From positions 1 to 44,332 of the IMG/VR virus record IMGVR_UViG_3300036846_000726: DNA of 44,332 nt; one strand, 5' to 3'. The DNA is from a virus. Numbering within the stretch: position 1 is the first letter of the stretch; the number at the start of each line of letters is the position of its first letter. The notes beneath the pieces are model-generated. The model did not search any database. It had not been told where the DNA came from and saw only the letters and a list, made by a program, of their open reading frames with translations. A program made the position numbers and the translations under genes. This document shows positions 1 to 44,332 of the stretch, piece by piece.

Positions 1-1466
1 TACTTACTATAAACATGATTACTCGCGAGGCAGTCAGACTCTGGAAGAACTCCAACGCCTTCTTGCAGAACGTGGATTAATTGCACTGGTCCACGATAAA
101 CCTGGTGAATTGCTGGGACGCCCCTCGCGGGTAATCAGCAGCCAAGCCCAAAGCAAGATAGCTTGTAGAGGGAAGGTTCAACGACTAGAGCGAAAGCTCG
201 TAGAGCCAAGTGGCTCGAAGCGCCAGGCCCCTGAAAAGGGTGATGATATAGTCTGCTCTGCATAGCAATATGCAGCAGCCCGAGAGGGCGGTCAAGGATT
301 AACGACCCTTGGCGAACACAAGGATGCAATATGATGACTCCTTCGCCGTCACCGGAGCGAAGATCGGTTCCAGTCTCCGCATTCGGTTGCCCAACGACTT
401 CACCGTTACTACTGGACCCGCGCTTAATGTGCAGGATACAGCAGAGCAGTCCACCACCCTTGTCCTTGCGACTCAAAAGCATGTTGATGTCGCCTTTAGT
501 ATGGCTGATAGAACTCTCAGCCTCGATGATTATAGCAGGCGTATTCTTGCTCCTATGGTGAATAACCTGGCTGGGCAAGTGGCCGTCGACCTTATCGGCG
601 GTGGCGAAGGCGGGATTTGCAATATCACTGCGAATATCGACTCGGGCGGAGCTGTCATCGCACCTATCGCTTCGACCTATCTGCGGGCCGGTGCGACCCT
701 CCGGAATAATTCGAGCCCGGTGGCGAACTGGAAGATTGTGAATAGCCCGGACACCGAAGCTAGCGTAGTGTCCAGCCTCAGCGGGCTCTTGAATCCTGCT
801 CCGGAGATTAGCCGGCAATATATCACTGGCCGGATGTATGACGCGCTGGGCTTTATTTGGATGGCTGATCAGACGGTCATCACTCATACTAATGGAGGGC
901 TGGCACCGGGAAGTGCAACGGTTAATGGAGGCGGGCAGACCGGCCTCAGTCTGACGGTGAACGCGCTGGCAGCCTCGCTCAATATGGGAGATATCATTAC
1001 GATTGGTGGCGTCCATGCTGTCAACCGGATCACGAAGCAATCATATGGACGGCTTCGGACTTTTGCTGTTACGGCAAACGTGCCTGTTGGTGCGACTTCT
1101 ATCCCTATTTATCCAGCTATTGTTCCTCAGCTCGCTCCGGGCATTCCACAGCAGTATCAGACCGTGGATGTCAGCCCGGCGAACGGAGCTGCGGTTGATC
1201 CAGCGCTGGCTTTGGCGGCAAGCACGCAATACACGAAGAACTTTGCGTACGCGCCTGAGGCTGTGACGCTGGCAACGGCGGATCTGGAGATGCCGAGGAA
1301 TGTACATGAGGCGGCCAGAGAGGAGTTTGATGGGGTTTCGATGAGGATGGTCACGGATTACTTCATCGGAACGGATCAGCTGATCACACGTCTAGACGTA
1401 TTGTATGGTTATCTCTGGATCCGCCCGGAGTGGGCATGTGTCGTTGCAGACCAAGTCTACCAGTAA
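1..1466 (+). CDS. Major capsid (coat) protein, P22 gp5-like; 5'-truncated by window edge and interrupted by a group I intron
   Basis: Forms the icosahedral head shell. The coding sequence is join(<1..77, 324..1466). Exon 1 is open from base 3 (LTINMITREAVRLWK...) and ends ...FLQNVD at base 77, after which the unspliced frame stops at once (TAA). Exon 2 starts MQYDDSFAVTGAKIG at 324. Joining them gives ...NVD-MQYDDSFA, which matches the usual N-terminus of P22-coat-family proteins (MANTLLT..MITRE...N.QYDDSFA). Only about four N-terminal codons should lie left of the window. Without splicing, exon 2 could start only at a TTG at 309 and would lack the conserved first 30 residues. The C-terminal half carries an insertion-like segment (residues TVNGGGQTGLSL onward of exon 2) typical of the P22 fold. 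It is the first gene of the plus-strand virion cluster. The family assignment is from remembered family pattern; the splice model is strongly supported by the intron elements. Confidence 0.9.
78..323 (+). ncRNA. Group I self-splicing intron (ORF-less, about 246 nt) inside the coat gene
   Basis: All four classical core elements are present in order: P (AATTGCTGGGA, 108-118), Q (AATCAGCAGCC, 133-143), R (GTTCAACGACTAGA, 176-189) and S (GATATAGTC, 245-253). GACTA of R pairs with TAGTC of S (P7). P1: exon end CGTGGAT (71-77) pairs with GTCCACG (89-95), placing the required U.G wobble exactly at the 5' splice site U77/G89. P10: exon 2 bases TGCAA (325-329) pair with TTGCA (81-85). The intron ends in G323. 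Peripheral hairpins have GNRA loops: GAGC-GAAA-GCTC (188-199), CTGCATA-GCAA-TATGCAG near 257-274 and GCCC-GAGA-GGGC near 278-289. No homing endonuclease ORF fits inside. Both exons stay in one reading frame after removal. Confidence 0.93.
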
Positions 1467-1520
1467 TAGGAGCAGGCTGGGTGAAGACGAGGTGGGATAG
1501 GGGGATGGCTGAAGAGGTCG

Positions 1521-1547
1521 GGTTTGAAATTCAAAGGGTGTGCGTGT
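1521..1547 (+). repeat. Palindromic 24-27 bp motif, copy 1 of 4
   Basis: The sequence GGTTTGAAATTCAAAGGGTGTG holds the perfect palindrome TTTGAAATTCAAA followed by GGGTGTG. Related copies occur at 17657-17686 (minus), 31913-31937 (minus) and 41168-41195 (plus). This copy lies in the gap between the coat stop (1466) and the likely GTG start at 1574, so it may be a phage operator or promoter element. That role is inference. Confidence 0.5.
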
Positions 1548-1573
1548 CCCTTTCCATTATGAGAGGTAAGGTA

Positions 1574-2104
1574 GTGAACTGGCGACAACGCATAGTAACT
1601 GATTGGCCGAATGACCCGCAGAGGGCGCATAAGGCGAAGGCTGCCCTTGCTCAGATCGAAGACGGCCTCCTTCAGCTTGCAAGCCTTGGGCACCCGCTTC
1701 ATGTGGAGGAAGGCTACACCCCTCCTCCAGCCCCTGAGTTCCCAAAGGTAATGTTCCACCTCTATCAAGGGAGTAAGGTCTTTGCCTGCCAAGCGGATGT
1801 TGAAGAGGCAGGAGATGACTGGTACTCCACGATGGAAGATGCCAGGCATGCTGCCGGAGTCACCAAGCAGAATCAGCGTGGTGGCATCTTTACTCGATCA
1901 CTTCCAGCGATGCTCTGGCGGACTTCCGAGGAAAAAGCTAATGATAAGGCTCTTGAGGAGGAGGGAGAGCGGCTTGCCTTGGCCGTAAAGAGGCAATTTA
2001 TTGCTGACCAGAGGGCTCTTCATAGGGCCTCTTCCGAAGCGGCCAAAGGCAATAGCTTGAATGCTGTGGCGACGAAGATGATGGAAGGGAAGAGAGATGG
2101 ATGA
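1574..2104 (+). CDS. Hypothetical structural-region protein
   Basis: A 176-residue soluble, charged protein (MNWRQRIVTDWPNDPQRA...MMEGKRDG) directly after the coat gene. I chose the GTG at 1574 because AGAGGTAAGG lies just upstream with good spacing and because the conserved palindromic motif at 1521 then falls in non-coding DNA. ATG 1505 or 1559 in the same frame are alternatives. The N-terminal half contains a helical segment (KAKAALAQIEDGLLQLASL) and the C-terminus is strongly helical and Glu/Lys/Ala-rich. No family was recognised. Its place between coat and tail-completion genes suggests a virion or assembly role, but nothing in the sequence proves it. The last codons overlap the next start (ATG 2097). 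Confidence 0.65.
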   Translation: MNWRQRIVTDWPNDPQRAHKAKAALAQIEDGLLQLASLGHPLHVEEGYTPPPAPEFPKVMFHLYQGSKVFACQADVEEAGDDWYSTMEDARHAAGVTKQNQRGGIFTRSLPAMLWRTSEEKANDKALEEEGERLALAVKRQFIADQRALHRASSEAAKGNSLNAVATKMMEGKRDG

Positions 2105-2342
2105 CGAACCCGTACTTGATTTGATACCAAGGCCAATACAGGCTTGTAATACTATAGGTGGTCTTGCTGTGAATGCGGAACAGCAGGCTGCTCAGCAGCG
2201 TGAATGGATGCTCCGACATTCTGTTGAAACTCTACAAGCAGCGGCTCGTATTCGGGCTGATGATAAGCTCATGAGTGAGTTGCGGCAATTCATCCGACAG
2301 CAGCGGGATGAGTTAGGTCTCGTGCTTGATACAATTGGGTAG
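2097..2342 (+). CDS. Hypothetical small protein
   Basis: An 81-residue protein starting MDDEPVLDLIPRPIQ, with a Gln/Ala/Arg-rich helical C-terminal two thirds (EQQAAQQREWMLRH...RQQRDELGLVLDTIG) that looks like one long helix or coiled coil. The start overlaps the end of the preceding gene, and GGGAAGAGAG lies upstream of the ATG. No family was recognised; it is probably translationally coupled to its upstream neighbour in the virion operon. Confidence 0.65.
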   Translation: MDDEPVLDLIPRPIQACNTIGGLAVNAEQQAAQQREWMLRHSVETLQAAARIRADDKLMSELRQFIRQQRDELGLVLDTIG

Positions 2343-2347
2343 ATGGG

Positions 2348-2785
2348 ATGCCAATACCTTCTGTTCCACCTTGGGCAGTTCTATATGAGACTCCGTTTGA
2401 TTTGATGGAGGCACAGCCTATTACTGGCGGAACGCTTTACCGGAATACAGTGAAGCATGAAACCGATTCCTCCATTCTGTTCGTATCGATGGCATTTTCT
2501 ACTTCGCCAGTAGGGTCATTGGTTGCTCCGCTTCTCTTATCCTTGCCGAGGATTAGAGGGGCAGGGTTTCCTGGGAGGATTCTGACCTGTGATACAGGAG
2601 AGTGGAACAACATAATTAGCTTGCATTACCAATGGAAGAGCGGGGATGTTGATGTGGGAACGGATCAGAACTCCTACGTCGTGCAGGATAGTGATATGGG
2701 GCAAGTTATTACTTGTGTTGTGACTGCGGAGAATGCAGCGGGCTTATTCCCAGCACCTGTTTCTAATGGGATTAGAGTAGTCTAA
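2348..2785 (+). CDS. Protein with C-terminal bacterial Ig-like domain
   Basis: A 145-residue protein. Its C-terminal 65 residues (YQWKSGDVDVGTDQNSYVVQD, then DMGQVITCVVTAENAAG) follow the pattern W-x-G...Y.v...D.G..I.C.VTA.N..G seen in Ig-like folds of phage capsid and tail decoration proteins. Such domains commonly decorate virions and may bind host-surface carbohydrates. The N-terminal half is not recognised. The start ATG at 2348 follows the previous stop closely, and the next gene begins after a strong AAAGGAGGGAG. A second Ig-like protein lies at 27191-27595 on the other strand. Confidence 0.7.
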   Translation: MPIPSVPPWAVLYETPFDLMEAQPITGGTLYRNTVKHETDSSILFVSMAFSTSPVGSLVAPLLLSLPRIRGAGFPGRILTCDTGEWNNIISLHYQWKSGDVDVGTDQNSYVVQDSDMGQVITCVVTAENAAGLFPAPVSNGIRVV

Positions 2786-2798
2786 AGGAGGGAGAGAG

Positions 2799-3278
2799 AT
2801 GGCTAATGCGAGACGGACCCGGTTCACCATCTATGATGTTATGGAGAGCCAAGGGGTGTTTGATGATAACCCGGCGAACTCCTACTCCTCGGATTATAAG
2901 GGGCCGCAGCAATACCCCAAGATGTTTTACCATCCCGAAGGTAGGGAGCGGGTAACGCAGCGGGCTGAGATTATCGCGACTCCGATGGGGCCAGAGCGTG
3001 TCGGGGAACTGCGGGCGATTATCAACCGGATTGCAAGCGACCCGGATGAGGAAGCTGCCTTACGCACACTCGGTTGGCATGACCATCCTGCGAAGGCTAT
3101 GAAGGCTGCGGGCAAGGAAATGCCACCTATGGTGAGCTTGACGCGAGAAAGCGAATTGGAAGAGCAGATTAGGAAGCTCACTCTTGAACTGGCTCTTGCG
3201 AAGGATGCACCGAAGCCGGCCTCTGTTGATGACGATGGCTTTGAACTCAAGTTGGATGAGGCGAACAAGGCTGCATAG
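2799..3278 (+). CDS. Hypothetical virion-region protein
   Basis: A 159-residue soluble protein with the strong ribosome site AAAGGAGGGAGAGAG before ATG 2799. The first 75 residues contain a Tyr/Pro/Asn-rich segment (DNPANSYSSDYKGPQQYPKMFYHPEGRE) followed by a helix-rich part. The C-terminal 40 residues (ESELEEQIRKLTLELALAKD) form a short coiled coil. The stop codon directly abuts the start of the gp4-like gene, indicating one operon. No family was confidently recognised; proteins of this type often sit between coat and gp4-like genes in related podoviruses. Confidence 0.65.
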   Translation: MANARRTRFTIYDVMESQGVFDDNPANSYSSDYKGPQQYPKMFYHPEGRERVTQRAEIIATPMGPERVGELRAIINRIASDPDEEAALRTLGWHDHPAKAMKAAGKEMPPMVSLTRESELEEQIRKLTLELALAKDAPKPASVDDDGFELKLDEANKAA

Positions 3279-4040
3279 ATGAGCTATCTTCAGGCTGATA
3301 ATACCACGCTGGGGGATGTCTGCAAGGCGTCCTTGAAGGAGTGCGGTGCGATCGGGGTGGGGCAGACTCCGCTGGCTGAGGATATTAATGATGCGTGGGC
3401 GAGACTGCAATGGATGCTTATGCAGTGGGAGAGGAAGAGGTGGCTGGTTTACCACCTTAAGGATTTTTCTAAAGTCAGTACTGGAGCCCAGTTCTATACG
3501 TTCGGCCCTGGTGCTGACTTTGACACGGGGCCTGGCAGCATGCGGCCCACCCGCCTGTCCTCCGCCTTCGTTCGACAACTTCAAGGGTCGATGAACTCAG
3601 TCGATTACTGGTTGGAGATCCTTGAGAGCAAGGAGGATTATAATAGGATTACCTTGAAGACGCTGGTCGCAGGGCCTGGTGAGGCAGCGTTCCTTGATAC
3701 GGACTGGCCGGAAGCTAGGCTCTTTGTATGGCCTGTCCCGCAGCCGTTTATTTACGAGATTCATGCCTCCGTGTATGTGCAGTTGCAGGTGCAGTTTGCG
3801 ACTCCAGCAACGCCGTTTGTATTCCCTTGGGAATACTATAATGCAATGATGACGAATTTGGCTATTCGACTGCGGCCAAAGTATAGAATGGGAACTTACC
3901 CTGGTGATCCGCTGCCAGGGATGGCGAAAGATAGCTTGGCAGTCTTGCGAAGCAGTCAGGTTCAGATTATGCGGTTGAGGATGCCTCGTAGCATTCAGAG
4001 AAGAGGGCTTTATAATATCTTCTCTGATCGGCCCTATTAG
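3279..4040 (+). CDS. Tail accessory factor, P22 gp4-like (head completion/packaged DNA stabilisation)
   Basis: In P22 this protein binds the portal after packaging, closes the channel and provides the platform for gp10 and the needle. The 253-residue sequence starts with the family pattern (LGDVCKASLKECGAIGVGQTPLAEDINDAWARLQWMLMQW), a helical segment, followed by beta-rich parts and a C-terminal helix (EYYNAMMTNLAIRLRPKY). It is longer than P22 gp4 itself (166 residues) but similar to the homologues of many environmental podoviruses. ATG 3279 abuts the previous stop. The gp10-like partner is at 9381, separated by tail-fibre and small genes. Confidence 0.85.
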   Translation: MSYLQADNTTLGDVCKASLKECGAIGVGQTPLAEDINDAWARLQWMLMQWERKRWLVYHLKDFSKVSTGAQFYTFGPGADFDTGPGSMRPTRLSSAFVRQLQGSMNSVDYWLEILESKEDYNRITLKTLVAGPGEAAFLDTDWPEARLFVWPVPQPFIYEIHASVYVQLQVQFATPATPFVFPWEYYNAMMTNLAIRLRPKYRMGTYPGDPLPGMAKDSLAVLRSSQVQIMRLRMPRSIQRRGLYNIFSDRPY

Positions 4041-4095
4041 CCGGCTGGTAGCTGGCTGGAGTTAGTACTGATAACCCCTAGAAGAGGAGCTTATC

Positions 4096-4515
4096 ATGGT
4101 TATGGGTCCAGGTGCACCAAATCCTAGTGGTATTCCCGGCTTTAATGCTACCTATGCTGTGCAAGCGCATGCAGGTGGTGGGAATGCTAATGCTACCTTG
4201 CTGAATGGGTGGCTGAATACTATCACCAATGTTGTGACAGCGAATGATAGCGTGATGCTCCCACCGGGGTATGCGGGGATGGAGATCACTGTTATTAATA
4301 ACGGGGCTAACTCTGCGACTGTATTCGGGTTTATGAATACAAGTCCGGGGGATAATGTAACGGATACCATCGCCCCGCCTGCGTCAATTGTCCAGGGGAC
4401 TGCTGGAGTGCCGGTGCCATCGGCTGCGGTGGGCCTTTTCTATTGTATGACTGGTCAGGGAGGCCCAACGAATGGCGTCACCCCTGCACAGTGGCGTGCG
4501 AAGATACTCACGTAA
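4096..4515 (+). CDS. Small beta-rich structural protein, paralogue of the next gene
   Basis: A 139-residue Gly/Asn/Ala-rich protein with GAAGAGGAGC before the ATG. It shares an ordered set of motifs with the next gene: VTANDSVMLPPG.AG..ITVINNGANSATVFG...D.V...APPASIVQG...GLFYCM and a C-terminal W. This suggests a duplicated beta-sandwich domain. Proteins with this LPPG...V.NNG.....V.G pattern are common near phage tail-fibre genes. Role as a decoration or tail protein is inferred from position. Confidence 0.7.
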   Translation: MVMGPGAPNPSGIPGFNATYAVQAHAGGGNANATLLNGWLNTITNVVTANDSVMLPPGYAGMEITVINNGANSATVFGFMNTSPGDNVTDTIAPPASIVQGTAGVPVPSAAVGLFYCMTGQGGPTNGVTPAQWRAKILT

Positions 4516-4547
4516 CTCCCTTCGGGGACCTGAAAGGAGATCGTGAG

Positions 4548-5000
4548 ATGGCAGATAGTAATGCACCTCCGAAGAGTATGATGGGGCTCGCTCCATCTTT
4601 GAATACACCAGGGTTTCGACTTGTTGATGCTGGTGAACTCTATGCCTTGCTCAATTCTCTCTTTAGTATTCAGCAGGGGATTACGGCGAGAGGTACTACA
4701 GCAGCGACGGGGTTTAAGCTGACAGCTGGGGTTAATAACCTTACGACTGTTACCCCGACTAATAATGCTGTGGTGTTGCCACCAGGATTGCCTGGGAAGC
4801 AGGTGATTATTTCCAATAATAATGTACCGGGGACAGCAGCGGCTGTGTTTGCAAGTGGAGCGGATCAGATCATTCCGATTGGCTCGCCAATATCAGGAGC
4901 TTCGGTGGCGCAAGCAGGAGGTACTTCCAGCCTTTATGTCTGCGTGTCAAGGACGTTCAACCCGACAGTCGCTGTCTGGAAGCAGATTACCCAGCAGTAG
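4548..5000 (+). CDS. Small beta-rich structural protein, paralogue of the previous gene
   Basis: A 150-residue protein. ATG 4548 was chosen because AAAGGAGATCGTGAG precedes it; an upstream in-frame ATG at 4443 would overlap the previous gene heavily. The C-terminal 85 residues repeat the preceding protein's scheme: TTVTPTNNAVVLPPGLPGKQVIISNNN...AAVFASGADQI...SLYVCVS...W. The N-terminal 50 residues are Pro/Leu-rich and include YALLNSLFSIQQGI. The two genes look like an old tandem duplication within the tail-associated cluster. Confidence 0.7.
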   Translation: MADSNAPPKSMMGLAPSLNTPGFRLVDAGELYALLNSLFSIQQGITARGTTAATGFKLTAGVNNLTTVTPTNNAVVLPPGLPGKQVIISNNNVPGTAAAVFASGADQIIPIGSPISGASVAQAGGTSSLYVCVSRTFNPTVAVWKQITQQ

Positions 5001-5009
5001 GAGGCTAGG

Positions 5010-5405
5010 ATGATTAGCCTCATTGAGAACTTGACGGGGAAGAGGTGGAACTTCCTGCATGATGCTGCTGGGTTGAAGGCGCTTGGGATAAGGGATGGGG
5101 AAACGGAGTTAGCAACGTTTGTTGACTTCGGGATAGGCCTCTACACCATCATAAATGATGGAGTGAGCGATGTGGACGTGGTGCTCTGGGGTAGGGTCTA
5201 CACTGTGGCGAGTAATTCGAGGTGGGATTTTATGGCCCACCCGGATGTTCACAGTGTCTCCCCGTTCGCTCCAGTTGCCTCTCGAGCCTATCAAGGAGAC
5301 CCAATCCTTCCAGACCCACCACCCGACCCACCAGCCGATCCAATACCTCCTCCAGACGGGGGAACTGACACGACCCAGGGTGGAGGCACCACCCCTCCAG
5401 CTTGA
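5010..5405 (+). CDS. Tail-associated protein, first of three paralogues
   Basis: A 131-residue protein. Residues 1-90 carry a module (ENLTGKRWNFLHD...FGIGLYTIINDGV..VDVVLWGRVYTV...WDFMAHPD) that is repeated in the next two genes. The C-terminus is a Pro/Asp/Gly-rich tail (PPDPPADPIPPPDGGTD) likely to be disordered. TAGGAGGCTAGG precedes ATG 5010. Function unknown; the setting between virion genes and the tail fibre suggests a minor tail or adsorption component. Confidence 0.65.
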   Translation: MISLIENLTGKRWNFLHDAAGLKALGIRDGETELATFVDFGIGLYTIINDGVSDVDVVLWGRVYTVASNSRWDFMAHPDVHSVSPFAPVASRAYQGDPILPDPPPDPPADPIPPPDGGTDTTQGGGTTPPA

Positions 5406-5529
5406 GTTACCGCTTAACCGGCCTTCACATCTGAAGAATAGGAAGAAGCCTTTTGCGGTAGAGTTGACAAGGCTGAGATTGAAGCCCAGGGAGGTGAGAG
5501 AGCCATCGGGGATAAGCGGCCTGGAGGAT

Positions 5530-5862
5530 ATGGAGATTAATGTAATAGAGGCAGGGGTGTTAGCTCCTGCTCCACCAGTATACGAGGACCCGAATGCAGT
5601 TGTGGAAGTGAGGAATGAACTGACGGGGCAGGCTTGGAGGTTTAAGGATATTGGCTCAATGTATGGTCCAGATGGGCATTTCATGCTGCGGGGGCAATGG
5701 CCTCCGGGGCTTTATCGCATCGAGAATCGGACTCGATCTGGCCTACGACTGACCCTTTGGAATGAGACGCATGCTATCGAGCCGGGAGAGACATGGAGAT
5801 TCTTCGCTCATAGTGAGCTGGGCAGGAAGGTGGAGCTGATCGAGAGACGAAGGATGAATTAA
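5530..5862 (+). CDS. Tail-associated protein, second of three paralogues
   Basis: A 110-residue protein holding the same module as its neighbours: RNELTGQAWRFKD...GQWPPGLYRIENRT...LTLWNETHAIEPGETWRFFAHSELG. The frame is open from 5170, so the true start is uncertain. ATG 5530 has GGAGG three bases upstream; a TTG at 5401 overlapping the previous stop would add about 43 residues and would leave no gap between the genes. The stop TAA shares its last A with the next ATG (5862), indicating coupling. Confidence 0.6.
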   Translation: MEINVIEAGVLAPAPPVYEDPNAVVEVRNELTGQAWRFKDIGSMYGPDGHFMLRGQWPPGLYRIENRTRSGLRLTLWNETHAIEPGETWRFFAHSELGRKVELIERRRMN

Positions 5863-6290
5863 TGGCTGGGAACCCTGACAACGCTCCTATTAATATAAGC
5901 TTGATGCAGCCCAGGTTCTTTGGGCCTGGCATCCTGACTAGCGCGCCCCTCTACATTTGGAATACCCTCACTAATGAGATTAAGGGCTATCAGAGTGCTG
6001 CGGATGTATTGATGGGGCAACCCTTCTTCGACTTCACCGGATGGCCTCCGTCGATTTACCAGATTAATAACTCTTCTAATGCAGTTCTGCCTGTTGTCCT
6101 ATTCGAACAGACTTACCTTGTAGAACCTGGCCAGCTATGGGTATTCATTGCTCATGATGAGATTGGGAGTCATATAGCCTGGTTAGAGGCGGGAACCGTT
6201 AGTCGTACTATAGAAAGCTTTTGGGATACATCCTTGGGCGGGTCGATCTGGGATTCCGGCGACTCGCTCTGGGACGTGTTCACACCCTAA
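5862..6290 (+). CDS. Tail-associated protein, third of three paralogues
   Basis: A 142-residue protein with the shared module in residues 25-110 (YIWNTLTNEIKGYQ...FTGWPPSIYQINNSS...VVLFEQTYLVEPGQLWVFIAHDEIG). It adds a C-terminal Ser/Asp/Trp segment (FWDTSLGGSIWDSGDSLWD). The TAATG overlap with the preceding gene shows translational coupling. A strong hairpin follows at its stop. No family name was recognised. Confidence 0.65.
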   Translation: MAGNPDNAPINISLMQPRFFGPGILTSAPLYIWNTLTNEIKGYQSAADVLMGQPFFDFTGWPPSIYQINNSSNAVLPVVLFEQTYLVEPGQLWVFIAHDEIGSHIAWLEAGTVSRTIESFWDTSLGGSIWDSGDSLWDVFTP

Positions 6291-6317
6291 GTTTGTTTTG
6301 CTGTGCAAAACAAACTT
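6289..6317 (+). terminator. Perfect 12-bp hairpin between small tail genes and the tail fibre
   Basis: AAGTTTGTTTTG (6289-6300), loop CTGTG, CAAAACAAACTT (6306-6317). The stem begins inside the stop codon of the preceding gene and ends just before the tail-fibre ribosome site (TTGGAGG). The stem is AT-rich and not followed by a long T run, so it may be an attenuator or an mRNA end-protecting structure rather than a full terminator. Confidence 0.55.
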
Positions 6318-6330
6318 CTTGGAGGGTTAA

Positions 6331-8991
6331 ATGACTTCTGCAATTGATCCAACTGTTCCAGTATTCGGCAGCCCAACCACTGCCTCTGTCCGTAACAACT
6401 TCCTCATTGCTCATAATGAGATCACAGCATTGCAGAATGCTGTAGGGATAACGCTGCCTTTGCCAGTCACCAGTGGTGGCACTGGGGCTGCTATTGTTGC
6501 TAATGCTCAAGTGAATTTGGGTATCCTGCCTATTACTGGTGGGAGTATGACAGGGCTCCTGCGACTGTCGGGGAACCCGACTGATATACTTGGAGCGACA
6601 CCGAAGCAGTATGTAGATGGGTTCTTCCCGGTCGCAGTGAGTAATGGTGGGACAGGGGCGAATAATGCTACCCAGGCCTTGCTAAACTTGGGAGCTGCCA
6701 ATTTGGCAAGCCCGGCATTTACTGGCATCCCCACTGCACCGACGGCACCGACAAGTGATAGCTCGACTACTATTGCCACTACAGCCTTTGTTAAGGCAGT
6801 GGTAGCTGGAGCACCTCCTCCAGTTACGACAGTCCTGTCAGGAACAGGGATTCAAATTGGTGGAACGACACAGACTCCTACTGTGAATTTAGTAGTCCCG
6901 GTGGCCATTGCTAATGGCGGGACAGGAGCGACAAATGCTATTGCAGCCCTTGGTAACCTAGGTGCAGCTCCGTTAGCCAACCCGAACTTCACTGGGACTC
7001 CGACGGTACCGACTGCCCCCCTCAGCACCAATACTACTCAGATTGCTTCTACGGCCTTTGTCGAGGCTGCGGTTGCGGCAGCGGTGGCTGGTGTCGCGTC
7101 CGTCACAGCAGGAACAGGCATTGTCGTTACTCCGGTAAGCGGTGTGGGTAATGTCACTGTCTCTTTGTCAACCCCGGTAACGATCGCTAATGGTGGTACA
7201 GGGGCCTCTACAGGTGGTACGGCTTTTGATAATATGCTTGGGGTGGGTGGGACAGCAACAGGACTTATAAGTAGGCAAACGGGAGGAGCCTACACGCTTA
7301 CACAAGCCACACTGACGAATAATGCAGTGCTAAGAGGGACTGGGGGTGGGATTGGTGCGTCGGCGATTGCAACTGACAACGGGTCGACATTTACAGTCTC
7401 AACAAATGCAGTTGTTGGTAACCCAGTTGGCTCAGCACCAGCACACTCTATAATTCTCAACGATACAGCATCGCAGCCACAGTCTCCTGGTACACCAGGG
7501 CGGATAATTGTCTCGTCGGAAAATAATAATCCTGCAGTGGAGATAGATACTTATGGTGCACCTAGTTCATTTTTGCAGTTTCGTCGAGCACGAGGAACAG
7601 CGGCAGCACCTACTGCTGTACAGCAGTTTGATAATTTAGGTATTATCTTAGCACAAGGGTTTAATGGTAGTGCATATGCTGGGGTTAATCCAATTATCTC
7701 TCAGACGACGGAAAATTGGACAACTACTGCAAACGGCTGTGCGGTGTTTATTCAGACAATCGCAGCAGGAACAACAGCTGCAATCAATTCTCTTGTTCTC
7801 AATGGCTATGCCTCGACGTTCTCCGGGACTCTTACAGTCAATGATCCGTCAACAAATAACGCGACAGGATCGCTGATTGTTGAAGCGCAGAGCAACTCGA
7901 ACGGCGTCAACTTTCTCCTGGCGGGCAATGGGGCAACAACGCCGAACAAGACTATCCGAGTCCTTAATGGAAACTTAAATGTCGTCAATAGTGCATACAC
8001 CGCCACTATCATGCAACTGACAGATGCTGGTCATATGTCGATAGGCCCCGTCTCGCCCATTGTTGGCAGGCTTTCGATTTCAGGTACTGGTCAAGGGCCG
8101 GCTCCGTTTAATACAGCAGGCTCCCTTGATAATGTCTTAGTGCTGGATGACAACACCACTGCAGCCGGTAACGGAGGCACGATCTTGTTTAGTGCCGCCT
8201 CCCAAGTCTGGAAGTTCGCAACTATCCAAGGCTGGGCTACTAATGGCGCGGGTAACTCTCAAGGTGACATTGTCTTCTTCACACGGCACGCTGCAACTGA
8301 TGCGACGCTGACGGAGAGTATGCGGATAGCAGGCACTGGAGGTACTGTCACTATTCCGTCCTTGGCGGTAGCTGGCAACGGCGACCCCACGACAAACAAC
8401 GCGGTCAGCTTTGGGCATCCAGCAACGGCATGGTTCCAGGTTGCGGCCTACAATTTCCCTAATCCCTCCGACCCACGCCTTAAGGAGGATATACAGCCTG
8501 CTCCAGCTGGGGCCCTTGGCAAGGTTCAGGCACTTGGTGTGCATCAGTTCCGCTACAAGGGCGAGATCGATAACGAGCGGGTTCATGTCGGGTTCAACGC
8601 TGATGAGGTTGAGGAGCTGCATCCACATGCAGTTCATGTAGGTGATGATGAAGAGGGGATCAAGGCAGTTAATCTACCGGATATGATTGCTCTGTTGTGG
8701 CAGGCGGTGCAGGAGTTGACAGATCAGGTAGTAGCGCTGGGCGGGACACCGCCAGAAAAGCCGAAAGCAGTTCCGAAGCTGCCACGGGCTCCAAGACCAG
8801 CGCCAGTACCAGTGCCAGCGCCGGTATTCACTGTAACTCCTGCTGCACCTACCCCCACGCCGGCTCCTACTCCTGTACCGGCTGCGACGCCGACGCCGAC
8901 TCCAGTGCCTACACCGACTCCAGCTCCTAGAGCTGCTACCACCACACCGACTCCGACTCCGACTCCGACTCCGACTCGAAGGAGAACATAA
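6331..8991 (+). CDS. Tail fibre with C-terminal S74-type intramolecular chaperone
   Basis: An 886-residue fibre. The N-terminal 330 residues contain four copies of the fibre motif (A/S)NGGTGA.NA..AL.NLGAA and two copies of FTGxPTxPTAP..........ATTAFV.A. The middle is Gly/Asn/Thr-rich beta structure. The chaperone begins at about residue 713 with SDPRLKEDI, retaining the Ser713 and Lys718 positions used for autocleavage in endosialidase-type (Peptidase_S74) domains, followed by LGVHQFRYKG....HVGFNADEVEELHP. Unusually, after the chaperone's helical end comes an 80-residue Pro/Thr/Ala-rich tail (PTPTPVPTPTPAP...) ending in TRRRT. GGAGGG precedes ATG 6331. It probably binds the host receptor. Confidence 0.9.
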   Translation: MTSAIDPTVPVFGSPTTASVRNNFLIAHNEITALQNAVGITLPLPVTSGGTGAAIVANAQVNLGILPITGGSMTGLLRLSGNPTDILGATPKQYVDGFFPVAVSNGGTGANNATQALLNLGAANLASPAFTGIPTAPTAPTSDSSTTIATTAFVKAVVAGAPPPVTTVLSGTGIQIGGTTQTPTVNLVVPVAIANGGTGATNAIAALGNLGAAPLANPNFTGTPTVPTAPLSTNTTQIASTAFVEAAVAAAVAGVASVTAGTGIVVTPVSGVGNVTVSLSTPVTIANGGTGASTGGTAFDNMLGVGGTATGLISRQTGGAYTLTQATLTNNAVLRGTGGGIGASAIATDNGSTFTVSTNAVVGNPVGSAPAHSIILNDTASQPQSPGTPGRIIVSSENNNPAVEIDTYGAPSSFLQFRRARGTAAAPTAVQQFDNLGIILAQGFNGSAYAGVNPIISQTTENWTTTANGCAVFIQTIAAGTTAAINSLVLNGYASTFSGTLTVNDPSTNNATGSLIVEAQSNSNGVNFLLAGNGATTPNKTIRVLNGNLNVVNSAYTATIMQLTDAGHMSIGPVSPIVGRLSISGTGQGPAPFNTAGSLDNVLVLDDNTTAAGNGGTILFSAASQVWKFATIQGWATNGAGNSQGDIVFFTRHAATDATLTESMRIAGTGGTVTIPSLAVAGNGDPTTNNAVSFGHPATAWFQVAAYNFPNPSDPRLKEDIQPAPAGALGKVQALGVHQFRYKGEIDNERVHVGFNADEVEELHPHAVHVGDDEEGIKAVNLPDMIALLWQAVQELTDQVVALGGTPPEKPKAVPKLPRAPRPAPVPVPAPVFTVTPAAPTPTPAPTPVPAATPTPTPVPTPTPAPRAATTTPTPTPTPTPTRRRT

Positions 8992-9237
8992 ATGCTTGAG
9001 CCAACTGATAAGGTTGCCGTCTCCCTTACCATTACTGAGTGGAACCAAATCCTTGCTATGCTAAGCGACCAGCCTTTCAAAGCAGTCGCACCTCTCATTG
9101 GGCAGATCACGCAGCAGGCGCAAGCAGCTGTAGCAGCCTCGGAGCCATCCCCTGCGTCCTATTTGAATAGCCTTAATGGGGAGCAGCAAGGTCCTCTGGA
9201 TCAGCAGGCTCCTCTGGGACCAGGACAGGGACCATGA
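8992..9237 (+). CDS. Hypothetical small protein
   Basis: An 81-residue protein starting MLEPTDKVAVSLTITEWNQILAMLSDQPF, with an Ala/Gln-rich middle and a Gln/Gly/Pro-rich end. CGAAGGAGAACATAA lies before the ATG, one base after the tail-fibre stop. The first 45 residues (beta strand, then helices WNQILAMLSDQP and VAPLIGQITQQAQ) resemble small proteins often found next to phage fibre genes. No function can be assigned. Confidence 0.6.
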   Translation: MLEPTDKVAVSLTITEWNQILAMLSDQPFKAVAPLIGQITQQAQAAVAASEPSPASYLNSLNGEQQGPLDQQAPLGPGQGP

Positions 9238-9380
9238 GCAATGGGAAGAAGGTGAAGGCTGGGGTGCATGCTCATGAGAGGAAGATGCACCCAGGGAAGC
9301 CTCTGACTAAGATGCCTTTCAAGACAAATGGAGGCAGTGGAGGAGGCAAGAAAAGCAGCAATATGAAGAAGAGCAGTTAG
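9234..9380 (+). CDS. Small basic protein (48 aa)
   Basis: ATG 9234 overlaps the previous stop as ATGA, and the stop TAG abuts ATG 9381 of the gp10-like gene, so the frame fills the gap exactly. The sequence (MSNGKKVKAGVHAHERKMH ... GGKKSSNMKKSS) is very rich in Lys, Gly and Ser with several His. It has no predicted hydrophobic segment and could bind nucleic acid. The perfect packing between two genes is the main support. Confidence 0.55.
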   Translation: MSNGKKVKAGVHAHERKMHPGKPLTKMPFKTNGGSGGGKKSSNMKKSS

Positions 9381-10922
9381 ATGAGGCTACCGCTGGTAGG
9401 AGGTAGCTATACTAGCCGAAGCATAATAGCCTCGGCACAGCGGTGTATTAACTATTACACTGAGATAAATCCGAAGTCGGCGATAGTGCCACTGACGCAT
9501 TATCAACGGCCTGGCCTCGACCCCCTCTTTCAATTCGGACCAGGACCGATCCGGGGGCTCTTTCGGGCCTCTAATGGAGTGGGGTATGGCGTAAGCGGGA
9601 GCCAATTCTTCCTCATTCATCCAGATAATAGCACGGCTACTTTAGGAACGATAGATACTGTTAGAGGTCCTGTGTCTATGACAGATAATGGGACCAATGT
9701 TATGCTGGTTGATGGGACAGCAGTCGGTTGGACAACAACACTAGGTAACACTAACTTTGCCCAGATAAGTGATCCAAGTGGGACGTTTCAGGGTGCTAAT
9801 CAAGTCCAAACCCTTGATACATATATGCTGTGGAATATGCCCAACAGTATCTTCATTGGTTCTACCTTTTCAAACCAACTCACATTTTCAGATATAGCAA
9901 ATCCTAATGGACTGGTAGGAGGTAAAGCAAGCTACCCTGATCACCTGAAGGCAATTTATGTGAACAGAAGGGAAATTTTCCTGTTTGGTGATGTAAAGAG
10001 CGAGATGTGGTATAATTCGGGGCCGACGACTGAATCTGCTTTCTCTTTCTCCCAATTACCCGGTACTTACGTCGAGCATGGGATAGAAGCGCCTTTCAGT
10101 CGGACTAGCCATGATATTACAGTTTATTGGTTGGCAAATGATCTTCAAGGCGGGGGGATTGTCCTCTCTTTCCGGGGCTACTTCGCAACCCGAATCTCCA
10201 ATCACGCCCTCGAGGACTCAATCCGGAAGATGAAGGCAACTGTGGGTATCACTGATGCATTGGGCTTTGCATACCAACTGGATGGGCATCAATTCTATAT
10301 GCTGACATTCCCTGCGGGTAATCAGACTTGGGTGTATGACGCGACTATAACTGATCCGAATGCAGCTTGGCATCAAGAGTGCTGGACTAATCCACATGAT
10401 GGTTCCTTTAATAGGAGTCGGATAAACTGTGTTGCATCAATCAACGAAAAGCTCATGGCAGGGGATTGGGAGAATAACACTATTTATTCCCTCAACCTGG
10501 ATAAGTATACTGATAGAGTTATTCCATCATCGACTGAGAGTTTCGTCGAGTGCCCAATAGTCTTTGTCAGGTCTTTTCCTCACATCGGTGCTGCTCGCAT
10601 GGCTGGCGGGACTAATATGGTAGAGGTGGATGGGAGAAGGCTTCAATTCTCGGCCTTCCGGGCTGATATGGAGTGCGGGATGGGGCCGTTGGATGCCAGC
10701 GGACAGCCTGCGCAGGTAAGTTTGAGGTGGTCGGATGACCGAGGGAGGACGTTTGGGAATGCCCTTCTCCAACAAGCAGGTGCTCCAGGAGAGTACCTGA
10801 CGCAACCGCAATGGCTGGGGATGGGAGTGGCTCGCGATCGTGTTTTTGAGCTTACTCACAATATTGCTGGCCCTGCGGCGCTTAATGGCGCTTGGGTAGA
10901 TGCAGAAGTGCTTGGAACCTGA
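9381..10922 (+). CDS. Packaged DNA stabilisation protein, P22 gp10-like
   Basis: In P22, gp10 is the tail hub that joins the gp4 ring and carries the needle and tailspikes. The 513-residue beta-propeller-like protein begins MRLPLVGGSYTSRSIIASAQRCINYYTEI, the recognisable family N-terminus. It continues with repeated beta blades (for example GTIDTVRGPVSMTDNGTNVMLVDG and the LKAIYVNRREIFLFGD / YVEHGIEAPFSR region). Length matches the family (about 470-520). Together with the gp4-like gene at 3279 this shows a P22-type short tail. Confidence 0.88.
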   Translation: MRLPLVGGSYTSRSIIASAQRCINYYTEINPKSAIVPLTHYQRPGLDPLFQFGPGPIRGLFRASNGVGYGVSGSQFFLIHPDNSTATLGTIDTVRGPVSMTDNGTNVMLVDGTAVGWTTTLGNTNFAQISDPSGTFQGANQVQTLDTYMLWNMPNSIFIGSTFSNQLTFSDIANPNGLVGGKASYPDHLKAIYVNRREIFLFGDVKSEMWYNSGPTTESAFSFSQLPGTYVEHGIEAPFSRTSHDITVYWLANDLQGGGIVLSFRGYFATRISNHALEDSIRKMKATVGITDALGFAYQLDGHQFYMLTFPAGNQTWVYDATITDPNAAWHQECWTNPHDGSFNRSRINCVASINEKLMAGDWENNTIYSLNLDKYTDRVIPSSTESFVECPIVFVRSFPHIGAARMAGGTNMVEVDGRRLQFSAFRADMECGMGPLDASGQPAQVSLRWSDDRGRTFGNALLQQAGAPGEYLTQPQWLGMGVARDRVFELTHNIAGPAALNGAWVDAEVLGT

Positions 10923-10952
10923 AGGTTCCAAGCTCGACTGAAAGGAGAGCTT
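10911..10952 (+). promoter_or_regulatory. Two overlapping hairpins at the gp10-like stop / next ribosome site
   Basis: CTTGGAACCT-GA-AGGTTCCAAG (10911-10932) is a perfect 10-bp inverted repeat spanning the stop codon. AAGCTC (10929-10934) can instead pair with GAGCTT (10947-10952), next to the AAAGGAG ribosome site of the following GTG start. The two pairings compete, so this may modulate translation of the downstream fibre gene; that is inference. Confidence 0.4.
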
Positions 10953-11558
10953 GTGGTTAATCCGGTACTGAGAAGCAACGGAGGACCACCAATACAGCTA
11001 GGATCAGCTGTGCCTAGTGCAGCTAGTACTCCGTTTCCATCTACCACTGCACCGCCTAACTGGAACTCACTCCCATCTTATAATTCGGCCATCATGAACC
11101 CAGACACTGGGACATTAGGCATCCCTTGGAATAACTTCCTCACCTTTGCAGCTGCAAGAGCCGCGACAATAAATAGTCTGACTTCTAATGTAACGACTAT
11201 TCAAGGGCAGATTACAGTTATACAAGGACAAATTTCGACCCTTCAAGGGCAGGTTGGTGCAAATACAACTGCGATTACAACTTTACAGGGGCAAGTCTCA
11301 ACACTCCAGAGTCAGGTTTCGACAATACAGGGTCAAATAACTGCATTGCAGAATGAGGATACAAACCTCCAGAACCAAATAAATACAATAGACCAGATTT
11401 TTTCGGTTTTTACCGTTTCGGCTTTACCAGCTCCTTCTGCTGGCCGGAAGACTAATGTGAGCGATGCAGCAGCACCTACTTTTGGAGTTGCTGTTGCCGG
11501 TGGAGGTGCCATCTTTACTCCAGTCTATTCTGATGGAACCACCTGGTTTGTGGGGTAG
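10953..11558 (+). CDS. Coiled-coil fibre protein
   Basis: A 201-residue protein starting at GTG 10953 after AAAGGAGA. Residues 65-150 are heptad repeats (TTIQGQITVIQGQISTLQGQV...TTLQGQVSTLQSQVSTIQGQ) that should form a trimeric coiled coil. The C-terminal 45 residues (SALPAPSAGRKTNVSDA...GGGAIFTPVYSDGTTWFVG) are a small beta domain common at the ends of phage head or tail fibres. Likely a trimeric fibre or needle-like component in the P22-type tail. Confidence 0.75.
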   Translation: MVNPVLRSNGGPPIQLGSAVPSAASTPFPSTTAPPNWNSLPSYNSAIMNPDTGTLGIPWNNFLTFAAARAATINSLTSNVTTIQGQITVIQGQISTLQGQVGANTTAITTLQGQVSTLQSQVSTIQGQITALQNEDTNLQNQINTIDQIFSVFTVSALPAPSAGRKTNVSDAAAPTFGVAVAGGGAIFTPVYSDGTTWFVG

Positions 11559-11566
11559 GAGGGAGC

Positions 11567-12175
11567 ATGCCCTTTATTATCTATTGCTTGCCTCGGAGCA
11601 GGTCGGCTTGGATAGCTCACTTCCTTAATTATCCTTTTGCAAGGCCGCTTCAGCCAGTTGCACATGATGTGGCACCTTTATGCAAGAGCGTTGAGGGCTT
11701 CGTGCAGGCTTATAAAGAGGAGGGGATGTGGGGCTCGGTGGAGACTGGAGGTATGATAGGGTGGCAGCTTATTCGGAAGGAGTTGCCAGACCTGAAGACC
11801 ATTGTGGTTCGGAGGCCTCTACAAGAGGTGTATGAGTCAATCACAATGGCAGGAGCCAGGTACGATCTCAAGGTTAACCTCACTAATTTGGCTGAGTTGA
11901 ATGCAATGCTGGATTTGATTGCATCCCAGCCAGACGTCTTCTCTATTAATGCCATCGACTTGGATGCTCCTGTAATGGCAAAATGGCTTTTTGAATACTG
12001 CCTTGAACTTGAGTTCGACTTTGATTGGTGGCATCGGATGTCTCAGTTTAACGTCCAGGTTAATGTAGATGAAGCTATGGCGATTAAGGAGGAGGCAGAT
12101 GCAAGGTATCTTCTCTATCAACAGGATGTACTTAGTCGCATGAAGGAAATTGAGAATTGTCCGAGCCTTCACTGA
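11567..12175 (+). CDS. Sulfotransferase-like P-loop protein
   Basis: A 202-residue protein. The N-terminal YCLPRSRSAWIAHFL matches the 5'-phosphosulfate-binding loop of sulfotransferases (PRSGSTWL-type), and IVVRRPLQEVYESI resembles the 3'-phosphate motif (vvlRdP...y.S). Family members transfer sulfate from PAPS to hydroxyl or amino groups; the phage substrate is unknown. Such genes occur sporadically in phage structural clusters. GGAGGGAGC lies before ATG 11567. The end overlaps the next gene by 19 bases. Confidence 0.65.
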   Translation: MPFIIYCLPRSRSAWIAHFLNYPFARPLQPVAHDVAPLCKSVEGFVQAYKEEGMWGSVETGGMIGWQLIRKELPDLKTIVVRRPLQEVYESITMAGARYDLKVNLTNLAELNAMLDLIASQPDVFSINAIDLDAPVMAKWLFEYCLELEFDFDWWHRMSQFNVQVNVDEAMAIKEEADARYLLYQQDVLSRMKEIENCPSLH

Positions 12176-12648
12176 TTTCTCCAGCAGAGCCGCACTTGGT
12201 AATAGGCTTTGAGAAGGTCTCGGCGACATGGGAAGAGCTTGAAAGGCTTGCCTTGCAGGAGCAGGATGAAATCGAGGAACAACGAACCTTCCGGCCTGAC
12301 TGGAAGTCTATGAGTGTCCTTAATGAGCAAGGGATTTTTCAGGTGTTGGTTGCCCGAGTTGATGGTAAGATGGTTGGCTATTTTACTTGGCTTCTCGATT
12401 TTGACCTCGAATCCCGAGGGACTCTGATCGCCAACCAGACCGCCTGGTTTGTTGAGAAAGGCCACCCAATAGTCGCCGTCAGGATGCTAGACCGGGCTAT
12501 TATGGAGCTTAAGAAGATAGGAGTGCAATTCGTTTACTTTCATCACGGGGTTATAGGTAGAGGTGCTTCACTAGGCCGTTTGTTTGAAAGAAAGGGTGCA
12601 AGGCTTCTGAGCCACAACTACATCCTGTCTATGAAAGCAGTGCCATGA
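12157..12648 (+). CDS. GNAT-like acetyltransferase
   Basis: A 163-residue protein read from TTG 12157 (AAGGA ten bases upstream), overlapping the preceding gene. The order beta strand-helix-beta hairpin (QVLVARVDGKMVGYFTWLLD), then VRMLDRAIMELKKIGVQFVYFHHG and GASLGRLFERKGARLLSHNYILSM, matches the GNAT fold (acetyl-CoA-dependent N-acetyltransferases). The canonical Q/RxxGxG/A loop is not clear, so it may be divergent or inactive. Phage versions sit near tail genes; the target is unknown. Confidence 0.6.
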   Translation: MSEPSLISPAEPHLVIGFEKVSATWEELERLALQEQDEIEEQRTFRPDWKSMSVLNEQGIFQVLVARVDGKMVGYFTWLLDFDLESRGTLIANQTAWFVEKGHPIVAVRMLDRAIMELKKIGVQFVYFHHGVIGRGASLGRLFERKGARLLSHNYILSMKAVP

Positions 12649-13577
12649 TGGATACCATAAACCTCGGCCTCAGGGATTGGTCGGAAGACAGGCATATCTG
12701 CCACTTTATCGGTGCTGGGACTGCTACCCTCCTCGGTGCGGGTATTCAAGGCGGCTCTGCATTGGCTGGAGGGAAGAAGGGGGCTTCGGCAGCGACACAA
12801 GCAGCCCAAATCCAGGCTCAAGCGGCTATGGCAGCATTGGGTTTCCAAGAGCAAGTGCATCAGCAGAATGTTCAAAACCTCCAGCCTTTCATTGATTATG
12901 GGACAGGTGGTATTGACCAGCTTAGAAACTTTGTCAGCGGCCCTGGAGCCACGCCGATTGATACAACCCTGCCTCAATTTACATTCCAGCCGACTCAAGC
13001 ACAGCTTGCACAGACACCAGGTTATCAGTTCACTAGGCAGGCGGCTCTTGATGCAGAGCAAGCTAACTTGCTGACCCAGGGAAGACTTGGTAGCGCTACT
13101 GCTCAAGGCGCTGCTATTACAGCAGGGAATATAGCCGATACGACTTGGCAACAGGTTTATAATCAACAGCAAAATACATACCAAACCAATGTTAATAGCC
13201 TGCTGCAAGGTCGGACTATGGACCTGCAGCAGCGGGCACAGATTAATAATATACTCCAAGGCCGGGTCAATACCGGGACGAATGCTGCTGCCGTTGAAGC
13301 TGGGACTAACCAAGCGTTTGCAACGGGAGCAGGGCAAGCTGTTCAGACAGCTGGTGCAGCACAGGCTGGTGGCGTTGTCGGTGCGGCTAACGCCCTTCAA
13401 GGCGTCACCAACACTATTGGTAACATTGGTGGAGGCCTCTCAAATTTTGGCCTGCAGCAATTGGCCCTCTCAAATGCCCTGGGCGGCACTGGAGGAGGTT
13501 TTAATACCCCTGTAATTCGTTCTGATGCTGGCAGTGCTGCTATCAACGCACAGGTTGATGCCTTGGCTAATGCCTAA
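12645..13577 (+). CDS. Ejection/DNA transfer protein candidate (P22 gp7/gp20-type position)
   Basis: A 310-residue Ala/Gly/Gln-rich protein. The centre (LAQTPGYQFTRQAALDAEQ..LLTQGRLGSATAQGAAITAGNIADTTWQQVYNQ) follows a pattern common in podoviral internal virion proteins: TPGYQF...L......GR.GSG...A..A......Y. A Gly/Ala segment near residues 25-50 could insert in membranes. These proteins are ejected ahead of the DNA to help cross the cell envelope. ATG 12645 overlaps the previous stop; a second ATG follows directly. Confidence 0.75.
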   Translation: MMDTINLGLRDWSEDRHICHFIGAGTATLLGAGIQGGSALAGGKKGASAATQAAQIQAQAAMAALGFQEQVHQQNVQNLQPFIDYGTGGIDQLRNFVSGPGATPIDTTLPQFTFQPTQAQLAQTPGYQFTRQAALDAEQANLLTQGRLGSATAQGAAITAGNIADTTWQQVYNQQQNTYQTNVNSLLQGRTMDLQQRAQINNILQGRVNTGTNAAAVEAGTNQAFATGAGQAVQTAGAAQAGGVVGAANALQGVTNTIGNIGGGLSNFGLQQLALSNALGGTGGGFNTPVIRSDAGSAAINAQVDALANA

Positions 13578-13589
13578 TAGGAGGCAGAT

Positions 13590-14384
13590 ATGGCTGGTGG
13601 AAATCCTTTCATGCCTCCAGGAGCTAATCCAGGTGGACCAGTGCCGCAGCCTGGGCTAGGAGTGGGGCAAGGACCACTGGGACAGAGTGCAAGTAGTACA
13701 GGTCCTAATAGAGGCCGCCTCTCTGAGGTTGGCAGGGCACCCTTTAATGGCGCAGGGGCCTCGATTCTTGCACCTGGTGGTGGGATGCAGCCTCCTAGTG
13801 GGACTTCGCCTAATGCCGGGCTGCCACCGTCGCAACAAGGAAATCCGCTTAATATAGTGCATCAGAATTTCAGACAGGCACAGATGCAGTTCCAAGATGG
13901 GATGAAGGCGCAAGAAGTGCTGGACCACTTACGGGTTGAGCTTGATGGGCTGATGGATCATGGGGATATGGTAAGGCCAGAGCATGTTATTGAGGCTGCG
14001 GGCCGACTCGTCGGCCACGGGATTGGGGCGACACAGCTCGCCCAAATCATGAGTGACATGCCAAGTATGGGAGGTGAAGGGCTTGCTTCCTGGATTCGAA
14101 TGCATGACATTACTGTGAGTCAGCAGGAACAGAAGGTTGCTATGGAGAACAACCTCCTCCAGCATCAGATGGGAGTGGCTGCATTCAAGTCAATTGCTGC
14201 AAGCCATCTTGAACAGACAGCAAAGTTTGGAGAGAGGCCTCATCAGGTTGTTGATATGACCAGGCAAGGCCCACAAGGAGGAATGGCTCCAACAGCTGAT
14301 ATGGGTGCAGGACCAGCTCCTGATATGAGTGCGGGTAATGATCTAGCGCCCTCCGATGGGGGTGATGGAGGAATGAGTGGCTGA
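13590..14384 (+). CDS. Internal virion/ejection protein candidate
   Basis: A 264-residue protein with a Pro/Gly-rich, probably disordered first 90 residues. A helical middle follows (VHQNFRQAQMQFQDGMKAQEVLDHLRVELDGLMDHG and AAGRLVGHGIGATQLAQIMSDMP), then a Gly/Met/Pro-rich tail. TAGGAGGCAGAT precedes the ATG. It lies between two larger ejection candidates and shares their composition, but there is no recognised family. Confidence 0.65.
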   Translation: MAGGNPFMPPGANPGGPVPQPGLGVGQGPLGQSASSTGPNRGRLSEVGRAPFNGAGASILAPGGGMQPPSGTSPNAGLPPSQQGNPLNIVHQNFRQAQMQFQDGMKAQEVLDHLRVELDGLMDHGDMVRPEHVIEAAGRLVGHGIGATQLAQIMSDMPSMGGEGLASWIRMHDITVSQQEQKVAMENNLLQHQMGVAAFKSIAASHLEQTAKFGERPHQVVDMTRQGPQGGMAPTADMGAGPAPDMSAGNDLAPSDGGDGGMSG

Positions 14385-16353
14385 TGTCCCGATTGTATCC
14401 CTGGGAGTTCAACCTCCTCAGATAGGAGGCGGGGGAGCTGCGCCTATCAACCCGTTCCAGGCCGGTGTTGATCTTATGCGTATGCAGCAGATGGGGAATG
14501 AGAATAGGGCATTCCAGCTGAAGCAAGGGGCTTTGGCAGGTATGGGTCAGGTTATGTCTCTGCATCCGGGGGATGAGGAGGGTGGTCTTAGGGAGATTAT
14601 GGCGAATCCCAATTTGGCCCCCTACGCTCCGGACTTTGTTAACACCATTCGCTCGGCAAACCAGTCCCTTGCAACGACTGAGAAGACAAGGGCGGAGACA
14701 GGGGAGGTGAATTTGCGAGCGGGTGATACTGCCATGCATGTCTTCGCTAAGAATATGTTTCCTTATTATGCTGCGGTGCGGGATGGTCGGCCGCAAGAGG
14801 AGCTGGATGCGATTGCGAATGGAGCTGTGCAGCAGACAATGGCTGCAACAGCGGGTATGACAAAGCAACAGCAACAGAATGCAGTTAATGGCGTGAAGGG
14901 CTGGTTCCAATCGCAGTTTGCTAATCTGCCTGAAAATAGAGATGATGCGCGGGCTCAACTCCTTACAAGGATGAGTGCTTCATGGGGTGCGCTAGACCTT
15001 AATGGACCAACTTTGGAGCATCTCCGAGGTACACCAATACATGTACATACAGAGCAAGGCGATTACTTTGGCTCACAACAGCCAAACGGGTCGGTTATTT
15101 GGGCAGCAGGGGCTCCTCCTGGAGCCACTCCAGGATTTGTACCAGCTGGTATAGCTCCAAAGCTGGCATCACCTGGTGAAGTTCCTTATAGTGGGTCGTT
15201 TGGTCTGCCGAGTCCAAGCACTGACCTGGGACCAGGTGGCTCAATAGGGCCTGGAACAGCAGCATCGCCTTTCACGCCTGTTATGGCAAGTCCGCCCAAT
15301 GCACTCGGAGGACAACCTCCAGCGCCTCCCCCGATGCCACCACAGGCTGATGATAGTCAGGCACCACCTCCAACTGCTGCAGTAGCGCCAACAGCAGTAC
15401 AGCCTGCGGCAGCGCCGACTGCGGTGGGGACACCTCCAACAAGTGCGGCACCAGCGCCAATTGCAGGGGCACCCAGGTCTCCATTCCCGATTACCCAAGC
15501 TCCGATTTCTGAGGGCACAGGGCAGCCTATTTGGGATGAGAAGACTGACTTTACAGCGCCTGGATCTAACTTGGGGCACTGGGATGCATCGGGAACTAGG
15601 TGGATTTGGAATGATTCGGGTAAGGCAGAAGCTATTCAACAGGATCAGACGAAATGGAGGGAAGAGAGTAGAGCAGAGATAGCTGATGTGGCTCGTGCAA
15701 GGCAGCAATATGACTTCATTGATAACGACCTGGATCATTTGGCTGGAACTGTGTTAGCACCTGGCGCAGGGGCAAATGAGAGGCTGGCTGCTGCTAAGGC
15801 TTGGAATGCAAGCATGGAAGTGGCTCATGCCACCGGCATCCTCTCGGACTCACAGTTCAATAAATTTAAGCTTTCTGATTCTGACGTTGCCACTGCTGAG
15901 AGCTTCCTCAAGTCCACGACTCTTGCACAGTTCACAACGCTGACACAGTTCCTGGGCAAGCAACGCGAAGCAGCACAGACCATTCAAGTAGCCCTGCGAG
16001 CGGTGCCAGGCATTGAGAACACCTACCTGGGCAATAAGCTAGTCCTCGAGGGGTTGAGATCGGCAGCCTCTAGAACTGTTGATCTTCAGAGATTCCAGCA
16101 ACAATGGTTGAGTAATCCTAATAATCATGGGGATCTGACTGGCTCGGAGAACGCATTCAATAGTAGGGTGGGAAACAGGCCAGAAGATTATGCAAACGTT
16201 GTGCTTAATAACTTTGGCCTTACAAAGCAAGGCTTCCAGAGTCAGGCAGCTATTAATAGAGCGGTATCCAATGGCTGGATTACACCTGAAGTGGCAGCGG
16301 AAGCGCATAATAAGCTTCCAGCAGCCCGACCTGAAACAGTAACGTCTCCATAG
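14377..16353 (+). CDS. Large internal virion/ejection protein candidate
   Basis: A 658-residue protein. The start is GTG 14377, with GGAGG ten bases upstream, overlapping the previous stop. Residues 1-230 are helical; residues 230-390 form a long Pro/Ala/Thr/Gly linker (many PPAPPPMPPQ-like and PTAAVAPTAV-like tracts). Residues 400-650 are helical again (ARARQQYDFIDNDLDHLAGTV..., LTQFLGKQREAAQTIQVALRAVPGIENTY). Such two-domain layouts with a flexible linker are typical of proteins packaged in podovirus heads. Enzymatic motifs (lytic transglycosylase Glu, peptidase) were not seen. Confidence 0.65.
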   Translation: MADVPIVSLGVQPPQIGGGGAAPINPFQAGVDLMRMQQMGNENRAFQLKQGALAGMGQVMSLHPGDEEGGLREIMANPNLAPYAPDFVNTIRSANQSLATTEKTRAETGEVNLRAGDTAMHVFAKNMFPYYAAVRDGRPQEELDAIANGAVQQTMAATAGMTKQQQQNAVNGVKGWFQSQFANLPENRDDARAQLLTRMSASWGALDLNGPTLEHLRGTPIHVHTEQGDYFGSQQPNGSVIWAAGAPPGATPGFVPAGIAPKLASPGEVPYSGSFGLPSPSTDLGPGGSIGPGTAASPFTPVMASPPNALGGQPPAPPPMPPQADDSQAPPPTAAVAPTAVQPAAAPTAVGTPPTSAAPAPIAGAPRSPFPITQAPISEGTGQPIWDEKTDFTAPGSNLGHWDASGTRWIWNDSGKAEAIQQDQTKWREESRAEIADVARARQQYDFIDNDLDHLAGTVLAPGAGANERLAAAKAWNASMEVAHATGILSDSQFNKFKLSDSDVATAESFLKSTTLAQFTTLTQFLGKQREAAQTIQVALRAVPGIENTYLGNKLVLEGLRSAASRTVDLQRFQQQWLSNPNNHGDLTGSENAFNSRVGNRPEDYANVVLNNFGLTKQGFQSQAAINRAVSNGWITPEVAAEAHNKLPAARPETVTSP

Positions 16354-16362
16354 GAGGCAATT

Positions 16363-17400
16363 ATGGCTGATCCAGCTCCTGCTTCGGACCCAAACGATCC
16401 AAGTAATCCGGAGTATTATAGGCGGATGTATCCGCCAGCCCAGACCCATCCCTCTACTCAAACTGCACCAGCAGCAGGAGATGATACTAGTGTCCCTTGG
16501 GGGAAGGAAGCAGGGCTGATTGGTAATCAGCTTGGGATTGGTGGGCTTGGATTGGTTGCAGGACCGGCTGCATTAGCAATGAGATTGGGGCATGCTGTAG
16601 CTCCTAGCTACGTTCCAGCAGTGCCGGATATTATGTATCCTGGCGGCCCACATGGCTATGGGAATGAACTGACTTATGGGCCTTTGGCACCAACGAATGC
16701 ACCTGAGAGAGTTCTTGCAGGGGCATCTAGGAGTGCTGGAACAGCAGCACCTTTCGGACCTCGTGCAATGCTGATAGCTGGTATAGGTGGCGGCCTTGGG
16801 CAGACTGCTACTGAGATGGGCTATCCAAGAGTCGGAGAGGGTATTGATTTTGTTTCCAGCTTGCTTGGGGGTTATAGGGGTATGACCACAGGTGGTTGGA
16901 GAGGGCCTTCGAGGGCACCTGCAGCAGCACCAGTAGTAGCACCTACAGCACCAGCTGCTGGAGGGACTGGCGCGATTGATATGTCAGGCGTGTTTGGAGA
17001 GGAAGGGAGTAATGTAGTCCCGTTCCCAAGAGGCGGAGCGCAACCTGCTCCGGTACCATCACCCGTTCCTACTCCTGCTGCTGGTGGCGCTGTACCTGCT
17101 GCGGTGAGAGCTGGTGGTGAAGATTCTCAGATGCAAAGGCTTATACAGCTGGAAGAACAGGCTAATAGAATCGCCAGTGCACACCTTGCACAAAGCACCT
17201 ATGCACCACTTACTAGATGGATGGGTCCAGCTCAAGCCTTTGTTAATAGGTACTTGGCAAGAGGTGCTTTAGGAGGGGGAGGAGCTGCAGCTCCTCCCAG
17301 TGTTGCTACAAGTACTGCTCAACGTGTGTTGGGGTTAGCTAGTGGTATTGGTACGGGTCTTATCACAGGCCAGGATCAAGGGCTCCAAGGACTCCAGTAA
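16363..17400 (+). CDS. Ala/Gly/Pro-rich virion protein candidate, last gene of the plus-strand cluster
   Basis: A 345-residue protein with low-complexity composition and glycine-rich hydrophobic stretches (LIGNQLGIGGLGLVAGPAALAM, residues 51-72; MLIAGIGGGLGQTA). A Pro/Ala linker follows (residues 180-245) and then a short helix (MQRLIQLEEQANRIASAHL). The glycine-rich hydrophobic parts would suit a membrane-active ejection protein. TAGGAGGCAATT precedes the ATG. It ends at 17400, convergent with the first minus-strand gene. Confidence 0.6.
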   Translation: MADPAPASDPNDPSNPEYYRRMYPPAQTHPSTQTAPAAGDDTSVPWGKEAGLIGNQLGIGGLGLVAGPAALAMRLGHAVAPSYVPAVPDIMYPGGPHGYGNELTYGPLAPTNAPERVLAGASRSAGTAAPFGPRAMLIAGIGGGLGQTATEMGYPRVGEGIDFVSSLLGGYRGMTTGGWRGPSRAPAAAPVVAPTAPAAGGTGAIDMSGVFGEEGSNVVPFPRGGAQPAPVPSPVPTPAAGGAVPAAVRAGGEDSQMQRLIQLEEQANRIASAHLAQSTYAPLTRWMGPAQAFVNRYLARGALGGGGAAAPPSVATSTAQRVLGLASGIGTGLITGQDQGLQGLQ

Positions 17401-17401
17401 T

Positions 17402-17590
17402 TCAGTGCTGATGAGAAAGGATCATGTATATAAACCAGATGATACCTGATATGATGACGAGTACTGTGATTGCTGAAGCCTTGAAAGCGAGGACGAGGAA
17501 GCGAGAGACAGTCCTTTCATTATTAAGCATGGCAGAGGCGAGGAAGATACCAAACGCGATTGCGAATGTGATTCCGATAAGATGAAACAT
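17402..17590 (-). CDS. Small two-helix membrane protein (holin candidate)
   Basis: A 62-residue protein with hydrophobic segments at residues 4-21 (LIGITFAIAFGIFLASAM) and 38-57 (ASAITVLVIISGIIWFIYM) separated by a charged turn (NNERTVSR). Ribosome site ATAGGAGAAGCAA precedes ATG 17590. The size and two membrane spans fit class II holins, but no endolysin is adjacent, so the lysis role is only possible. It is the most downstream gene of the minus-strand block. Confidence 0.6.
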   Translation of the reverse strand: MFHLIGITFAIAFGIFLASAMLNNERTVSRFLVLAFKASAITVLVIISGIIWFIYMILSHQH

Positions 17591-17656
17591 TTGCTTCTCC
17601 TATTTTTTTATCAGCTTGGTGGATGTGTATTCGGCAGGTGACACCAAATCAGACAC

Positions 17657-17686
17657 ACCCTTTGAAAATCAAACCCTCATTCCTTC
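17657..17686 (-). repeat. Palindromic motif, copy 2 of 4
   Basis: The minus strand reads GGGTTTGATTTTCAAAGGGTGTG, a near-copy of the motif at 1521. It overlaps the stop of the 17677 gene and lies upstream of the small membrane-protein gene. Confidence 0.5.
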
Positions 17687-18018
17687 ACCTCCTTTTCCTT
17701 CATCAGCCTTACCACCGGCTTCCTTGCCCTAGCGGCAAGCGGGGCTTTCGAGAATAGAGGCAAAGCTGGCTGCCTGGTGGCTGTCGTCACCATATCCCTC
17801 TGCTCTAGGACGGCTCTACCAGCGGACGTAATGCCCCATATCCTCAGCCTGACCTCGATGCGGTGGCCTTTGTGATCCGAGAAGTCACGGGCGTATCCCG
17901 CGCTCACCAGCTCCTGCACCATTCGTATCTTCCCCTCCGTTGGGAGGTCGATAGCGGTTAGGAACTTCTGAGAGAGCTGTCGGAGCATATCCATCTTGGC
18001 GGAACTGAGGGCCATCAT
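17677..18018 (-). CDS. Hypothetical, possible winged-helix protein
   Basis: A 113-residue protein. The segment KIRMVQELVSAGYARDFSD...RIEVRLRIWGITSAGRAVLE resembles the recognition helix plus wing of a winged-helix domain (final helix GITSAGRAVL). The C-terminus is basic (ARARKPVVRLMKEKEVKE). The start overlaps the stop of the upstream ATPase gene as ATGA, so the two are probably co-translated. Function unknown. Confidence 0.6.
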   Translation of the reverse strand: MMALSSAKMDMLRQLSQKFLTAIDLPTEGKIRMVQELVSAGYARDFSDHKGHRIEVRLRIWGITSAGRAVLEQRDMVTTATRQPALPLFSKAPLAARARKPVVRLMKEKEVKE

Positions 18019-19280
18019 TCCACTCCTGCATGAATGAACTTAGGCTGCGGCATCCATTTAGTTGTATCGACCCGGATCATGCGCTGTGTCTTCTCGGCGA
18101 CCGCAATAAGGCTTGGTATCTTGTCGGTTGTTGCCCTCATGGAGAGGAATTCGTATATCTCCCTATCCTCCAACGGCTTCTTCTTATCCCGATATTTGCT
18201 TATGAGGAAGTAATGCAGCTCCTCGAGGATCTGGGAGTCAGATTTTCCTGTCATCGCCCGGAATATGTCTGGCATTCTCTTTTCGGCTTCCAAGAGCCAT
18301 CCCAAGGCCCTCGTGACATCCTCACTTTTTATTATCATCTCTCCTGTCCGACTCACCGCACTTATCATGCTCAACTTGATGAGGTATTGGGTCCGAGTGG
18401 TGTTATAATGAACGAGCTTGGAATGGGTTGGGGTTGGTGGTCCATCTGCTGCATCCCAGTCGCTCAAGAGCTTCTCTGCATTCTTGGAGGCTTTCATCCG
18501 GCCAAACTGGGCCTTGATGAAGCCCAATCTCTTCAATATATGATCTTTTATCTTCTCTCTCCCCGGTGCCTTGTACCATAACTCCTTCTTCACCGTGCTA
18601 TCAGAGTATATCATGATGATGCGGCGGGCAAGGCCGGTATCCCAAGCGACATCAGGGAAATGAGACACAAAATAGGCCGGTTGGACTCCACCCAGGATTG
18701 TAAACTGCGGATTGGGAATGCGTACTTCTTTAGCTGGGCCATGACGCCTTGTCTCTTCATGCATAGGGTTGTTGTTCCAAATCCCATTCAGGACTGACAT
18801 GAAGGAGGAATCATATACAGGAAGGAGAAGCTCAAATTCCTCTGCTGCAACCAGGAGTGTATGATAAATGAAAGTCGGGTTCTGGTCCTTCAAGGGGTTA
18901 ATGTTCGAGAGGAGATGCACTTGCTTGGCATCATTCAAGTCGTCGATGATCGAGGCCCTCGTGACGTTATGCGGAGCTACATGAAAGGCATTTTCCATCT
19001 CCCCATTGCTGCCAGCATGGTCCGGGTCTTTCGCTTCGTTCCAAAGCTGACGAACGACTTCTATGATGGCCTTGCCATGCCCCGGTGGAGCTACAAGGAA
19101 GACATACAAGTTAGGATAGGTGATATAAGGGCCGACCTCTATCCAAATTCGTCTTTCACAGGCTCCTCCCACTAGTGTTATTGCGCTCCAGGTTCGATGG
19201 ACTTCACTCGTTCTGAAGTCCTCTGTATAGAGCATGAAGTCAGAGATAAGGTCTGTCCATGCACCATTTCCTTGCGCCAC
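18015..19280 (-). CDS. P-loop ATPase, DUF3987/replicative-helicase-like
   Basis: A 421-residue protein. Residues 59-72 (LYVFLVAPPGHGKA) give a Walker-A-like loop, although the last residue is Ala instead of Ser/Thr. LLVAAEEFELLL is a Walker-B-like strand. NPQFTILGGVQPAYF and DVAWDTGLARRIIMIY fit sensor/arginine-finger positions of DUF3987-type and related phage helicase-primase ATPases. It lies just downstream of the DNA polymerase ORF in the same direction and is probably part of the replisome. The altered Walker A residue leaves its ATPase activity open. GGGCAATGTGGCG surrounds the start. Confidence 0.65.
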   Translation of the reverse strand: MAQGNGAWTDLISDFMLYTEDFRTSEVHRTWSAITLVGGACERRIWIEVGPYITYPNLYVFLVAPPGHGKAIIEVVRQLWNEAKDPDHAGSNGEMENAFHVAPHNVTRASIIDDLNDAKQVHLLSNINPLKDQNPTFIYHTLLVAAEEFELLLPVYDSSFMSVLNGIWNNNPMHEETRRHGPAKEVRIPNPQFTILGGVQPAYFVSHFPDVAWDTGLARRIIMIYSDSTVKKELWYKAPGREKIKDHILKRLGFIKAQFGRMKASKNAEKLLSDWDAADGPPTPTHSKLVHYNTTRTQYLIKLSMISAVSRTGEMIIKSEDVTRALGWLLEAEKRMPDIFRAMTGKSDSQILEELHYFLISKYRDKKKPLEDREIYEFLSMRATTDKIPSLIAVAEKTQRMIRVDTTKWMPQPKFIHAGVE

Positions 19281-19310
19281 ATTGCCCCTCTCTCATTTGA
19301 TTTTTCATGA

Positions 19311-20801
19311 CTAGCTTGAAAAAGCAAATTTCTTGAGCCCACGAGGGTTTGTTCCCTTATCATAATAGCCCCAATTGTAGCCAGCTTTGACCTCGACCGG
19401 GACTTCAAAGCTCCTGCCTGAGACCGGGTCTACCATTCTTGTCCGTAGTTGATGCATAACCCCTCTAATTCTCTCTTCAACTCTATTATCATCTGGAAGC
19501 TCAAAGGTGATTGAGTCATATCCTTGAGCAAGGAGCTTAACTTCAGGCATATGCTTCCATATCCGCCAAAAGCCGAGGTTTGTGCGGTCTGATGTGGTAG
19601 ATTGTGGAACAAAAGCAATTGCTTCTCTTGCTGTTGCATCGGCATGAGTGTCCCCAAAGAAGTGCCGCTCCCGCCCGAAGGGGGTAACGATCTTGTAGTT
19701 TGTTTGTATCTGTTCAATGCACCACTGCCAATAGAGGGGGATGCAAGGGAATGCTGCCTTGTCCCCCCTACAGTAGCGATCTTGGAAGTCCTGTGCATCC
19801 TTTTGAGGAATCTTGAGGTGCCGGGCCATTGTGAAGGCGGTACCAGAGTAATTTGTTAGATGACTTCCCCTCTTCGCCATGTCCCTGAAGCTGAAGTCTC
19901 GATAAAAGTTGCGGTTGGCGATCTGTCTATCCTCTCTGGGGTCTCCGGTCCACGGAAGCTCGGGCCAGACGAGTCTGGCATTGGAGCTATGTAAATCAAA
20001 AGACTCGCAAGCATCAAGGTATGACCAATCACCGAACAGGCAGCCGATAATAAACCCAACATCTCGTGCCTCGCTTTGTTCGAAGTCGACTACACATAGA
20101 AGATGATCCGGGTCGGGTATGAAGACATGACGGAGGCGTGGCGCGATGTTCTGGGCATTGCCTCCAGTCCCAAAGCTACTTTCTGAGGAAGAAGGCCTAC
20201 CGCTTTCCGTTCCAGCAATGTTATAGCTGCTTCTAAATCGGAAGTCTGAATCGACCTTGGTCTCCATGACCTCAAGTTGTTTAGAGAGATCACGAATCGC
20301 GAGTATGTGACTAACAAAGGGTCGACTGTATAGGTAGTTGTCATGGAGTTTCTCCAATGCCGTCCGATCTAGAGAAACCTTCTTGACGCCTTTCTTGGAA
20401 GTGATAATCTCTGGGAATTTCATAGCGCCGAAGAAGAACTCCCTTAGGTTCTTATTGCTCCGACAGATTATCGGTCGGCTCCAGACAGCATTTGCCATCC
20501 TCTGCAAGTTCGCATCAATGCGAGCTATACGTTCCTTTAAGTCCTCACATGCTCTCCATCTGGCTTCCACATCAACAGCGAAACCTCGGAGCATAATATC
20601 CATGTACGGAGCCTGGAGGGCTCTTTCAAAGTCATAAATGTGCCTGGCTTGAGGCCGGGGGTTGGTATTACTATCAAAGAGTTCGTATTCAGCAGACATG
20701 CTCTCATGTGTCAGAGCATTGTCCAAGCCGCAATAGAGTTGGTGGATCTCGAACTCAGTGTGCTGCCGCAGGTCTAAGCTAGCTGATTGAATGGAGGACA
20801 T
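19311..20801 (-). CDS. DNA polymerase, family A: polymerase domain on a separate ORF
   Basis: A 496-residue protein with template-directed DNA synthesis motifs: motif A DFEQSEARD (239-247), motif B RDMAKRGSHLTNYSG (306-320) and motif C GYDSITFEL (427-435), where Tyr replaces the usual His before the catalytic Asp. Its N-terminus (HQLYCGLDNALTHE, residues 20-33) is the Exo III motif (Y-x3-D) of the 3'-5' exonuclease, whose first two motifs are encoded in a different ORF at 21141-22322. The polymerase is therefore split inside its proofreading domain. The start ATG overlaps the end of the intervening small gene by 22 bases. No strong ribosome site is seen. Confidence 0.88.
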   Translation of the reverse strand: MSSIQSASLDLRQHTEFEIHQLYCGLDNALTHESMSAEYELFDSNTNPRPQARHIYDFERALQAPYMDIMLRGFAVDVEARWRACEDLKERIARIDANLQRMANAVWSRPIICRSNKNLREFFFGAMKFPEIITSKKGVKKVSLDRTALEKLHDNYLYSRPFVSHILAIRDLSKQLEVMETKVDSDFRFRSSYNIAGTESGRPSSSESSFGTGGNAQNIAPRLRHVFIPDPDHLLCVVDFEQSEARDVGFIIGCLFGDWSYLDACESFDLHSSNARLVWPELPWTGDPREDRQIANRNFYRDFSFRDMAKRGSHLTNYSGTAFTMARHLKIPQKDAQDFQDRYCRGDKAAFPCIPLYWQWCIEQIQTNYKIVTPFGRERHFFGDTHADATAREAIAFVPQSTTSDRTNLGFWRIWKHMPEVKLLAQGYDSITFELPDDNRVEERIRGVMHQLRTRMVDPVSGRSFEVPVEVKAGYNWGYYDKGTNPRGLKKFAFSS

Positions 20802-21141
20802 GAGCTTGCACCGTTCTCATTTCGTAAGGAACACGGAACCGCTTGCTCTTAATGTCTTTTAGGCAAGCAGACATGCCACTAGACCAACCAAAATCAGTAT
20901 AAAATGCCACAAGATCAGCCGCCGAGAGCCAGGCAAAGCCCAATTTGATGCCAAGCTCCCTCTCCTCCCATACGTTGTCGTCAAGTACGTCAGTGTATAG
21001 CTTGTGGCTAGCACTTGGAGCTTCTCCTCTGCTAATGGAGTCGAGCATACAAATCTTGAGATACGCCTTATTCCTTTCGACTTCGCCATGATAGGGACTC
21101 TCTATTATTACTTTCTTATAGCGGATTAGCTCAGTCTGCAT
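20779..21141 (-). CDS. DUF4406/DUF7768-like protein inserted between the polymerase halves
   Basis: A 120-residue protein matching a nucleoside-deoxyribosyltransferase-like pattern: VIIESPYHGEVERNKAYLKICMLD (SPY..d...N...A), then GEAPSASHKLYTDVLDD, ER.LG...G.AWL, and a C-terminal SSGM...I..A.....PV. Relatives are frequent in phages but of uncertain activity. The ATG shares a base with the TAA of the UDG-exonuclease gene (TAATG), and the end overlaps the polymerase start. The gene thus sits exactly where the two polymerase parts would otherwise join. Confidence 0.7.
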   Translation of the reverse strand: MQTELIRYKKVIIESPYHGEVERNKAYLKICMLDSISRGEAPSASHKLYTDVLDDNVWEERELGIKLGFAWLSAADLVAFYTDFGWSSGMSACLKDIKSKRFRVPYEMRTVQAHVLHSIS

Positions 21142-22322
21142 TACTTCTCCCTCCTCGCCGTGTCTGCCTTATGCTTATTAAGCTCTTTCCAGGCGCTCTC
21201 GTCGGTCAGGATAGAAGCAATGAAGCCAAGACTCTTCCTCATCTCCGGGAAGAGGGAGTGCCAACCGAGCATGGTATCGTCAGTGCACCTATCCGGCCTC
21301 ATTCCCATTTTTATTAGATATTGCAAGTCGTAGACTCCATTCTGGAAGACCAAATCCAGCCCCGCCTCCAAGAGTCTCTTAATAAGCTTCCAAACCCGGC
21401 ATTCCTCTTCATATTCCCAGTAGGAGGTGACTTCCTGGCCTCCCCTTGAAGGTCGTATGACCACAAAGTTCTGCCCCCTGCGGTAGCGATGTGGGCCGAA
21501 AGGCACTACCATTGCCTCAGAAGGGCTCCTTGCAAAGCCAATGGTGTCTATCATCCCACCGGAGGTTTCAATATCGACCGCCAGATGCCAGGGCTTCGCC
21601 CTGATCGTCTCTTCGATCCATTCCTCCACCTGATCCTCTTCTGGACTTATTATTACCTCTCTCTTCGGCCTTCGTATCTCCGGGTAGGTACTCTCCCTCG
21701 ATGCCTTCATCAAATCCGCTATTACGACGGGCCGGTTGCTCCATTGGCCCTCGTATAGCAAGGAGGCGGGGTGGAAGGTTGGGAGGACTTTGACTCCTAG
21801 AGATGGAGACATAACCGTAGTGCCTCTAATACCAGTGATACCAGTAGTGCCCAGTAAAGCCCAACAAGCAGCATTGCCCATAGCCACAATAAGGTTTGGC
21901 TTGAGGGCTGCAATATCCTCTTTGAGACGATCGAGGTGATGCAAATACTCAGGTCGAAGATACTTGGCACGAACCATAGCATTGTAAGGGTAATCCTTCC
22001 CTACTTCTGTCTTCGTCCCGCAAAAGGCTTCGAGCTTGTTCCCTGGCGGCCTCTCATTCAGGACATTAGTCATGCCAATGGATGCAGCCTCTAGCCAGGC
22101 ATCACGCCTGGAGATCCATGCCAATCCCCACTGCGGCCCAAGCAACTCCGCTGCATAGGAATGCAAATCGGGTCGGACCTCGGCAAAAGCCTGGCCTAGC
22201 ATCCGCCAGAGTTCCTGTCCCGAGACCCAGCAGAAGGGCACCTTTGCCTTTTCTTCTCCTTCTCCCCAAGCTTCTCCGCATATTAGTATACGTGGATTGG
22301 GAGGGCCGCTGTAGCCAAACAT
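21141..22322 (-). CDS. Uracil-DNA-glycosylase-like domain fused to the N-terminal part of a DnaQ-type 3'-5' exonuclease
   Basis: A 393-residue protein. Residues 10-45 (ILICGEAWGEGEEKAKVPFCWVSGQELW) are motif 1 of family 4/5 UDGs; ALKPNLIVAMGNAACWALLG and LPTFHPASLL give the middle strand and the HPS-like motif. Residues 245-380 begin an exonuclease domain: Exo I DIETSG, Exo II FQNGVYDLQYL and DDTMLGWHSLFPEMRKSLGFIASI. The domain lacks Exo III, which is found at the start of the polymerase ORF 19311-20801. In many phages these three parts form one polypeptide. The TGATG overlap with the upstream methyltransferase gene indicates one operon. Confidence 0.8.
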   Translation of the reverse strand: MFGYSGPPNPRILICGEAWGEGEEKAKVPFCWVSGQELWRMLGQAFAEVRPDLHSYAAELLGPQWGLAWISRRDAWLEAASIGMTNVLNERPPGNKLEAFCGTKTEVGKDYPYNAMVRAKYLRPEYLHHLDRLKEDIAALKPNLIVAMGNAACWALLGTTGITGIRGTTVMSPSLGVKVLPTFHPASLLYEGQWSNRPVVIADLMKASRESTYPEIRRPKREVIISPEEDQVEEWIEETIRAKPWHLAVDIETSGGMIDTIGFARSPSEAMVVPFGPHRYRRGQNFVVIRPSRGGQEVTSYWEYEEECRVWKLIKRLLEAGLDLVFQNGVYDLQYLIKMGMRPDRCTDDTMLGWHSLFPEMRKSLGFIASILTDESAWKELNKHKADTARREK

Positions 22323-23815
22323 CAGATCCCCCTAATTATGCTCATCTTTGCCCGGCTGTCTTTCAGAGCGAGTCGTGCAGCTTCGCAGTATTGCCAATCT
22401 ATTTCGAGGCCGAGGGCTCTCTTAGCGCCCAGGCTCTCTGCTGCTCGTAGAGCGGCTCCAGAACCACAGGTGGGGTCGAAAATGGAGGTCTGGTCGTCCA
22501 CGAACATCTCAAAGAAGTAACGGAGCATTGGTTCCGGCTTGGTACTTGGATGGACACTCCGGTCAGAGGGGCTTGCATACGCATCGGACTTGAGCCGGGC
22601 GATGGGAGTATCACCTCGGGACATCAGAAGGCAAGTATCGTAAATATGGCGAGGACGACGCTTGTAGTCAGAAGCGATACCACTATTATCAGAATGGAGC
22701 CAAATAAGGGGATGGGTTTGAACCTCCAAGCTTGGCGCCTTGTACTTAAAGACATCCCTTGTTTCCCTCCCGAGCCGCTCTGAATACCAGAACATAATCC
22801 AGCCACTCACGCTGAAGAACCGATCGAGGTTCTCACAGAAGCAATCAAGCAAGTTCATATAAAGATCTGGGCTGTCATGGTAGATAGTGTGTTCATTCCC
22901 TTGCATCTGCGGCCCAACTTCCACAGCGCCGTATGGGAAGTCAACATGCACGAAGTTAAAGCGGGAGCCGGAATAGGAAGGTGCCCAGTCGAGGAAACTT
23001 GTATGGACAATGGCTTCAGCAAGGTCTCCTATGCCATTGACCTTCTTTGGCTTCCCTTCGATCGTTATTGGAAGCAAAGTCACGGGACGATTAGGGTCGG
23101 CTGTCCAAATCCCATTCACCTTGACCATACCTGCATCGGCGAGGTCTTGCTCTTGTGCCGTGAGGATCTGTTCACGGGTGAGAGGGGTTGGAGGCGGGAT
23201 GGAGGGGTCATCGTCGAAGATGTCAGGATAGGAGTCGGGATCGTCTTCATCGAAGTCACCCTCGAGGAGTTGGGCAAAGGCTGCTTCCTTCCTCCGGCTC
23301 TCCCGCCTTTCAAGGACATCATAGGCTTGTCGAGCGTTGGTGCATTTCTTTATTCTCTCATCATCAATGAAGGAAAATACCTTTAAATAGATGGAGACAG
23401 TGCCTTCAGTTAGGGAGAGGGCCTGTGCTGTAGAGGCCTGGGACCATTTCTCCTCATTATCCATATGGAGTTTATGGAGCTTTCCAACAGCGGCAACGAA
23501 ATCCTGCCAAGGAAGCTCTTTCCTCTTTATGTTCTCTTCAAGCTCGATTATGGAGGCTTGGACAGGGCTTAGTTGATCTGCGAACTGGACAGGGATCTCA
23601 ACCCACTTCAAGGCCATGCATGCCCGTAGACGCCTCTCCCCAGCGACTAAGACATGCTTCCCCGTCTCATCCAATTTTACCACTATCGGATTGATAAGAC
23701 CTATTTGCTTGATGCTTTTCTGGAGGTCCTCCGTCTCAATGACTCGCCTCTGCCTCTCATCCCGTAGGATGCTTATCTGCTCTATAGGGAGTTTTATGAA
23801 TTGCCCATCAAGCAT
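22322..23815 (-). CDS. ParB-like nuclease/adaptor domain fused to a DNA methyltransferase
   Basis: A 497-residue protein. Residues 8-110 are a ParB/Srx domain (QISILRDERQRR...IKQIGLINPIVVK...HVLVAGERRLRACMAL). A helical HTH-like region follows (WSQASTAQALSLTEGTVSIYL), then an acidic linker. The C-terminal half is a methyltransferase with motif IV as DFPYG (usual DPPY changed to DFPY) preceding motif I FDPTCGSGAALRAAESLGAKRALGLEID, an order typical of beta-class N6-adenine/N4-cytosine enzymes. SVHPSTKPEPMLRYF is the conserved H-x-T-x-KP element. It probably modifies phage DNA against host restriction. A terminator lies just upstream of the gene. Confidence 0.85.
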   Translation of the reverse strand: MLDGQFIKLPIEQISILRDERQRRVIETEDLQKSIKQIGLINPIVVKLDETGKHVLVAGERRLRACMALKWVEIPVQFADQLSPVQASIIELEENIKRKELPWQDFVAAVGKLHKLHMDNEEKWSQASTAQALSLTEGTVSIYLKVFSFIDDERIKKCTNARQAYDVLERRESRRKEAAFAQLLEGDFDEDDPDSYPDIFDDDPSIPPPTPLTREQILTAQEQDLADAGMVKVNGIWTADPNRPVTLLPITIEGKPKKVNGIGDLAEAIVHTSFLDWAPSYSGSRFNFVHVDFPYGAVEVGPQMQGNEHTIYHDSPDLYMNLLDCFCENLDRFFSVSGWIMFWYSERLGRETRDVFKYKAPSLEVQTHPLIWLHSDNSGIASDYKRRPRHIYDTCLLMSRGDTPIARLKSDAYASPSDRSVHPSTKPEPMLRYFFEMFVDDQTSIFDPTCGSGAALRAAESLGAKRALGLEIDWQYCEAARLALKDSRAKMSIIRGI

Positions 23816-23836
23816 GTCATTTTCCCCAGAAGGTTA

Positions 23837-23866
23837 AAAAAGGAGACCCTCGAAAGGGCCTCCCAA
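23837..23866 (-). terminator. Rho-independent terminator
   Basis: The minus strand reads GGAGGCCC-TTTCGA-GGGTCTCC followed by TTTTTT (23842-23837). It lies directly downstream of the 23880 gene and separates the recombination genes from the ParB-methyltransferase/polymerase genes. Confidence 0.85.
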
Positions 23867-23879
23867 CCATGATACTGTT

Positions 23880-24353
23880 TTAGTCGTTGTTTGGCAGCAA
23901 TTCCCCGACGACGTTCATAAACTCGGTTTGCTGCCGATTGAGGATCTTCTGAACCTCGACGTAGACCTTCCGGCCAATGAGCTGGGAGACCGGGGTCTCG
24001 TAGTCCTTGTTACCCTCTGCATCCGTCTCGATGTCAAACCCCATAGCCGTCAGGAAGTTTTCCAGCCGGAAATATGCGGCATTGGTGAGGAAGAAGTCCT
24101 TCCGCATCTGCTTCCGAGAGAGGTCGATTGGGATTGACCCTCCTGCTCCATCATCCTGAACCCGGTCCGCAGGGCCTACCGCATCGGGCCAATCTAGGAG
24201 ACCAACAGGCAGCCGCAGAAGCGGATTGCCATTGGAAGACTGCCCCAATTCATAGGACTTGATAACCCCCGGATAGAGTTCAGGCGGGATGACAGGTGGA
24301 GGAAGAGTTGCCTTTGCTGATGGACGAAGAAGGGAAGAAGGATCTGTAGCCAT
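23880..24353 (-). CDS. Hypothetical, SSB-position protein
   Basis: A 157-residue protein. YPGVIKSYELGQSSNGNPLLRLPVGLLDWP begins a beta-rich segment like the first OB-fold strands of phage single-strand binding or DUF669-type proteins. It is followed by DFFLTNAAYFRLENFLTAMGFDIE and GRKVYVEVQKI. It lies between an annealing-protein candidate and the replication genes, the usual place for a phage SSB. An acidic SSB tip is absent (it ends ELLPNND). GAAAGGAAAGCAAA precedes the ATG. Confidence 0.55.
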   Translation of the reverse strand: MATDPSSLLRPSAKATLPPPVIPPELYPGVIKSYELGQSSNGNPLLRLPVGLLDWPDAVGPADRVQDDGAGGSIPIDLSRKQMRKDFFLTNAAYFRLENFLTAMGFDIETDAEGNKDYETPVSQLIGRKVYVEVQKILNRQQTEFMNVVGELLPNND

Positions 24354-24437
24354 TTTGCTTTCCTTTCAAGTCTTGAGTCTGGATACGAATACGTTTTTGC
24401 CTTCGGAGAATACGAATACGAATGAGTCTGAGATAAG

Positions 24438-24959
24438 CTAGTTTGCTGCATTCACCTCCTGTGTCAGTTGACCCTGTATCGCTCGGGAGTTGTCGTAGTG
24501 CTCCCGGACCTGCATAAGATACTTGGAGTCCTCGAAGAGGCCCATGTGAACATCGGCGCTGGTGCCGATGCGGAGGAAGGCGTTGGCAAGGGCATCAGTA
24601 TAGCATTTCTTGTACGCCTCGTCATCAGCGAACATCGCCCCACTTCTTTTCGAGGCAATCTTATCCCCACCGACTCCCCAGAGGGTGCCGACCTCCCCGC
24701 TTGTATCCTTGTACCAGCATTCAAGGACGCAATAAACCATCATTTCTCCGCCTGGACCAGTGTCTATGACATTGAATTTAGGCTCGCGAGTGCCCCAGCC
24801 AATTCCCATGGGACCAAAATGCTCCGTCAGCCGCATAATGTTCCACAAGGGCTTTATCGCAGTCCCTTTGAAGCCACCAGGCCTCTGGAACGGCTTTGTC
24901 TGCTTCGGGTCAGTAGTTGTAAGCTCATTCCAGTGTCTTAGGTTATCCTCGTCTGCCAT
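24438..24959 (-). CDS. Rad52/Erf-like single-strand annealing protein candidate
   Basis: A 173-residue protein. The start MADEDN at 24959 is preceded by AAGGAGGGAGCA; an in-frame ATG 15 bases upstream is less likely. The order of motifs (GTAIKPLWNIMRLTEHFGPMGIGWG, VLECWYKD, GTLWGVGGDKIAS, DDEAYKKCYTDALANAFLRIGTSADVHMGLFEDSKYL) matches a phage and plasmid family associated with recombination. The KK..TDAL..A....G..ADV..G...D..Y signature is characteristic. It is next to a RecB-like nuclease, as expected for an annealing protein plus exonuclease pair. The assignment to a named superfamily is tentative. Confidence 0.6.
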   Translation of the reverse strand: MADEDNLRHWNELTTTDPKQTKPFQRPGGFKGTAIKPLWNIMRLTEHFGPMGIGWGTREPKFNVIDTGPGGEMMVYCVLECWYKDTSGEVGTLWGVGGDKIASKRSGAMFADDEAYKKCYTDALANAFLRIGTSADVHMGLFEDSKYLMQVREHYDNSRAIQGQLTQEVNAAN

Positions 24960-24989
24960 TGCTCCCTCCTTCATTAAGAAAAGAAAACC

Positions 24990-25946
24990 CTAGGTTGAGA
25001 AAGATGTTCGGTTTAGGAGAGGATCCCACATCCTCTCGCGATAGGAGCCTTCAAGGACACGCTGCGCTGCGACAGGATTCCTCTGAGAGCAAACAGTTCG
25101 GAAAGGACATCCTCCGTAGAGGTTGCAAGCGCTGTCATTGCGAGGCCAATTGTCATTCTCAGCACAATGGCTCATATTCATCAACCAATAGCCTAGCTCT
25201 TCTTGCCACTCTACCATCTGCTCCTCAGTCCGTTCTATGAGGCCTCTTTCAAACCGGCTGAACTCAATCGCGATCTGGCACCCGTCGATGATGAGTCCTT
25301 GAACTGGAAGCTCGAAAGAGACACTTCCCGCCAAGTTATAGATAGTGACTTGGTTGTCTGGAGTGTACTTCTTAAAGTAGTAATCTCCAATCGTGCTTTG
25401 GGTGGTTTTAATGTCAGCGACGTAGTAGTCAGATTTGAAGGTAACAATGCGGTCCAGCTTTCCACAAAGCATGAACTCTTCGCCTGTGTAAGCTGTGTAA
25501 CCTGCATCCATCGTGAAGGGTAACTCAACAGCTGGCCTCCCATCCTTCAATATCGCTGTTCTGAGTTCGTCCTCTTGGTACTTATCCAGGTACCAAACGA
25601 CGGTCCTCACGAGGGTGAATCGATTTTTGTATTTATCCCCCGAGGTCCAAGGCCGGTTCGTTTCCCTATCCCAAGTCGCCTTCATCAACCACCGAACGAC
25701 TTCTCGGAGAGCGGTCGGGTGGTCCTCGCCTCTGGTGAAGCGCCGGATATGGTAAAGCTCGGCGGCTTTATGGAGGAGGATACCAAAGGTAAGGTGGATA
25801 CTCTCGATGTTAGGTTGCCGGCCAAGGACTATGGAGAAGTAGTAGCGGCGAGGGCAGATCTTGAACTCAGTCAGGCTTGAAGCATCGACGTAGGTTTGGA
25901 GTGTAGGGAGGATTTGAGAGAAAGAAGTGTTGGTGCGACCAGGCAT
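24990..25946 (-). CDS. PD-(D/E)XK nuclease, RecB/Cas4-like
   Basis: A 318-residue protein from MPGRTNTSF (GAGGAC upstream of the ATG). SLTEFKICPRRYYFSIVLG and LTFGILLHKAAELYH are the RecB-family N-terminal helices. GKLDRIV...YYVADIKTT supplies the catalytic D...D-x-K. QVTIYNLAG is motif QxxxY. Cys residues near 25 and at the C-terminus (CNLYGGCPFRTVC) fit the four-Cys iron-sulfur cluster of Cas4/AddB-type nucleases. It likely resects DNA for recombination with its annealing-protein neighbour. Confidence 0.85.
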   Translation of the reverse strand: MPGRTNTSFSQILPTLQTYVDASSLTEFKICPRRYYFSIVLGRQPNIESIHLTFGILLHKAAELYHIRRFTRGEDHPTALREVVRWLMKATWDRETNRPWTSGDKYKNRFTLVRTVVWYLDKYQEDELRTAILKDGRPAVELPFTMDAGYTAYTGEEFMLCGKLDRIVTFKSDYYVADIKTTQSTIGDYYFKKYTPDNQVTIYNLAGSVSFELPVQGLIIDGCQIAIEFSRFERGLIERTEEQMVEWQEELGYWLMNMSHCAENDNWPRNDSACNLYGGCPFRTVCSQRNPVAAQRVLEGSYRERMWDPLLNRTSFST

Positions 25947-25947
25947 G

Positions 25948-26247
25948 TTATTTGTCCTCGAAGAAGTCCTCTTCAAAGTCCATCACGACTTTCTTGGAAC
26001 GGGAGGCCTTAGGAGGTGCGTTGGGGTCGTCTGGAGCTTTCACCCTTGCATGCTTAGGAGGCGTTGCTGTCGCCTCAAGCCGAAGCCGCAGGTCTCTCAT
26101 ATGCAGAACTATGTCATCGATATTCTTGTCTTGCATGTATTCAGGGTTACGGCTGAACAACTCCTGGAGGGAAGATGGCTCCGCTTCAGCTAGAGCTGTG
26201 CTGGTTGGGAGCCTTGCTGGTGGTGGGTAGGTACTTTGATCGCTCAT
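25948..26247 (-). CDS. Small protein with SSB-tip-like C-terminus
   Basis: A 99-residue protein; MSDQSTYPPPARL is preceded by TTGGAGGCAGCTG. The N-terminal half is Pro/Ala-rich and the middle helical (MQDKNIDDIVLHMRDLRLRLEA). The end SKKVVMDFEEDFFEDK closely resembles the ends of the proteins at 28323, 40139 and 41709 and the acidic-aromatic tip of SSB proteins. The overlap with the nuclease gene downstream suggests co-translation. Function unknown; an adaptor role is inference. Confidence 0.6.
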   Translation of the reverse strand: MSDQSTYPPPARLPTSTALAEAEPSSLQELFSRNPEYMQDKNIDDIVLHMRDLRLRLEATATPPKHARVKAPDDPNAPPKASRSKKVVMDFEEDFFEDK

Positions 26248-26398
26248 CAGCTGCCTCCAAGAGAAGGTATTCAACCAGCCTTAGCAAGAAGATTACATCA
26301 CCGAACGGTGGCATGTATCCGTCTAGTCCTCGATACTTTTCTCTCAGAGCATAAAATCGCTCCATGCTCAGAGCATAAAATCGCTCCTTGTCTGTCAT
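26186..26398 (-). CDS. Hypothetical small protein with duplicated N-terminus
   Basis: A 70-residue protein. Residues ERFYALSM are immediately followed by ERFYALRE because a 20-bp sequence is directly repeated with a 24-bp period (26345-26388). GAGGAG lies nine bases before ATG 26398. The middle (PPFGDVIFLLRLVEYLLLEAADE) is a hydrophobic helix. The repeat unit GAGC-GATTTTAT-GCTC is itself a small inverted repeat, so it may be an operator rather than selected protein sequence. Confidence 0.5.
   Translation of the reverse strand: MTDKERFYALSMERFYALREKYRGLDGYMPPFGDVIFLLRLVEYLLLEAADERSKYLPTTSKAPNQHSSS
26345..26388. repeat. 20-bp direct repeat, two copies, 24-bp period
   Basis: CTCAGAGCATAAAATCGCTC occurs twice in tandem; each copy contains GAGC...GCTC half-sites. 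It lies in the first codons of a small minus-strand gene. Confidence 0.7.
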
Positions 26399-26637
26399 TC
26401 AACATACTCCTCTTCATCCTCAGCCTGCATCTGGATCATCATGCTTGAGAGCCTTTCATTCTCCTTGGCTCTCAGCTTCTTCACCCTATCATGGATGATC
26501 TCACGGCAAGCAGTTCCGACTCCAAGTCGGTTGGAGGATGCAGCACCATTCCCAAATCGCCTCTCAAGGTATTCAAGATCACGCTTGTAGAGGAAGAGGT
26601 GGAACCTCTTCGTTTCCTCAACTGATCTCCTTGTCAT
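26395..26637 (-). CDS. Ribbon-helix-helix-like small protein
   Basis: An 80-residue basic protein from MTRRSVEETKR. FHLFLYKRDLEYLERRFGN is a beta strand then helix, and GVGTACREIIHDRVKKLRAK a second helix, the arrangement of Arc/MetJ-type ribbon-helix-helix DNA-binding proteins. The C-terminus is acidic. The start overlaps the upstream gene by 20 bases. A repressor or accessory role is plausible. Confidence 0.55.
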   Translation of the reverse strand: MTRRSVEETKRFHLFLYKRDLEYLERRFGNGAASSNRLGVGTACREIIHDRVKKLRAKENERLSSMMIQMQAEDEEEYVE

Positions 26638-26893
26638 CTTCACTCTCCATTTTTGGTACACTCCTACATGCTGGATCTGGGCTCTCCGAGGGGTCGGGTG
26701 GGTGGCAGATGGCTATCCCCTCGGGGGTCTGTCTGATCTGCAAATTGGCTAAAGAAACATCTTCGCGTTTGGCCCGATAAAGGGCTTGGATGAAAAGGGA
26801 GGGGTCGGATGCATGGACAAGGAGCCCTATCGGCTCCATTGCCGCATGTTGGAGGAGGCTTAAAGCCTCCTCCTTTGTTATATCAACCTTCAC
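26618..26893 (-). CDS. Hypothetical small protein
   Basis: A 91-residue protein from GTG 26893 (GAAGGAGCCTGAAGG upstream). MKVDITKEEALSLLQHAAMEPIGLLVHASDPSLFIQALYRAKRED resembles a small family widespread in phages of proteobacteria (helix, then strand GLLV.ASDP, then helix, then LQIR...EGIAICHP). The function of that family is unknown to me. Confidence 0.6.
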   Translation of the reverse strand: MKVDITKEEALSLLQHAAMEPIGLLVHASDPSLFIQALYRAKREDVSLANLQIRQTPEGIAICHPPDPSESPDPACRSVPKMESEDDKEIS

Positions 26894-26896
26894 CCT

Positions 26897-27166
<270 letters not shown>

Positions 27167-27190
27167 GACTTCTCCCTCCTTGTTGGTTTC

Positions 27191-27595
27191 CTAGGTTGCT
27201 GCTGCCACCGTAACAGCGTTACTAGCTGTGACTTCAGTTGAACCAGCGTTGTTTACTCCTGTTACTGTGCATTCTATAGTGGCGTCGATGTCACTTTCCT
27301 GTGTTGTATAGTCAATACCTGTTCCGACTTTATCCCCGTTGGAGGTCCATGCTTTGTCAAAGGCTGGTTCGCCGACCCAGTTACCCATGGTGACAGTAAG
27401 GGTGTCGCCTACGTTGCAGGAGGTGACAATGGCATCGCCAAGCATTATGACTGGGATGTCAACGACAGATGGTGCTTCTGAATAAGGAGGTGGTGCAGAT
27501 GCTCTGGCGGCTGCTATAGCTTTAGCCATTTGATGGGCTTGGTCTTGACCTGCCTCCAATGCTTCTCGCTCTTGTGCTGCGTGATCGTCACTCAT
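27191..27595 (-). CDS. Ig-like domain protein
   Basis: A 134-residue protein. Residues 48-130 (GDAIVTSCNVGDTLTVTMGNW...AWTSNGDKVGTGIDYTTQESDIDATIECTVTGVNNAGST) follow the bacterial Ig pattern C.vGD.L....G.W...P....W...G...G....Y......D....I.C.VT..N.AG. The N-terminal 45 residues are helical and Ala-rich. GGAAGGAGAATAGA precedes the ATG. It may be a virion decoration or adhesion protein, although it lies outside the structural block. Confidence 0.65.
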   Translation of the reverse strand: MSDDHAAQEREALEAGQDQAHQMAKAIAAARASAPPPYSEAPSVVDIPVIMLGDAIVTSCNVGDTLTVTMGNWVGEPAFDKAWTSNGDKVGTGIDYTTQESDIDATIECTVTGVNNAGSTEVTASNAVTVAAAT

Positions 27596-27613
27596 TCTAT
27601 TCTCCTTCCAAAG

Positions 27614-28048
27614 TTAAGATAGAAGTTCCTCGACGGAGAAGGTGCTTGAGCGGATTAAGTCCCTTGCCCTTGCCTGGACCTCTGGTGTCCTCTTCACCCG
27701 TTCTATATCCTCCTCTGATGGTTCAAACTCCCCTGCACGCAGGAGGATTCCATTTGCAACCAGATCCAAATTGTATTCGAGAATGGACTTCTTCGGAGAC
27801 TTCCTTGGACTGAGTTCATATCGGCTATCGAACTCCACTATCTTTTCCCGCAATTCGGCAAGTGCCTCGACAGACAGGATAGAGTCCGAGCCATTGATTA
27901 CTTCCAGTACCCATCTCTGAGTTGTCTTCTGAATGAGACCAGCCCGATGCCAATTAAGGACGTTGGCTTCCAACTCCGTGAGGACATGCCCCGCCTCATA
28001 GGGATCACGGATTGGGAACTGGTACTCTTGAATAACGATAAAAGCCAT
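27614..28048 (-). CDS. Hypothetical protein, first gene of a promoter-bounded unit
   Basis: A 144-residue protein. Residues 15-35 (DPYEAGHVLTELEANVLNWH) match a motif (E.GH.LTE.EA..LN) seen in a common phage family of unknown function. The C-terminal half has a charged helix and SEEDIERVKRTPEVQARARDLI. A consensus sigma70-type promoter at 28075-28103 lies just upstream, so this is the first gene transcribed from it. Confidence 0.65.
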   Translation of the reverse strand: MAFIVIQEYQFPIRDPYEAGHVLTELEANVLNWHRAGLIQKTTQRWVLEVINGSDSILSVEALAELREKIVEFDSRYELSPRKSPKKSILEYNLDLVANGILLRAGEFEPSEEDIERVKRTPEVQARARDLIRSSTFSVEELLS

Positions 28049-28074
28049 TCTCTCTTCCTCATCTTCTGTGGGGT

Positions 28075-28103
28075 ATTATATCATAGGTTCACGGATTTGT
28101 CAA
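28075..28103 (-). promoter_or_regulatory. Sigma70-type promoter
   Basis: The minus strand reads TTGACA (28103-28098), a 17-nt spacer, then TATAAT (28080-28075): both boxes match the consensus. It faces the 28048 gene. Confidence 0.85.
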
Positions 28104-28326
28104 CAATATTGTGTGTTTTCCCCCAACTTTTTTTGCAGCCCCTTAGCTGGAAGCGACTGTATTGCCACCAGTAATCTGATCCACCACCATCAAGATACTG
28201 ATGCTTGAAGATATGACGCTTCCAGACTTTACAAAGCCAGACTGTCCCGCTGTCATAGGTAAAGCATGGCAGCCATGCAAATGGCTTGATCCAAGGTCCA
28301 CAGGGATCACCAAATACTGGTCTCAT
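28081..28326 (-). CDS. Hypothetical Trp/aromatic-rich protein
   Basis: An 81-residue protein whose ATG overlaps the stop of the upstream gene (ATGA). KPFAWLPCFTYDSGTVWLCKVWKRH...YLDGGGSDYWWQYSRF fits a small family often seen in phages (F.WLP....G..vWL..V, then DYW.EY). Its 3' end overlaps the promoter at 28075-28103, so the promoter is embedded in this gene. Function unknown. Confidence 0.55.
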   Translation of the reverse strand: MRPVFGDPCGPWIKPFAWLPCFTYDSGTVWLCKVWKRHIFKHQYLDGGGSDYWWQYSRFQLRGCKKSWGKTHNIVDKSVNL

Positions 28327-28595
28327 CTCAATGCCTCTTCAAAATCAGCCTCGTCGAAATCGAGGACTTTCTTGCTTCCTCCTGCGGTGGGATCATCCCG
28401 AGACGGAGTTTTCCTCTTCAGCATATTCGCCCGACTCACCACAGCCAAGGCCAGGTCATCTGGGCTCTCGGCTATGAGTAGGCTTTCGGAGGAAAGGTCA
28501 AGGGCGAAGACGGCAAATGAGCCGTCTTCCAAGGGAGTCACACAAGCTCTGAAGGCGTACCGCCTTGAAAGAGCCTCTTGTTCCTGCTTCGTCAT
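28323..28595 (-). CDS. Small protein with SSB-tip-like C-terminus
   Basis: A 90-residue protein. The N-terminal part (YAFRACVTPLEDGSFAVFALDLSSESLLIAESPDDLALAVVSR) is a compact alpha/beta unit. The end GGSKKVLDFDEADFEEALR carries a variant of the SKK-V-(M/L)DF(D/E)E-DF tail found in three other proteins here. AAGTGAGAAGAGA precedes the ATG. No function known. Confidence 0.6.
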   Translation of the reverse strand: MTKQEQEALSRRYAFRACVTPLEDGSFAVFALDLSSESLLIAESPDDLALAVVSRANMLKRKTPSRDDPTAGGSKKVLDFDEADFEEALR

Positions 28596-28651
28596 TCTCT
28601 TCTCACTTTAGTAGTTGCACGATCATAATGGTACTCTCATTGACGGTGGCT

Positions 28652-30205
28652 TTACGAGTGGAATCCTTCCATGTCTGCATTAATGAGGGTATGTTGCGTC
28701 CTAGTCTCGGCAACGTACCGGAGGTTGTGTTCTTGCTCCAGCGGCCTTGGGTCGCCATTAGCCTCACTGAAGAGGCTTTGCTTGGAGGGGATACGCCAAG
28801 GGTCGAGATGCACGACGAGCGGCCATTCAAGCCCCTTCGCCCGGTGGATGCTTGAGAGGATCACTTGTCCATTTTCCTTCGAGAAAACGCGCTGGAGGAT
28901 GGAACGCAGGTCACCGACGGTAGATGGGGAAGCTCCCTCGATAGTAGCCCGGAGGCATTCAACTTGGTCAGTCAGCTTATCAACCCGCTCTGGCTTATCA
29001 TTGCCTATTGCAATCGCACACTCCTTCTCCAGCCAAGTATTCATCCCTTCTGTGAATTTGGTGATGGAGAGGGAATCGTCCTTGGCAAGCTTCCGGGTGA
29101 GCTGAATAAGGCCGTGGCCTATGTCCCGCCCAAGCATCTGGCAACCAACCCCGCTCCTTATAAGCTTGAAGGCCATGGAAACGAGTGGGGCATTATTCCG
29201 GCATAAGATCGCAAGGTGCCTTGCATCAGTGATCTCGCTCATTATCCTCTTCAAGTTACCCCAGCTCCAGCTTTCGTTATCCTCAGATGCAAGCACGCCT
29301 GGGAGAGAGAAGACACGGCCGTCGATGTTCTGTGGAGCTGCGCGATAGCCTGGAGCATGAGCCTGCTGCCGAGTAACGATAGCTCGAGGGCATCGGAAGG
29401 TCAGTGTCAGCCGCAGATCGGTCCATTCTGGCCGGAGGGCCCGCATAGAATGCATGGAGGAGGAGTCAGCACCACGGAACAGATAGATAGCCTGGCGCTT
29501 ATCTCCAACAGCAGCAATGGGCCCAGTGGAGCACAGGTTGAGCATCATATGATTAAGGAGGGAGAGGTCCTGTGCCTCGTCAACGAACACCCGTGGGAAT
29601 TTCTCCCATGCCCCTCCTAAGATGGTAGGACAGTAGATCTGGTCATCGAAGCTGATATGCCCCGCTCGAGCTAGATCAATTGAGGCCTTGAGGACTTCGC
29701 GGGCGATAGGATAGAGCATGGGAAAGTCGGCGCTGTCACATTCAAGGAGGCTCTTCCAATTCTCCTCGGTATCCTTGAGGAGGGGTTGGCCGACATCTTT
29801 GTAAGAGAGGCCTGCCTTCATAGCGTTGGAGACGCCGTCCTTGACCTCTTCCCATTGCGGAGTGGAGAGAGGCGTCTTCCAGTCCTTGGCGACCGCGCTT
29901 ATAAGCTTACCAAGCTTGCGAGCATCGAGGTTGACTGTGGGCTTTGAGAGGGTGCGAATCCAAGCCCCATGCCCTATAGAGTTGAGGGTCCGGGCCTTGA
30001 AGTTGGGAGGAAGGCGGCCTTGGAGTTCGTCAGCTATTTTCTTGTTGAAAGCGAGAGCGAGGGCTGGTCCGGACACCTTTGGTGCAGCCATCTCGATGGT
30101 GGTGGACTTGGCAGTGCCGGCGTAGGCGGAGATCATAAGGCTCTGAGAGCCTTCTGCAACCGCATCGATTATTTGTGCTTGTTCTTCTGTGGGCGTGTGA
30201 GGCAT
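28652..30205 (-). CDS. UvrD/Rep-type SF1 helicase
   Basis: A 517-residue protein that should unwind DNA 3'-5' using ATP. Motifs in order: Q motif TPTEEQAQII (4-13), Walker A AYAGTAKST (27-35), motif II DEAQD (209-213), motif III GDKRQAIYLFRGA (234-246), motif IV LTFRCP, motif V SSIHRAKGLEWPLVV and motif VI RYVAETRT. It is shorter than UvrD (about 720), lacking much of the 1B/2B insertions, as in other phage helicases. GGGAGAAGACA precedes the ATG. Confidence 0.9.
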   Translation of the reverse strand: MPHTPTEEQAQIIDAVAEGSQSLMISAYAGTAKSTTIEMAAPKVSGPALALAFNKKIADELQGRLPPNFKARTLNSIGHGAWIRTLSKPTVNLDARKLGKLISAVAKDWKTPLSTPQWEEVKDGVSNAMKAGLSYKDVGQPLLKDTEENWKSLLECDSADFPMLYPIAREVLKASIDLARAGHISFDDQIYCPTILGGAWEKFPRVFVDEAQDLSLLNHMMLNLCSTGPIAAVGDKRQAIYLFRGADSSSMHSMRALRPEWTDLRLTLTFRCPRAIVTRQQAHAPGYRAAPQNIDGRVFSLPGVLASEDNESWSWGNLKRIMSEITDARHLAILCRNNAPLVSMAFKLIRSGVGCQMLGRDIGHGLIQLTRKLAKDDSLSITKFTEGMNTWLEKECAIAIGNDKPERVDKLTDQVECLRATIEGASPSTVGDLRSILQRVFSKENGQVILSSIHRAKGLEWPLVVHLDPWRIPSKQSLFSEANGDPRPLEQEHNLRYVAETRTQHTLINADMEGFHS

Positions 30206-30219
30206 TGTCTTCTCCCAAA

Positions 30220-30711
30220 CTAGGATTTCATCCGTTGAAGTATCTCCAACATGTCTACCTTCGTCAGGTCCATGCTCTTCCGGGTGAGAGGAGCATAGAT
30301 CGTAACGCCTGACTTCTTGTCCTCGACCTTAGCATTGTAGGTGCCGTCAGCACGAGGCCATACACTGACATGATACCCTTCAATCCTAATATATTCTGCA
30401 CCAGTGGCTGTTGGATGCCAAGGCCTCTTCAACCACCTCTTCACCCAACTGGCTCTATTCTTCGCAGCCTTCTTGAGAGCCCTCTCGCGGTTGCGGGCAC
30501 CGAGAAGATCCTCCTCCATATGTCCAGCGCATACGCAGCCGCAGCGGAGTGGAGGCGCTTCTGGCGCCTCCGGGTGGGACATGATATGGACGAAGCGAAT
30601 ATGGACCTTCTCGCACATCTGACAGACCTCGACTGGGGAGTCGAGGACATCAGTCTTCATGCAAACCCATCCCTTCTTAGGGAATGAAGGGTCATCCCAC
30701 TTTCCGCTCAT
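30220..30711 (-). CDS. Zinc-ribbon-like protein of unknown function
   Basis: A 163-residue protein. The Cys pairs CQMCEKVHIRFVHIMSHPE and LRCGCVCAGHMEEDL look like a treble-clef or ribbon metal site. A basic helix follows (RNRERALKKAAKNRASWVKRWLKRPW) and then a C-terminal beta domain (GYHVSVWPRADGTYNAKVED). Similar proteins occur in bacteria next to helicase genes. The start overlaps the HIRAN gene by 20 bases; GGAGGGAGAGG is upstream. Confidence 0.65.
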   Translation of the reverse strand: MSGKWDDPSFPKKGWVCMKTDVLDSPVEVCQMCEKVHIRFVHIMSHPEAPEAPPLRCGCVCAGHMEEDLLGARNRERALKKAAKNRASWVKRWLKRPWHPTATGAEYIRIEGYHVSVWPRADGTYNAKVEDKKSGVTIYAPLTRKSMDLTKVDMLEILQRMKS

Positions 30712-31069
30712 CCTCTCCCTCCCATTCCTCGATTCGGACGAGGGCCTCTCCCTGAGGGCTGAACGTCAGGGAGGCCTTCCAATTCGGGCCTCCCTGGATG
30801 ATGCGGAGGGCCTGTTTATTGCCAAAGCCGGTGGTGTCGGTCTTGGTGCCAGATCGCGGGAGGTAGCCCAGGTGGATGATCGGCCCTTGCTCCGCGTTGG
30901 AATAGGGAGACCCGGTCATGTCCACACAGACCTTGACTGCGAAGGGGTCATAAGGGTTCTCAGGCTCGGGATCAAGGATAAGCTCCTGGCCCTGTGGGAG
31001 GACAGGGAGGATGGTGGAACCTGCTAGGCGGAAGTTATTCCCAACCAATCGACTGAGGTGAGTTTTCAT
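30692..31069 (-). CDS. HIRAN-domain protein
   Basis: A 125-residue protein. LILDPEPENPYDPFAVKVCVD followed by IIHLGYLPRSG is the HIRAN signature (L..ep.NpyD..AV.V......iGylp). HIRAN domains recognise 3' ends or damaged DNA and are usually fused to helicases; here a stand-alone copy sits one gene upstream of a UvrD-type helicase. A role in directing the helicase is inference. AAGGAAGCAAAGCA precedes the ATG. Confidence 0.75.
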   Translation of the reverse strand: MKTHLSRLVGNNFRLAGSTILPVLPQGQELILDPEPENPYDPFAVKVCVDMTGSPYSNAEQGPIIHLGYLPRSGTKTDTTGFGNKQALRIIQGGPNWKASLTFSPQGEALVRIEEWEGEDERKVG

Positions 31070-31092
31070 TGCTTTGCTTCCTTGCTTGCTGC

Positions 31093-31278
31093 TTAGTCAA
31101 ACAAGTGACGAGCAGCTTCGATGAACTGAGTTAGAGCGGCTTCTTCAGCATGATCTCCGGCTGTGATTTGCTTGATTATTTCAATGGCTCGATCAACCTC
31201 TTCCTTGTGAAACATGCCGATACGATTCACTGAATCAAGCAGCGGCACCACAATCTGCCAAGCAGCAAAGTCATTCAT
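31093..31278 (-). CDS. Hypothetical small protein
   Basis: A 61-residue protein from MNDFAAWQIVVPLLDSVNRIG; the start overlaps the upstream stop by eight bases (ATGAATGA) with GGAG directly upstream. It is mainly helical (VDRAIEIIKQITAGD, EAALTQFIEAARHLF). No family recognised. Confidence 0.55.
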   Translation of the reverse strand: MNDFAAWQIVVPLLDSVNRIGMFHKEEVDRAIEIIKQITAGDHAEEAALTQFIEAARHLFD

Positions 31279-31519
31279 TCTCCAGCCTCTCGAGGCGGAT
31301 GAACTCGTAGCCAAGGTCGCGCATCTGGAGTTCGAATTCGATTAGGGCCTCCATAGTGGTTGAGGTGGCTGCTGCCTCGTACTTGTCGTTCCGGACAAGG
31401 AGGCGGTAGGTGTAAACCTTTGGTGGAGCAGGAGGTGGAAGAGGATCTCTGTTCCAGACCTCTGTCCCGTAGACCGCGTTGCCCCTGACCTCTCCACCAC
31501 TGTATTTCAGGCTATCCAT
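31271..31519 (-). CDS. Hypothetical small protein
   Basis: An 82-residue protein. PPKVYTYRLLVRNDKYEAAATSTTMEALIEFELQMRDLGYEFIRLERLE suggests a beta-alpha-beta unit. The N-terminus overlaps the 3' end of the damaged HNH gene by 13 bases; AAGGAGAGCCAAA precedes the ATG. Function unknown. Confidence 0.55.
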   Translation of the reverse strand: MDSLKYSGGEVRGNAVYGTEVWNRDPLPPPAPPKVYTYRLLVRNDKYEAAATSTTMEALIEFELQMRDLGYEFIRLERLENE

Positions 31520-31798
31520 TTTGGCTCTCCTTCCTTTCTCCTGTTTCTCTGGTTCTCTGATCTAGTTGCTTCTCGCAGATTGTCTATTCTGTTGTCATTT
31601 CTAATTCTGTTTATATGATCTAGACCTCCCTCTGGCCACTCACCAAACCACCATAGCCAAGCAAGTCTGTGTGCATAGTATATAACCATCTCTGTTTAAA
31701 GTGCCGGTTGATTTCTCATCTAGAACGCCTCTCCAGAAGAAGAGTCCAGACTCGTGGTCGTAGTCTAGTATGTTTTTTAGAATCTCTTGGGTTATCAT
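31507..31798 (-). pseudogene. Frameshifted HNH endonuclease
   Basis: The N-terminal part starts at ATG 31798 after a perfect AGGAGGGAGTAA (MITQEILKNILDYDHESG then WRGV...GTLNRDGYI) and then leaves frame. The C-terminal part continues in another frame from about 31689 as YYAHRLAWLWWFGEWPEG, LDHINRIRNDNRIDNLREATR, which contains the HNH residues (H...DH...N..N). In intact relatives GY is followed by several residues and then the Y.AHRLAW segment, so about 14-20 bases appear to be lost at the TATA repeat near 31680. Either it is decaying or a sequencing error is present. Confidence 0.75.
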
Positions 31799-31823
31799 TT
31801 ACTCCCTCCTTTCTTTATTTCCA

Positions 31824-31854
31824 TTATCATCGCACAATTCGATGGGTATGTCAA
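31824..31854 (-). promoter_or_regulatory. Possible promoter upstream of the HNH remnant
   Basis: The minus strand has TTGACA (31854-31849) with GATGAT/TGATAA-like sequence 17-19 nt downstream. The -10 match is weak. Confidence 0.4.
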
Positions 31855-31912
31855 TAAAAAACTTTGCAGTCATCTATCTTTTATCAGTTTACTTCCCTTT
31901 GCGTGACGCACC

Positions 31913-31937
31913 CACCCTTTGAAATTCAAACCCCATC
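31913..31937 (-). repeat. Palindromic motif, copy 3 of 4
   Basis: The minus strand reads GGGGTTTGAATTTCAAAGGGTG, with the same TTTGAAATTCAAA core as the copy at 1521. It overlaps the stop of the 31926 gene. Confidence 0.5.
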
Positions 31938-32162
31938 GCTGTAGCCATGTTGAGCCTTAACTCTCGCACACCTAAGACACTGACCGTCCTGATGCCAAGT
32001 TGCTCCACTGCCTCCTGGGTCACATACCTCACAATGCATCACTCTCACATCCCCGGAGAGTCGATTAATGCATTCGGATACTTCAAGGAAGTGAGCGCAA
32101 TGATCAGGGGGGCAATCACATGGCTCATTCACCATCTCAGGTACGCTATTAAAGCTGCTCAT
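31926..32162 (-). CDS. Hypothetical Cys-rich small protein
   Basis: A 78-residue protein with a likely zinc site: CDCPPDHCAHFLE, HCEVCDPGG and CLRCARVKAQHG. AAAGGATAGTCCA precedes ATG 32162. Such multi-CxxC small proteins in phages often bind nucleic acid or host enzymes; there is no direct evidence here. Confidence 0.55.
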   Translation of the reverse strand: MSSFNSVPEMVNEPCDCPPDHCAHFLEVSECINRLSGDVRVMHCEVCDPGGSGATWHQDGQCLRCARVKAQHGYSDGV

Positions 32163-32225
32163 TGGACTATCCTTTCAAGGTTGCTCACTCACTTTGGCTC
32201 TCTCGGCACAGTTGGCTCAGTTGGA
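32151..32225. repeat. Degenerate mini-array of the 18-nt repeat
   Basis: TTGCTCACTC, TGGCTCTCTC and TGGCTCAGTT (32181-32226 on the plus strand) are diverged copies of the TGGCTCGCAC repeat, with GCTGCTCATT further left. They run across the C-terminal codons and stop of the 32189 gene, as if an array once extended here. Confidence 0.5.
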
Positions 32226-32446
32226 AAGACTGACTTTGCAGGTTTAATAAAGCGGGTAAGGATTTCGGAGTCGGAGAGAAGGAGGTCTTCTGAAGTCATA
32301 GTCCAATCTACCCTCCTTCCATCCTTCCAAGCAGTAATTTCATACCAACAGCAGGCTTTCTCATACCACCCAACTACAATTTCAAACTTTGGGCTGAAGA
32401 GACGACCCAAACGCGCTGCGACTTCTGGAAGATCAGTTATCATCAT
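32189..32446 (-). CDS. Hypothetical small protein bordering the first repeat array
   Basis: An 85-residue protein (MMITDLPEVAARLGRLFSPK...WYEKACCWYEITAWKDGRRVDW). Its ribosome site (CTGAGAGG) coincides with the last repeat-like element of array A, and its C-terminal codons (PTEPTVPREPK) are built from diverged repeat sequence. Function unknown. Confidence 0.55.
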   Translation of the reverse strand: MMITDLPEVAARLGRLFSPKFEIVVGWYEKACCWYEITAWKDGRRVDWTMTSEDLLLSDSEILTRFIKPAKSVFPTEPTVPREPK

Positions 32447-32460
32447 AGCCTCTCAGGAAC

Positions 32461-33066
32461 TAGCTCACACATAGGTCATGGTACTCTCTTTTGGCCCTGG
32501 CTCGCACTCCGCACCTGATGCTTTCGGAGGAGTTGGCTCGATCGACTTGTTTGATACTCTCCATCACGATGGCTCACACAAATGTCTTGGTACTCTCCTT
32601 TAGCCTGGCTTGCTCCACTCTTTTGGTACTCTCAAGAGGGTTGGCTCGCTCTCTGATCAGGGTTCTCTCTCATACTCTGGCTCGCATATCATGGTACTCT
32701 CCCGCTTGAATGGCTCGCGCAATATATATGGTACTCCCGTGTTCGATGGCTCACTCACGTGTCATGGTACTCACAGGACGAGTGGTTCATGCCAAATGCT
32801 TGGTACTCTCTGGAGGAATGGTTCACACAAACAGAGTGGTACTCTCCACGTTTCTGGCTCGCTCACTTTAGTTGGTACTCTTGCTCTTTGTGGCTTCCAG
32901 CCGTCGCTTTGCTCCGACTAGACTTGCATATCCGGGCTGCAGCCTGGTGGTTCACACAACTTTTTTGGTACTCTCCAAAGGGCTGGTTCACACTAACAGC
33001 TTGGTACTCTCTTGCGACATGGTTCACACAACCTCTCTGGTACTCTCGAAGGAAGGTGGCTCCTTC
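32461..33066. repeat. TIGR-like guide array A (about 15 units)
   Basis: On the plus strand, TGGTACTCTC and TGGCTCGCAC (variants TGGTTCACAC, TGGCTTGCTC) alternate, each followed by about 8 nt that differ every time, so a repeat starts every 18 nt and a full unit is 36 nt. Examples of spacers are CTTTAGCC, AAGAGGGT, CACGTTTC and TTGCGACA. A break at about 32885-32945 contains unrelated sequence. This is the architecture described for TIGR arrays (two alternating repeats, two short spacers, 36-nt guide). All flanking genes are on the minus strand, so minus-strand transcription (GAGAGTACCA...GTGCGAGCCA) is likely but not shown. ORFs seen in the array (Trp-Tyr-Ser periodic) are by-products of the 18-nt period. 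Confidence 0.85.
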
Positions 33067-33234
33067 GTGTGGCCGGTCACGAGCCCGGTTTGGGCTGAAC
33101 TCCACCGGCGGTTGGTGTTATTCCCTCTTGCACCTTGAATAGACGGCAGGCTGCAAGAGGAGGTCACTTGCCAACTTGACCTACAGGAGTCGCTCCACGC
33201 CCAAGAGCAGGGTCCTGCGCCCTATCTCTCATTG
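33067..33234. other. Spacer region between arrays A and B
   Basis: 168 bases without array repeats or a convincing gene. A 22-codon minus-strand ORF (MRDRAQDPALGRGATP...) is present without good support. The sequence has several short inverted repeats (GAGCCCGGTTTGGGCT; TTGCA...TGCAA) and could hold a leader or promoter for one of the arrays. Confidence 0.3.
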
Positions 33235-33444
33235 AAGAATTCTCCGAATGCTTTGGCTCGCTCCGGATACATGGTACTCTCCTCAAGTTTGACTCGCTCT
33301 CTTCTTTTGGCACTCTCGTCAATTGTGGCTCGCTCAACACATTTAGTACTCTCCCAGGTAGGTGGCTCGCACTCCACATATGGTACTCTCTACGTTATTG
33401 GCTTGCTCTCACTTTTTGGTACTCTCAGGAGGGTTGGCTAAGCT
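33235..33444. repeat. TIGR-like guide array B (about 6 units), 3' of the Tas-like gene
   Basis: Same repeats as array A in the same orientation, for example spacers CTCAAGTT, GTCAATTG, TACGTTAT and TCACTTTT. On the minus strand the array begins with AAGCTTAGCCA, which includes the TAG stop of the Tas-like gene (33438-33440), so it would be transcribed as the 3' end of that mRNA. The last visible repeat at 33235 (AAGAATTCTC) is degenerate. Confidence 0.85.
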
Positions 33445-34457
33445 TGTTTACCAGGTGGAACATAAGCGACACCTGATTGTGGAGGCAGTATGAAGTGCGC
33501 GTGGTTCATGAAGGCGATTGGGTACGGCAGTGGTGCTGGGATGCCAAAGGCGCGCTGATGCCACTCCCCATGCAGATGGCTGAGGAACAGCTTAACAGCA
33601 TACCGCCGGGCTCGTGCATCGATATGAGCCGGTGGGAGCTTGCCTTGGGCATACCACTTGTAAGATTCGGTCTCCGGATTGAAATGGGGGAGGCTTTCGG
33701 CCGCTTTGCCGGCCAAGAGGCCGGCTTCGTTGTTGGCGATCTCGTATGCCTTGCGATGTTCGTAGACCTTGCCGTAATAGCAATCTTCGCGGTTGTGCAG
33801 CTTCATGAAGGACTGCCCCGCCTTCCAGCAAATGACTTTGAGGGCGGCATTAAAGGGTCGCTTTGTCTTCGGGAGCCATTTCTTTTGGCCGTCCCCCGCA
33901 ATACCAGCAAACTGCCAGATATGCCCGACGGTCGGGCAGCTGTTCACCGGCTGATAAACATGCTCCGGCCATTCCTTCTTCTTTTTGTCTTTCTCTTGGC
34001 GGTCGATGCAAGCCTTCTCGGAATGGCCCTTGCAGACGGCGCACCATTGGCCCATGTAGATATGAGCGAGGAAGCCGGCAGACAGGACCGGGCCGATACC
34101 TACGACCTCCCGCATCCAGTCGCCCATTGAATGCGCTTGGGTGTAAGAATCAAGGGCACGGGCGATCTGGTGCTCGAGCGTTCGGTTCTTCTCTGCAAGC
34201 CAGCCAATCAGGAAGTGAGGCTCCTCACCAAGCGAACGAGTTTGGTTGTCTGTCCGCTTCCGATTCTCTTGCGTCATATAATAGGCGTCAACGAGGTAAC
34301 GAGCTTCCTCTGGTCCCATGCTGCGACTTGCGTTCACAAGGTCGCGGCTGAGCCGGATTTTCTCATCTACATGGTCATCCTCGTCAGTCCAATTGATGAA
34401 CTCTGGACGAGGCGGTATTGATGATCCATTGAAGTCGTTGTTTGGCGTATCAGTCAT
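33438..34457 (-). CDS. Tas-like protein: IS110/Nop-domain RNA-guide-binding candidate
   Basis: A 339-residue protein. Residues 1-115 are charged and helical (coiled-coil-like, EARYLVDAYYMTQENRKRTD, LAEKNRTLEHQIARALDSY). Residues 116-235 are the IS110/IS116/IS902 transposase C-terminal (Nop-related helix-hairpin-helix) domain: VVGIGPVLSAGFLAHI (118-133), PTVGHIWQFAGI (175-186) and RPFNAALKVICWKAGQSFMKL (200-220). A Cys cluster (C139, C142, C150) interrupts it. The tail is HIDARARRYAVKLFLSHLH (278-296). No RuvC DEDD domain precedes it and no HNH is fused, so it would be a nuclease-less Tas type. It is bracketed by arrays B and C. TTAGGAGTCATCAA precedes the ATG. The Tas assignment is inferred from domain plus arrays. 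Confidence 0.82.
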   Translation of the reverse strand: MTDTPNNDFNGSSIPPRPEFINWTDEDDHVDEKIRLSRDLVNASRSMGPEEARYLVDAYYMTQENRKRTDNQTRSLGEEPHFLIGWLAEKNRTLEHQIARALDSYTQAHSMGDWMREVVGIGPVLSAGFLAHIYMGQWCAVCKGHSEKACIDRQEKDKKKKEWPEHVYQPVNSCPTVGHIWQFAGIAGDGQKKWLPKTKRPFNAALKVICWKAGQSFMKLHNREDCYYGKVYEHRKAYEIANNEAGLLAGKAAESLPHFNPETESYKWYAQGKLPPAHIDARARRYAVKLFLSHLHGEWHQRAFGIPAPLPYPIAFMNHAHFILPPQSGVAYVPPGKQA

Positions 34458-34484
34458 TTGATGACTCCTAAGGTTGAAACAGGT

Positions 34485-34710
34485 TGTTCACACAGGTCGT
34501 TTTGGTACTCTCCTCTAGCTTGGCTCACTCAGGCTTTTTGGTACTCTCATTGAATCTGGCTCACACTCTCTTCTTGGCACTCTCTCCAGAAGTGGCTCGC
34601 ATCCCAGGATTTGGTACTCTCTTGCTGAGTGGCTCGCACGCTAATTTGGAACTCTCCGGCTGTTTGGCTCGCGCAACAAATGTGGTACTCTCAAACGTCA
34701 TGGCTCACTT
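34485..34710. repeat. TIGR-like guide array C (6 units), 5' of the Tas-like gene
   Basis: TGGTACTCTC-type repeats start at 34503, 34539, 34575, 34612, 34647 and 34683: periods 36, 36, 37, 35, 36. TGGCTCGCAC-type repeats lie midway. Spacers include CTCTAGCT, ATTGAATC, TCCAGAAG, TTGCTGAG, CGGCTGTT and AAACGTCA. On the minus strand it starts inside the stop codon of the 34705 gene (AAGTGAGCCA) and ends about 30 bases before the Tas-like ATG. Confidence 0.88.
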
Positions 34711-34845
34711 GAAGCAGGCTATGTAAACTAGCATGGCTAGGATAACGACAACGAAGATGAGCCCCCACCTTGGAGGAGGCTTGTCATGGAGAATAGGTGT
34801 TGCATCCAGTAAATGAATGCGGACCATCTTCCCCAGGAGGGTCAT
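34705..34845 (-). CDS. Small single-span membrane protein
   Basis: A 46-residue protein. ATG 34845 overlaps the upstream stop (ATGA) with AAGGATG upstream; an alternative ATG at 34860 adds five residues. A basic N-terminus and PPPRWG precede the hydrophobic helix LIFVVVILAMLVYIACF. The stop TGA lies within the first repeat of array C. Function unknown. Confidence 0.5.
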   Translation of the reverse strand: MTLLGKMVRIHLLDATPILHDKPPPRWGLIFVVVILAMLVYIACFK

Positions 34846-35147
34846 TTCATCCTTGTCCATTTTCGCTCGTATCCTAATGCAAAGCCTACCCAACCCATCG
34901 TAAAAGACTGAGGCCGCTTTGTTTTGCCATTGAGCCAGTTGTAGATAGTACTTGAACCGATGCTGTATGCTCCACCAGTTGCTCTAACTACCGCGCTTTG
35001 AATATCGGAGATGGTTAGCTCAGAGGCGTCGATAAGGGAGCAAAGCTCAACCATCGCTGAGTCTTGCTCCTGGAAGCGGTAGGCTTTGTTACGGGTGGCA
35101 AACTCAAGTCGGTGGATTTTGGCAGTCGGCCTTGCTGTCTTTGTCAT
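34842..35147 (-). CDS. HTH (XRE/Cro-like) regulator candidate
   Basis: A 101-residue protein. LTISDIQSAVVRATGGAYSIGSSTIYNWLNGKTKRPQSFTMGWVGFALGYERKW fits a phage helix-turn-helix family (recognition helix SSTIYNWLNG, followed by the T.RPQ...........LGY.... pattern). It probably regulates transcription within the minus-strand early region. It overlaps the upstream gene by 44 bases. Confidence 0.7.
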   Translation of the reverse strand: MTKTARPTAKIHRLEFATRNKAYRFQEQDSAMVELCSLIDASELTISDIQSAVVRATGGAYSIGSSTIYNWLNGKTKRPQSFTMGWVGFALGYERKWTRMK

Positions 35148-35967
35148 GGGTCGCTTCCTCTATTGCCCGGAGTTGAATTGCAAGGTTAAGGCATTCAGCC
35201 TCGACATAGGCTAGGTTTCGGTAAACATCTTGCAGCCCTCCTTTCAGTCGGTCTGTTAAAAGAGCTTCGATAGCAGGCATCTGATCGCCCGCATGAGCAC
35301 AGTCGAAGCCTAACCACCAAAGCTCTGAGAAGGCCTCTTCAGTGGCCGGGACAAGGCAGATGCAGCTCTGCTCGACTATGCGGACGAACTCTATGTAGGA
35401 ATGCTCAGCTAGGCCCCACTTTTGAAGCCACCGCGCTGCATCCCCTATGGGGAATCGTTTGGCCTGATCTCTGGCGACCTTAAAGTGGTCATTGCTTTCG
35501 GAGCTGAACTCAAGCCAGTTCTCATAGGACGGGTTGGTGCCAAGCCCTGAATAGGTTAAGCCTCCATGAACTTGAATGTCTTGGAGGGCTTTGCCAGCTT
35601 CAGTATCAGGCTCGGGCCAGTCGGGGCCAGCATCAAAGTCTGGCAGACCGTGCTTGTCCTTGGGTCTGCCTCGGCGACCCCAGTCAATCATGCGCTCTTT
35701 AAAGTCCTCCCTGATGATCTCCATGATGAGGTTGGAGACGCCTTCGTAAGAGAGGCCGTAGCAAGGGTGGGCCTTGTCAACGCCTATATAGGCACAGAAG
35801 GCTCCGTGATGAGACCGCAGAATGATGCAATGGTAGCCTTCGGTGATAAATTGCACTTTGTCAGGCTCATTCAGCCATTCACCCTTGCCCCAGCTTGCTT
35901 TATCGAACTCAGGGTTGTCCCATTCGAGCCGGGAAGCAAGGGCAGTTTCATCAAATTCCTCTTCCAT
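35104..35967 (-). CDS. Hypothetical phage protein of a widespread family
   Basis: A 287-residue protein. ATG 35967 (MEEEFDETAL) follows GGAGGTTTGGAA; an upstream ATG at 36000 within the inverted repeat is possible but lacks a site. GAFCAYIGVDKAHPCYG, DIQVHGGLTYSG and WWLGFDCAHAGDQMP are typical of a common phage protein (HP..G, VHGGLT, W..GFDCAH) of unknown role. The C-terminal helix (YRNLAYVEAECLNLAIQL) is also conserved there. Confidence 0.7.
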   Translation of the reverse strand: MEEEFDETALASRLEWDNPEFDKASWGKGEWLNEPDKVQFITEGYHCIILRSHHGAFCAYIGVDKAHPCYGLSYEGVSNLIMEIIREDFKERMIDWGRRGRPKDKHGLPDFDAGPDWPEPDTEAGKALQDIQVHGGLTYSGLGTNPSYENWLEFSSESNDHFKVARDQAKRFPIGDAARWLQKWGLAEHSYIEFVRIVEQSCICLVPATEEAFSELWWLGFDCAHAGDQMPAIEALLTDRLKGGLQDVYRNLAYVEAECLNLAIQLRAIEEATHDKDSKADCQNPPT

Positions 35968-35990
35968 TTCCAAACCTCCAGGGGTTGAGA

Positions 35991-36499
35991 GTCGCACCAT
36001 TCACCACGGACCCTTTATCTCGAGGCCCTCTTCAGTGAAGACATCTGACATATCAAGCTCTTTAGCTCTTTCTTTTTCTTTGTGTTTTAATTCCCTAGAT
36101 CGTTTCTCAGCTAATTTTCGCAACTTTCTATAACCAGGTGGATTAGGATGATAAGACCTCTGATCTGGTTTAGCTCTATTATAAGTTGGCTTCCATTGGT
36201 CAATAGCAATTACTTCTAATTCAGCTAAGTTAAAGTAGTCTAACACAGTTATTATTGGGTATATAATGAAAGCATCAGGTCCATACACTCTTATAGCTTC
36301 AAATAGAGGCGACTTGATATCCTTTCTAGCACATTCCCTGTGACGTTTCCAACGCTTTTCAAGACTGGTTTTAGTTCCTCCTACATAAGTATCCTCTGTA
36401 ATAGTATTACGTATGAGATAAATAATACCCCTCGTGGTGACCCTGCGGGTTTTTAAAGTGTCCCGCAGGGTGCTATACGTCCGTGGTGAATGGTGCGAC
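35991..36499. mobile_element. GIY-YIG cassette bounded by 21-bp inverted repeats
   Basis: GTCGCACCATTCACCACGGAC at 35991-36011 recurs exactly as its reverse complement at 36479-36499. Between them lies the GIY-YIG coding region and a strong hairpin (CCCTGCGGG...CCCGCAGGG, 36441-36470). No clear target-site duplication flanks the repeats. It looks like a mobile unit or a duplicated target created on insertion. Confidence 0.55.
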
Positions 36500-36573
36500 A
36501 GATCAGAGACTCCAACGGCCCGGAGCGACATAGCGTCCTTTAAGGCGGCTGGTAGAAGGGGACAAGGCTTCAT
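36001..36573 (-). CDS. GIY-YIG homing-type endonuclease
   Basis: Read from ATG 36573 it has 190 residues; an ATG at 36705 would extend it into array D. After a 48-residue leader, GIIYLIRNTITEDTYVGGT is the GIY-YIG signature, followed by LEKRWKRHRECARKD (catalytic Arg and His), a Glu in NLAELEVIAIDQWKPTYN and a basic tail (RKLAEKRSRELKHKEKERAK) for DNA binding. The end of the gene and its leader both fall in the 21-bp inverted repeats. The leader may be part of a disrupted host gene read through in frame. Confidence 0.75.
   Translation of the reverse strand: MKPCPLLPAALKDAMSLRAVGVSDLSHHSPRTYSTLRDTLKTRRVTTRGIIYLIRNTITEDTYVGGTKTSLEKRWKRHRECARKDIKSPLFEAIRVYGPDAFIIYPIITVLDYFNLAELEVIAIDQWKPTYNRAKPDQRSYHPNPPGYRKLRKLAEKRSRELKHKEKERAKELDMSDVFTEEGLEIKGPW
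36441..36470. promoter_or_regulatory. 9-bp hairpin in front of the GIY-YIG domain
   Basis: CCCTGCGGG (36441-36449) pairs with CCCGCAGGG (36462-36470) around an 11-nt AT-rich loop. It may be a terminator or translation-blocking hairpin limiting endonuclease expression. Confidence 0.45.
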
Positions 36574-36639
36574 CTCTGCCACGGTCCTTAGTTTGGGTTG
36601 CACAGGCTTTTCAACAGCGCCAGCTTTGCTCCACATCAA

Positions 36640-37102
36640 TGGTTCTCTCTGATGCCCTGGCTGGTAGGCAGTTGTCGCGGCTGTGGTTCGCGGAAGGGTA
36701 GGCACTCACATCAAAGTGGTACTCTCCGAGGTTGTGGTTCGCCCCTAACCCTATGGTACTCTCCCATAACATGGCTCGCGCAGGTCTAATGGTACTCGCG
36801 AAAGGATTGGCTTACTCTATCATCTTGGTGCTCCCGATGGAGATGGTTCGCACAACAGTTGTGGTTCTCACGAGGTAGTTGGTTCGCACGGTCAATTGGT
36901 ACTCTCCTCCTTATTGGCTCGCACTAGCCATTTGGTACTCTCTGACGTCTTTGGCTCGCATCACACATTCATCTGGTACTCTTTAACGGCGTGGCTGGAT
37001 TCGAGGCTGACCGAAGGGAAGCCTCGGCTCATCTGGTTTGGTCCTCTTCAAGCGGGTGGCTCGCTCGCACTCTATGATTCTCTCATGCTGGGTGGCTAAG
37101 CT
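36640..37102. repeat. TIGR-like guide array D (about 10 units, edges degenerate)
   Basis: TGGTACTCTC-type repeats begin at 36717, 36754, 36790, 36826, 36862, 36897 and 36933 (periods mostly 36), alternating with TGGCTCGCAC/TGGTTCGCAC. Outer repeats are diverged and spacing becomes irregular (41 nt near 36974; unrelated sequence at about 36998-37050). Spacers include CGAGGTTG, CCATAACA, GATGGAGA, CTCCTTAT and TAGCCATT. On the minus strand it begins AAGCTTAGCCA, the same start as array B. Confidence 0.83.
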
Positions 37103-37105
37103 TTG

Positions 37106-37234
37106 CTAGTGGTGATGATGGCGGCTTCGGACTCGAGGTCGGTGATGATGCATGCCCAGGCCTCCTAGGAGGGGGAGGAGGATAGGGAGGAGGATGGGGG
37201 CTATGAAGAAGGCAGCGATGAGGAGATTAATCAT
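37106..37234 (-). CDS. Small membrane protein with His-rich tail
   Basis: A 42-residue protein. ATG 37234 overlaps the stop of the upstream gene (ATGA), with GCGAGAGG upstream. Residues 1-27 form one hydrophobic helix (INLLIAAFFIAPILLPILLP), followed by GMHHHRPRVRSRHHHH. It may be a toxin-like, holin-like or metal-binding peptide; the coupling is the main support. Confidence 0.5.
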   Translation of the reverse strand: MINLLIAAFFIAPILLPILLPLLGGLGMHHHRPRVRSRHHHH

Positions 37235-37587
37235 TTATTTGCCTCTCGCCAGGATGTATGGCTGTCATGGCCTCGTGCTGGTTCGGTGGCTGGGGTGTAG
37301 AGGGAGGAGAAGTAGGTCTCGATTTCGCGCTTTACTATGTGAGGAAGCTCGCCAGAAGTAAGGATGCACTCGCAAGTATTTTTGCAATCAGTGCAACCTG
37401 CACAAGCCGCTTCCGCTTCATTACGGATGAAGTCGGCAATCGCATCACACTCAGTGTGACCATAGCCATATAAGCCGCAGTCTGCTTCGGCATCTCGGTA
37501 CGCGCAAAAGGCATAACGAAGGCCTCCGACGTAGTAAGGAGGGATTGGACCAGCTTCCTCAGGGAATACTTGGATAGGATCAGGCAT
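37231..37587 (-). CDS. Hypothetical Cys-rich protein
   Basis: A 118-residue protein from MPDPIQVFPEE (AAAGGACGCCCTCC upstream). Cys residues cluster in ECDAIADFIRNEAEAACAGCTDCKNTCECIL, which could bind metal. The N-terminus is Pro-rich and includes YYVGGLRYAFCAYRDAEAD. It is the first gene after a strong promoter (37651-37679). Function unknown. Confidence 0.6.
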   Translation of the reverse strand: MPDPIQVFPEEAGPIPPYYVGGLRYAFCAYRDAEADCGLYGYGHTECDAIADFIRNEAEAACAGCTDCKNTCECILTSGELPHIVKREIETYFSSLYTPATEPARGHDSHTSWREANK

Positions 37588-37650
37588 GGAGGGCGTCCTT
37601 TGCAAGTGTTGGGGTTGAAGGAGTTGGTTTCTTCTTATTAACTAGGAAGC

Positions 37651-37679
37651 ATTGTAACACAAACCCATTGAAATGTCAA
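37651..37679 (-). promoter_or_regulatory. Sigma70-type promoter
   Basis: The minus strand reads TTGACA (37679-37674), a 17-nt spacer, TACAAT (37656-37651). The spacer shares GGGTTTGTG with the promoter at 40879-40907. It drives the unit that contains the Tas-like gene and arrays C and D unless interrupted. Confidence 0.8.
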
Positions 37680-37706
37680 TAGATAAGATGCATTACTGTG
37701 AAAATA

Positions 37707-37726
37707 CCGGGGCAGCTACGCCCCGG
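37707..37726 (-). terminator. Terminator-like hairpin
   Basis: Perfect 7-bp GC stem CCGGGGC-loop-GCCCCGG, followed on the minus strand by TATTTT. It lies between the 37737 gene's stop and the promoter at 37651, marking a unit boundary. Confidence 0.7.
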
Positions 37727-37736
37727 CTTTGAATGA

Positions 37737-37940
37737 TTAGGCTTCTGCTTCGTTGCATTCGAGGAATTCAAACTCTACTTCCTCTAGCTGCCATTCTATG
37801 GAGCCGAGCTGGGAGACCTTATCTGGGTCCTGGACTAGGGTCATAACTTTTTCTTCTGCAGTCTCCTCATTGGCAGCCTCGATGGTGATGTCGGTAGACT
37901 CGGTGGTGGTACGGGAGACAGCGACTGTGAAGCTAGGCAT
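37737..37940 (-). CDS. Hypothetical small protein
   Basis: A 67-residue acidic protein: a beta strand (MPSFTVAVSRTTTESTDITIEA), a helix (NEETAEEKVMTLV), then SIEWQLEEVEFEFLE. This layout is common in small phage proteins of unknown role. AGGAAAGGAGTAGCT precedes the ATG; a terminator follows its stop. Confidence 0.6.
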   Translation of the reverse strand: MPSFTVAVSRTTTESTDITIEAANEETAEEKVMTLVQDPDKVSQLGSIEWQLEEVEFEFLECNEAEA

Positions 37941-37942
37941 AG

Positions 37943-38191
37943 CTACTCCTTTCCTAGATATTCGTAGATGTGGACAATGCGGCCTTGCCCATCGATTAGC
38001 TGACCTTCAGGGTTGATGGTATTGACGACTGACCAACCAAGGATGTAAGAATGGAAGACAACACCAAGGCCATTCGCTTCCATGACTCGGACAGTTAGGT
38101 AATCTTTATGCCCTGGTGCCTTGACTACAACGATTGTATCCTCCTTCAAGTGGGCGTAATCAAATAGCTCCTGGCCTATTTCAGGGTGCAT
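37943..38191 (-). CDS. Hypothetical small protein
   Basis: An 82-residue protein rich in beta strands (TIVVVKAPGHKDYLTVRVMEANGLGVVFHSYILG...GRIVHIYEYLGKE). CAAGGAGGCCCTCG precedes ATG 38191. It is two bases upstream of the next gene in the unit. No family recognised. Confidence 0.6.
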   Translation of the reverse strand: MHPEIGQELFDYAHLKEDTIVVVKAPGHKDYLTVRVMEANGLGVVFHSYILGWSVVNTINPEGQLIDGQGRIVHIYEYLGKE

Positions 38192-38233
38192 CGAGGGCCT
38201 CCTTGTTGGAAGTAGACGGAGCGATAGCGACGG

Positions 38234-38494
38234 CTACCGGGTGGTGCAATTCATGTAGGCGCCCACACCGGCGCAGTTAGTATAGGTGGGAGTATGTGAT
38301 TGGTACTGCGGGATTTGTAGGGGTTGCACTGGCTGCGGGATGAAGGGCGATACTGTTGAAGGCATTGGGATATAGGGAGGAATGGAAGGGATAGGCGCTG
38401 GCGCTTGGATGGGAGGTGGCTGTATCACCACATACTGAGCATGTGCGGGAAGAGGGGCGATGATGATAGCGAAGGTTAGGATGTACTTATTCAT
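38234..38494 (-). CDS. Secreted/periplasmic Pro-rich small protein
   Basis: An 86-residue protein from ATG 38494 (AAGGAGTCACGCC upstream). MNKYILTFAIIIAPLPAHAQ is a Sec signal peptide with A-H-A cleavage. The mature part is Pro-rich (QPPPIQAPAPIPSIPPYIPM) and ends TNCAGVGAYMNCTTR, a two-Cys tail frequent in small exported proteins. It could act in the periplasm, for example in lysis or superinfection exclusion; this is inference. Confidence 0.65.
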   Translation of the reverse strand: MNKYILTFAIIIAPLPAHAQYVVIQPPPIQAPAPIPSIPPYIPMPSTVSPFIPQPVQPLQIPQYQSHTPTYTNCAGVGAYMNCTTR

Positions 38495-38505
38495 GGCGTG
38501 ACTCC

Positions 38506-38763
38506 TTAGAGGGTTGATGAGCGGGAAGGGTGTTTGAGGCCGCCGGTGATGACATGATCCGCTCGGCGGTTGAAGCGGATCATGACGGACTCGGAGCGAA
38601 GGAAGTCCTGGCAGGAGCAATATGCTCCGTCCCAAGGGGAGGATATGTCCATGATCTTGAAATCCTTGCCGGACTTCCATGCGGTCAAGGCTTCATGAGA
38701 AGTGCGGTAATCCGCGCCGTATGCAGGGACTACATGTAGTGGGATGGATGATAGATTAGGCAT
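38506..38763 (-). CDS. Hypothetical protein of a widespread phage family
   Basis: An 85-residue protein from MPNLSSIPLHVVPAYGADYR (GAAGGGAGCAGAGA upstream of ATG 38763). The pattern PLHV.PAYG.DY.......W..GKDF.I.D.S......Y......R....V.IR.N is seen in many small phage proteins without known function. Confidence 0.65.
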   Translation of the reverse strand: MPNLSSIPLHVVPAYGADYRTSHEALTAWKSGKDFKIMDISSPWDGAYCSCQDFLRSESVMIRFNRRADHVITGGLKHPSRSSTL

Positions 38764-38809
38764 TCTCTGCTCCCTTCGGGTTGATATGTAAGGCTGACCA
38801 ATGGGAAGC

Positions 38810-39031
38810 CTACTTCCAATAGAAGGTAGAACGGGCGCTAGGAATGAGGCGAGAATCGACCATATCATTCCAGACGGTGATGACATCGGAGCGAGGGAAG
38901 GCTTCGGACTCAGAAAGGATGCGGTCGTAGACGGCTTGGCCTGCGCGCCAGACGGAGTTATCATCGCTGTAAGCGAAGGTGAGATCGTGATGCCGTACTA
39001 GGTCGCACCATTCGGCGAAGGTCATAGGCAT
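38810..39031 (-). CDS. Hypothetical small protein
   Basis: A 73-residue protein from MPMTFAEWCDLVRHHDLTFAYSDDNSVWRAGQAVYDRI, with TTGGAGTCTATC before the ATG. Helical. The leader AACCCTTGTTTGGAG is nearly repeated upstream of the 39135 gene, suggesting duplicated intergenic signals. Confidence 0.6.
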   Translation of the reverse strand: MPMTFAEWCDLVRHHDLTFAYSDDNSVWRAGQAVYDRILSESEAFPRSDVITVWNDMVDSRLIPSARSTFYWK

Positions 39032-39134
39032 GATAGACTCCAAACAAGGGTTGAATGATGTGAGGGCGAAAGCCCTCACTCCAAAAGCCCGCTGGGATCA
39101 TCCATGCGGGCTGATGAGCGACTAAGGTCTCGGA

Positions 39135-39389
39135 TTAATACAGGCGAGGCAAGGTGTACTTATCAAGGTTTGCGGCCTCTTCGATGGCTTCCACGCACTC
39201 TTCATGTGCAAGGAAGCCTTGGCAGCGCTGCATGTCGAGGGAATGGATCATGTCGGCCATCTCTATCATGCGTCGAGGGGCGTATTCGAAGGCATTGGGG
39301 TTGACCTTTGCATAATAGCGGAGGGCGGTTACGACCCAGTGAGCGTCTGAACCTTGGACTGTGATTGTCATCTTGTCTGCTGAAAGCAT
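39135..39389 (-). CDS. Hypothetical small protein
   Basis: An 84-residue protein from MLSADKMTITVQGSDAHWVVTALRYYAKVNP with TTGGAGCCCATATC before the ATG. Beta strand followed by helices (YAPRRMIEMADMIHSLDMQR). No family recognised. Confidence 0.6.
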   Translation of the reverse strand: MLSADKMTITVQGSDAHWVVTALRYYAKVNPNAFEYAPRRMIEMADMIHSLDMQRCQGFLAHEECVEAIEEAANLDKYTLPRLY

Positions 39390-39414
39390 GATATGGGCTC
39401 CAAACTAGGGTTGA

Positions 39415-39651
39415 TTAGGAAGGGAGGAGGCATTGCTGCTTTAGGCTTTGGCACCATTCGAAGATGAGGCTTTCTGATGCTCCCTCCTTTCGTAAGGCAA
39501 GTTTCATTGCAGCGCGTTGGTTGTAGAAGCGGTGATAGGAGTGGTTATGCATGTTCTTGGCTGAGGCTGCCTGGTAGGATTCAAGGGCTAGATCGAAATG
39601 AAGCCATGCGGGAGTGCCGGGGCCGATTGGATCAAGAAAGCGAGTCCACAT
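39415..39651 (-). CDS. Hypothetical small protein
   Basis: A 78-residue basic, helical protein from MWTRFLDPIGPGTPAWLHFDLALESYQAAS (AAAGGATAAGCCTA upstream of ATG 39651). An open frame upstream overlaps the next gene and was not used. Function unknown. Confidence 0.55.
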   Translation of the reverse strand: MWTRFLDPIGPGTPAWLHFDLALESYQAASAKNMHNHSYHRFYNQRAAMKLALRKEGASESLIFEWCQSLKQQCLLPS

Positions 39652-39656
39652 TAGGC

Positions 39657-39923
39657 TTATCCTTTGTCTGAGCGAGTCGAAGACTCGCGAAGGGCGGCCA
39701 GGATTTGGCCTTCGCGGTAGATGTTCTCGCGCTCGCGCTCCCAAAGCTTCTTGACTAGGAGGCGATGCTCTTTCCAGTCTTCCCAATTGCCGTTTGCGTC
39801 CTCGGCGATTGCGGCATTGGAGGATCGGCGAAGGCGTTCGACTAGGCGAATGGTGGTGTTAATCATCCGTTCGACTGAACCGATGCGGATTAGGGCCTTC
39901 TCGCGTTCGGTTAGTTCAAACAT
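39657..39923 (-). CDS. Hypothetical helical protein
   Basis: An 88-residue protein: MFELTEREKALIRIGSVERMINTTIRLVERLRRSS followed by WEDWKEHRLLVKKLWERERENIYREG. It is almost wholly helical and charged, possibly a coiled coil. GGAGGCATTGGG precedes the ATG; overlaps the upstream gene by 13 bases. Confidence 0.6.
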   Translation of the reverse strand: MFELTEREKALIRIGSVERMINTTIRLVERLRRSSNAAIAEDANGNWEDWKEHRLLVKKLWERERENIYREGQILAALRESSTRSDKG

Positions 39924-40138
39924 CCCAATGCCTCCTTCCAGCGCTCGAAATGCATGGTTGCCTCTTTGTATTTGTCTGTCCAGCTGAGGACAAAGTGCTG
40001 GGATACGTAGTCGCCGTTGCGAGTTTCAAATCCTACTGCGTACTGTGTGGGGTAGGATGAGATGTTACCATGCTTGCCTGGGTATATGAATAACTTGAGT
40101 TTTGTGGTAGGCGGGATGTCTGTGGATTTCTCTTTCAT
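39911..40138 (-). CDS. Hypothetical small protein
   Basis: A 75-residue protein (KLKLFIYPGKHGNISSYPTQYAVGFETRNGDYVSQHFVLSWTDKYKEATMHFERW) with beta strands then a helix. Its ATG directly follows the stop of the 40139 gene. No family recognised. Confidence 0.6.
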   Translation of the reverse strand: MKEKSTDIPPTTKLKLFIYPGKHGNISSYPTQYAVGFETRNGDYVSQHFVLSWTDKYKEATMHFERWKEALGCLN

Positions 40139-40636
40139 TTATGCCTCCGAGGTGAAGAAGTCTTCGTCGAAGTCCATGACCAAAGTCTCGGTAACGGGCT
40201 TCTTGCTTTTGACCGAGGCGCCCTTGGGGATTTTGCGGACGGTGACTGATCCGTCTCCCATAGTGAAAGGACGCGAAGCGGCCTTCCGCTGTTCGCGAAG
40301 AATGGCGCGGGCTCGCTTATGGGCGCGTTCATCGGTGGATAGGCCCATTGTATGGGCTAAGCACCATACGCAGGTATCAGGAGTTAGCTTGCCAATGCTT
40401 ATCTCGCCTGTGGAAGAAATGCGTTCGAGGTGTTGCTCCCAATGCTGCACTTGTGCATTGGTTGGCTTGCCATCGGTGCCAATTGTGTCTGCACGGTTAT
40501 GCAATTGGGCGGCGAGGGCACGGCGGACAGTTTCGAAGTCTGAGACGGGGGTCTGGATGCGGCCGCCTTGGTAGGGGCGTTCCATGCACAAGGAGCCGTC
40601 GGGAAGCATGGTGATGGTCACTTGGACTACGCGCAT
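40139..40636 (-). CDS. Hypothetical protein with SSB-tip-like C-terminus
   Basis: A 165-residue protein: N-terminal strand (MRVVQVTITMLPDGSLCM), a helical middle (ETVRRALAAQLHNRAD, RAHKRARAILREQRKAA), a CVWCLAH segment and a basic linker (KSKKPVTE). It then ends TLVMDFDEDFFTSEA. The tail matches those at 25948, 28323 and 41709. Function unknown; it may bind a shared partner through the tail. Confidence 0.65.
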   Translation of the reverse strand: MRVVQVTITMLPDGSLCMERPYQGGRIQTPVSDFETVRRALAAQLHNRADTIGTDGKPTNAQVQHWEQHLERISSTGEISIGKLTPDTCVWCLAHTMGLSTDERAHKRARAILREQRKAASRPFTMGDGSVTVRKIPKGASVKSKKPVTETLVMDFDEDFFTSEA

Positions 40637-40645
40637 GGGAGGCTC

Positions 40646-40828
40646 CTAGCCAAGGATTTTGATGAAGGCAATGCCTGCTGCAAAGAAGGCTGCGCCAGAA
40701 GTCATGCCAGCGATGACTAATGCCCAGGGTGCGAGGCGGATTTCTTGACGCTTGCGGTCATGGTCGGCTAGCATGGCGTCGATATGTGCGATCTTCTCGC
40801 GAATATCAAGGGTTTCCGACTCGGACAT
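40646..40828 (-). CDS. Small membrane protein
   Basis: A 60-residue protein from MSESETLDIREKIAHIDAML (GGAGTGCCTCCT upstream). A soluble helical half is followed by a hydrophobic C-terminus (APWALVIAGMTSGAAFFAAGIAFIKILG). This layout is common in small phage inner-membrane proteins; holin-like activity is possible. It is first after the promoter at 40879-40907. Confidence 0.6.
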   Translation of the reverse strand: MSESETLDIREKIAHIDAMLADHDRKRQEIRLAPWALVIAGMTSGAAFFAAGIAFIKILG

Positions 40829-40878
40829 AGGAGGCACTCCGTGTGGGTTTGCAGTAGGCTTGTTATTGATTATGGTGT

Positions 40879-40907
40879 ATTGTGGCACAAACCCACCGGA
40901 ATGTCAA
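40879..40907 (-). promoter_or_regulatory. Sigma70-type promoter
   Basis: The minus strand reads TTGACA (40907-40902), 17-nt spacer, CACAAT (40884-40879). The spacer contains GGGTTTGTG as in the 37651-37679 promoter. Confidence 0.7.
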
Positions 40908-40992
40908 ACAGTGAATGGGGGGAGGAGAACATGGCAGGTATGGCAGTAATGCATGGCTTTGGAGGCTGAGCGAAGCGAAGGTGATGCATGGC

Positions 40993-41703
40993 TTATATGA
41001 CTGTACCTGAGGGTGGAGGCTTGGTAGGATCGAAGTCTGGATCGCCGGGGTCAATATCGCCTGCGGGGTCGAGAGGAGGAGGAATATAGGATTGGATCTT
41101 AGGTGGTGGAGTTAGATCAGGGTGCAATTCGTTTGAGTAGTCGGTTGGGGTGAATGGCTGCGAGGGTGGGGTTTGAAATTCATAAGGTGTGGGTGTTGCG
41201 TGGGCTTTGTTGTACTCTTCGATCTCTCGAGCTAATTCTTCATCGGTTTGGGTGGGGATAGAGGTGGAGAGGGGAGGAGATGACGCCGCATTTATGGGTG
41301 GGATAACCACTGAGGTTTCGTAGACTGAATGAGGGTGGGAGGTGCGGCGCTGGCGATCGGGGGTTTTGCGGTCTCGAGCAGCACGGAGGTTGGCAGCATT
41401 GCGTGCATTGATGTTGGCGTGGCGGCTGAAATGGTTTTGCTCTATGGAGACAACGTGAATGACCTTAGCAAAGGTGGATGCCATGTACTCGAACTCGGGA
41501 GCAAATGCAGGATTTGGAGGGAAGAGTTGTTCGTTGTCGGATATGAGATTGATTAGCTCGAGATAGGCTTGAGTGTGGGACATGGTGCCTTGGGAGATGT
41601 AGAGGGATTGAGAGCGGACAGCGGCTCGGATGGTATTGAGAGCTTTGAGGGATAGGATTGCTGCGATGTTTTGAGTGATGAGGCGGGACTGGTTGATAGG
41701 CAT
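40993..41703 (-). CDS. Hypothetical Pro-rich protein
   Basis: A 236-residue protein. The first 120 residues are helical (QAYLELINLISDNEQLF, MASTFAKVIHVVSIEQNHFSRHANINARNAANLRAARDR). The last 100 are Pro-rich and acidic (PPLDPAGDIDPGDPDFDPTKPPP), probably disordered. A later ATG (MSHTQAYLEL, about residue 41) is an alternative start. One copy of the palindromic motif lies inside its coding region. Confidence 0.55.
   Translation of the reverse strand: MPINQSRLITQNIAAILSLKALNTIRAAVRSQSLYISQGTMSHTQAYLELINLISDNEQLFPPNPAFAPEFEYMASTFAKVIHVVSIEQNHFSRHANINARNAANLRAARDRKTPDRQRRTSHPHSVYETSVVIPPINAASSPPLSTSIPTQTDEELAREIEEYNKAHATPTPYEFQTPPSQPFTPTDYSNELHPDLTPPPKIQSYIPPPLDPAGDIDPGDPDFDPTKPPPSGTVI
41168..41195 (+). 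repeat. Palindromic motif, copy 4 of 4
   Basis: GGGGTTTGAAATTCATAAGGTGTGGGTG resembles the other three copies but has a broken right half-site and lies inside an antisense gene; it may be coincidental. Confidence 0.35.
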
Positions 41704-41708
41704 TGATA

Positions 41709-42221
41709 TTACTCCTCAAAGAAGTCTTCGTCGAAAGAGAGGTCAAATGACATTGGAGGCAACTCTACCTCCTCGAATGGTAAGGAGGGGTGCCATGTTA
41801 GCATTGATGGAGTGAAGTAAAACCATTCGCGCTTAGGGTATTTGCGGTAGGATTTAAAGTGTTCGTGTGCTTCGTGCTCTAAAAGGTGTGATCCTCTAAA
41901 TAGTTTCTCTATTTTTACTTCCATTGGACAGTGAGTTTGGACAACTGCGAACCTTGATGAGATATCTCTACCTGTGCGACCTATTTTCATGAAGTCGTGT
42001 TGATCTAACTGGGCACGGATGAAGTATATGAGAGAGGATGAAGTGCAGCCACAATCTCCTTCACCTGATTTCTCTATATGGCGTAGTTTGATGTTGTTGA
42101 TTGTTTTGAATTCTCTACATACTAAACAATGAACGTAGTATTCGTAGCTTGTAGCTGTTTTGTTGCCGCGACTTTGTAATACCAGAGATCCTACTTGGTA
42201 TCCTGGAGTGTATTTAGTCAT
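41709..42221 (-). CDS. T5orf172/GIY-YIG-related nuclease with SSB-tip-like C-terminus
   Basis: A 170-residue protein. An N-terminal zinc-ribbon-like part (HCLVCREFKTINNIKLRHIEKSGEGDCGC) is followed by a T5orf172 (MUG113) domain: LIYFIRAQLDQHDFMKIGRT, RFAVVQTHCPMEVKIEKLF, LEHEAHEHFKSYR and KREWFYFTP. These domains are GIY-YIG relatives often found in homing-type proteins. It ends FDLSFDEDFFEE, the shared tail. A strong promoter lies 30 bases upstream. Confidence 0.75.
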   Translation of the reverse strand: MTKYTPGYQVGSLVLQSRGNKTATSYEYYVHCLVCREFKTINNIKLRHIEKSGEGDCGCTSSSLIYFIRAQLDQHDFMKIGRTGRDISSRFAVVQTHCPMEVKIEKLFRGSHLLEHEAHEHFKSYRKYPKREWFYFTPSMLTWHPSLPFEEVELPPMSFDLSFDEDFFEE

Positions 42222-42252
42222 TTGTTTGTTACTCCTGTATTTGGGTGATTAT

Positions 42253-42281
42253 ATGATAACATATGTGTGTGTGTTTGTCAA
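42253..42281 (-). promoter_or_regulatory. Sigma70-type promoter
   Basis: The minus strand reads TTGACA (42281-42276), a 17-nt spacer made of AC repeats, TATCAT (42258-42253), 30 bases before ATG 42221. Confidence 0.75.
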
Positions 42282-42710
42282 GATTTCTGTCTACAGATTT
42301 GTGTACTCCATGATTTACTTACAAAAAGCTTGTAATGTGTCTTATAATGTGTCTTACAAAAGCGTTATACAATACCCCGTTCCCATGTGGATTGTAAGGG
42401 GAGTGGTATAGAGAGGAGTAGAGGAGTAGGAGTAGGGGGAGGGAGTAGGGGGGAGTATCTTCTATATATATATATATTAGAAGAATATAAAACCAAACCT
42501 CTTTCCGCCCGAGTAAACAAAATTCTACTGGGACACCTCACTGCACAACATATGGGAATGGGGTATGATATAAGGTCATTGTAAGGCAAATCGTAAGGCA
42601 AATTATAGGGTAAACAATGGGGTTACAATCAAATCAGACTGTACCGGTCGCAGACTGCTGCACTAGACTGCACCCAAGCCTGGAGTATGTTCACGTTTTG
42701 TTCTATTGGA

Positions 42711-42745
42711 GCAGAAAGAAAAGGGGAGGCTTTCGCCTCCCTCCT
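42711..42745 (-). terminator. Rho-independent terminator
   Basis: The minus strand reads GGGAGGC-GAAA-GCCTCCC followed by CTTTTCTTTCT. It follows the stop of the 42752 gene. Confidence 0.75.
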
Positions 42746-42751
42746 CCTAAA

Positions 42752-42910
42752 TCAGGATGCAGCCCGCAAATCCCATGCAGGCTTCCGAATACGGTGTGCA
42801 TCGTCCGATGTGAAGCGTCCAGCCCGCTGCAATTGCGAAGTGAAACCGGCTGACTCGTTCATGAGGTACAAGGTCTCACCGAAGTATGACAGGATGATGT
42901 GATAGAACAT
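42752..42910 (-). CDS. Hypothetical small protein
   Basis: A 52-residue protein from MFYHIILSYFGETLYLMNES (AAAGGTTAGGGCA upstream of ATG 42910): beta strands then RAGRFTSDDAHRIRKPAWD. An in-frame ATG at 42952 lies in a hairpin and was not used. A terminator follows. Function unknown. Confidence 0.5.
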   Translation of the reverse strand: MFYHIILSYFGETLYLMNESAGFTSQLQRAGRFTSDDAHRIRKPAWDLRAAS

Positions 42911-42951
42911 TGCCCTAACCTTTCGACTTGTGTGCGGGGAGATACCCGCCA

Positions 42952-42976
42952 TATACCGCGCGCACGGCGCGGTATA
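42952..42976. terminator. 10-bp perfect hairpin
   Basis: TATACCGCGC-GCACG-GCGCGGTATA. It lies just after the stop of the 42987 gene; no T tract follows, so it may be a Rho-type or processing signal, or a protein-binding palindrome. Confidence 0.5.
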
Positions 42977-42986
42977 AAGCGATTAT

Positions 42987-43145
42987 CTACTCAATTTCGA
43001 TCCACTCGGGCTTGACTAGCGCCCATACTAGATCGTCGAGTTCATCGTCATTGTCGAACTCGGAATCGATCATTCGACCGCGAGGGATGTACTTCGTCCA
43101 ATCGTAGGGATCGGTAGGGTAATTGGTCCTTGCATTTGCGGGCAT
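42987..43145 (-). CDS. Small acidic protein (52 aa)
   Basis: Read from ATG 43145: MPANARTNYPTDPYDWTKYI, then PRGRMIDSEFDNDDELDDLVWALVKPEWIEIE. The frame fills the gap between two hairpins and has the high-GC codon style of the 43206 gene next to it. GGACAAAGCCA upstream is a weak site. Function unknown. Confidence 0.55.
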   Translation of the reverse strand: MPANARTNYPTDPYDWTKYIPRGRMIDSEFDNDDELDDLVWALVKPEWIEIE

Positions 43146-43176
43146 TGGCTTTGTCCAAACAAGAAGGGATGGGAAG

Positions 43177-43200
43177 GGATGGGGGCTTTCGCCCCCACCT
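43177..43200. terminator. GC hairpin with GAAA loop
   Basis: TGGGGGC-TTTC-GCCCCCA (43180-43197); on the minus strand the loop is GAAA. It lies between the 43206 stop and the 43145 start; no T tract. Confidence 0.5.
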
Positions 43201-43205
43201 TAGGG

Positions 43206-43853
43206 TTATTCGGCCGCTTCGTCTTCCCAGAGCGACTCGGCATCGTCTTCCACCGGAGTTGCGGCCGCTTCCGCGAGTCGGGCTTCGCGTTCCGCCCGTT
43301 CCTTTTCCACTTCCGCCGTCGCCTTCGCGCGCACCTTGCCATCGTCCGATGCAATCATTTCGGACACGAGCTGCCCCAGGGTTTTACCTGATTTGGGAAA
43401 GATGACAATCTTTGCAGTGTTCGCGTCGAACACCTTTGGGAAGTCATCCCGGTTTTTCTGCATCGCGATTACCACGAGTCGTTCGTGGAACATCGTTTGC
43501 ATTTTCGCCGTGATCGGGTCAACCGTGACCGCGACTCCAACACCGCGCGATGCACCGAATGTACCATCCAGGATTTTCGCCCGGACTGCCATGCGGTAAT
43601 TGTGCAAGTAATCGACGGTATCGAAATCCGCATTGCCGTCTTTCGACTCCTTGTCCTTCATGCGGATACAAGCCGAAATCGCCTCGTTGTTGTAAAGATG
43701 TGCAAGGAAGCGCGTGAGCCCCTCGTCAACGACTCGCTTTTGGACTTGATCGAAATCAATCGAATAGTCCGACCGCATCACACCCACTGGCAGTTCAGCG
43801 TACTCGCTGGCCGCCTTGCGGTTGCTTTCGCGCCATACGATAATGTTGGGCAT
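43206..43853 (-). CDS. Hypothetical protein
   Basis: A 215-residue protein starting MPNIIVWRESNRKAASEYAELPVG. Residues 30-150 are alpha/beta (FDQVQKRVVDEGLTRFLAHLYNNEAISACIRMKDK, VDPITAKMQTMFHERLVVIAMQKNRDDFP). Then comes KIVIFPKSGKTLGQLVSEMIASDD and a Glu/Ala coiled coil (EVEKERAEREARLAEAA) with an acidic end. AAAGGAAAGCAA precedes the ATG. Base composition (many CG dinucleotides) is higher in GC than in the genes to its left, hinting at a different origin or expression class. Confidence 0.65.
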   Translation of the reverse strand: MPNIIVWRESNRKAASEYAELPVGVMRSDYSIDFDQVQKRVVDEGLTRFLAHLYNNEAISACIRMKDKESKDGNADFDTVDYLHNYRMAVRAKILDGTFGASRGVGVAVTVDPITAKMQTMFHERLVVIAMQKNRDDFPKVFDANTAKIVIFPKSGKTLGQLVSEMIASDDGKVRAKATAEVEKERAEREARLAEAAATPVEDDAESLWEDEAAE

Positions 43854-43865
43854 TTGCTTTCCTTT

Positions 43866-43955
43866 CTACTTGTCGCGCGGGTCAATCCCGTTTGACAAAA
43901 GGATAATCGCTCCGATGGCCGTTGCGGTCCACACATGATTTTGCATGGGTGCCAT
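43866..43955 (-). CDS. Possible small hydrophobic peptide (29 aa)
   Basis: MAPMQNHVWTATAIGAIILLSNGIDPRDK, ending four bases before the AAAGGA ribosome site of the 43206-43853 gene. The central ATAIGAIILLSNG is hydrophobic. No clear ribosome site of its own; may be a leader peptide or chance frame. Confidence 0.3.
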   Translation of the reverse strand: MAPMQNHVWTATAIGAIILLSNGIDPRDK

Positions 43956-44332
43956 GCATTTCTGCATGGAGTCGGCTCAACCGTGGGTTGTGGTGGTGGG
44001 GAGTAGGCAGCACTCAGCTGCAGGTTGTGGGAGTAGGTTGCACAACTACTGGTTGTGGATGCTACTCGAAAGTTTGCCACACATCGCCGGGCTGCAACCT
44101 GTGCGGGAGGAGCCGGGGGACTGGCCTCAACCGAGGGTGGAGTCCCTTCGGGGGGGTAGGGGGGGTAGGTTGGCTGCACGTAATCCTCCCAGACACTTCC
44201 CCCATCATCTCCCTATTTTTTTTTACTCAAACTCTTGTCCCACACTTCTTGCACCATTTTCTCCTTCCCTTTCCATCACTCCTGCTCATAGCCTCTATAT
44301 TATCCTCCGTCAGTGCGGCGCCACATCCTCGG
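43956..44332. other. Right-end non-coding region with short repeats
   Basis: No convincing gene. GGTTGTGG occurs three times (about 43986, 44022 and 44051), twice followed by GGAGTAGG, and GCATG-type repeats lie at about 43943-43968. A run TTTTTTTTT is at about 44217-44223. It could be the upstream control region of the minus-strand unit or continue into an unseen gene. Confidence 0.35.

Follow-up and report, generated by a model that had tools for sequence, protein, structure and literature searches.

A compact group I intron near the start of a P22-type coat gene, and related introns at neighbouring sites in uncultivated phages

The major capsid gene of the mycobacteriophage LittleE carries an intron whose splicing was demonstrated by RT-PCR and N-terminal protein sequencing and which is described as "most likely" group I (PMC3706429); the same paper cites a group I intron in a capsid subunit gene of the lactococcal phage Tuc2009. 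Genes with more than one intron are also on record, with two or three group I introns per gene in SIOphi, other Bastillevirinae and, as cited there, Twort, and with a small internal exon and exon skipping reported for multi-intron phage genes (PMC11878797). Introns that lack an open reading frame can be associated with free-standing endonucleases through collaborative homing, as described for T7-like phages, a cyanophage and ICP1 (PMC3984707, PMC10448857), and endonuclease genes located near essential phage genes are reported to be common (PMC10448857).

The DNA analysed here, which we refer to as the window, is the 44,332-base stretch of IMG/VR virus record IMGVR_UViG_3300036846_000726, a phage sequence of environmental origin, and it starts in the interior of a P22-type coat gene. 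The gene is interrupted near its beginning by a segment that we conclude, with high confidence and from sequence comparison, is a group I intron predicted to be self-splicing. The coordinates of the exons, the intron and its helices, together with those of introns in related loci, are listed in Table 1.

Table 1. Exons, predicted introns and structural elements in the window and in related coat loci
Feature	Record	Coordinates	Strand	Basis or remark
Coat gene exon 1, LTINMITREAVRLWKNSNAFLQNVD	Window	1–77	+	Frame 3 translation equals intronless relatives; about codon 6 to codon 30
Predicted group I intron, 246 nt, ORF-less, with P7.1 and P7.2	Window	78–323	+	RF00028, 91.8 bits; unique splice-site pair
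P1	Window	72–94	+	Exon 72–77 with guide 89–94; 71–95 adds a pair; U77.G89 at 5′ splice site
P10 guide strand	Window	80–85	+	Six pairs with 325–330 of exon 2
P3, 5′ strand	Window	101–107	+	Pairs with 221–227
P4 and P5	Window	111–140	+	P4 111–116/135–140; P5 120–123/129–132
P6, including P6a and P6b	Window	141–177	+	
P7, guanosine-binding helix	Window	183–253	+	183–187/249–253
P7.1 and P7.2	Window	188–199, 203–216	+	Between the P7 strands; 100% of cells paired in seven introns
P8 hairpin	Window	229–240	+	75% of cells paired in the seven-intron alignment
P9, P9.1 and P9.2	Window	258–313	+	P9 258–275; P9.1 278–289; P9.2 291–313
Terminal guanosine of intron	Window	323–323	+	Sequence
Coat gene exon 2, remaining P22-type coat (MQYDDSF...)	Window	324–1466	+	PF11651, phrog_283
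Three introns in the coat gene	L006	2133–2411, 2462–2719, 2737–3000		Internal exons of 50 nt and 17 nt
Codon-18 group I intron, another P22-type coat	L131	4602–5400		Reverse-strand numbering
Codon-18 group I intron, another P22-type coat	L178	3456–3760		Reverse-strand numbering

The frame downstream of the insertion (309–1466) matches both the P22 coat family PF11651 (4.5e-29) and the major head protein family phrog_283 (2.8e-47). Upstream, frame 3 of nt 3–77 encodes LTINMITREAVRLWKNSNAFLQNVD and meets a stop codon directly afterwards, and the coat frame resumes at nt 324 as MQYDDSFAVTGAKIG and runs to its stop at 1466. Sixty-two IMG/VR loci encode close relatives of this coat. Of the 56 with a coat start that were compared, 53 are intronless and read continuously as (V/M)(A/P)NQLLTINMITREAVRLWKNSNAFLQNVDMQYDDSFA or near variants (two of them, L039 and L044, are ended early by the end of the contig), and intronless relatives with coats up to 97% identical read ...NAFLQNVDMQYDDSFA... 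unbroken, which places the insertion between codons 30 and 31. Judged from these relatives, the coat start codon lies before the window and the contig lacks approximately the first five codons; the contig begins within exon 1, so the start codon, the promoter and any upstream HNH gene fall off it. The original prediction had put the insertion 30 codons into the gene, and the number is right, although the window, whose contig begins near codon 6, does not show it and the count comes from the intronless relatives. In such phages the annotated coat proteins are likely to lack their first residues.

Four findings bear on the intron. First, RF00028 matches over its full length (model positions 1–253) at window 52–275 (+ strand) with an E value of 2e-22 and a score well above the gathering score of 50, and it is the only Rfam match to reach a family's gathering score in the entire window. 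(DNA polymerase homology, phrog_17, is split in the window between two minus-strand frames at 19311–20801 and 21141–22322, about 340 nt apart, and no Rfam match is present in that gap.) Second, when every cut after a U in 60–99 is combined with every cut after a G in 285–340, only one of the 192 pairs, after U77 and after G323, restores the sequence of the relatives exactly, joining VD to MQYDDSF, and the limits of the intron are therefore set by this pair. The restored coat N-terminus is the one expected at the outset from the window itself. A different 3′ splice site, suggested by the peptide MANTRMQY, was rejected, as the relatives read LQNVDMQYDD and ANTR is thus intronic. Third, the length of about 246 nt and the absence of a reading frame, both proposed originally, hold exactly: none of the listed ORFs of at least 60 aa lies within the 246 nt, a frame at 2–265 continuing into it from the exon and a minus-strand frame at 135–1040 overlapping it. 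Fourth, the segment can be folded as a group I core whose helices, including the P3/P7 pseudoknot, covary among related introns.

For this fold, P1, P3 to P9, P7.1, P7.2, P9.1, P9.2 and P10 were assigned manually to the window sequence. In an alignment of seven introns that includes the window's own and the six described below, 93.3% of cells are paired in a structure count that excludes P10, with changes on both sides in 41 of 69 pairs; none of 500 shuffles was as high on any of five structure measures, and structures slid by 1–3 columns were 34–44% paired. P3 and P7 are paired in 98 and 100% of cells respectively, and P7 of the middle intron of L006 (L006B) has compensatory changes at three pairs. 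The least-paired helices are P8 and P1 (57%), the latter low because it is misaligned, the guides differing by site. The U.G wobble of P1, the P10 pairing and the final G had all been anticipated, and each is present, with six pairs in P1 beyond U77.G89 and six in P10. Either pairing taken alone is modest evidence, since at least six pairs were reached by P1 in 718 of 20,000 shuffles of intron nt 1–45 (3.6%) and by P10 in 428 of 20,000 (2.1%), and P10 is weaker in some of the relatives' introns (three pairs in L002C). The presence of P7.1 and P7.2 between P7 and P3 is a criterion of subgroup IA, and these hairpins, rather than a formal subgroup model, point to that subgroup for the window intron.

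We therefore propose that a guanosine-dependent self-splicing group I intron sits between codons 30 and 31 of the P22-type coat gene. Its guide would pair with GUGGAU of exon 1 to form P1 and with UGCAAU of exon 2 to form P10; a bound guanosine would attack after U77, and the freed exon 1 would then attack after G323. The joined mRNA would encode an uninterrupted coat protein, splicing in the cell being deduced from these features. Coat genes are usually expressed strongly, so an intron in this position has to splice efficiently.

The three intron-bearing relatives, L002, L006 and L008, have coats 93–97% identical to that of the window, with introns at codons 8, 25 or 30/31. Rfam identifies group I introns at the start of the coat gene in each, two in L002, two in L006 and one in L008; by its splice sites L006 has three, the middle one falling below Rfam reporting at the gathering score. 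The insertion sites are A at codon 8 (ACG AT/C), B at codon 25 (GCC T/TT) and C at codon 30/31 (GTG GAT/ATG), where the slash marks the point of insertion, and intron removal yields VPNQLLTINMITREAVRLWKNSNAFLQNVDMQYDD in all three loci. The L006 introns are 258–279 nt long and all fall within 67 coding nt of the coat gene; the 17-nt exon must function on the 3′ side of intron B and also in the P1 of intron C. Introns at the same site are 80% identical at A, 75% at B and 65–66% at C, and the nearest relative of the window intron is the site-B intron L008B (70% identical). A single simple homing event per site is not demonstrated, because the site-C introns are only 65–66% identical and the window intron is 70% identical to one at site B. 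Over whole records, Rfam group I matches occur in 3 of 92 other records, always in the coat, with some of those records lacking the coat 5′ end. A covariance model of the seven introns, searched against 93 sources at E up to 1, finds those seven (its own training set) and nothing else, and it has no match in 13 further coat loci.

These relatives also bear on two other explanations for the window. It is scarcely credible that the insertion is an assembly chimera or a chance insertion: in its favour, the viral contig is classed as linear and starts 77 nt before the insertion, but three other contigs, each from a different metagenome, have related introns there or at nearby positions, and their removal restores the coat sequence exactly. 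It is very improbable, too, that the segment is a degenerate remnant that no longer splices, with a truncated coat made from TTG309 or ATG324. The ORF list does contain an open frame of 385 aa from TTG309, with ATG324 in the same frame. However, neither the core helices nor the guide pairings are disrupted, the 53 intronless relatives conserve the residues that precede the insertion (L039 and L044 as far as their contigs extend), and the exon positions used in guide pairing are kept in all three occupied site-C alleles. Each of the latter reads GTGGAT/ATGCAAT, fitting P1 and P10, as do 2 of 27 empty alleles (L021 and L035), although the 27 are a comparison of our choosing and several of the positions can vary synonymously.

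An HNH_3-domain gene ends a short distance upstream of the coat in L002, L006 and L008, and those of L002 and L008 match the HNH endonuclease family phrog_99. Among the 75 loci with at least 1000 nt of upstream sequence, an HNH gene lies upstream of the coat in three of three intron-bearing loci and four of 72 intronless ones (Fisher p 5e-4), and all seven of the proteins carry an HNH_3 domain; in the near clade, with coats at least 88% identical, the counts are three of three and two of 16 (p 0.01). The count is partly circular and favours intron-bearing loci, because it was made with the HNH proteins of L002 and L008, two of the three intron-bearing loci, as probes. A probe-free test, which asks for a gap of at least 400 nt between the preceding gene and the coat, is weaker, with three of three intron-bearing loci and 23 of 76 others (p 0.03), or three of three and four of 16 in the near clade (p 0.04). 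All of these p-values are optimistic because the loci are related, and the records are metagenomic and partly redundant. The HNH proteins of the three intron-bearing loci are 48–58% identical to one another, despite the similarity of their coats to that of the window.

Several further observations concern endonuclease genes around these loci. A related HNH-like match is found downstream of the coat as well in L004, L005, L008, L038, L052 and L111, and the coat can thus be flanked on both sides. Gaps of 444–1001 nt with no HNH gene detected are present upstream of the coat in L017 and L056, and also in L030, L031 and L054. Within the window, two minus-strand blocks at 31543–31798 resemble the coat-adjacent HNH protein of L002 (62.5% over 48 aa and 52% over 23 aa) and are possibly a broken or diverged HNH gene; the minus strand also contains a frame at 36001–36705 matching homing endonuclease families, one with a GIY-YIG motif, and a frame at 33438–34457 matching the transposase family phrog_4285.

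Two explanations of intron mobility have to be weighed. In the first, to which we give about an even chance on the sequence evidence, the window-type intron, having no reading frame, would spread by collaborative homing with a free-standing HNH gene of the kind found upstream of the relatives' coats, the role of the enzyme being suggested by the gene adjoining the coat in all three intron-bearing relatives. In the second, which we rate somewhat short of even, the intron is real but has spread mainly by reverse splicing, or once held an endonuclease gene that it has since lost, the HNH gene beside the coat being a bystander. The bystander explanation draws on several facts: the codon-18 intron described below exists both with an endonuclease-like frame (L131) and without one (L178), HNH genes also adjoin intronless coats, the proximity of such genes to essential phage genes is in any case common (PMC10448857), and the unbiased, gap-length test of association is weak. 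Against it stands the upstream HNH gene at three of three loci with ORF-less introns and at four of 72 without, in a count made with L002 and L008 probes. Two near relatives, L004 and L012, have the HNH gene and lack the intron; they are also the only two of the 27 empty alleles to read GTAGAC at site C, which was noticed after the fact and is offered only as a lead.

A scan for the P9 signature extends the set of introns considerably, returning at least 119 stretches; 80 of these were listed and 78 of the latter given to the covariance model, which matches 76 (none in L170 or L180). It reveals a fourth site in the coat gene, at codon 18, in 16 of 23 P22-type coat loci in the scan, with ITRKALEI encoded by the 5′ exon and LENNLV by the 3′ exon. 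The codon-18 intron of L131 holds an endonuclease-like frame in its P6 loop, with a modest match to the HNH endonuclease family phrog_2255 (2.9e-6) and no Pfam HNH match, and that of L178 is without such a frame. L131 was considered as a twin ribozyme, with two model matches around the frame, and rejected: it reads as one intron with the frame in the P6 loop. L296 was also discarded as an intron case, having a partial second copy of the coat N-terminus at 2671–3099, just upstream of a full coat gene. Paired similar model matches about 806–812 nt apart in one region are seen in L159, L163, L169 and L185. In L123 (MW202674) the coat annotation at 1405–2920 is broken in two by a gap of about 217 nt, but no group I match was found at this locus.

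For the scan as a whole, the 103 model matches (an intron that holds a gene can give two) were reduced to 82 submitted to an exon script, 79 with a long 3′ exon and 73 with distinct 3′ exons. Of these 73, with many near-duplicates among them, 42 belong to sequence clusters in which the members that were scanned match major head families (phrog_283, 267/3437, 9953, 1328, 334, 10 and 371/4523); the others encode DNA polymerase, tail sheath, other tail proteins, RNA polymerase or endonucleases, or are unidentified. Introns of the same lineage lie beside major head genes of other families in L134, L136, L156, L161, L167, L171, L175 and L177. In a generic R-element control there were 98 exons, whose capsid Pfam tallies add up to 23 (from the 25 of 45 families listed, with double counts possible). 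Among isolated phages, relatives of the window intron occur in 391 of 50,697 records, and the 30 of these that were listed lie under DNA polymerase, primase/helicase, HNH, IceA-like or hypothetical genes or under no feature, with no capsid annotation at the match; there is likewise none at matches to the L178 stretch in the 20 listed of 687 phage records. The capsid share of introns is thus high in this sample and is not established as a rule, and we make no claim of capsid specialisation because none of the listed phage-record matches is annotated as capsid.

Taken to its widest extent, the evidence invites a composite reading that we advance tentatively and regard as less likely than not. 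It would hold that the opening 30 codons of P22-type coat genes serve generally as a landing strip for group I introns (at least four sites, at codons 8, 18, 25 and 30/31, with up to three stacked introns and exons down to 17 nt), that coat-adjacent HNH genes drive the spread, that HNH-bearing intronless phages are protected by synonymous changes in the target, and that capsid genes of several families are a major and little-noticed home of this lineage in uncultivated phages. Our confidence in it was lowered slightly because the unbiased HNH test proved the weaker one.

This part of the coat gene offers a natural test case for the spread of group I introns, in that intron gain and loss and the role of the neighbouring HNH gene are directly testable, the site being polymorphic among phages whose coats are nearly identical. 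Splicing fidelity also faces a stringent natural test where three introns share 67 coding nt, because the reading frame is shifted whether exon 2 (50 nt) is skipped, exon 3 (17 nt) is skipped, or the two are skipped together (67 nt). More broadly, the introns bear on a question raised in print, the seeming restriction of phage introns to genes of nucleotide and DNA metabolism (PMC11878797).

In a literature search that took in few subscription papers and no supplements, we found no report of several introns in one coat-gene N-terminus. Group I introns in capsid genes, and phage genes with three introns, have nonetheless already been published, and comparison with them shows where this locus departs. 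LittleE shares with the window a phage major capsid gene in which the exon ends in U and the intron in G, but its intron measures 819 bp, has a LAGLIDADG-like frame on the opposite strand and lies in an HK97-type capsid gene (PMC3706429), whereas the window intron is 246 nt and ORF-less, has a clear group I fold, lies at codon 30 of a P22-type coat and is known from sequence. Tuc2009 likewise has a capsid-gene group I intron, in a different phage group (PMC3706429). The introns of the Bastillevirinae have a mean length of 802 bases and occupy DNA polymerase, terminase and nucleotide-metabolism genes (PMC11878797), in contrast to the three introns of 258–279 nt that L006 packs into 67 coding nt of the coat gene, with an exon of 17 nt. 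With the collaborative-homing systems the coat loci of L002, L006 and L008 have in common an ORF-less group I intron and a separate endonuclease gene beside the host gene (PMC3984707, PMC10448857). What is unusual here is a dense and polymorphic hotspot.

Follow-up and report, generated by a model that had tools for sequence, protein, structure and literature searches.

A phage record of 44,332 bases (IMG/VR record IMGVR_UViG_3300036846_000726, here called the window), with head, head-closure and tail-fibre genes and genes for a DNA polymerase A, a primase, a UvrD-type helicase and an exonuclease, carries four blocks of short alternating repeats, which raises the question of what these repeats specify and against which DNA they might be directed. 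TIGR-TasA systems are already known in phages, and the natural targets of TIGR systems and the role of nuclease-free TasA were left open in the same study (Faure et al. 2025, PMC12045711); the open-access literature searched yielded no account of such targets. We consider it likely that the window holds a phage-borne TIGR-TasA system whose most probable action is that of one phage against another, by means of a programmable roadblock.

Dual-repeat arrays in four blocks

Two 10-nt repeats, with the plus-strand forms TGGTACTCTC and TGGCTCGCAC, alternate at a half-period of ~18 nt in four minus-strand blocks, all collinear with the gene tasA: block 1 (32461..33066), the longest; block 2 (33235..33444); block 3 (34484..34710), with 6 complete units and its end ~27 nt before the tasA start codon; and block 4 (36640..37102), upstream of tasA and with ~9 units. 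With up to one mismatch allowed, there are 35 copies of repeat A on the plus strand against a single copy on the minus strand; the corresponding figures for repeat B are 21 and one. These counts are far above chance. On the minus strand the loop repeat reads GAGAGTACCA and the edge repeat G(A/T)G(C/T)GA(G/A)CCA, an edge repeat standing at both ends of blocks. The first-pass annotation of this DNA had described the alternating 10-nt repeats, their 36-nt period and a system spread over four blocks, all of which were recovered where it placed them, down to the repeat spacing of 36, 36, 37, 35 and 36 in block 3. Its total of about 37 repeats is reached if partial copies are included, a chain model giving 36 edge repeats and 30 complete 36-nt units, and its 8-nt spacers describe most of the window's spacers within a range of 6–9 nt. 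In arrays of the tas family as a whole, spacers of 8 nt occur in >90% of units and the period is 36 nt. Paired spacers of 8+8 nt depart from the 9 nt that is the rule in TIGR systems (with exceptions up to 12), and have been reported for the TasH system SpTIGR (Faure et al., PMC12045711).

The first edge repeat is shortened at its 5' end in block 1 (GAGCCA) and in blocks 2 and 4 (TAGCCA), and 3'-truncated edge repeats are also present. Block 1 is interrupted at ~32888–32947 by a stretch that can fold, and block 4 by a hairpin-bearing stretch (~36984–37040) and a second irregular one (~36660–36716); one of the block 4 interruptions resembles an edge repeat split by a hairpin. The second TIGR architecture, in which palindromic stem-loops replace the edge repeats, is absent: the arrays have regular edge repeats throughout. 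Rfam gave no credible match in the array region. A simple-consensus scan of the minus strand found no clear terminator-like site after the arrays, whereas rho-independent terminators behind a 3'-truncated edge are typical, though not obligatory, in the systems of Faure et al. (PMC12045711). The layout differs as well: the window spreads 30 units over four blocks with other genes between them, against the 5–15 units usual for known TIGR-TasA. Two phage genes (34842..36000, minus strand; 298 aa with a weak MazG-like match and 101 aa with no match) lie between blocks 3 and 4 and are not conserved next to tas in relatives, and a GIY-YIG homing-endonuclease-like ORF (36001..36705, minus strand; true start probably near 36636) separates block 4 from the remaining blocks and is probably a neighbour, not part of the TIGR system.

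A Nop-domain protein without a nuclease

Between blocks 2 and 3 lies tasA (33438..34457, minus strand), which the first-pass annotation did not point out. Its product, of 339 aa, is a TIGR-associated protein with a Nop domain and no nuclease domain. A profile search of the PDB with a 19-member family alignment as query matched TasR (9mty, E = 1.4e-20), TasH (21kl, E = 1.8e-11) and IS621 (E = 1.1e-3), the match covering the Nop part (TasR residues 124–263 of 331, TasH residues 103–253 of 354). With an AlphaFold model of the product (mean pLDDT 76; low confidence for the N-terminal 34 residues), the top 11 Foldseek matches were all TasH or TasR, ahead of IS621. By profile and predicted fold the 339-aa protein groups with TasR and TasH, in line with the original proposal of a TIGR system, and, given the lack of a nuclease domain, it is a TasA under the nomenclature of Faure et al. 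(PMC12045711).

The product also matches phrog_4285, annotated 'transposase', and its remote homology to the IS110-family element IS621, with which it has an RNA-binding domain in common, raises the alternative of an RNA-guided aid to integration or transposition, an IS110-like use of a Nop-domain protein; help to integrases is one possibility proposed by Faure et al. (PMC12045711). We consider this very improbable because a Pfam search of the product gave no credible match, including none to a nuclease or transposase family, and because the fold ranks TasH and TasR ahead of IS621. Unlike IS621, the protein has no Pfam match to a DEDD transposase domain, and its model leaves no room for a catalytic domain; a bridge RNA is moreover a single two-loop RNA, whereas the window has an array of ~30 guide units.

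A degenerate, inactive TIGR relic, split by the GIY-YIG gene and by insertions, is likewise improbable, if less so. In its favour are the interruptions of blocks 1 and 4, the degeneracy of some repeats and spacer lengths that vary over 6–9 nt; against it, the tasA frame is intact, its 339 codons keep the invariant columns of the 19-member alignment, and the majority of repeats are undamaged, with block 3 close to perfect. The TIGR–tasA module looks accessory; tas was present in 0 of 32 records of phages with window-like capsid proteins, some of these records being fragments. A tblastn search of TasA against isolated phage records gave no match, and no conserved helper or adaptation gene was found next to tas.

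Strand and boundaries of the guide unit

The plus-strand repeats of the first-pass annotation turn out to be the complement of the guides, which are on the minus strand, as judged from the CCA ends of the repeats, the strand of tasA and the strand of arrays in relatives. Edge and loop repeats both end in CCA on the minus strand, and CCA is box C of TIGR repeats (Faure et al., PMC12045711). Arrays were on the tas strand in all 30 of the first-found viral relatives (0 on the opposite strand), and the wider set of relatives agreed, save for one extra opposite-strand array in the loci L150/L151. Loci retrieved solely through the tas protein bear the same 36-nt dual-repeat arrays next to tas, in support of the TIGR assignment; arrays stood beside tas in 49 of 52 further viral loci and, among 17 loci from genomes of bacteria or archaea, in 11. 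Related loci were counted at 363 in all. The stop codon of tasA is merged with the first, truncated edge repeat of block 2 (TAGCCA), and this overlap makes it very likely that tas and block 2 share one transcript; in 33 of 52 loci with an array start no further than 60 nt from the tas stop, CCA lies at most one base from that stop.

The boundaries of the unit were approached through pairing between edge repeats (576 edge repeats of the tas family, 536 neighbour pairs). Across the family, edge positions 3 and 8, and 4 and 7, switch between G-C/A-U and C-G/U-A pairs. When the right half of an edge is set against the left half of the edge that follows it in the same unit, positions 3 and 8 form Watson-Crick pairs in 92% of cases, compared with 61% within a repeat and 74% in a wrong-neighbour control; for positions 4 and 7 the figures are 95%, 64% and 74%. 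Within the window alone no edge covariation is resolvable, the edge pairs varying too little. Box D has diverged to G(A/T)G, in contrast to the UG of known TIGR-TasA, but still shows the expected pairing of its third base with the leading C of box C. This pairing between neighbouring edges in family sequences supports a 36-nt guide that would be cut in mid-repeat and closed by its own two ends, and it fits the cryo-EM account of TasR (Faure et al., PMC12045711); it also provides a computation-only route to guide strand and guide boundaries.

Simple tandem or coding repeats without guide function would account for the periodicity alone, and we give this reading practically no weight: the two alternating repeats are conserved while their spacers are variable and of equal length, neighbouring edges covary and a Tas gene adjoins the arrays in ~90% of relatives. 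The repeat structure, covariation and Tas adjacency together refute it. The identity of the system, its strand and its unit boundaries are thus well supported by computation. As in TIGR-TasA (Faure et al. 2025, PMC12045711), the window combines two alternating 10-nt repeats, paired short spacers, a 36-nt unit, a solo Nop-domain Tas beside the arrays, a CCA box C, a 5'-truncated first edge and occurrence in a phage.

Spacer turnover among related loci

Loci with near-identical tas have only part of their spacer pairs in common. Conservation of the spacers to the same degree as the repeats, which the first-pass annotation had named as counting against its reading, is thus not seen. The common units keep the same order and others are gained or lost internally; gain and loss appear to be internal and not end-polarised. 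Guide pairs that differ at 1–3 positions number 149 (~9 expected), and in 9 cases (0.5 expected) the spacers of a pair recur exchanged, A as B and B as A, with up to 2 differences. When a target is taken as spacer A joined to spacer B in reverse complement, written A + rc(B), swapping the two spacers yields one and the same duplex, read from the opposite side. Overlapping, shifted composites, a possible sign of repeated targeting, showed no excess, and signs that guide variants follow a codon-like three-base periodicity through the A/B junction were suggestive in two families only.

Targets of the guides in relatives

The target geometry A + rc(B) was deduced from the cut positions and the 8-nt 3' overhangs reported by Faure et al. 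(PMC12045711). Composites of one seed guide family from freshwater TasA arrays (TAYCACGA + RGGCTTCY, both orientations) were scanned against IMG/VR in this geometry, and 17 of 46 contigs shared one gene, encoding a 153-aa protein of no known family; clustering by homology at the site gave 19. The gene lies upstream of genes for a 174-aa protein, a Sak4-like annealing ATPase, an SSB-like protein, a Cas4-type exonuclease and a helicase. All loci encoding the 153-aa protein (411 kb) were then searched with the seed family removed, leaving 1016 other guide pairs, with re-paired spacers as the null and distinct guide pairs as the unit of counting, since the target loci are interrelated. In the A + rc(B) geometry with gap 0, 4 pairs matched exactly (null 0.1, max 1) and 15 matched with up to one mismatch (null 5.5, max 10), while 15 other geometries of order, gap and strand gave at most 1 exact pair in the same 411 kb. 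Controls showed no excess, with 0–1 exact pairs (null 1.1–1.9) in 2.85 Mb of DNA from carriers and related phages and 0 (null 0.25) in 1.1 Mb of unrelated loci from two other scans.

The target sites cluster about the 153-aa gene, at approximately −122, with two mismatches, −42, where 18 loci match exactly, +195, +291 and +851, where 10 do, and crowd round two small genes upstream of the Sak4/SSB/Cas4-exonuclease/helicase module. Target geometry and target locus are accordingly supported by computation for the relatives, whose guides repeatedly match one named locus of other phages with the split-strand arrangement that was predicted; a natural target locus would, if true, be new to the field. 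Two further freshwater guide families (GTGAGTACRCTTTYAA and CGAGCATCRATCTCYT) matched small homologous clusters only, with no second guide there, so that no target was called.

Matches of relatives' TasA guides to early replication genes of other phages suggest a virus-versus-virus use, and it is in the relatives that sequence matches support such targeting. The window's own 30 guides had no target at up to one mismatch in ~3.7 Mb of fetched DNA, which covered the window, 62 major-capsid relatives, the relatives' full contigs and all fetched loci. One window composite, TCGTGATGGACTTGTT, gave 27 chance-like hits in IMG/VR, and no other window guide matches those loci within one mismatch.

An alternative interpretation is that TIGR-TasA regulates genes of its own phage or of the host and does not attack other phages. 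The missing target for the window's guides in that ~3.7 Mb is compatible with this, as is a TasA without a nuclease, which could bind the DNA of its own phage or of the host without lethal effect, but we consider it unlikely because at up to one mismatch the window's guides match neither the window nor its relatives, it is other phages that the relatives' guides match, the targeted 153-aa gene was not found among array-carrying loci, and guides turn over fast between near-identical tas loci, unlike fixed regulators.

Proposed mechanism and comparison with known systems

In the phage-versus-phage mechanism that we favour, the arrays and tasA would be transcribed jointly from the minus strand and the transcript cut in mid-edge into 36-nt guides, each comprising a half edge, spacer A, the loop, spacer B and a second half edge. 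One guide would be held per TasA dimer, its two half-edge ends base-paired together, and the complex would bind a 16-bp double-stranded DNA site, with spacer A on one strand and spacer B on the other. As TasA has no nuclease, a roadblock is the most likely mode, and TasA may act without cutting, as a programmable obstacle to a rival phage's transcription or replication. We infer that the transcript is processed in this way, that the window's TasA binds DNA and forms a roadblock, and that the window phage puts the system to this use. With somewhat less assurance, we read TIGR-TasA more broadly as phage-versus-phage interference in which split guides, taken up in either orientation, would steer a TasA that lacks a nuclease to the early replication/recombination region of competitors and block it without cutting, guide variants tracking variants of the same site across target phages.

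TIGR-TasH (Salicola phage CGphi29) and TIGR-TasR (PDB 9mty) share with the window the Nop-domain fold, dual-repeat arrays and opposite-strand dual-spacer targeting, the last seen, for the window's family, in relatives; the window's protein differs in having neither HNH nor RuvC, and DNA cleavage is not expected of it. CRISPR arrays are alike in that repeats alternate with variable spacers and that spacers, here those of relatives, match other phages, but the window has two short alternating repeats, a split guide and no cas or adaptation genes, and unit turnover in TIGR arrays appears internal and not end-polarised.

Judged by contig name, several carriers share their metagenome of origin with target contigs. 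In metagenome 3300037508, the guide GGAAGCCT/TACCACGA of the carrier locus L008 matches the target locus L226 exactly, and the presence of a carrier and an exactly matched phage in one metagenome makes the role of TasA directly testable.

Block 4 and neighbouring genes

The sequence AAGCTTAGCCA begins both block 4 (37090-37102) and block 2 (33438-33450) of the TIGR arrays, and in block 2 it is the 3' end of tasA, the Nop-domain gene; block 4 may have been derived by duplication of this tasA-array junction. Within block 4, a 7-bp hairpin on the minus strand (GAGC-CGAGGCT...AGCCTCG-AATCCA, 36984-37040) seems to open one edge repeat, the repeat type that starts and ends each block, and the opened repeat is possibly intermediate in form between the dual-repeat and the stem-loop kind of TIGR array. 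Adjoining block 4 is an ORF resembling a GIY-YIG homing endonuclease (36001-36705, minus strand), which may have moved into, or together with, the TIGR module. ParB-like genes have been reported in operons together with tasA (Faure et al., PMC12045711), whereas the ParB-N domain in the window, fused to an N6-N4 DNA methyltransferase (22322-23815, minus strand), lies about 10 kb away.

Related arrays in other genomes

Related TasA arrays were found within the genomes of Acidobacteriaceae KBS 96 and Halomonas sp. NO4 (loci L037/L158 and L035/L155), and since IMG/VR records match these loci, we regard them as putative prophages; the isolates could be used as experimental hosts. Among the loci seen, only L150/L151 carry a TIGR array on the strand opposite tas (4716-5085), an extra array alongside several others on the tas strand.

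Acidic C-terminal tails

The same acidic C-terminal tail ends several unrelated phage proteins in the window (25948-26274, 28323-28595, 40139-40636 and 41709-42221, all minus strand), with the sequences VVMDFEEDFFEDK, VLDFDEADFEEALR, LVMDFDEDFFTSEA and LSFDEDFFEE. Three ends matching the pattern were found, compared with 0.05 in shuffled DNA, and one tail is kept in the relative L163. These tails resemble the tip of single-strand-binding proteins and may be tags by which the proteins dock to the phage replisome.
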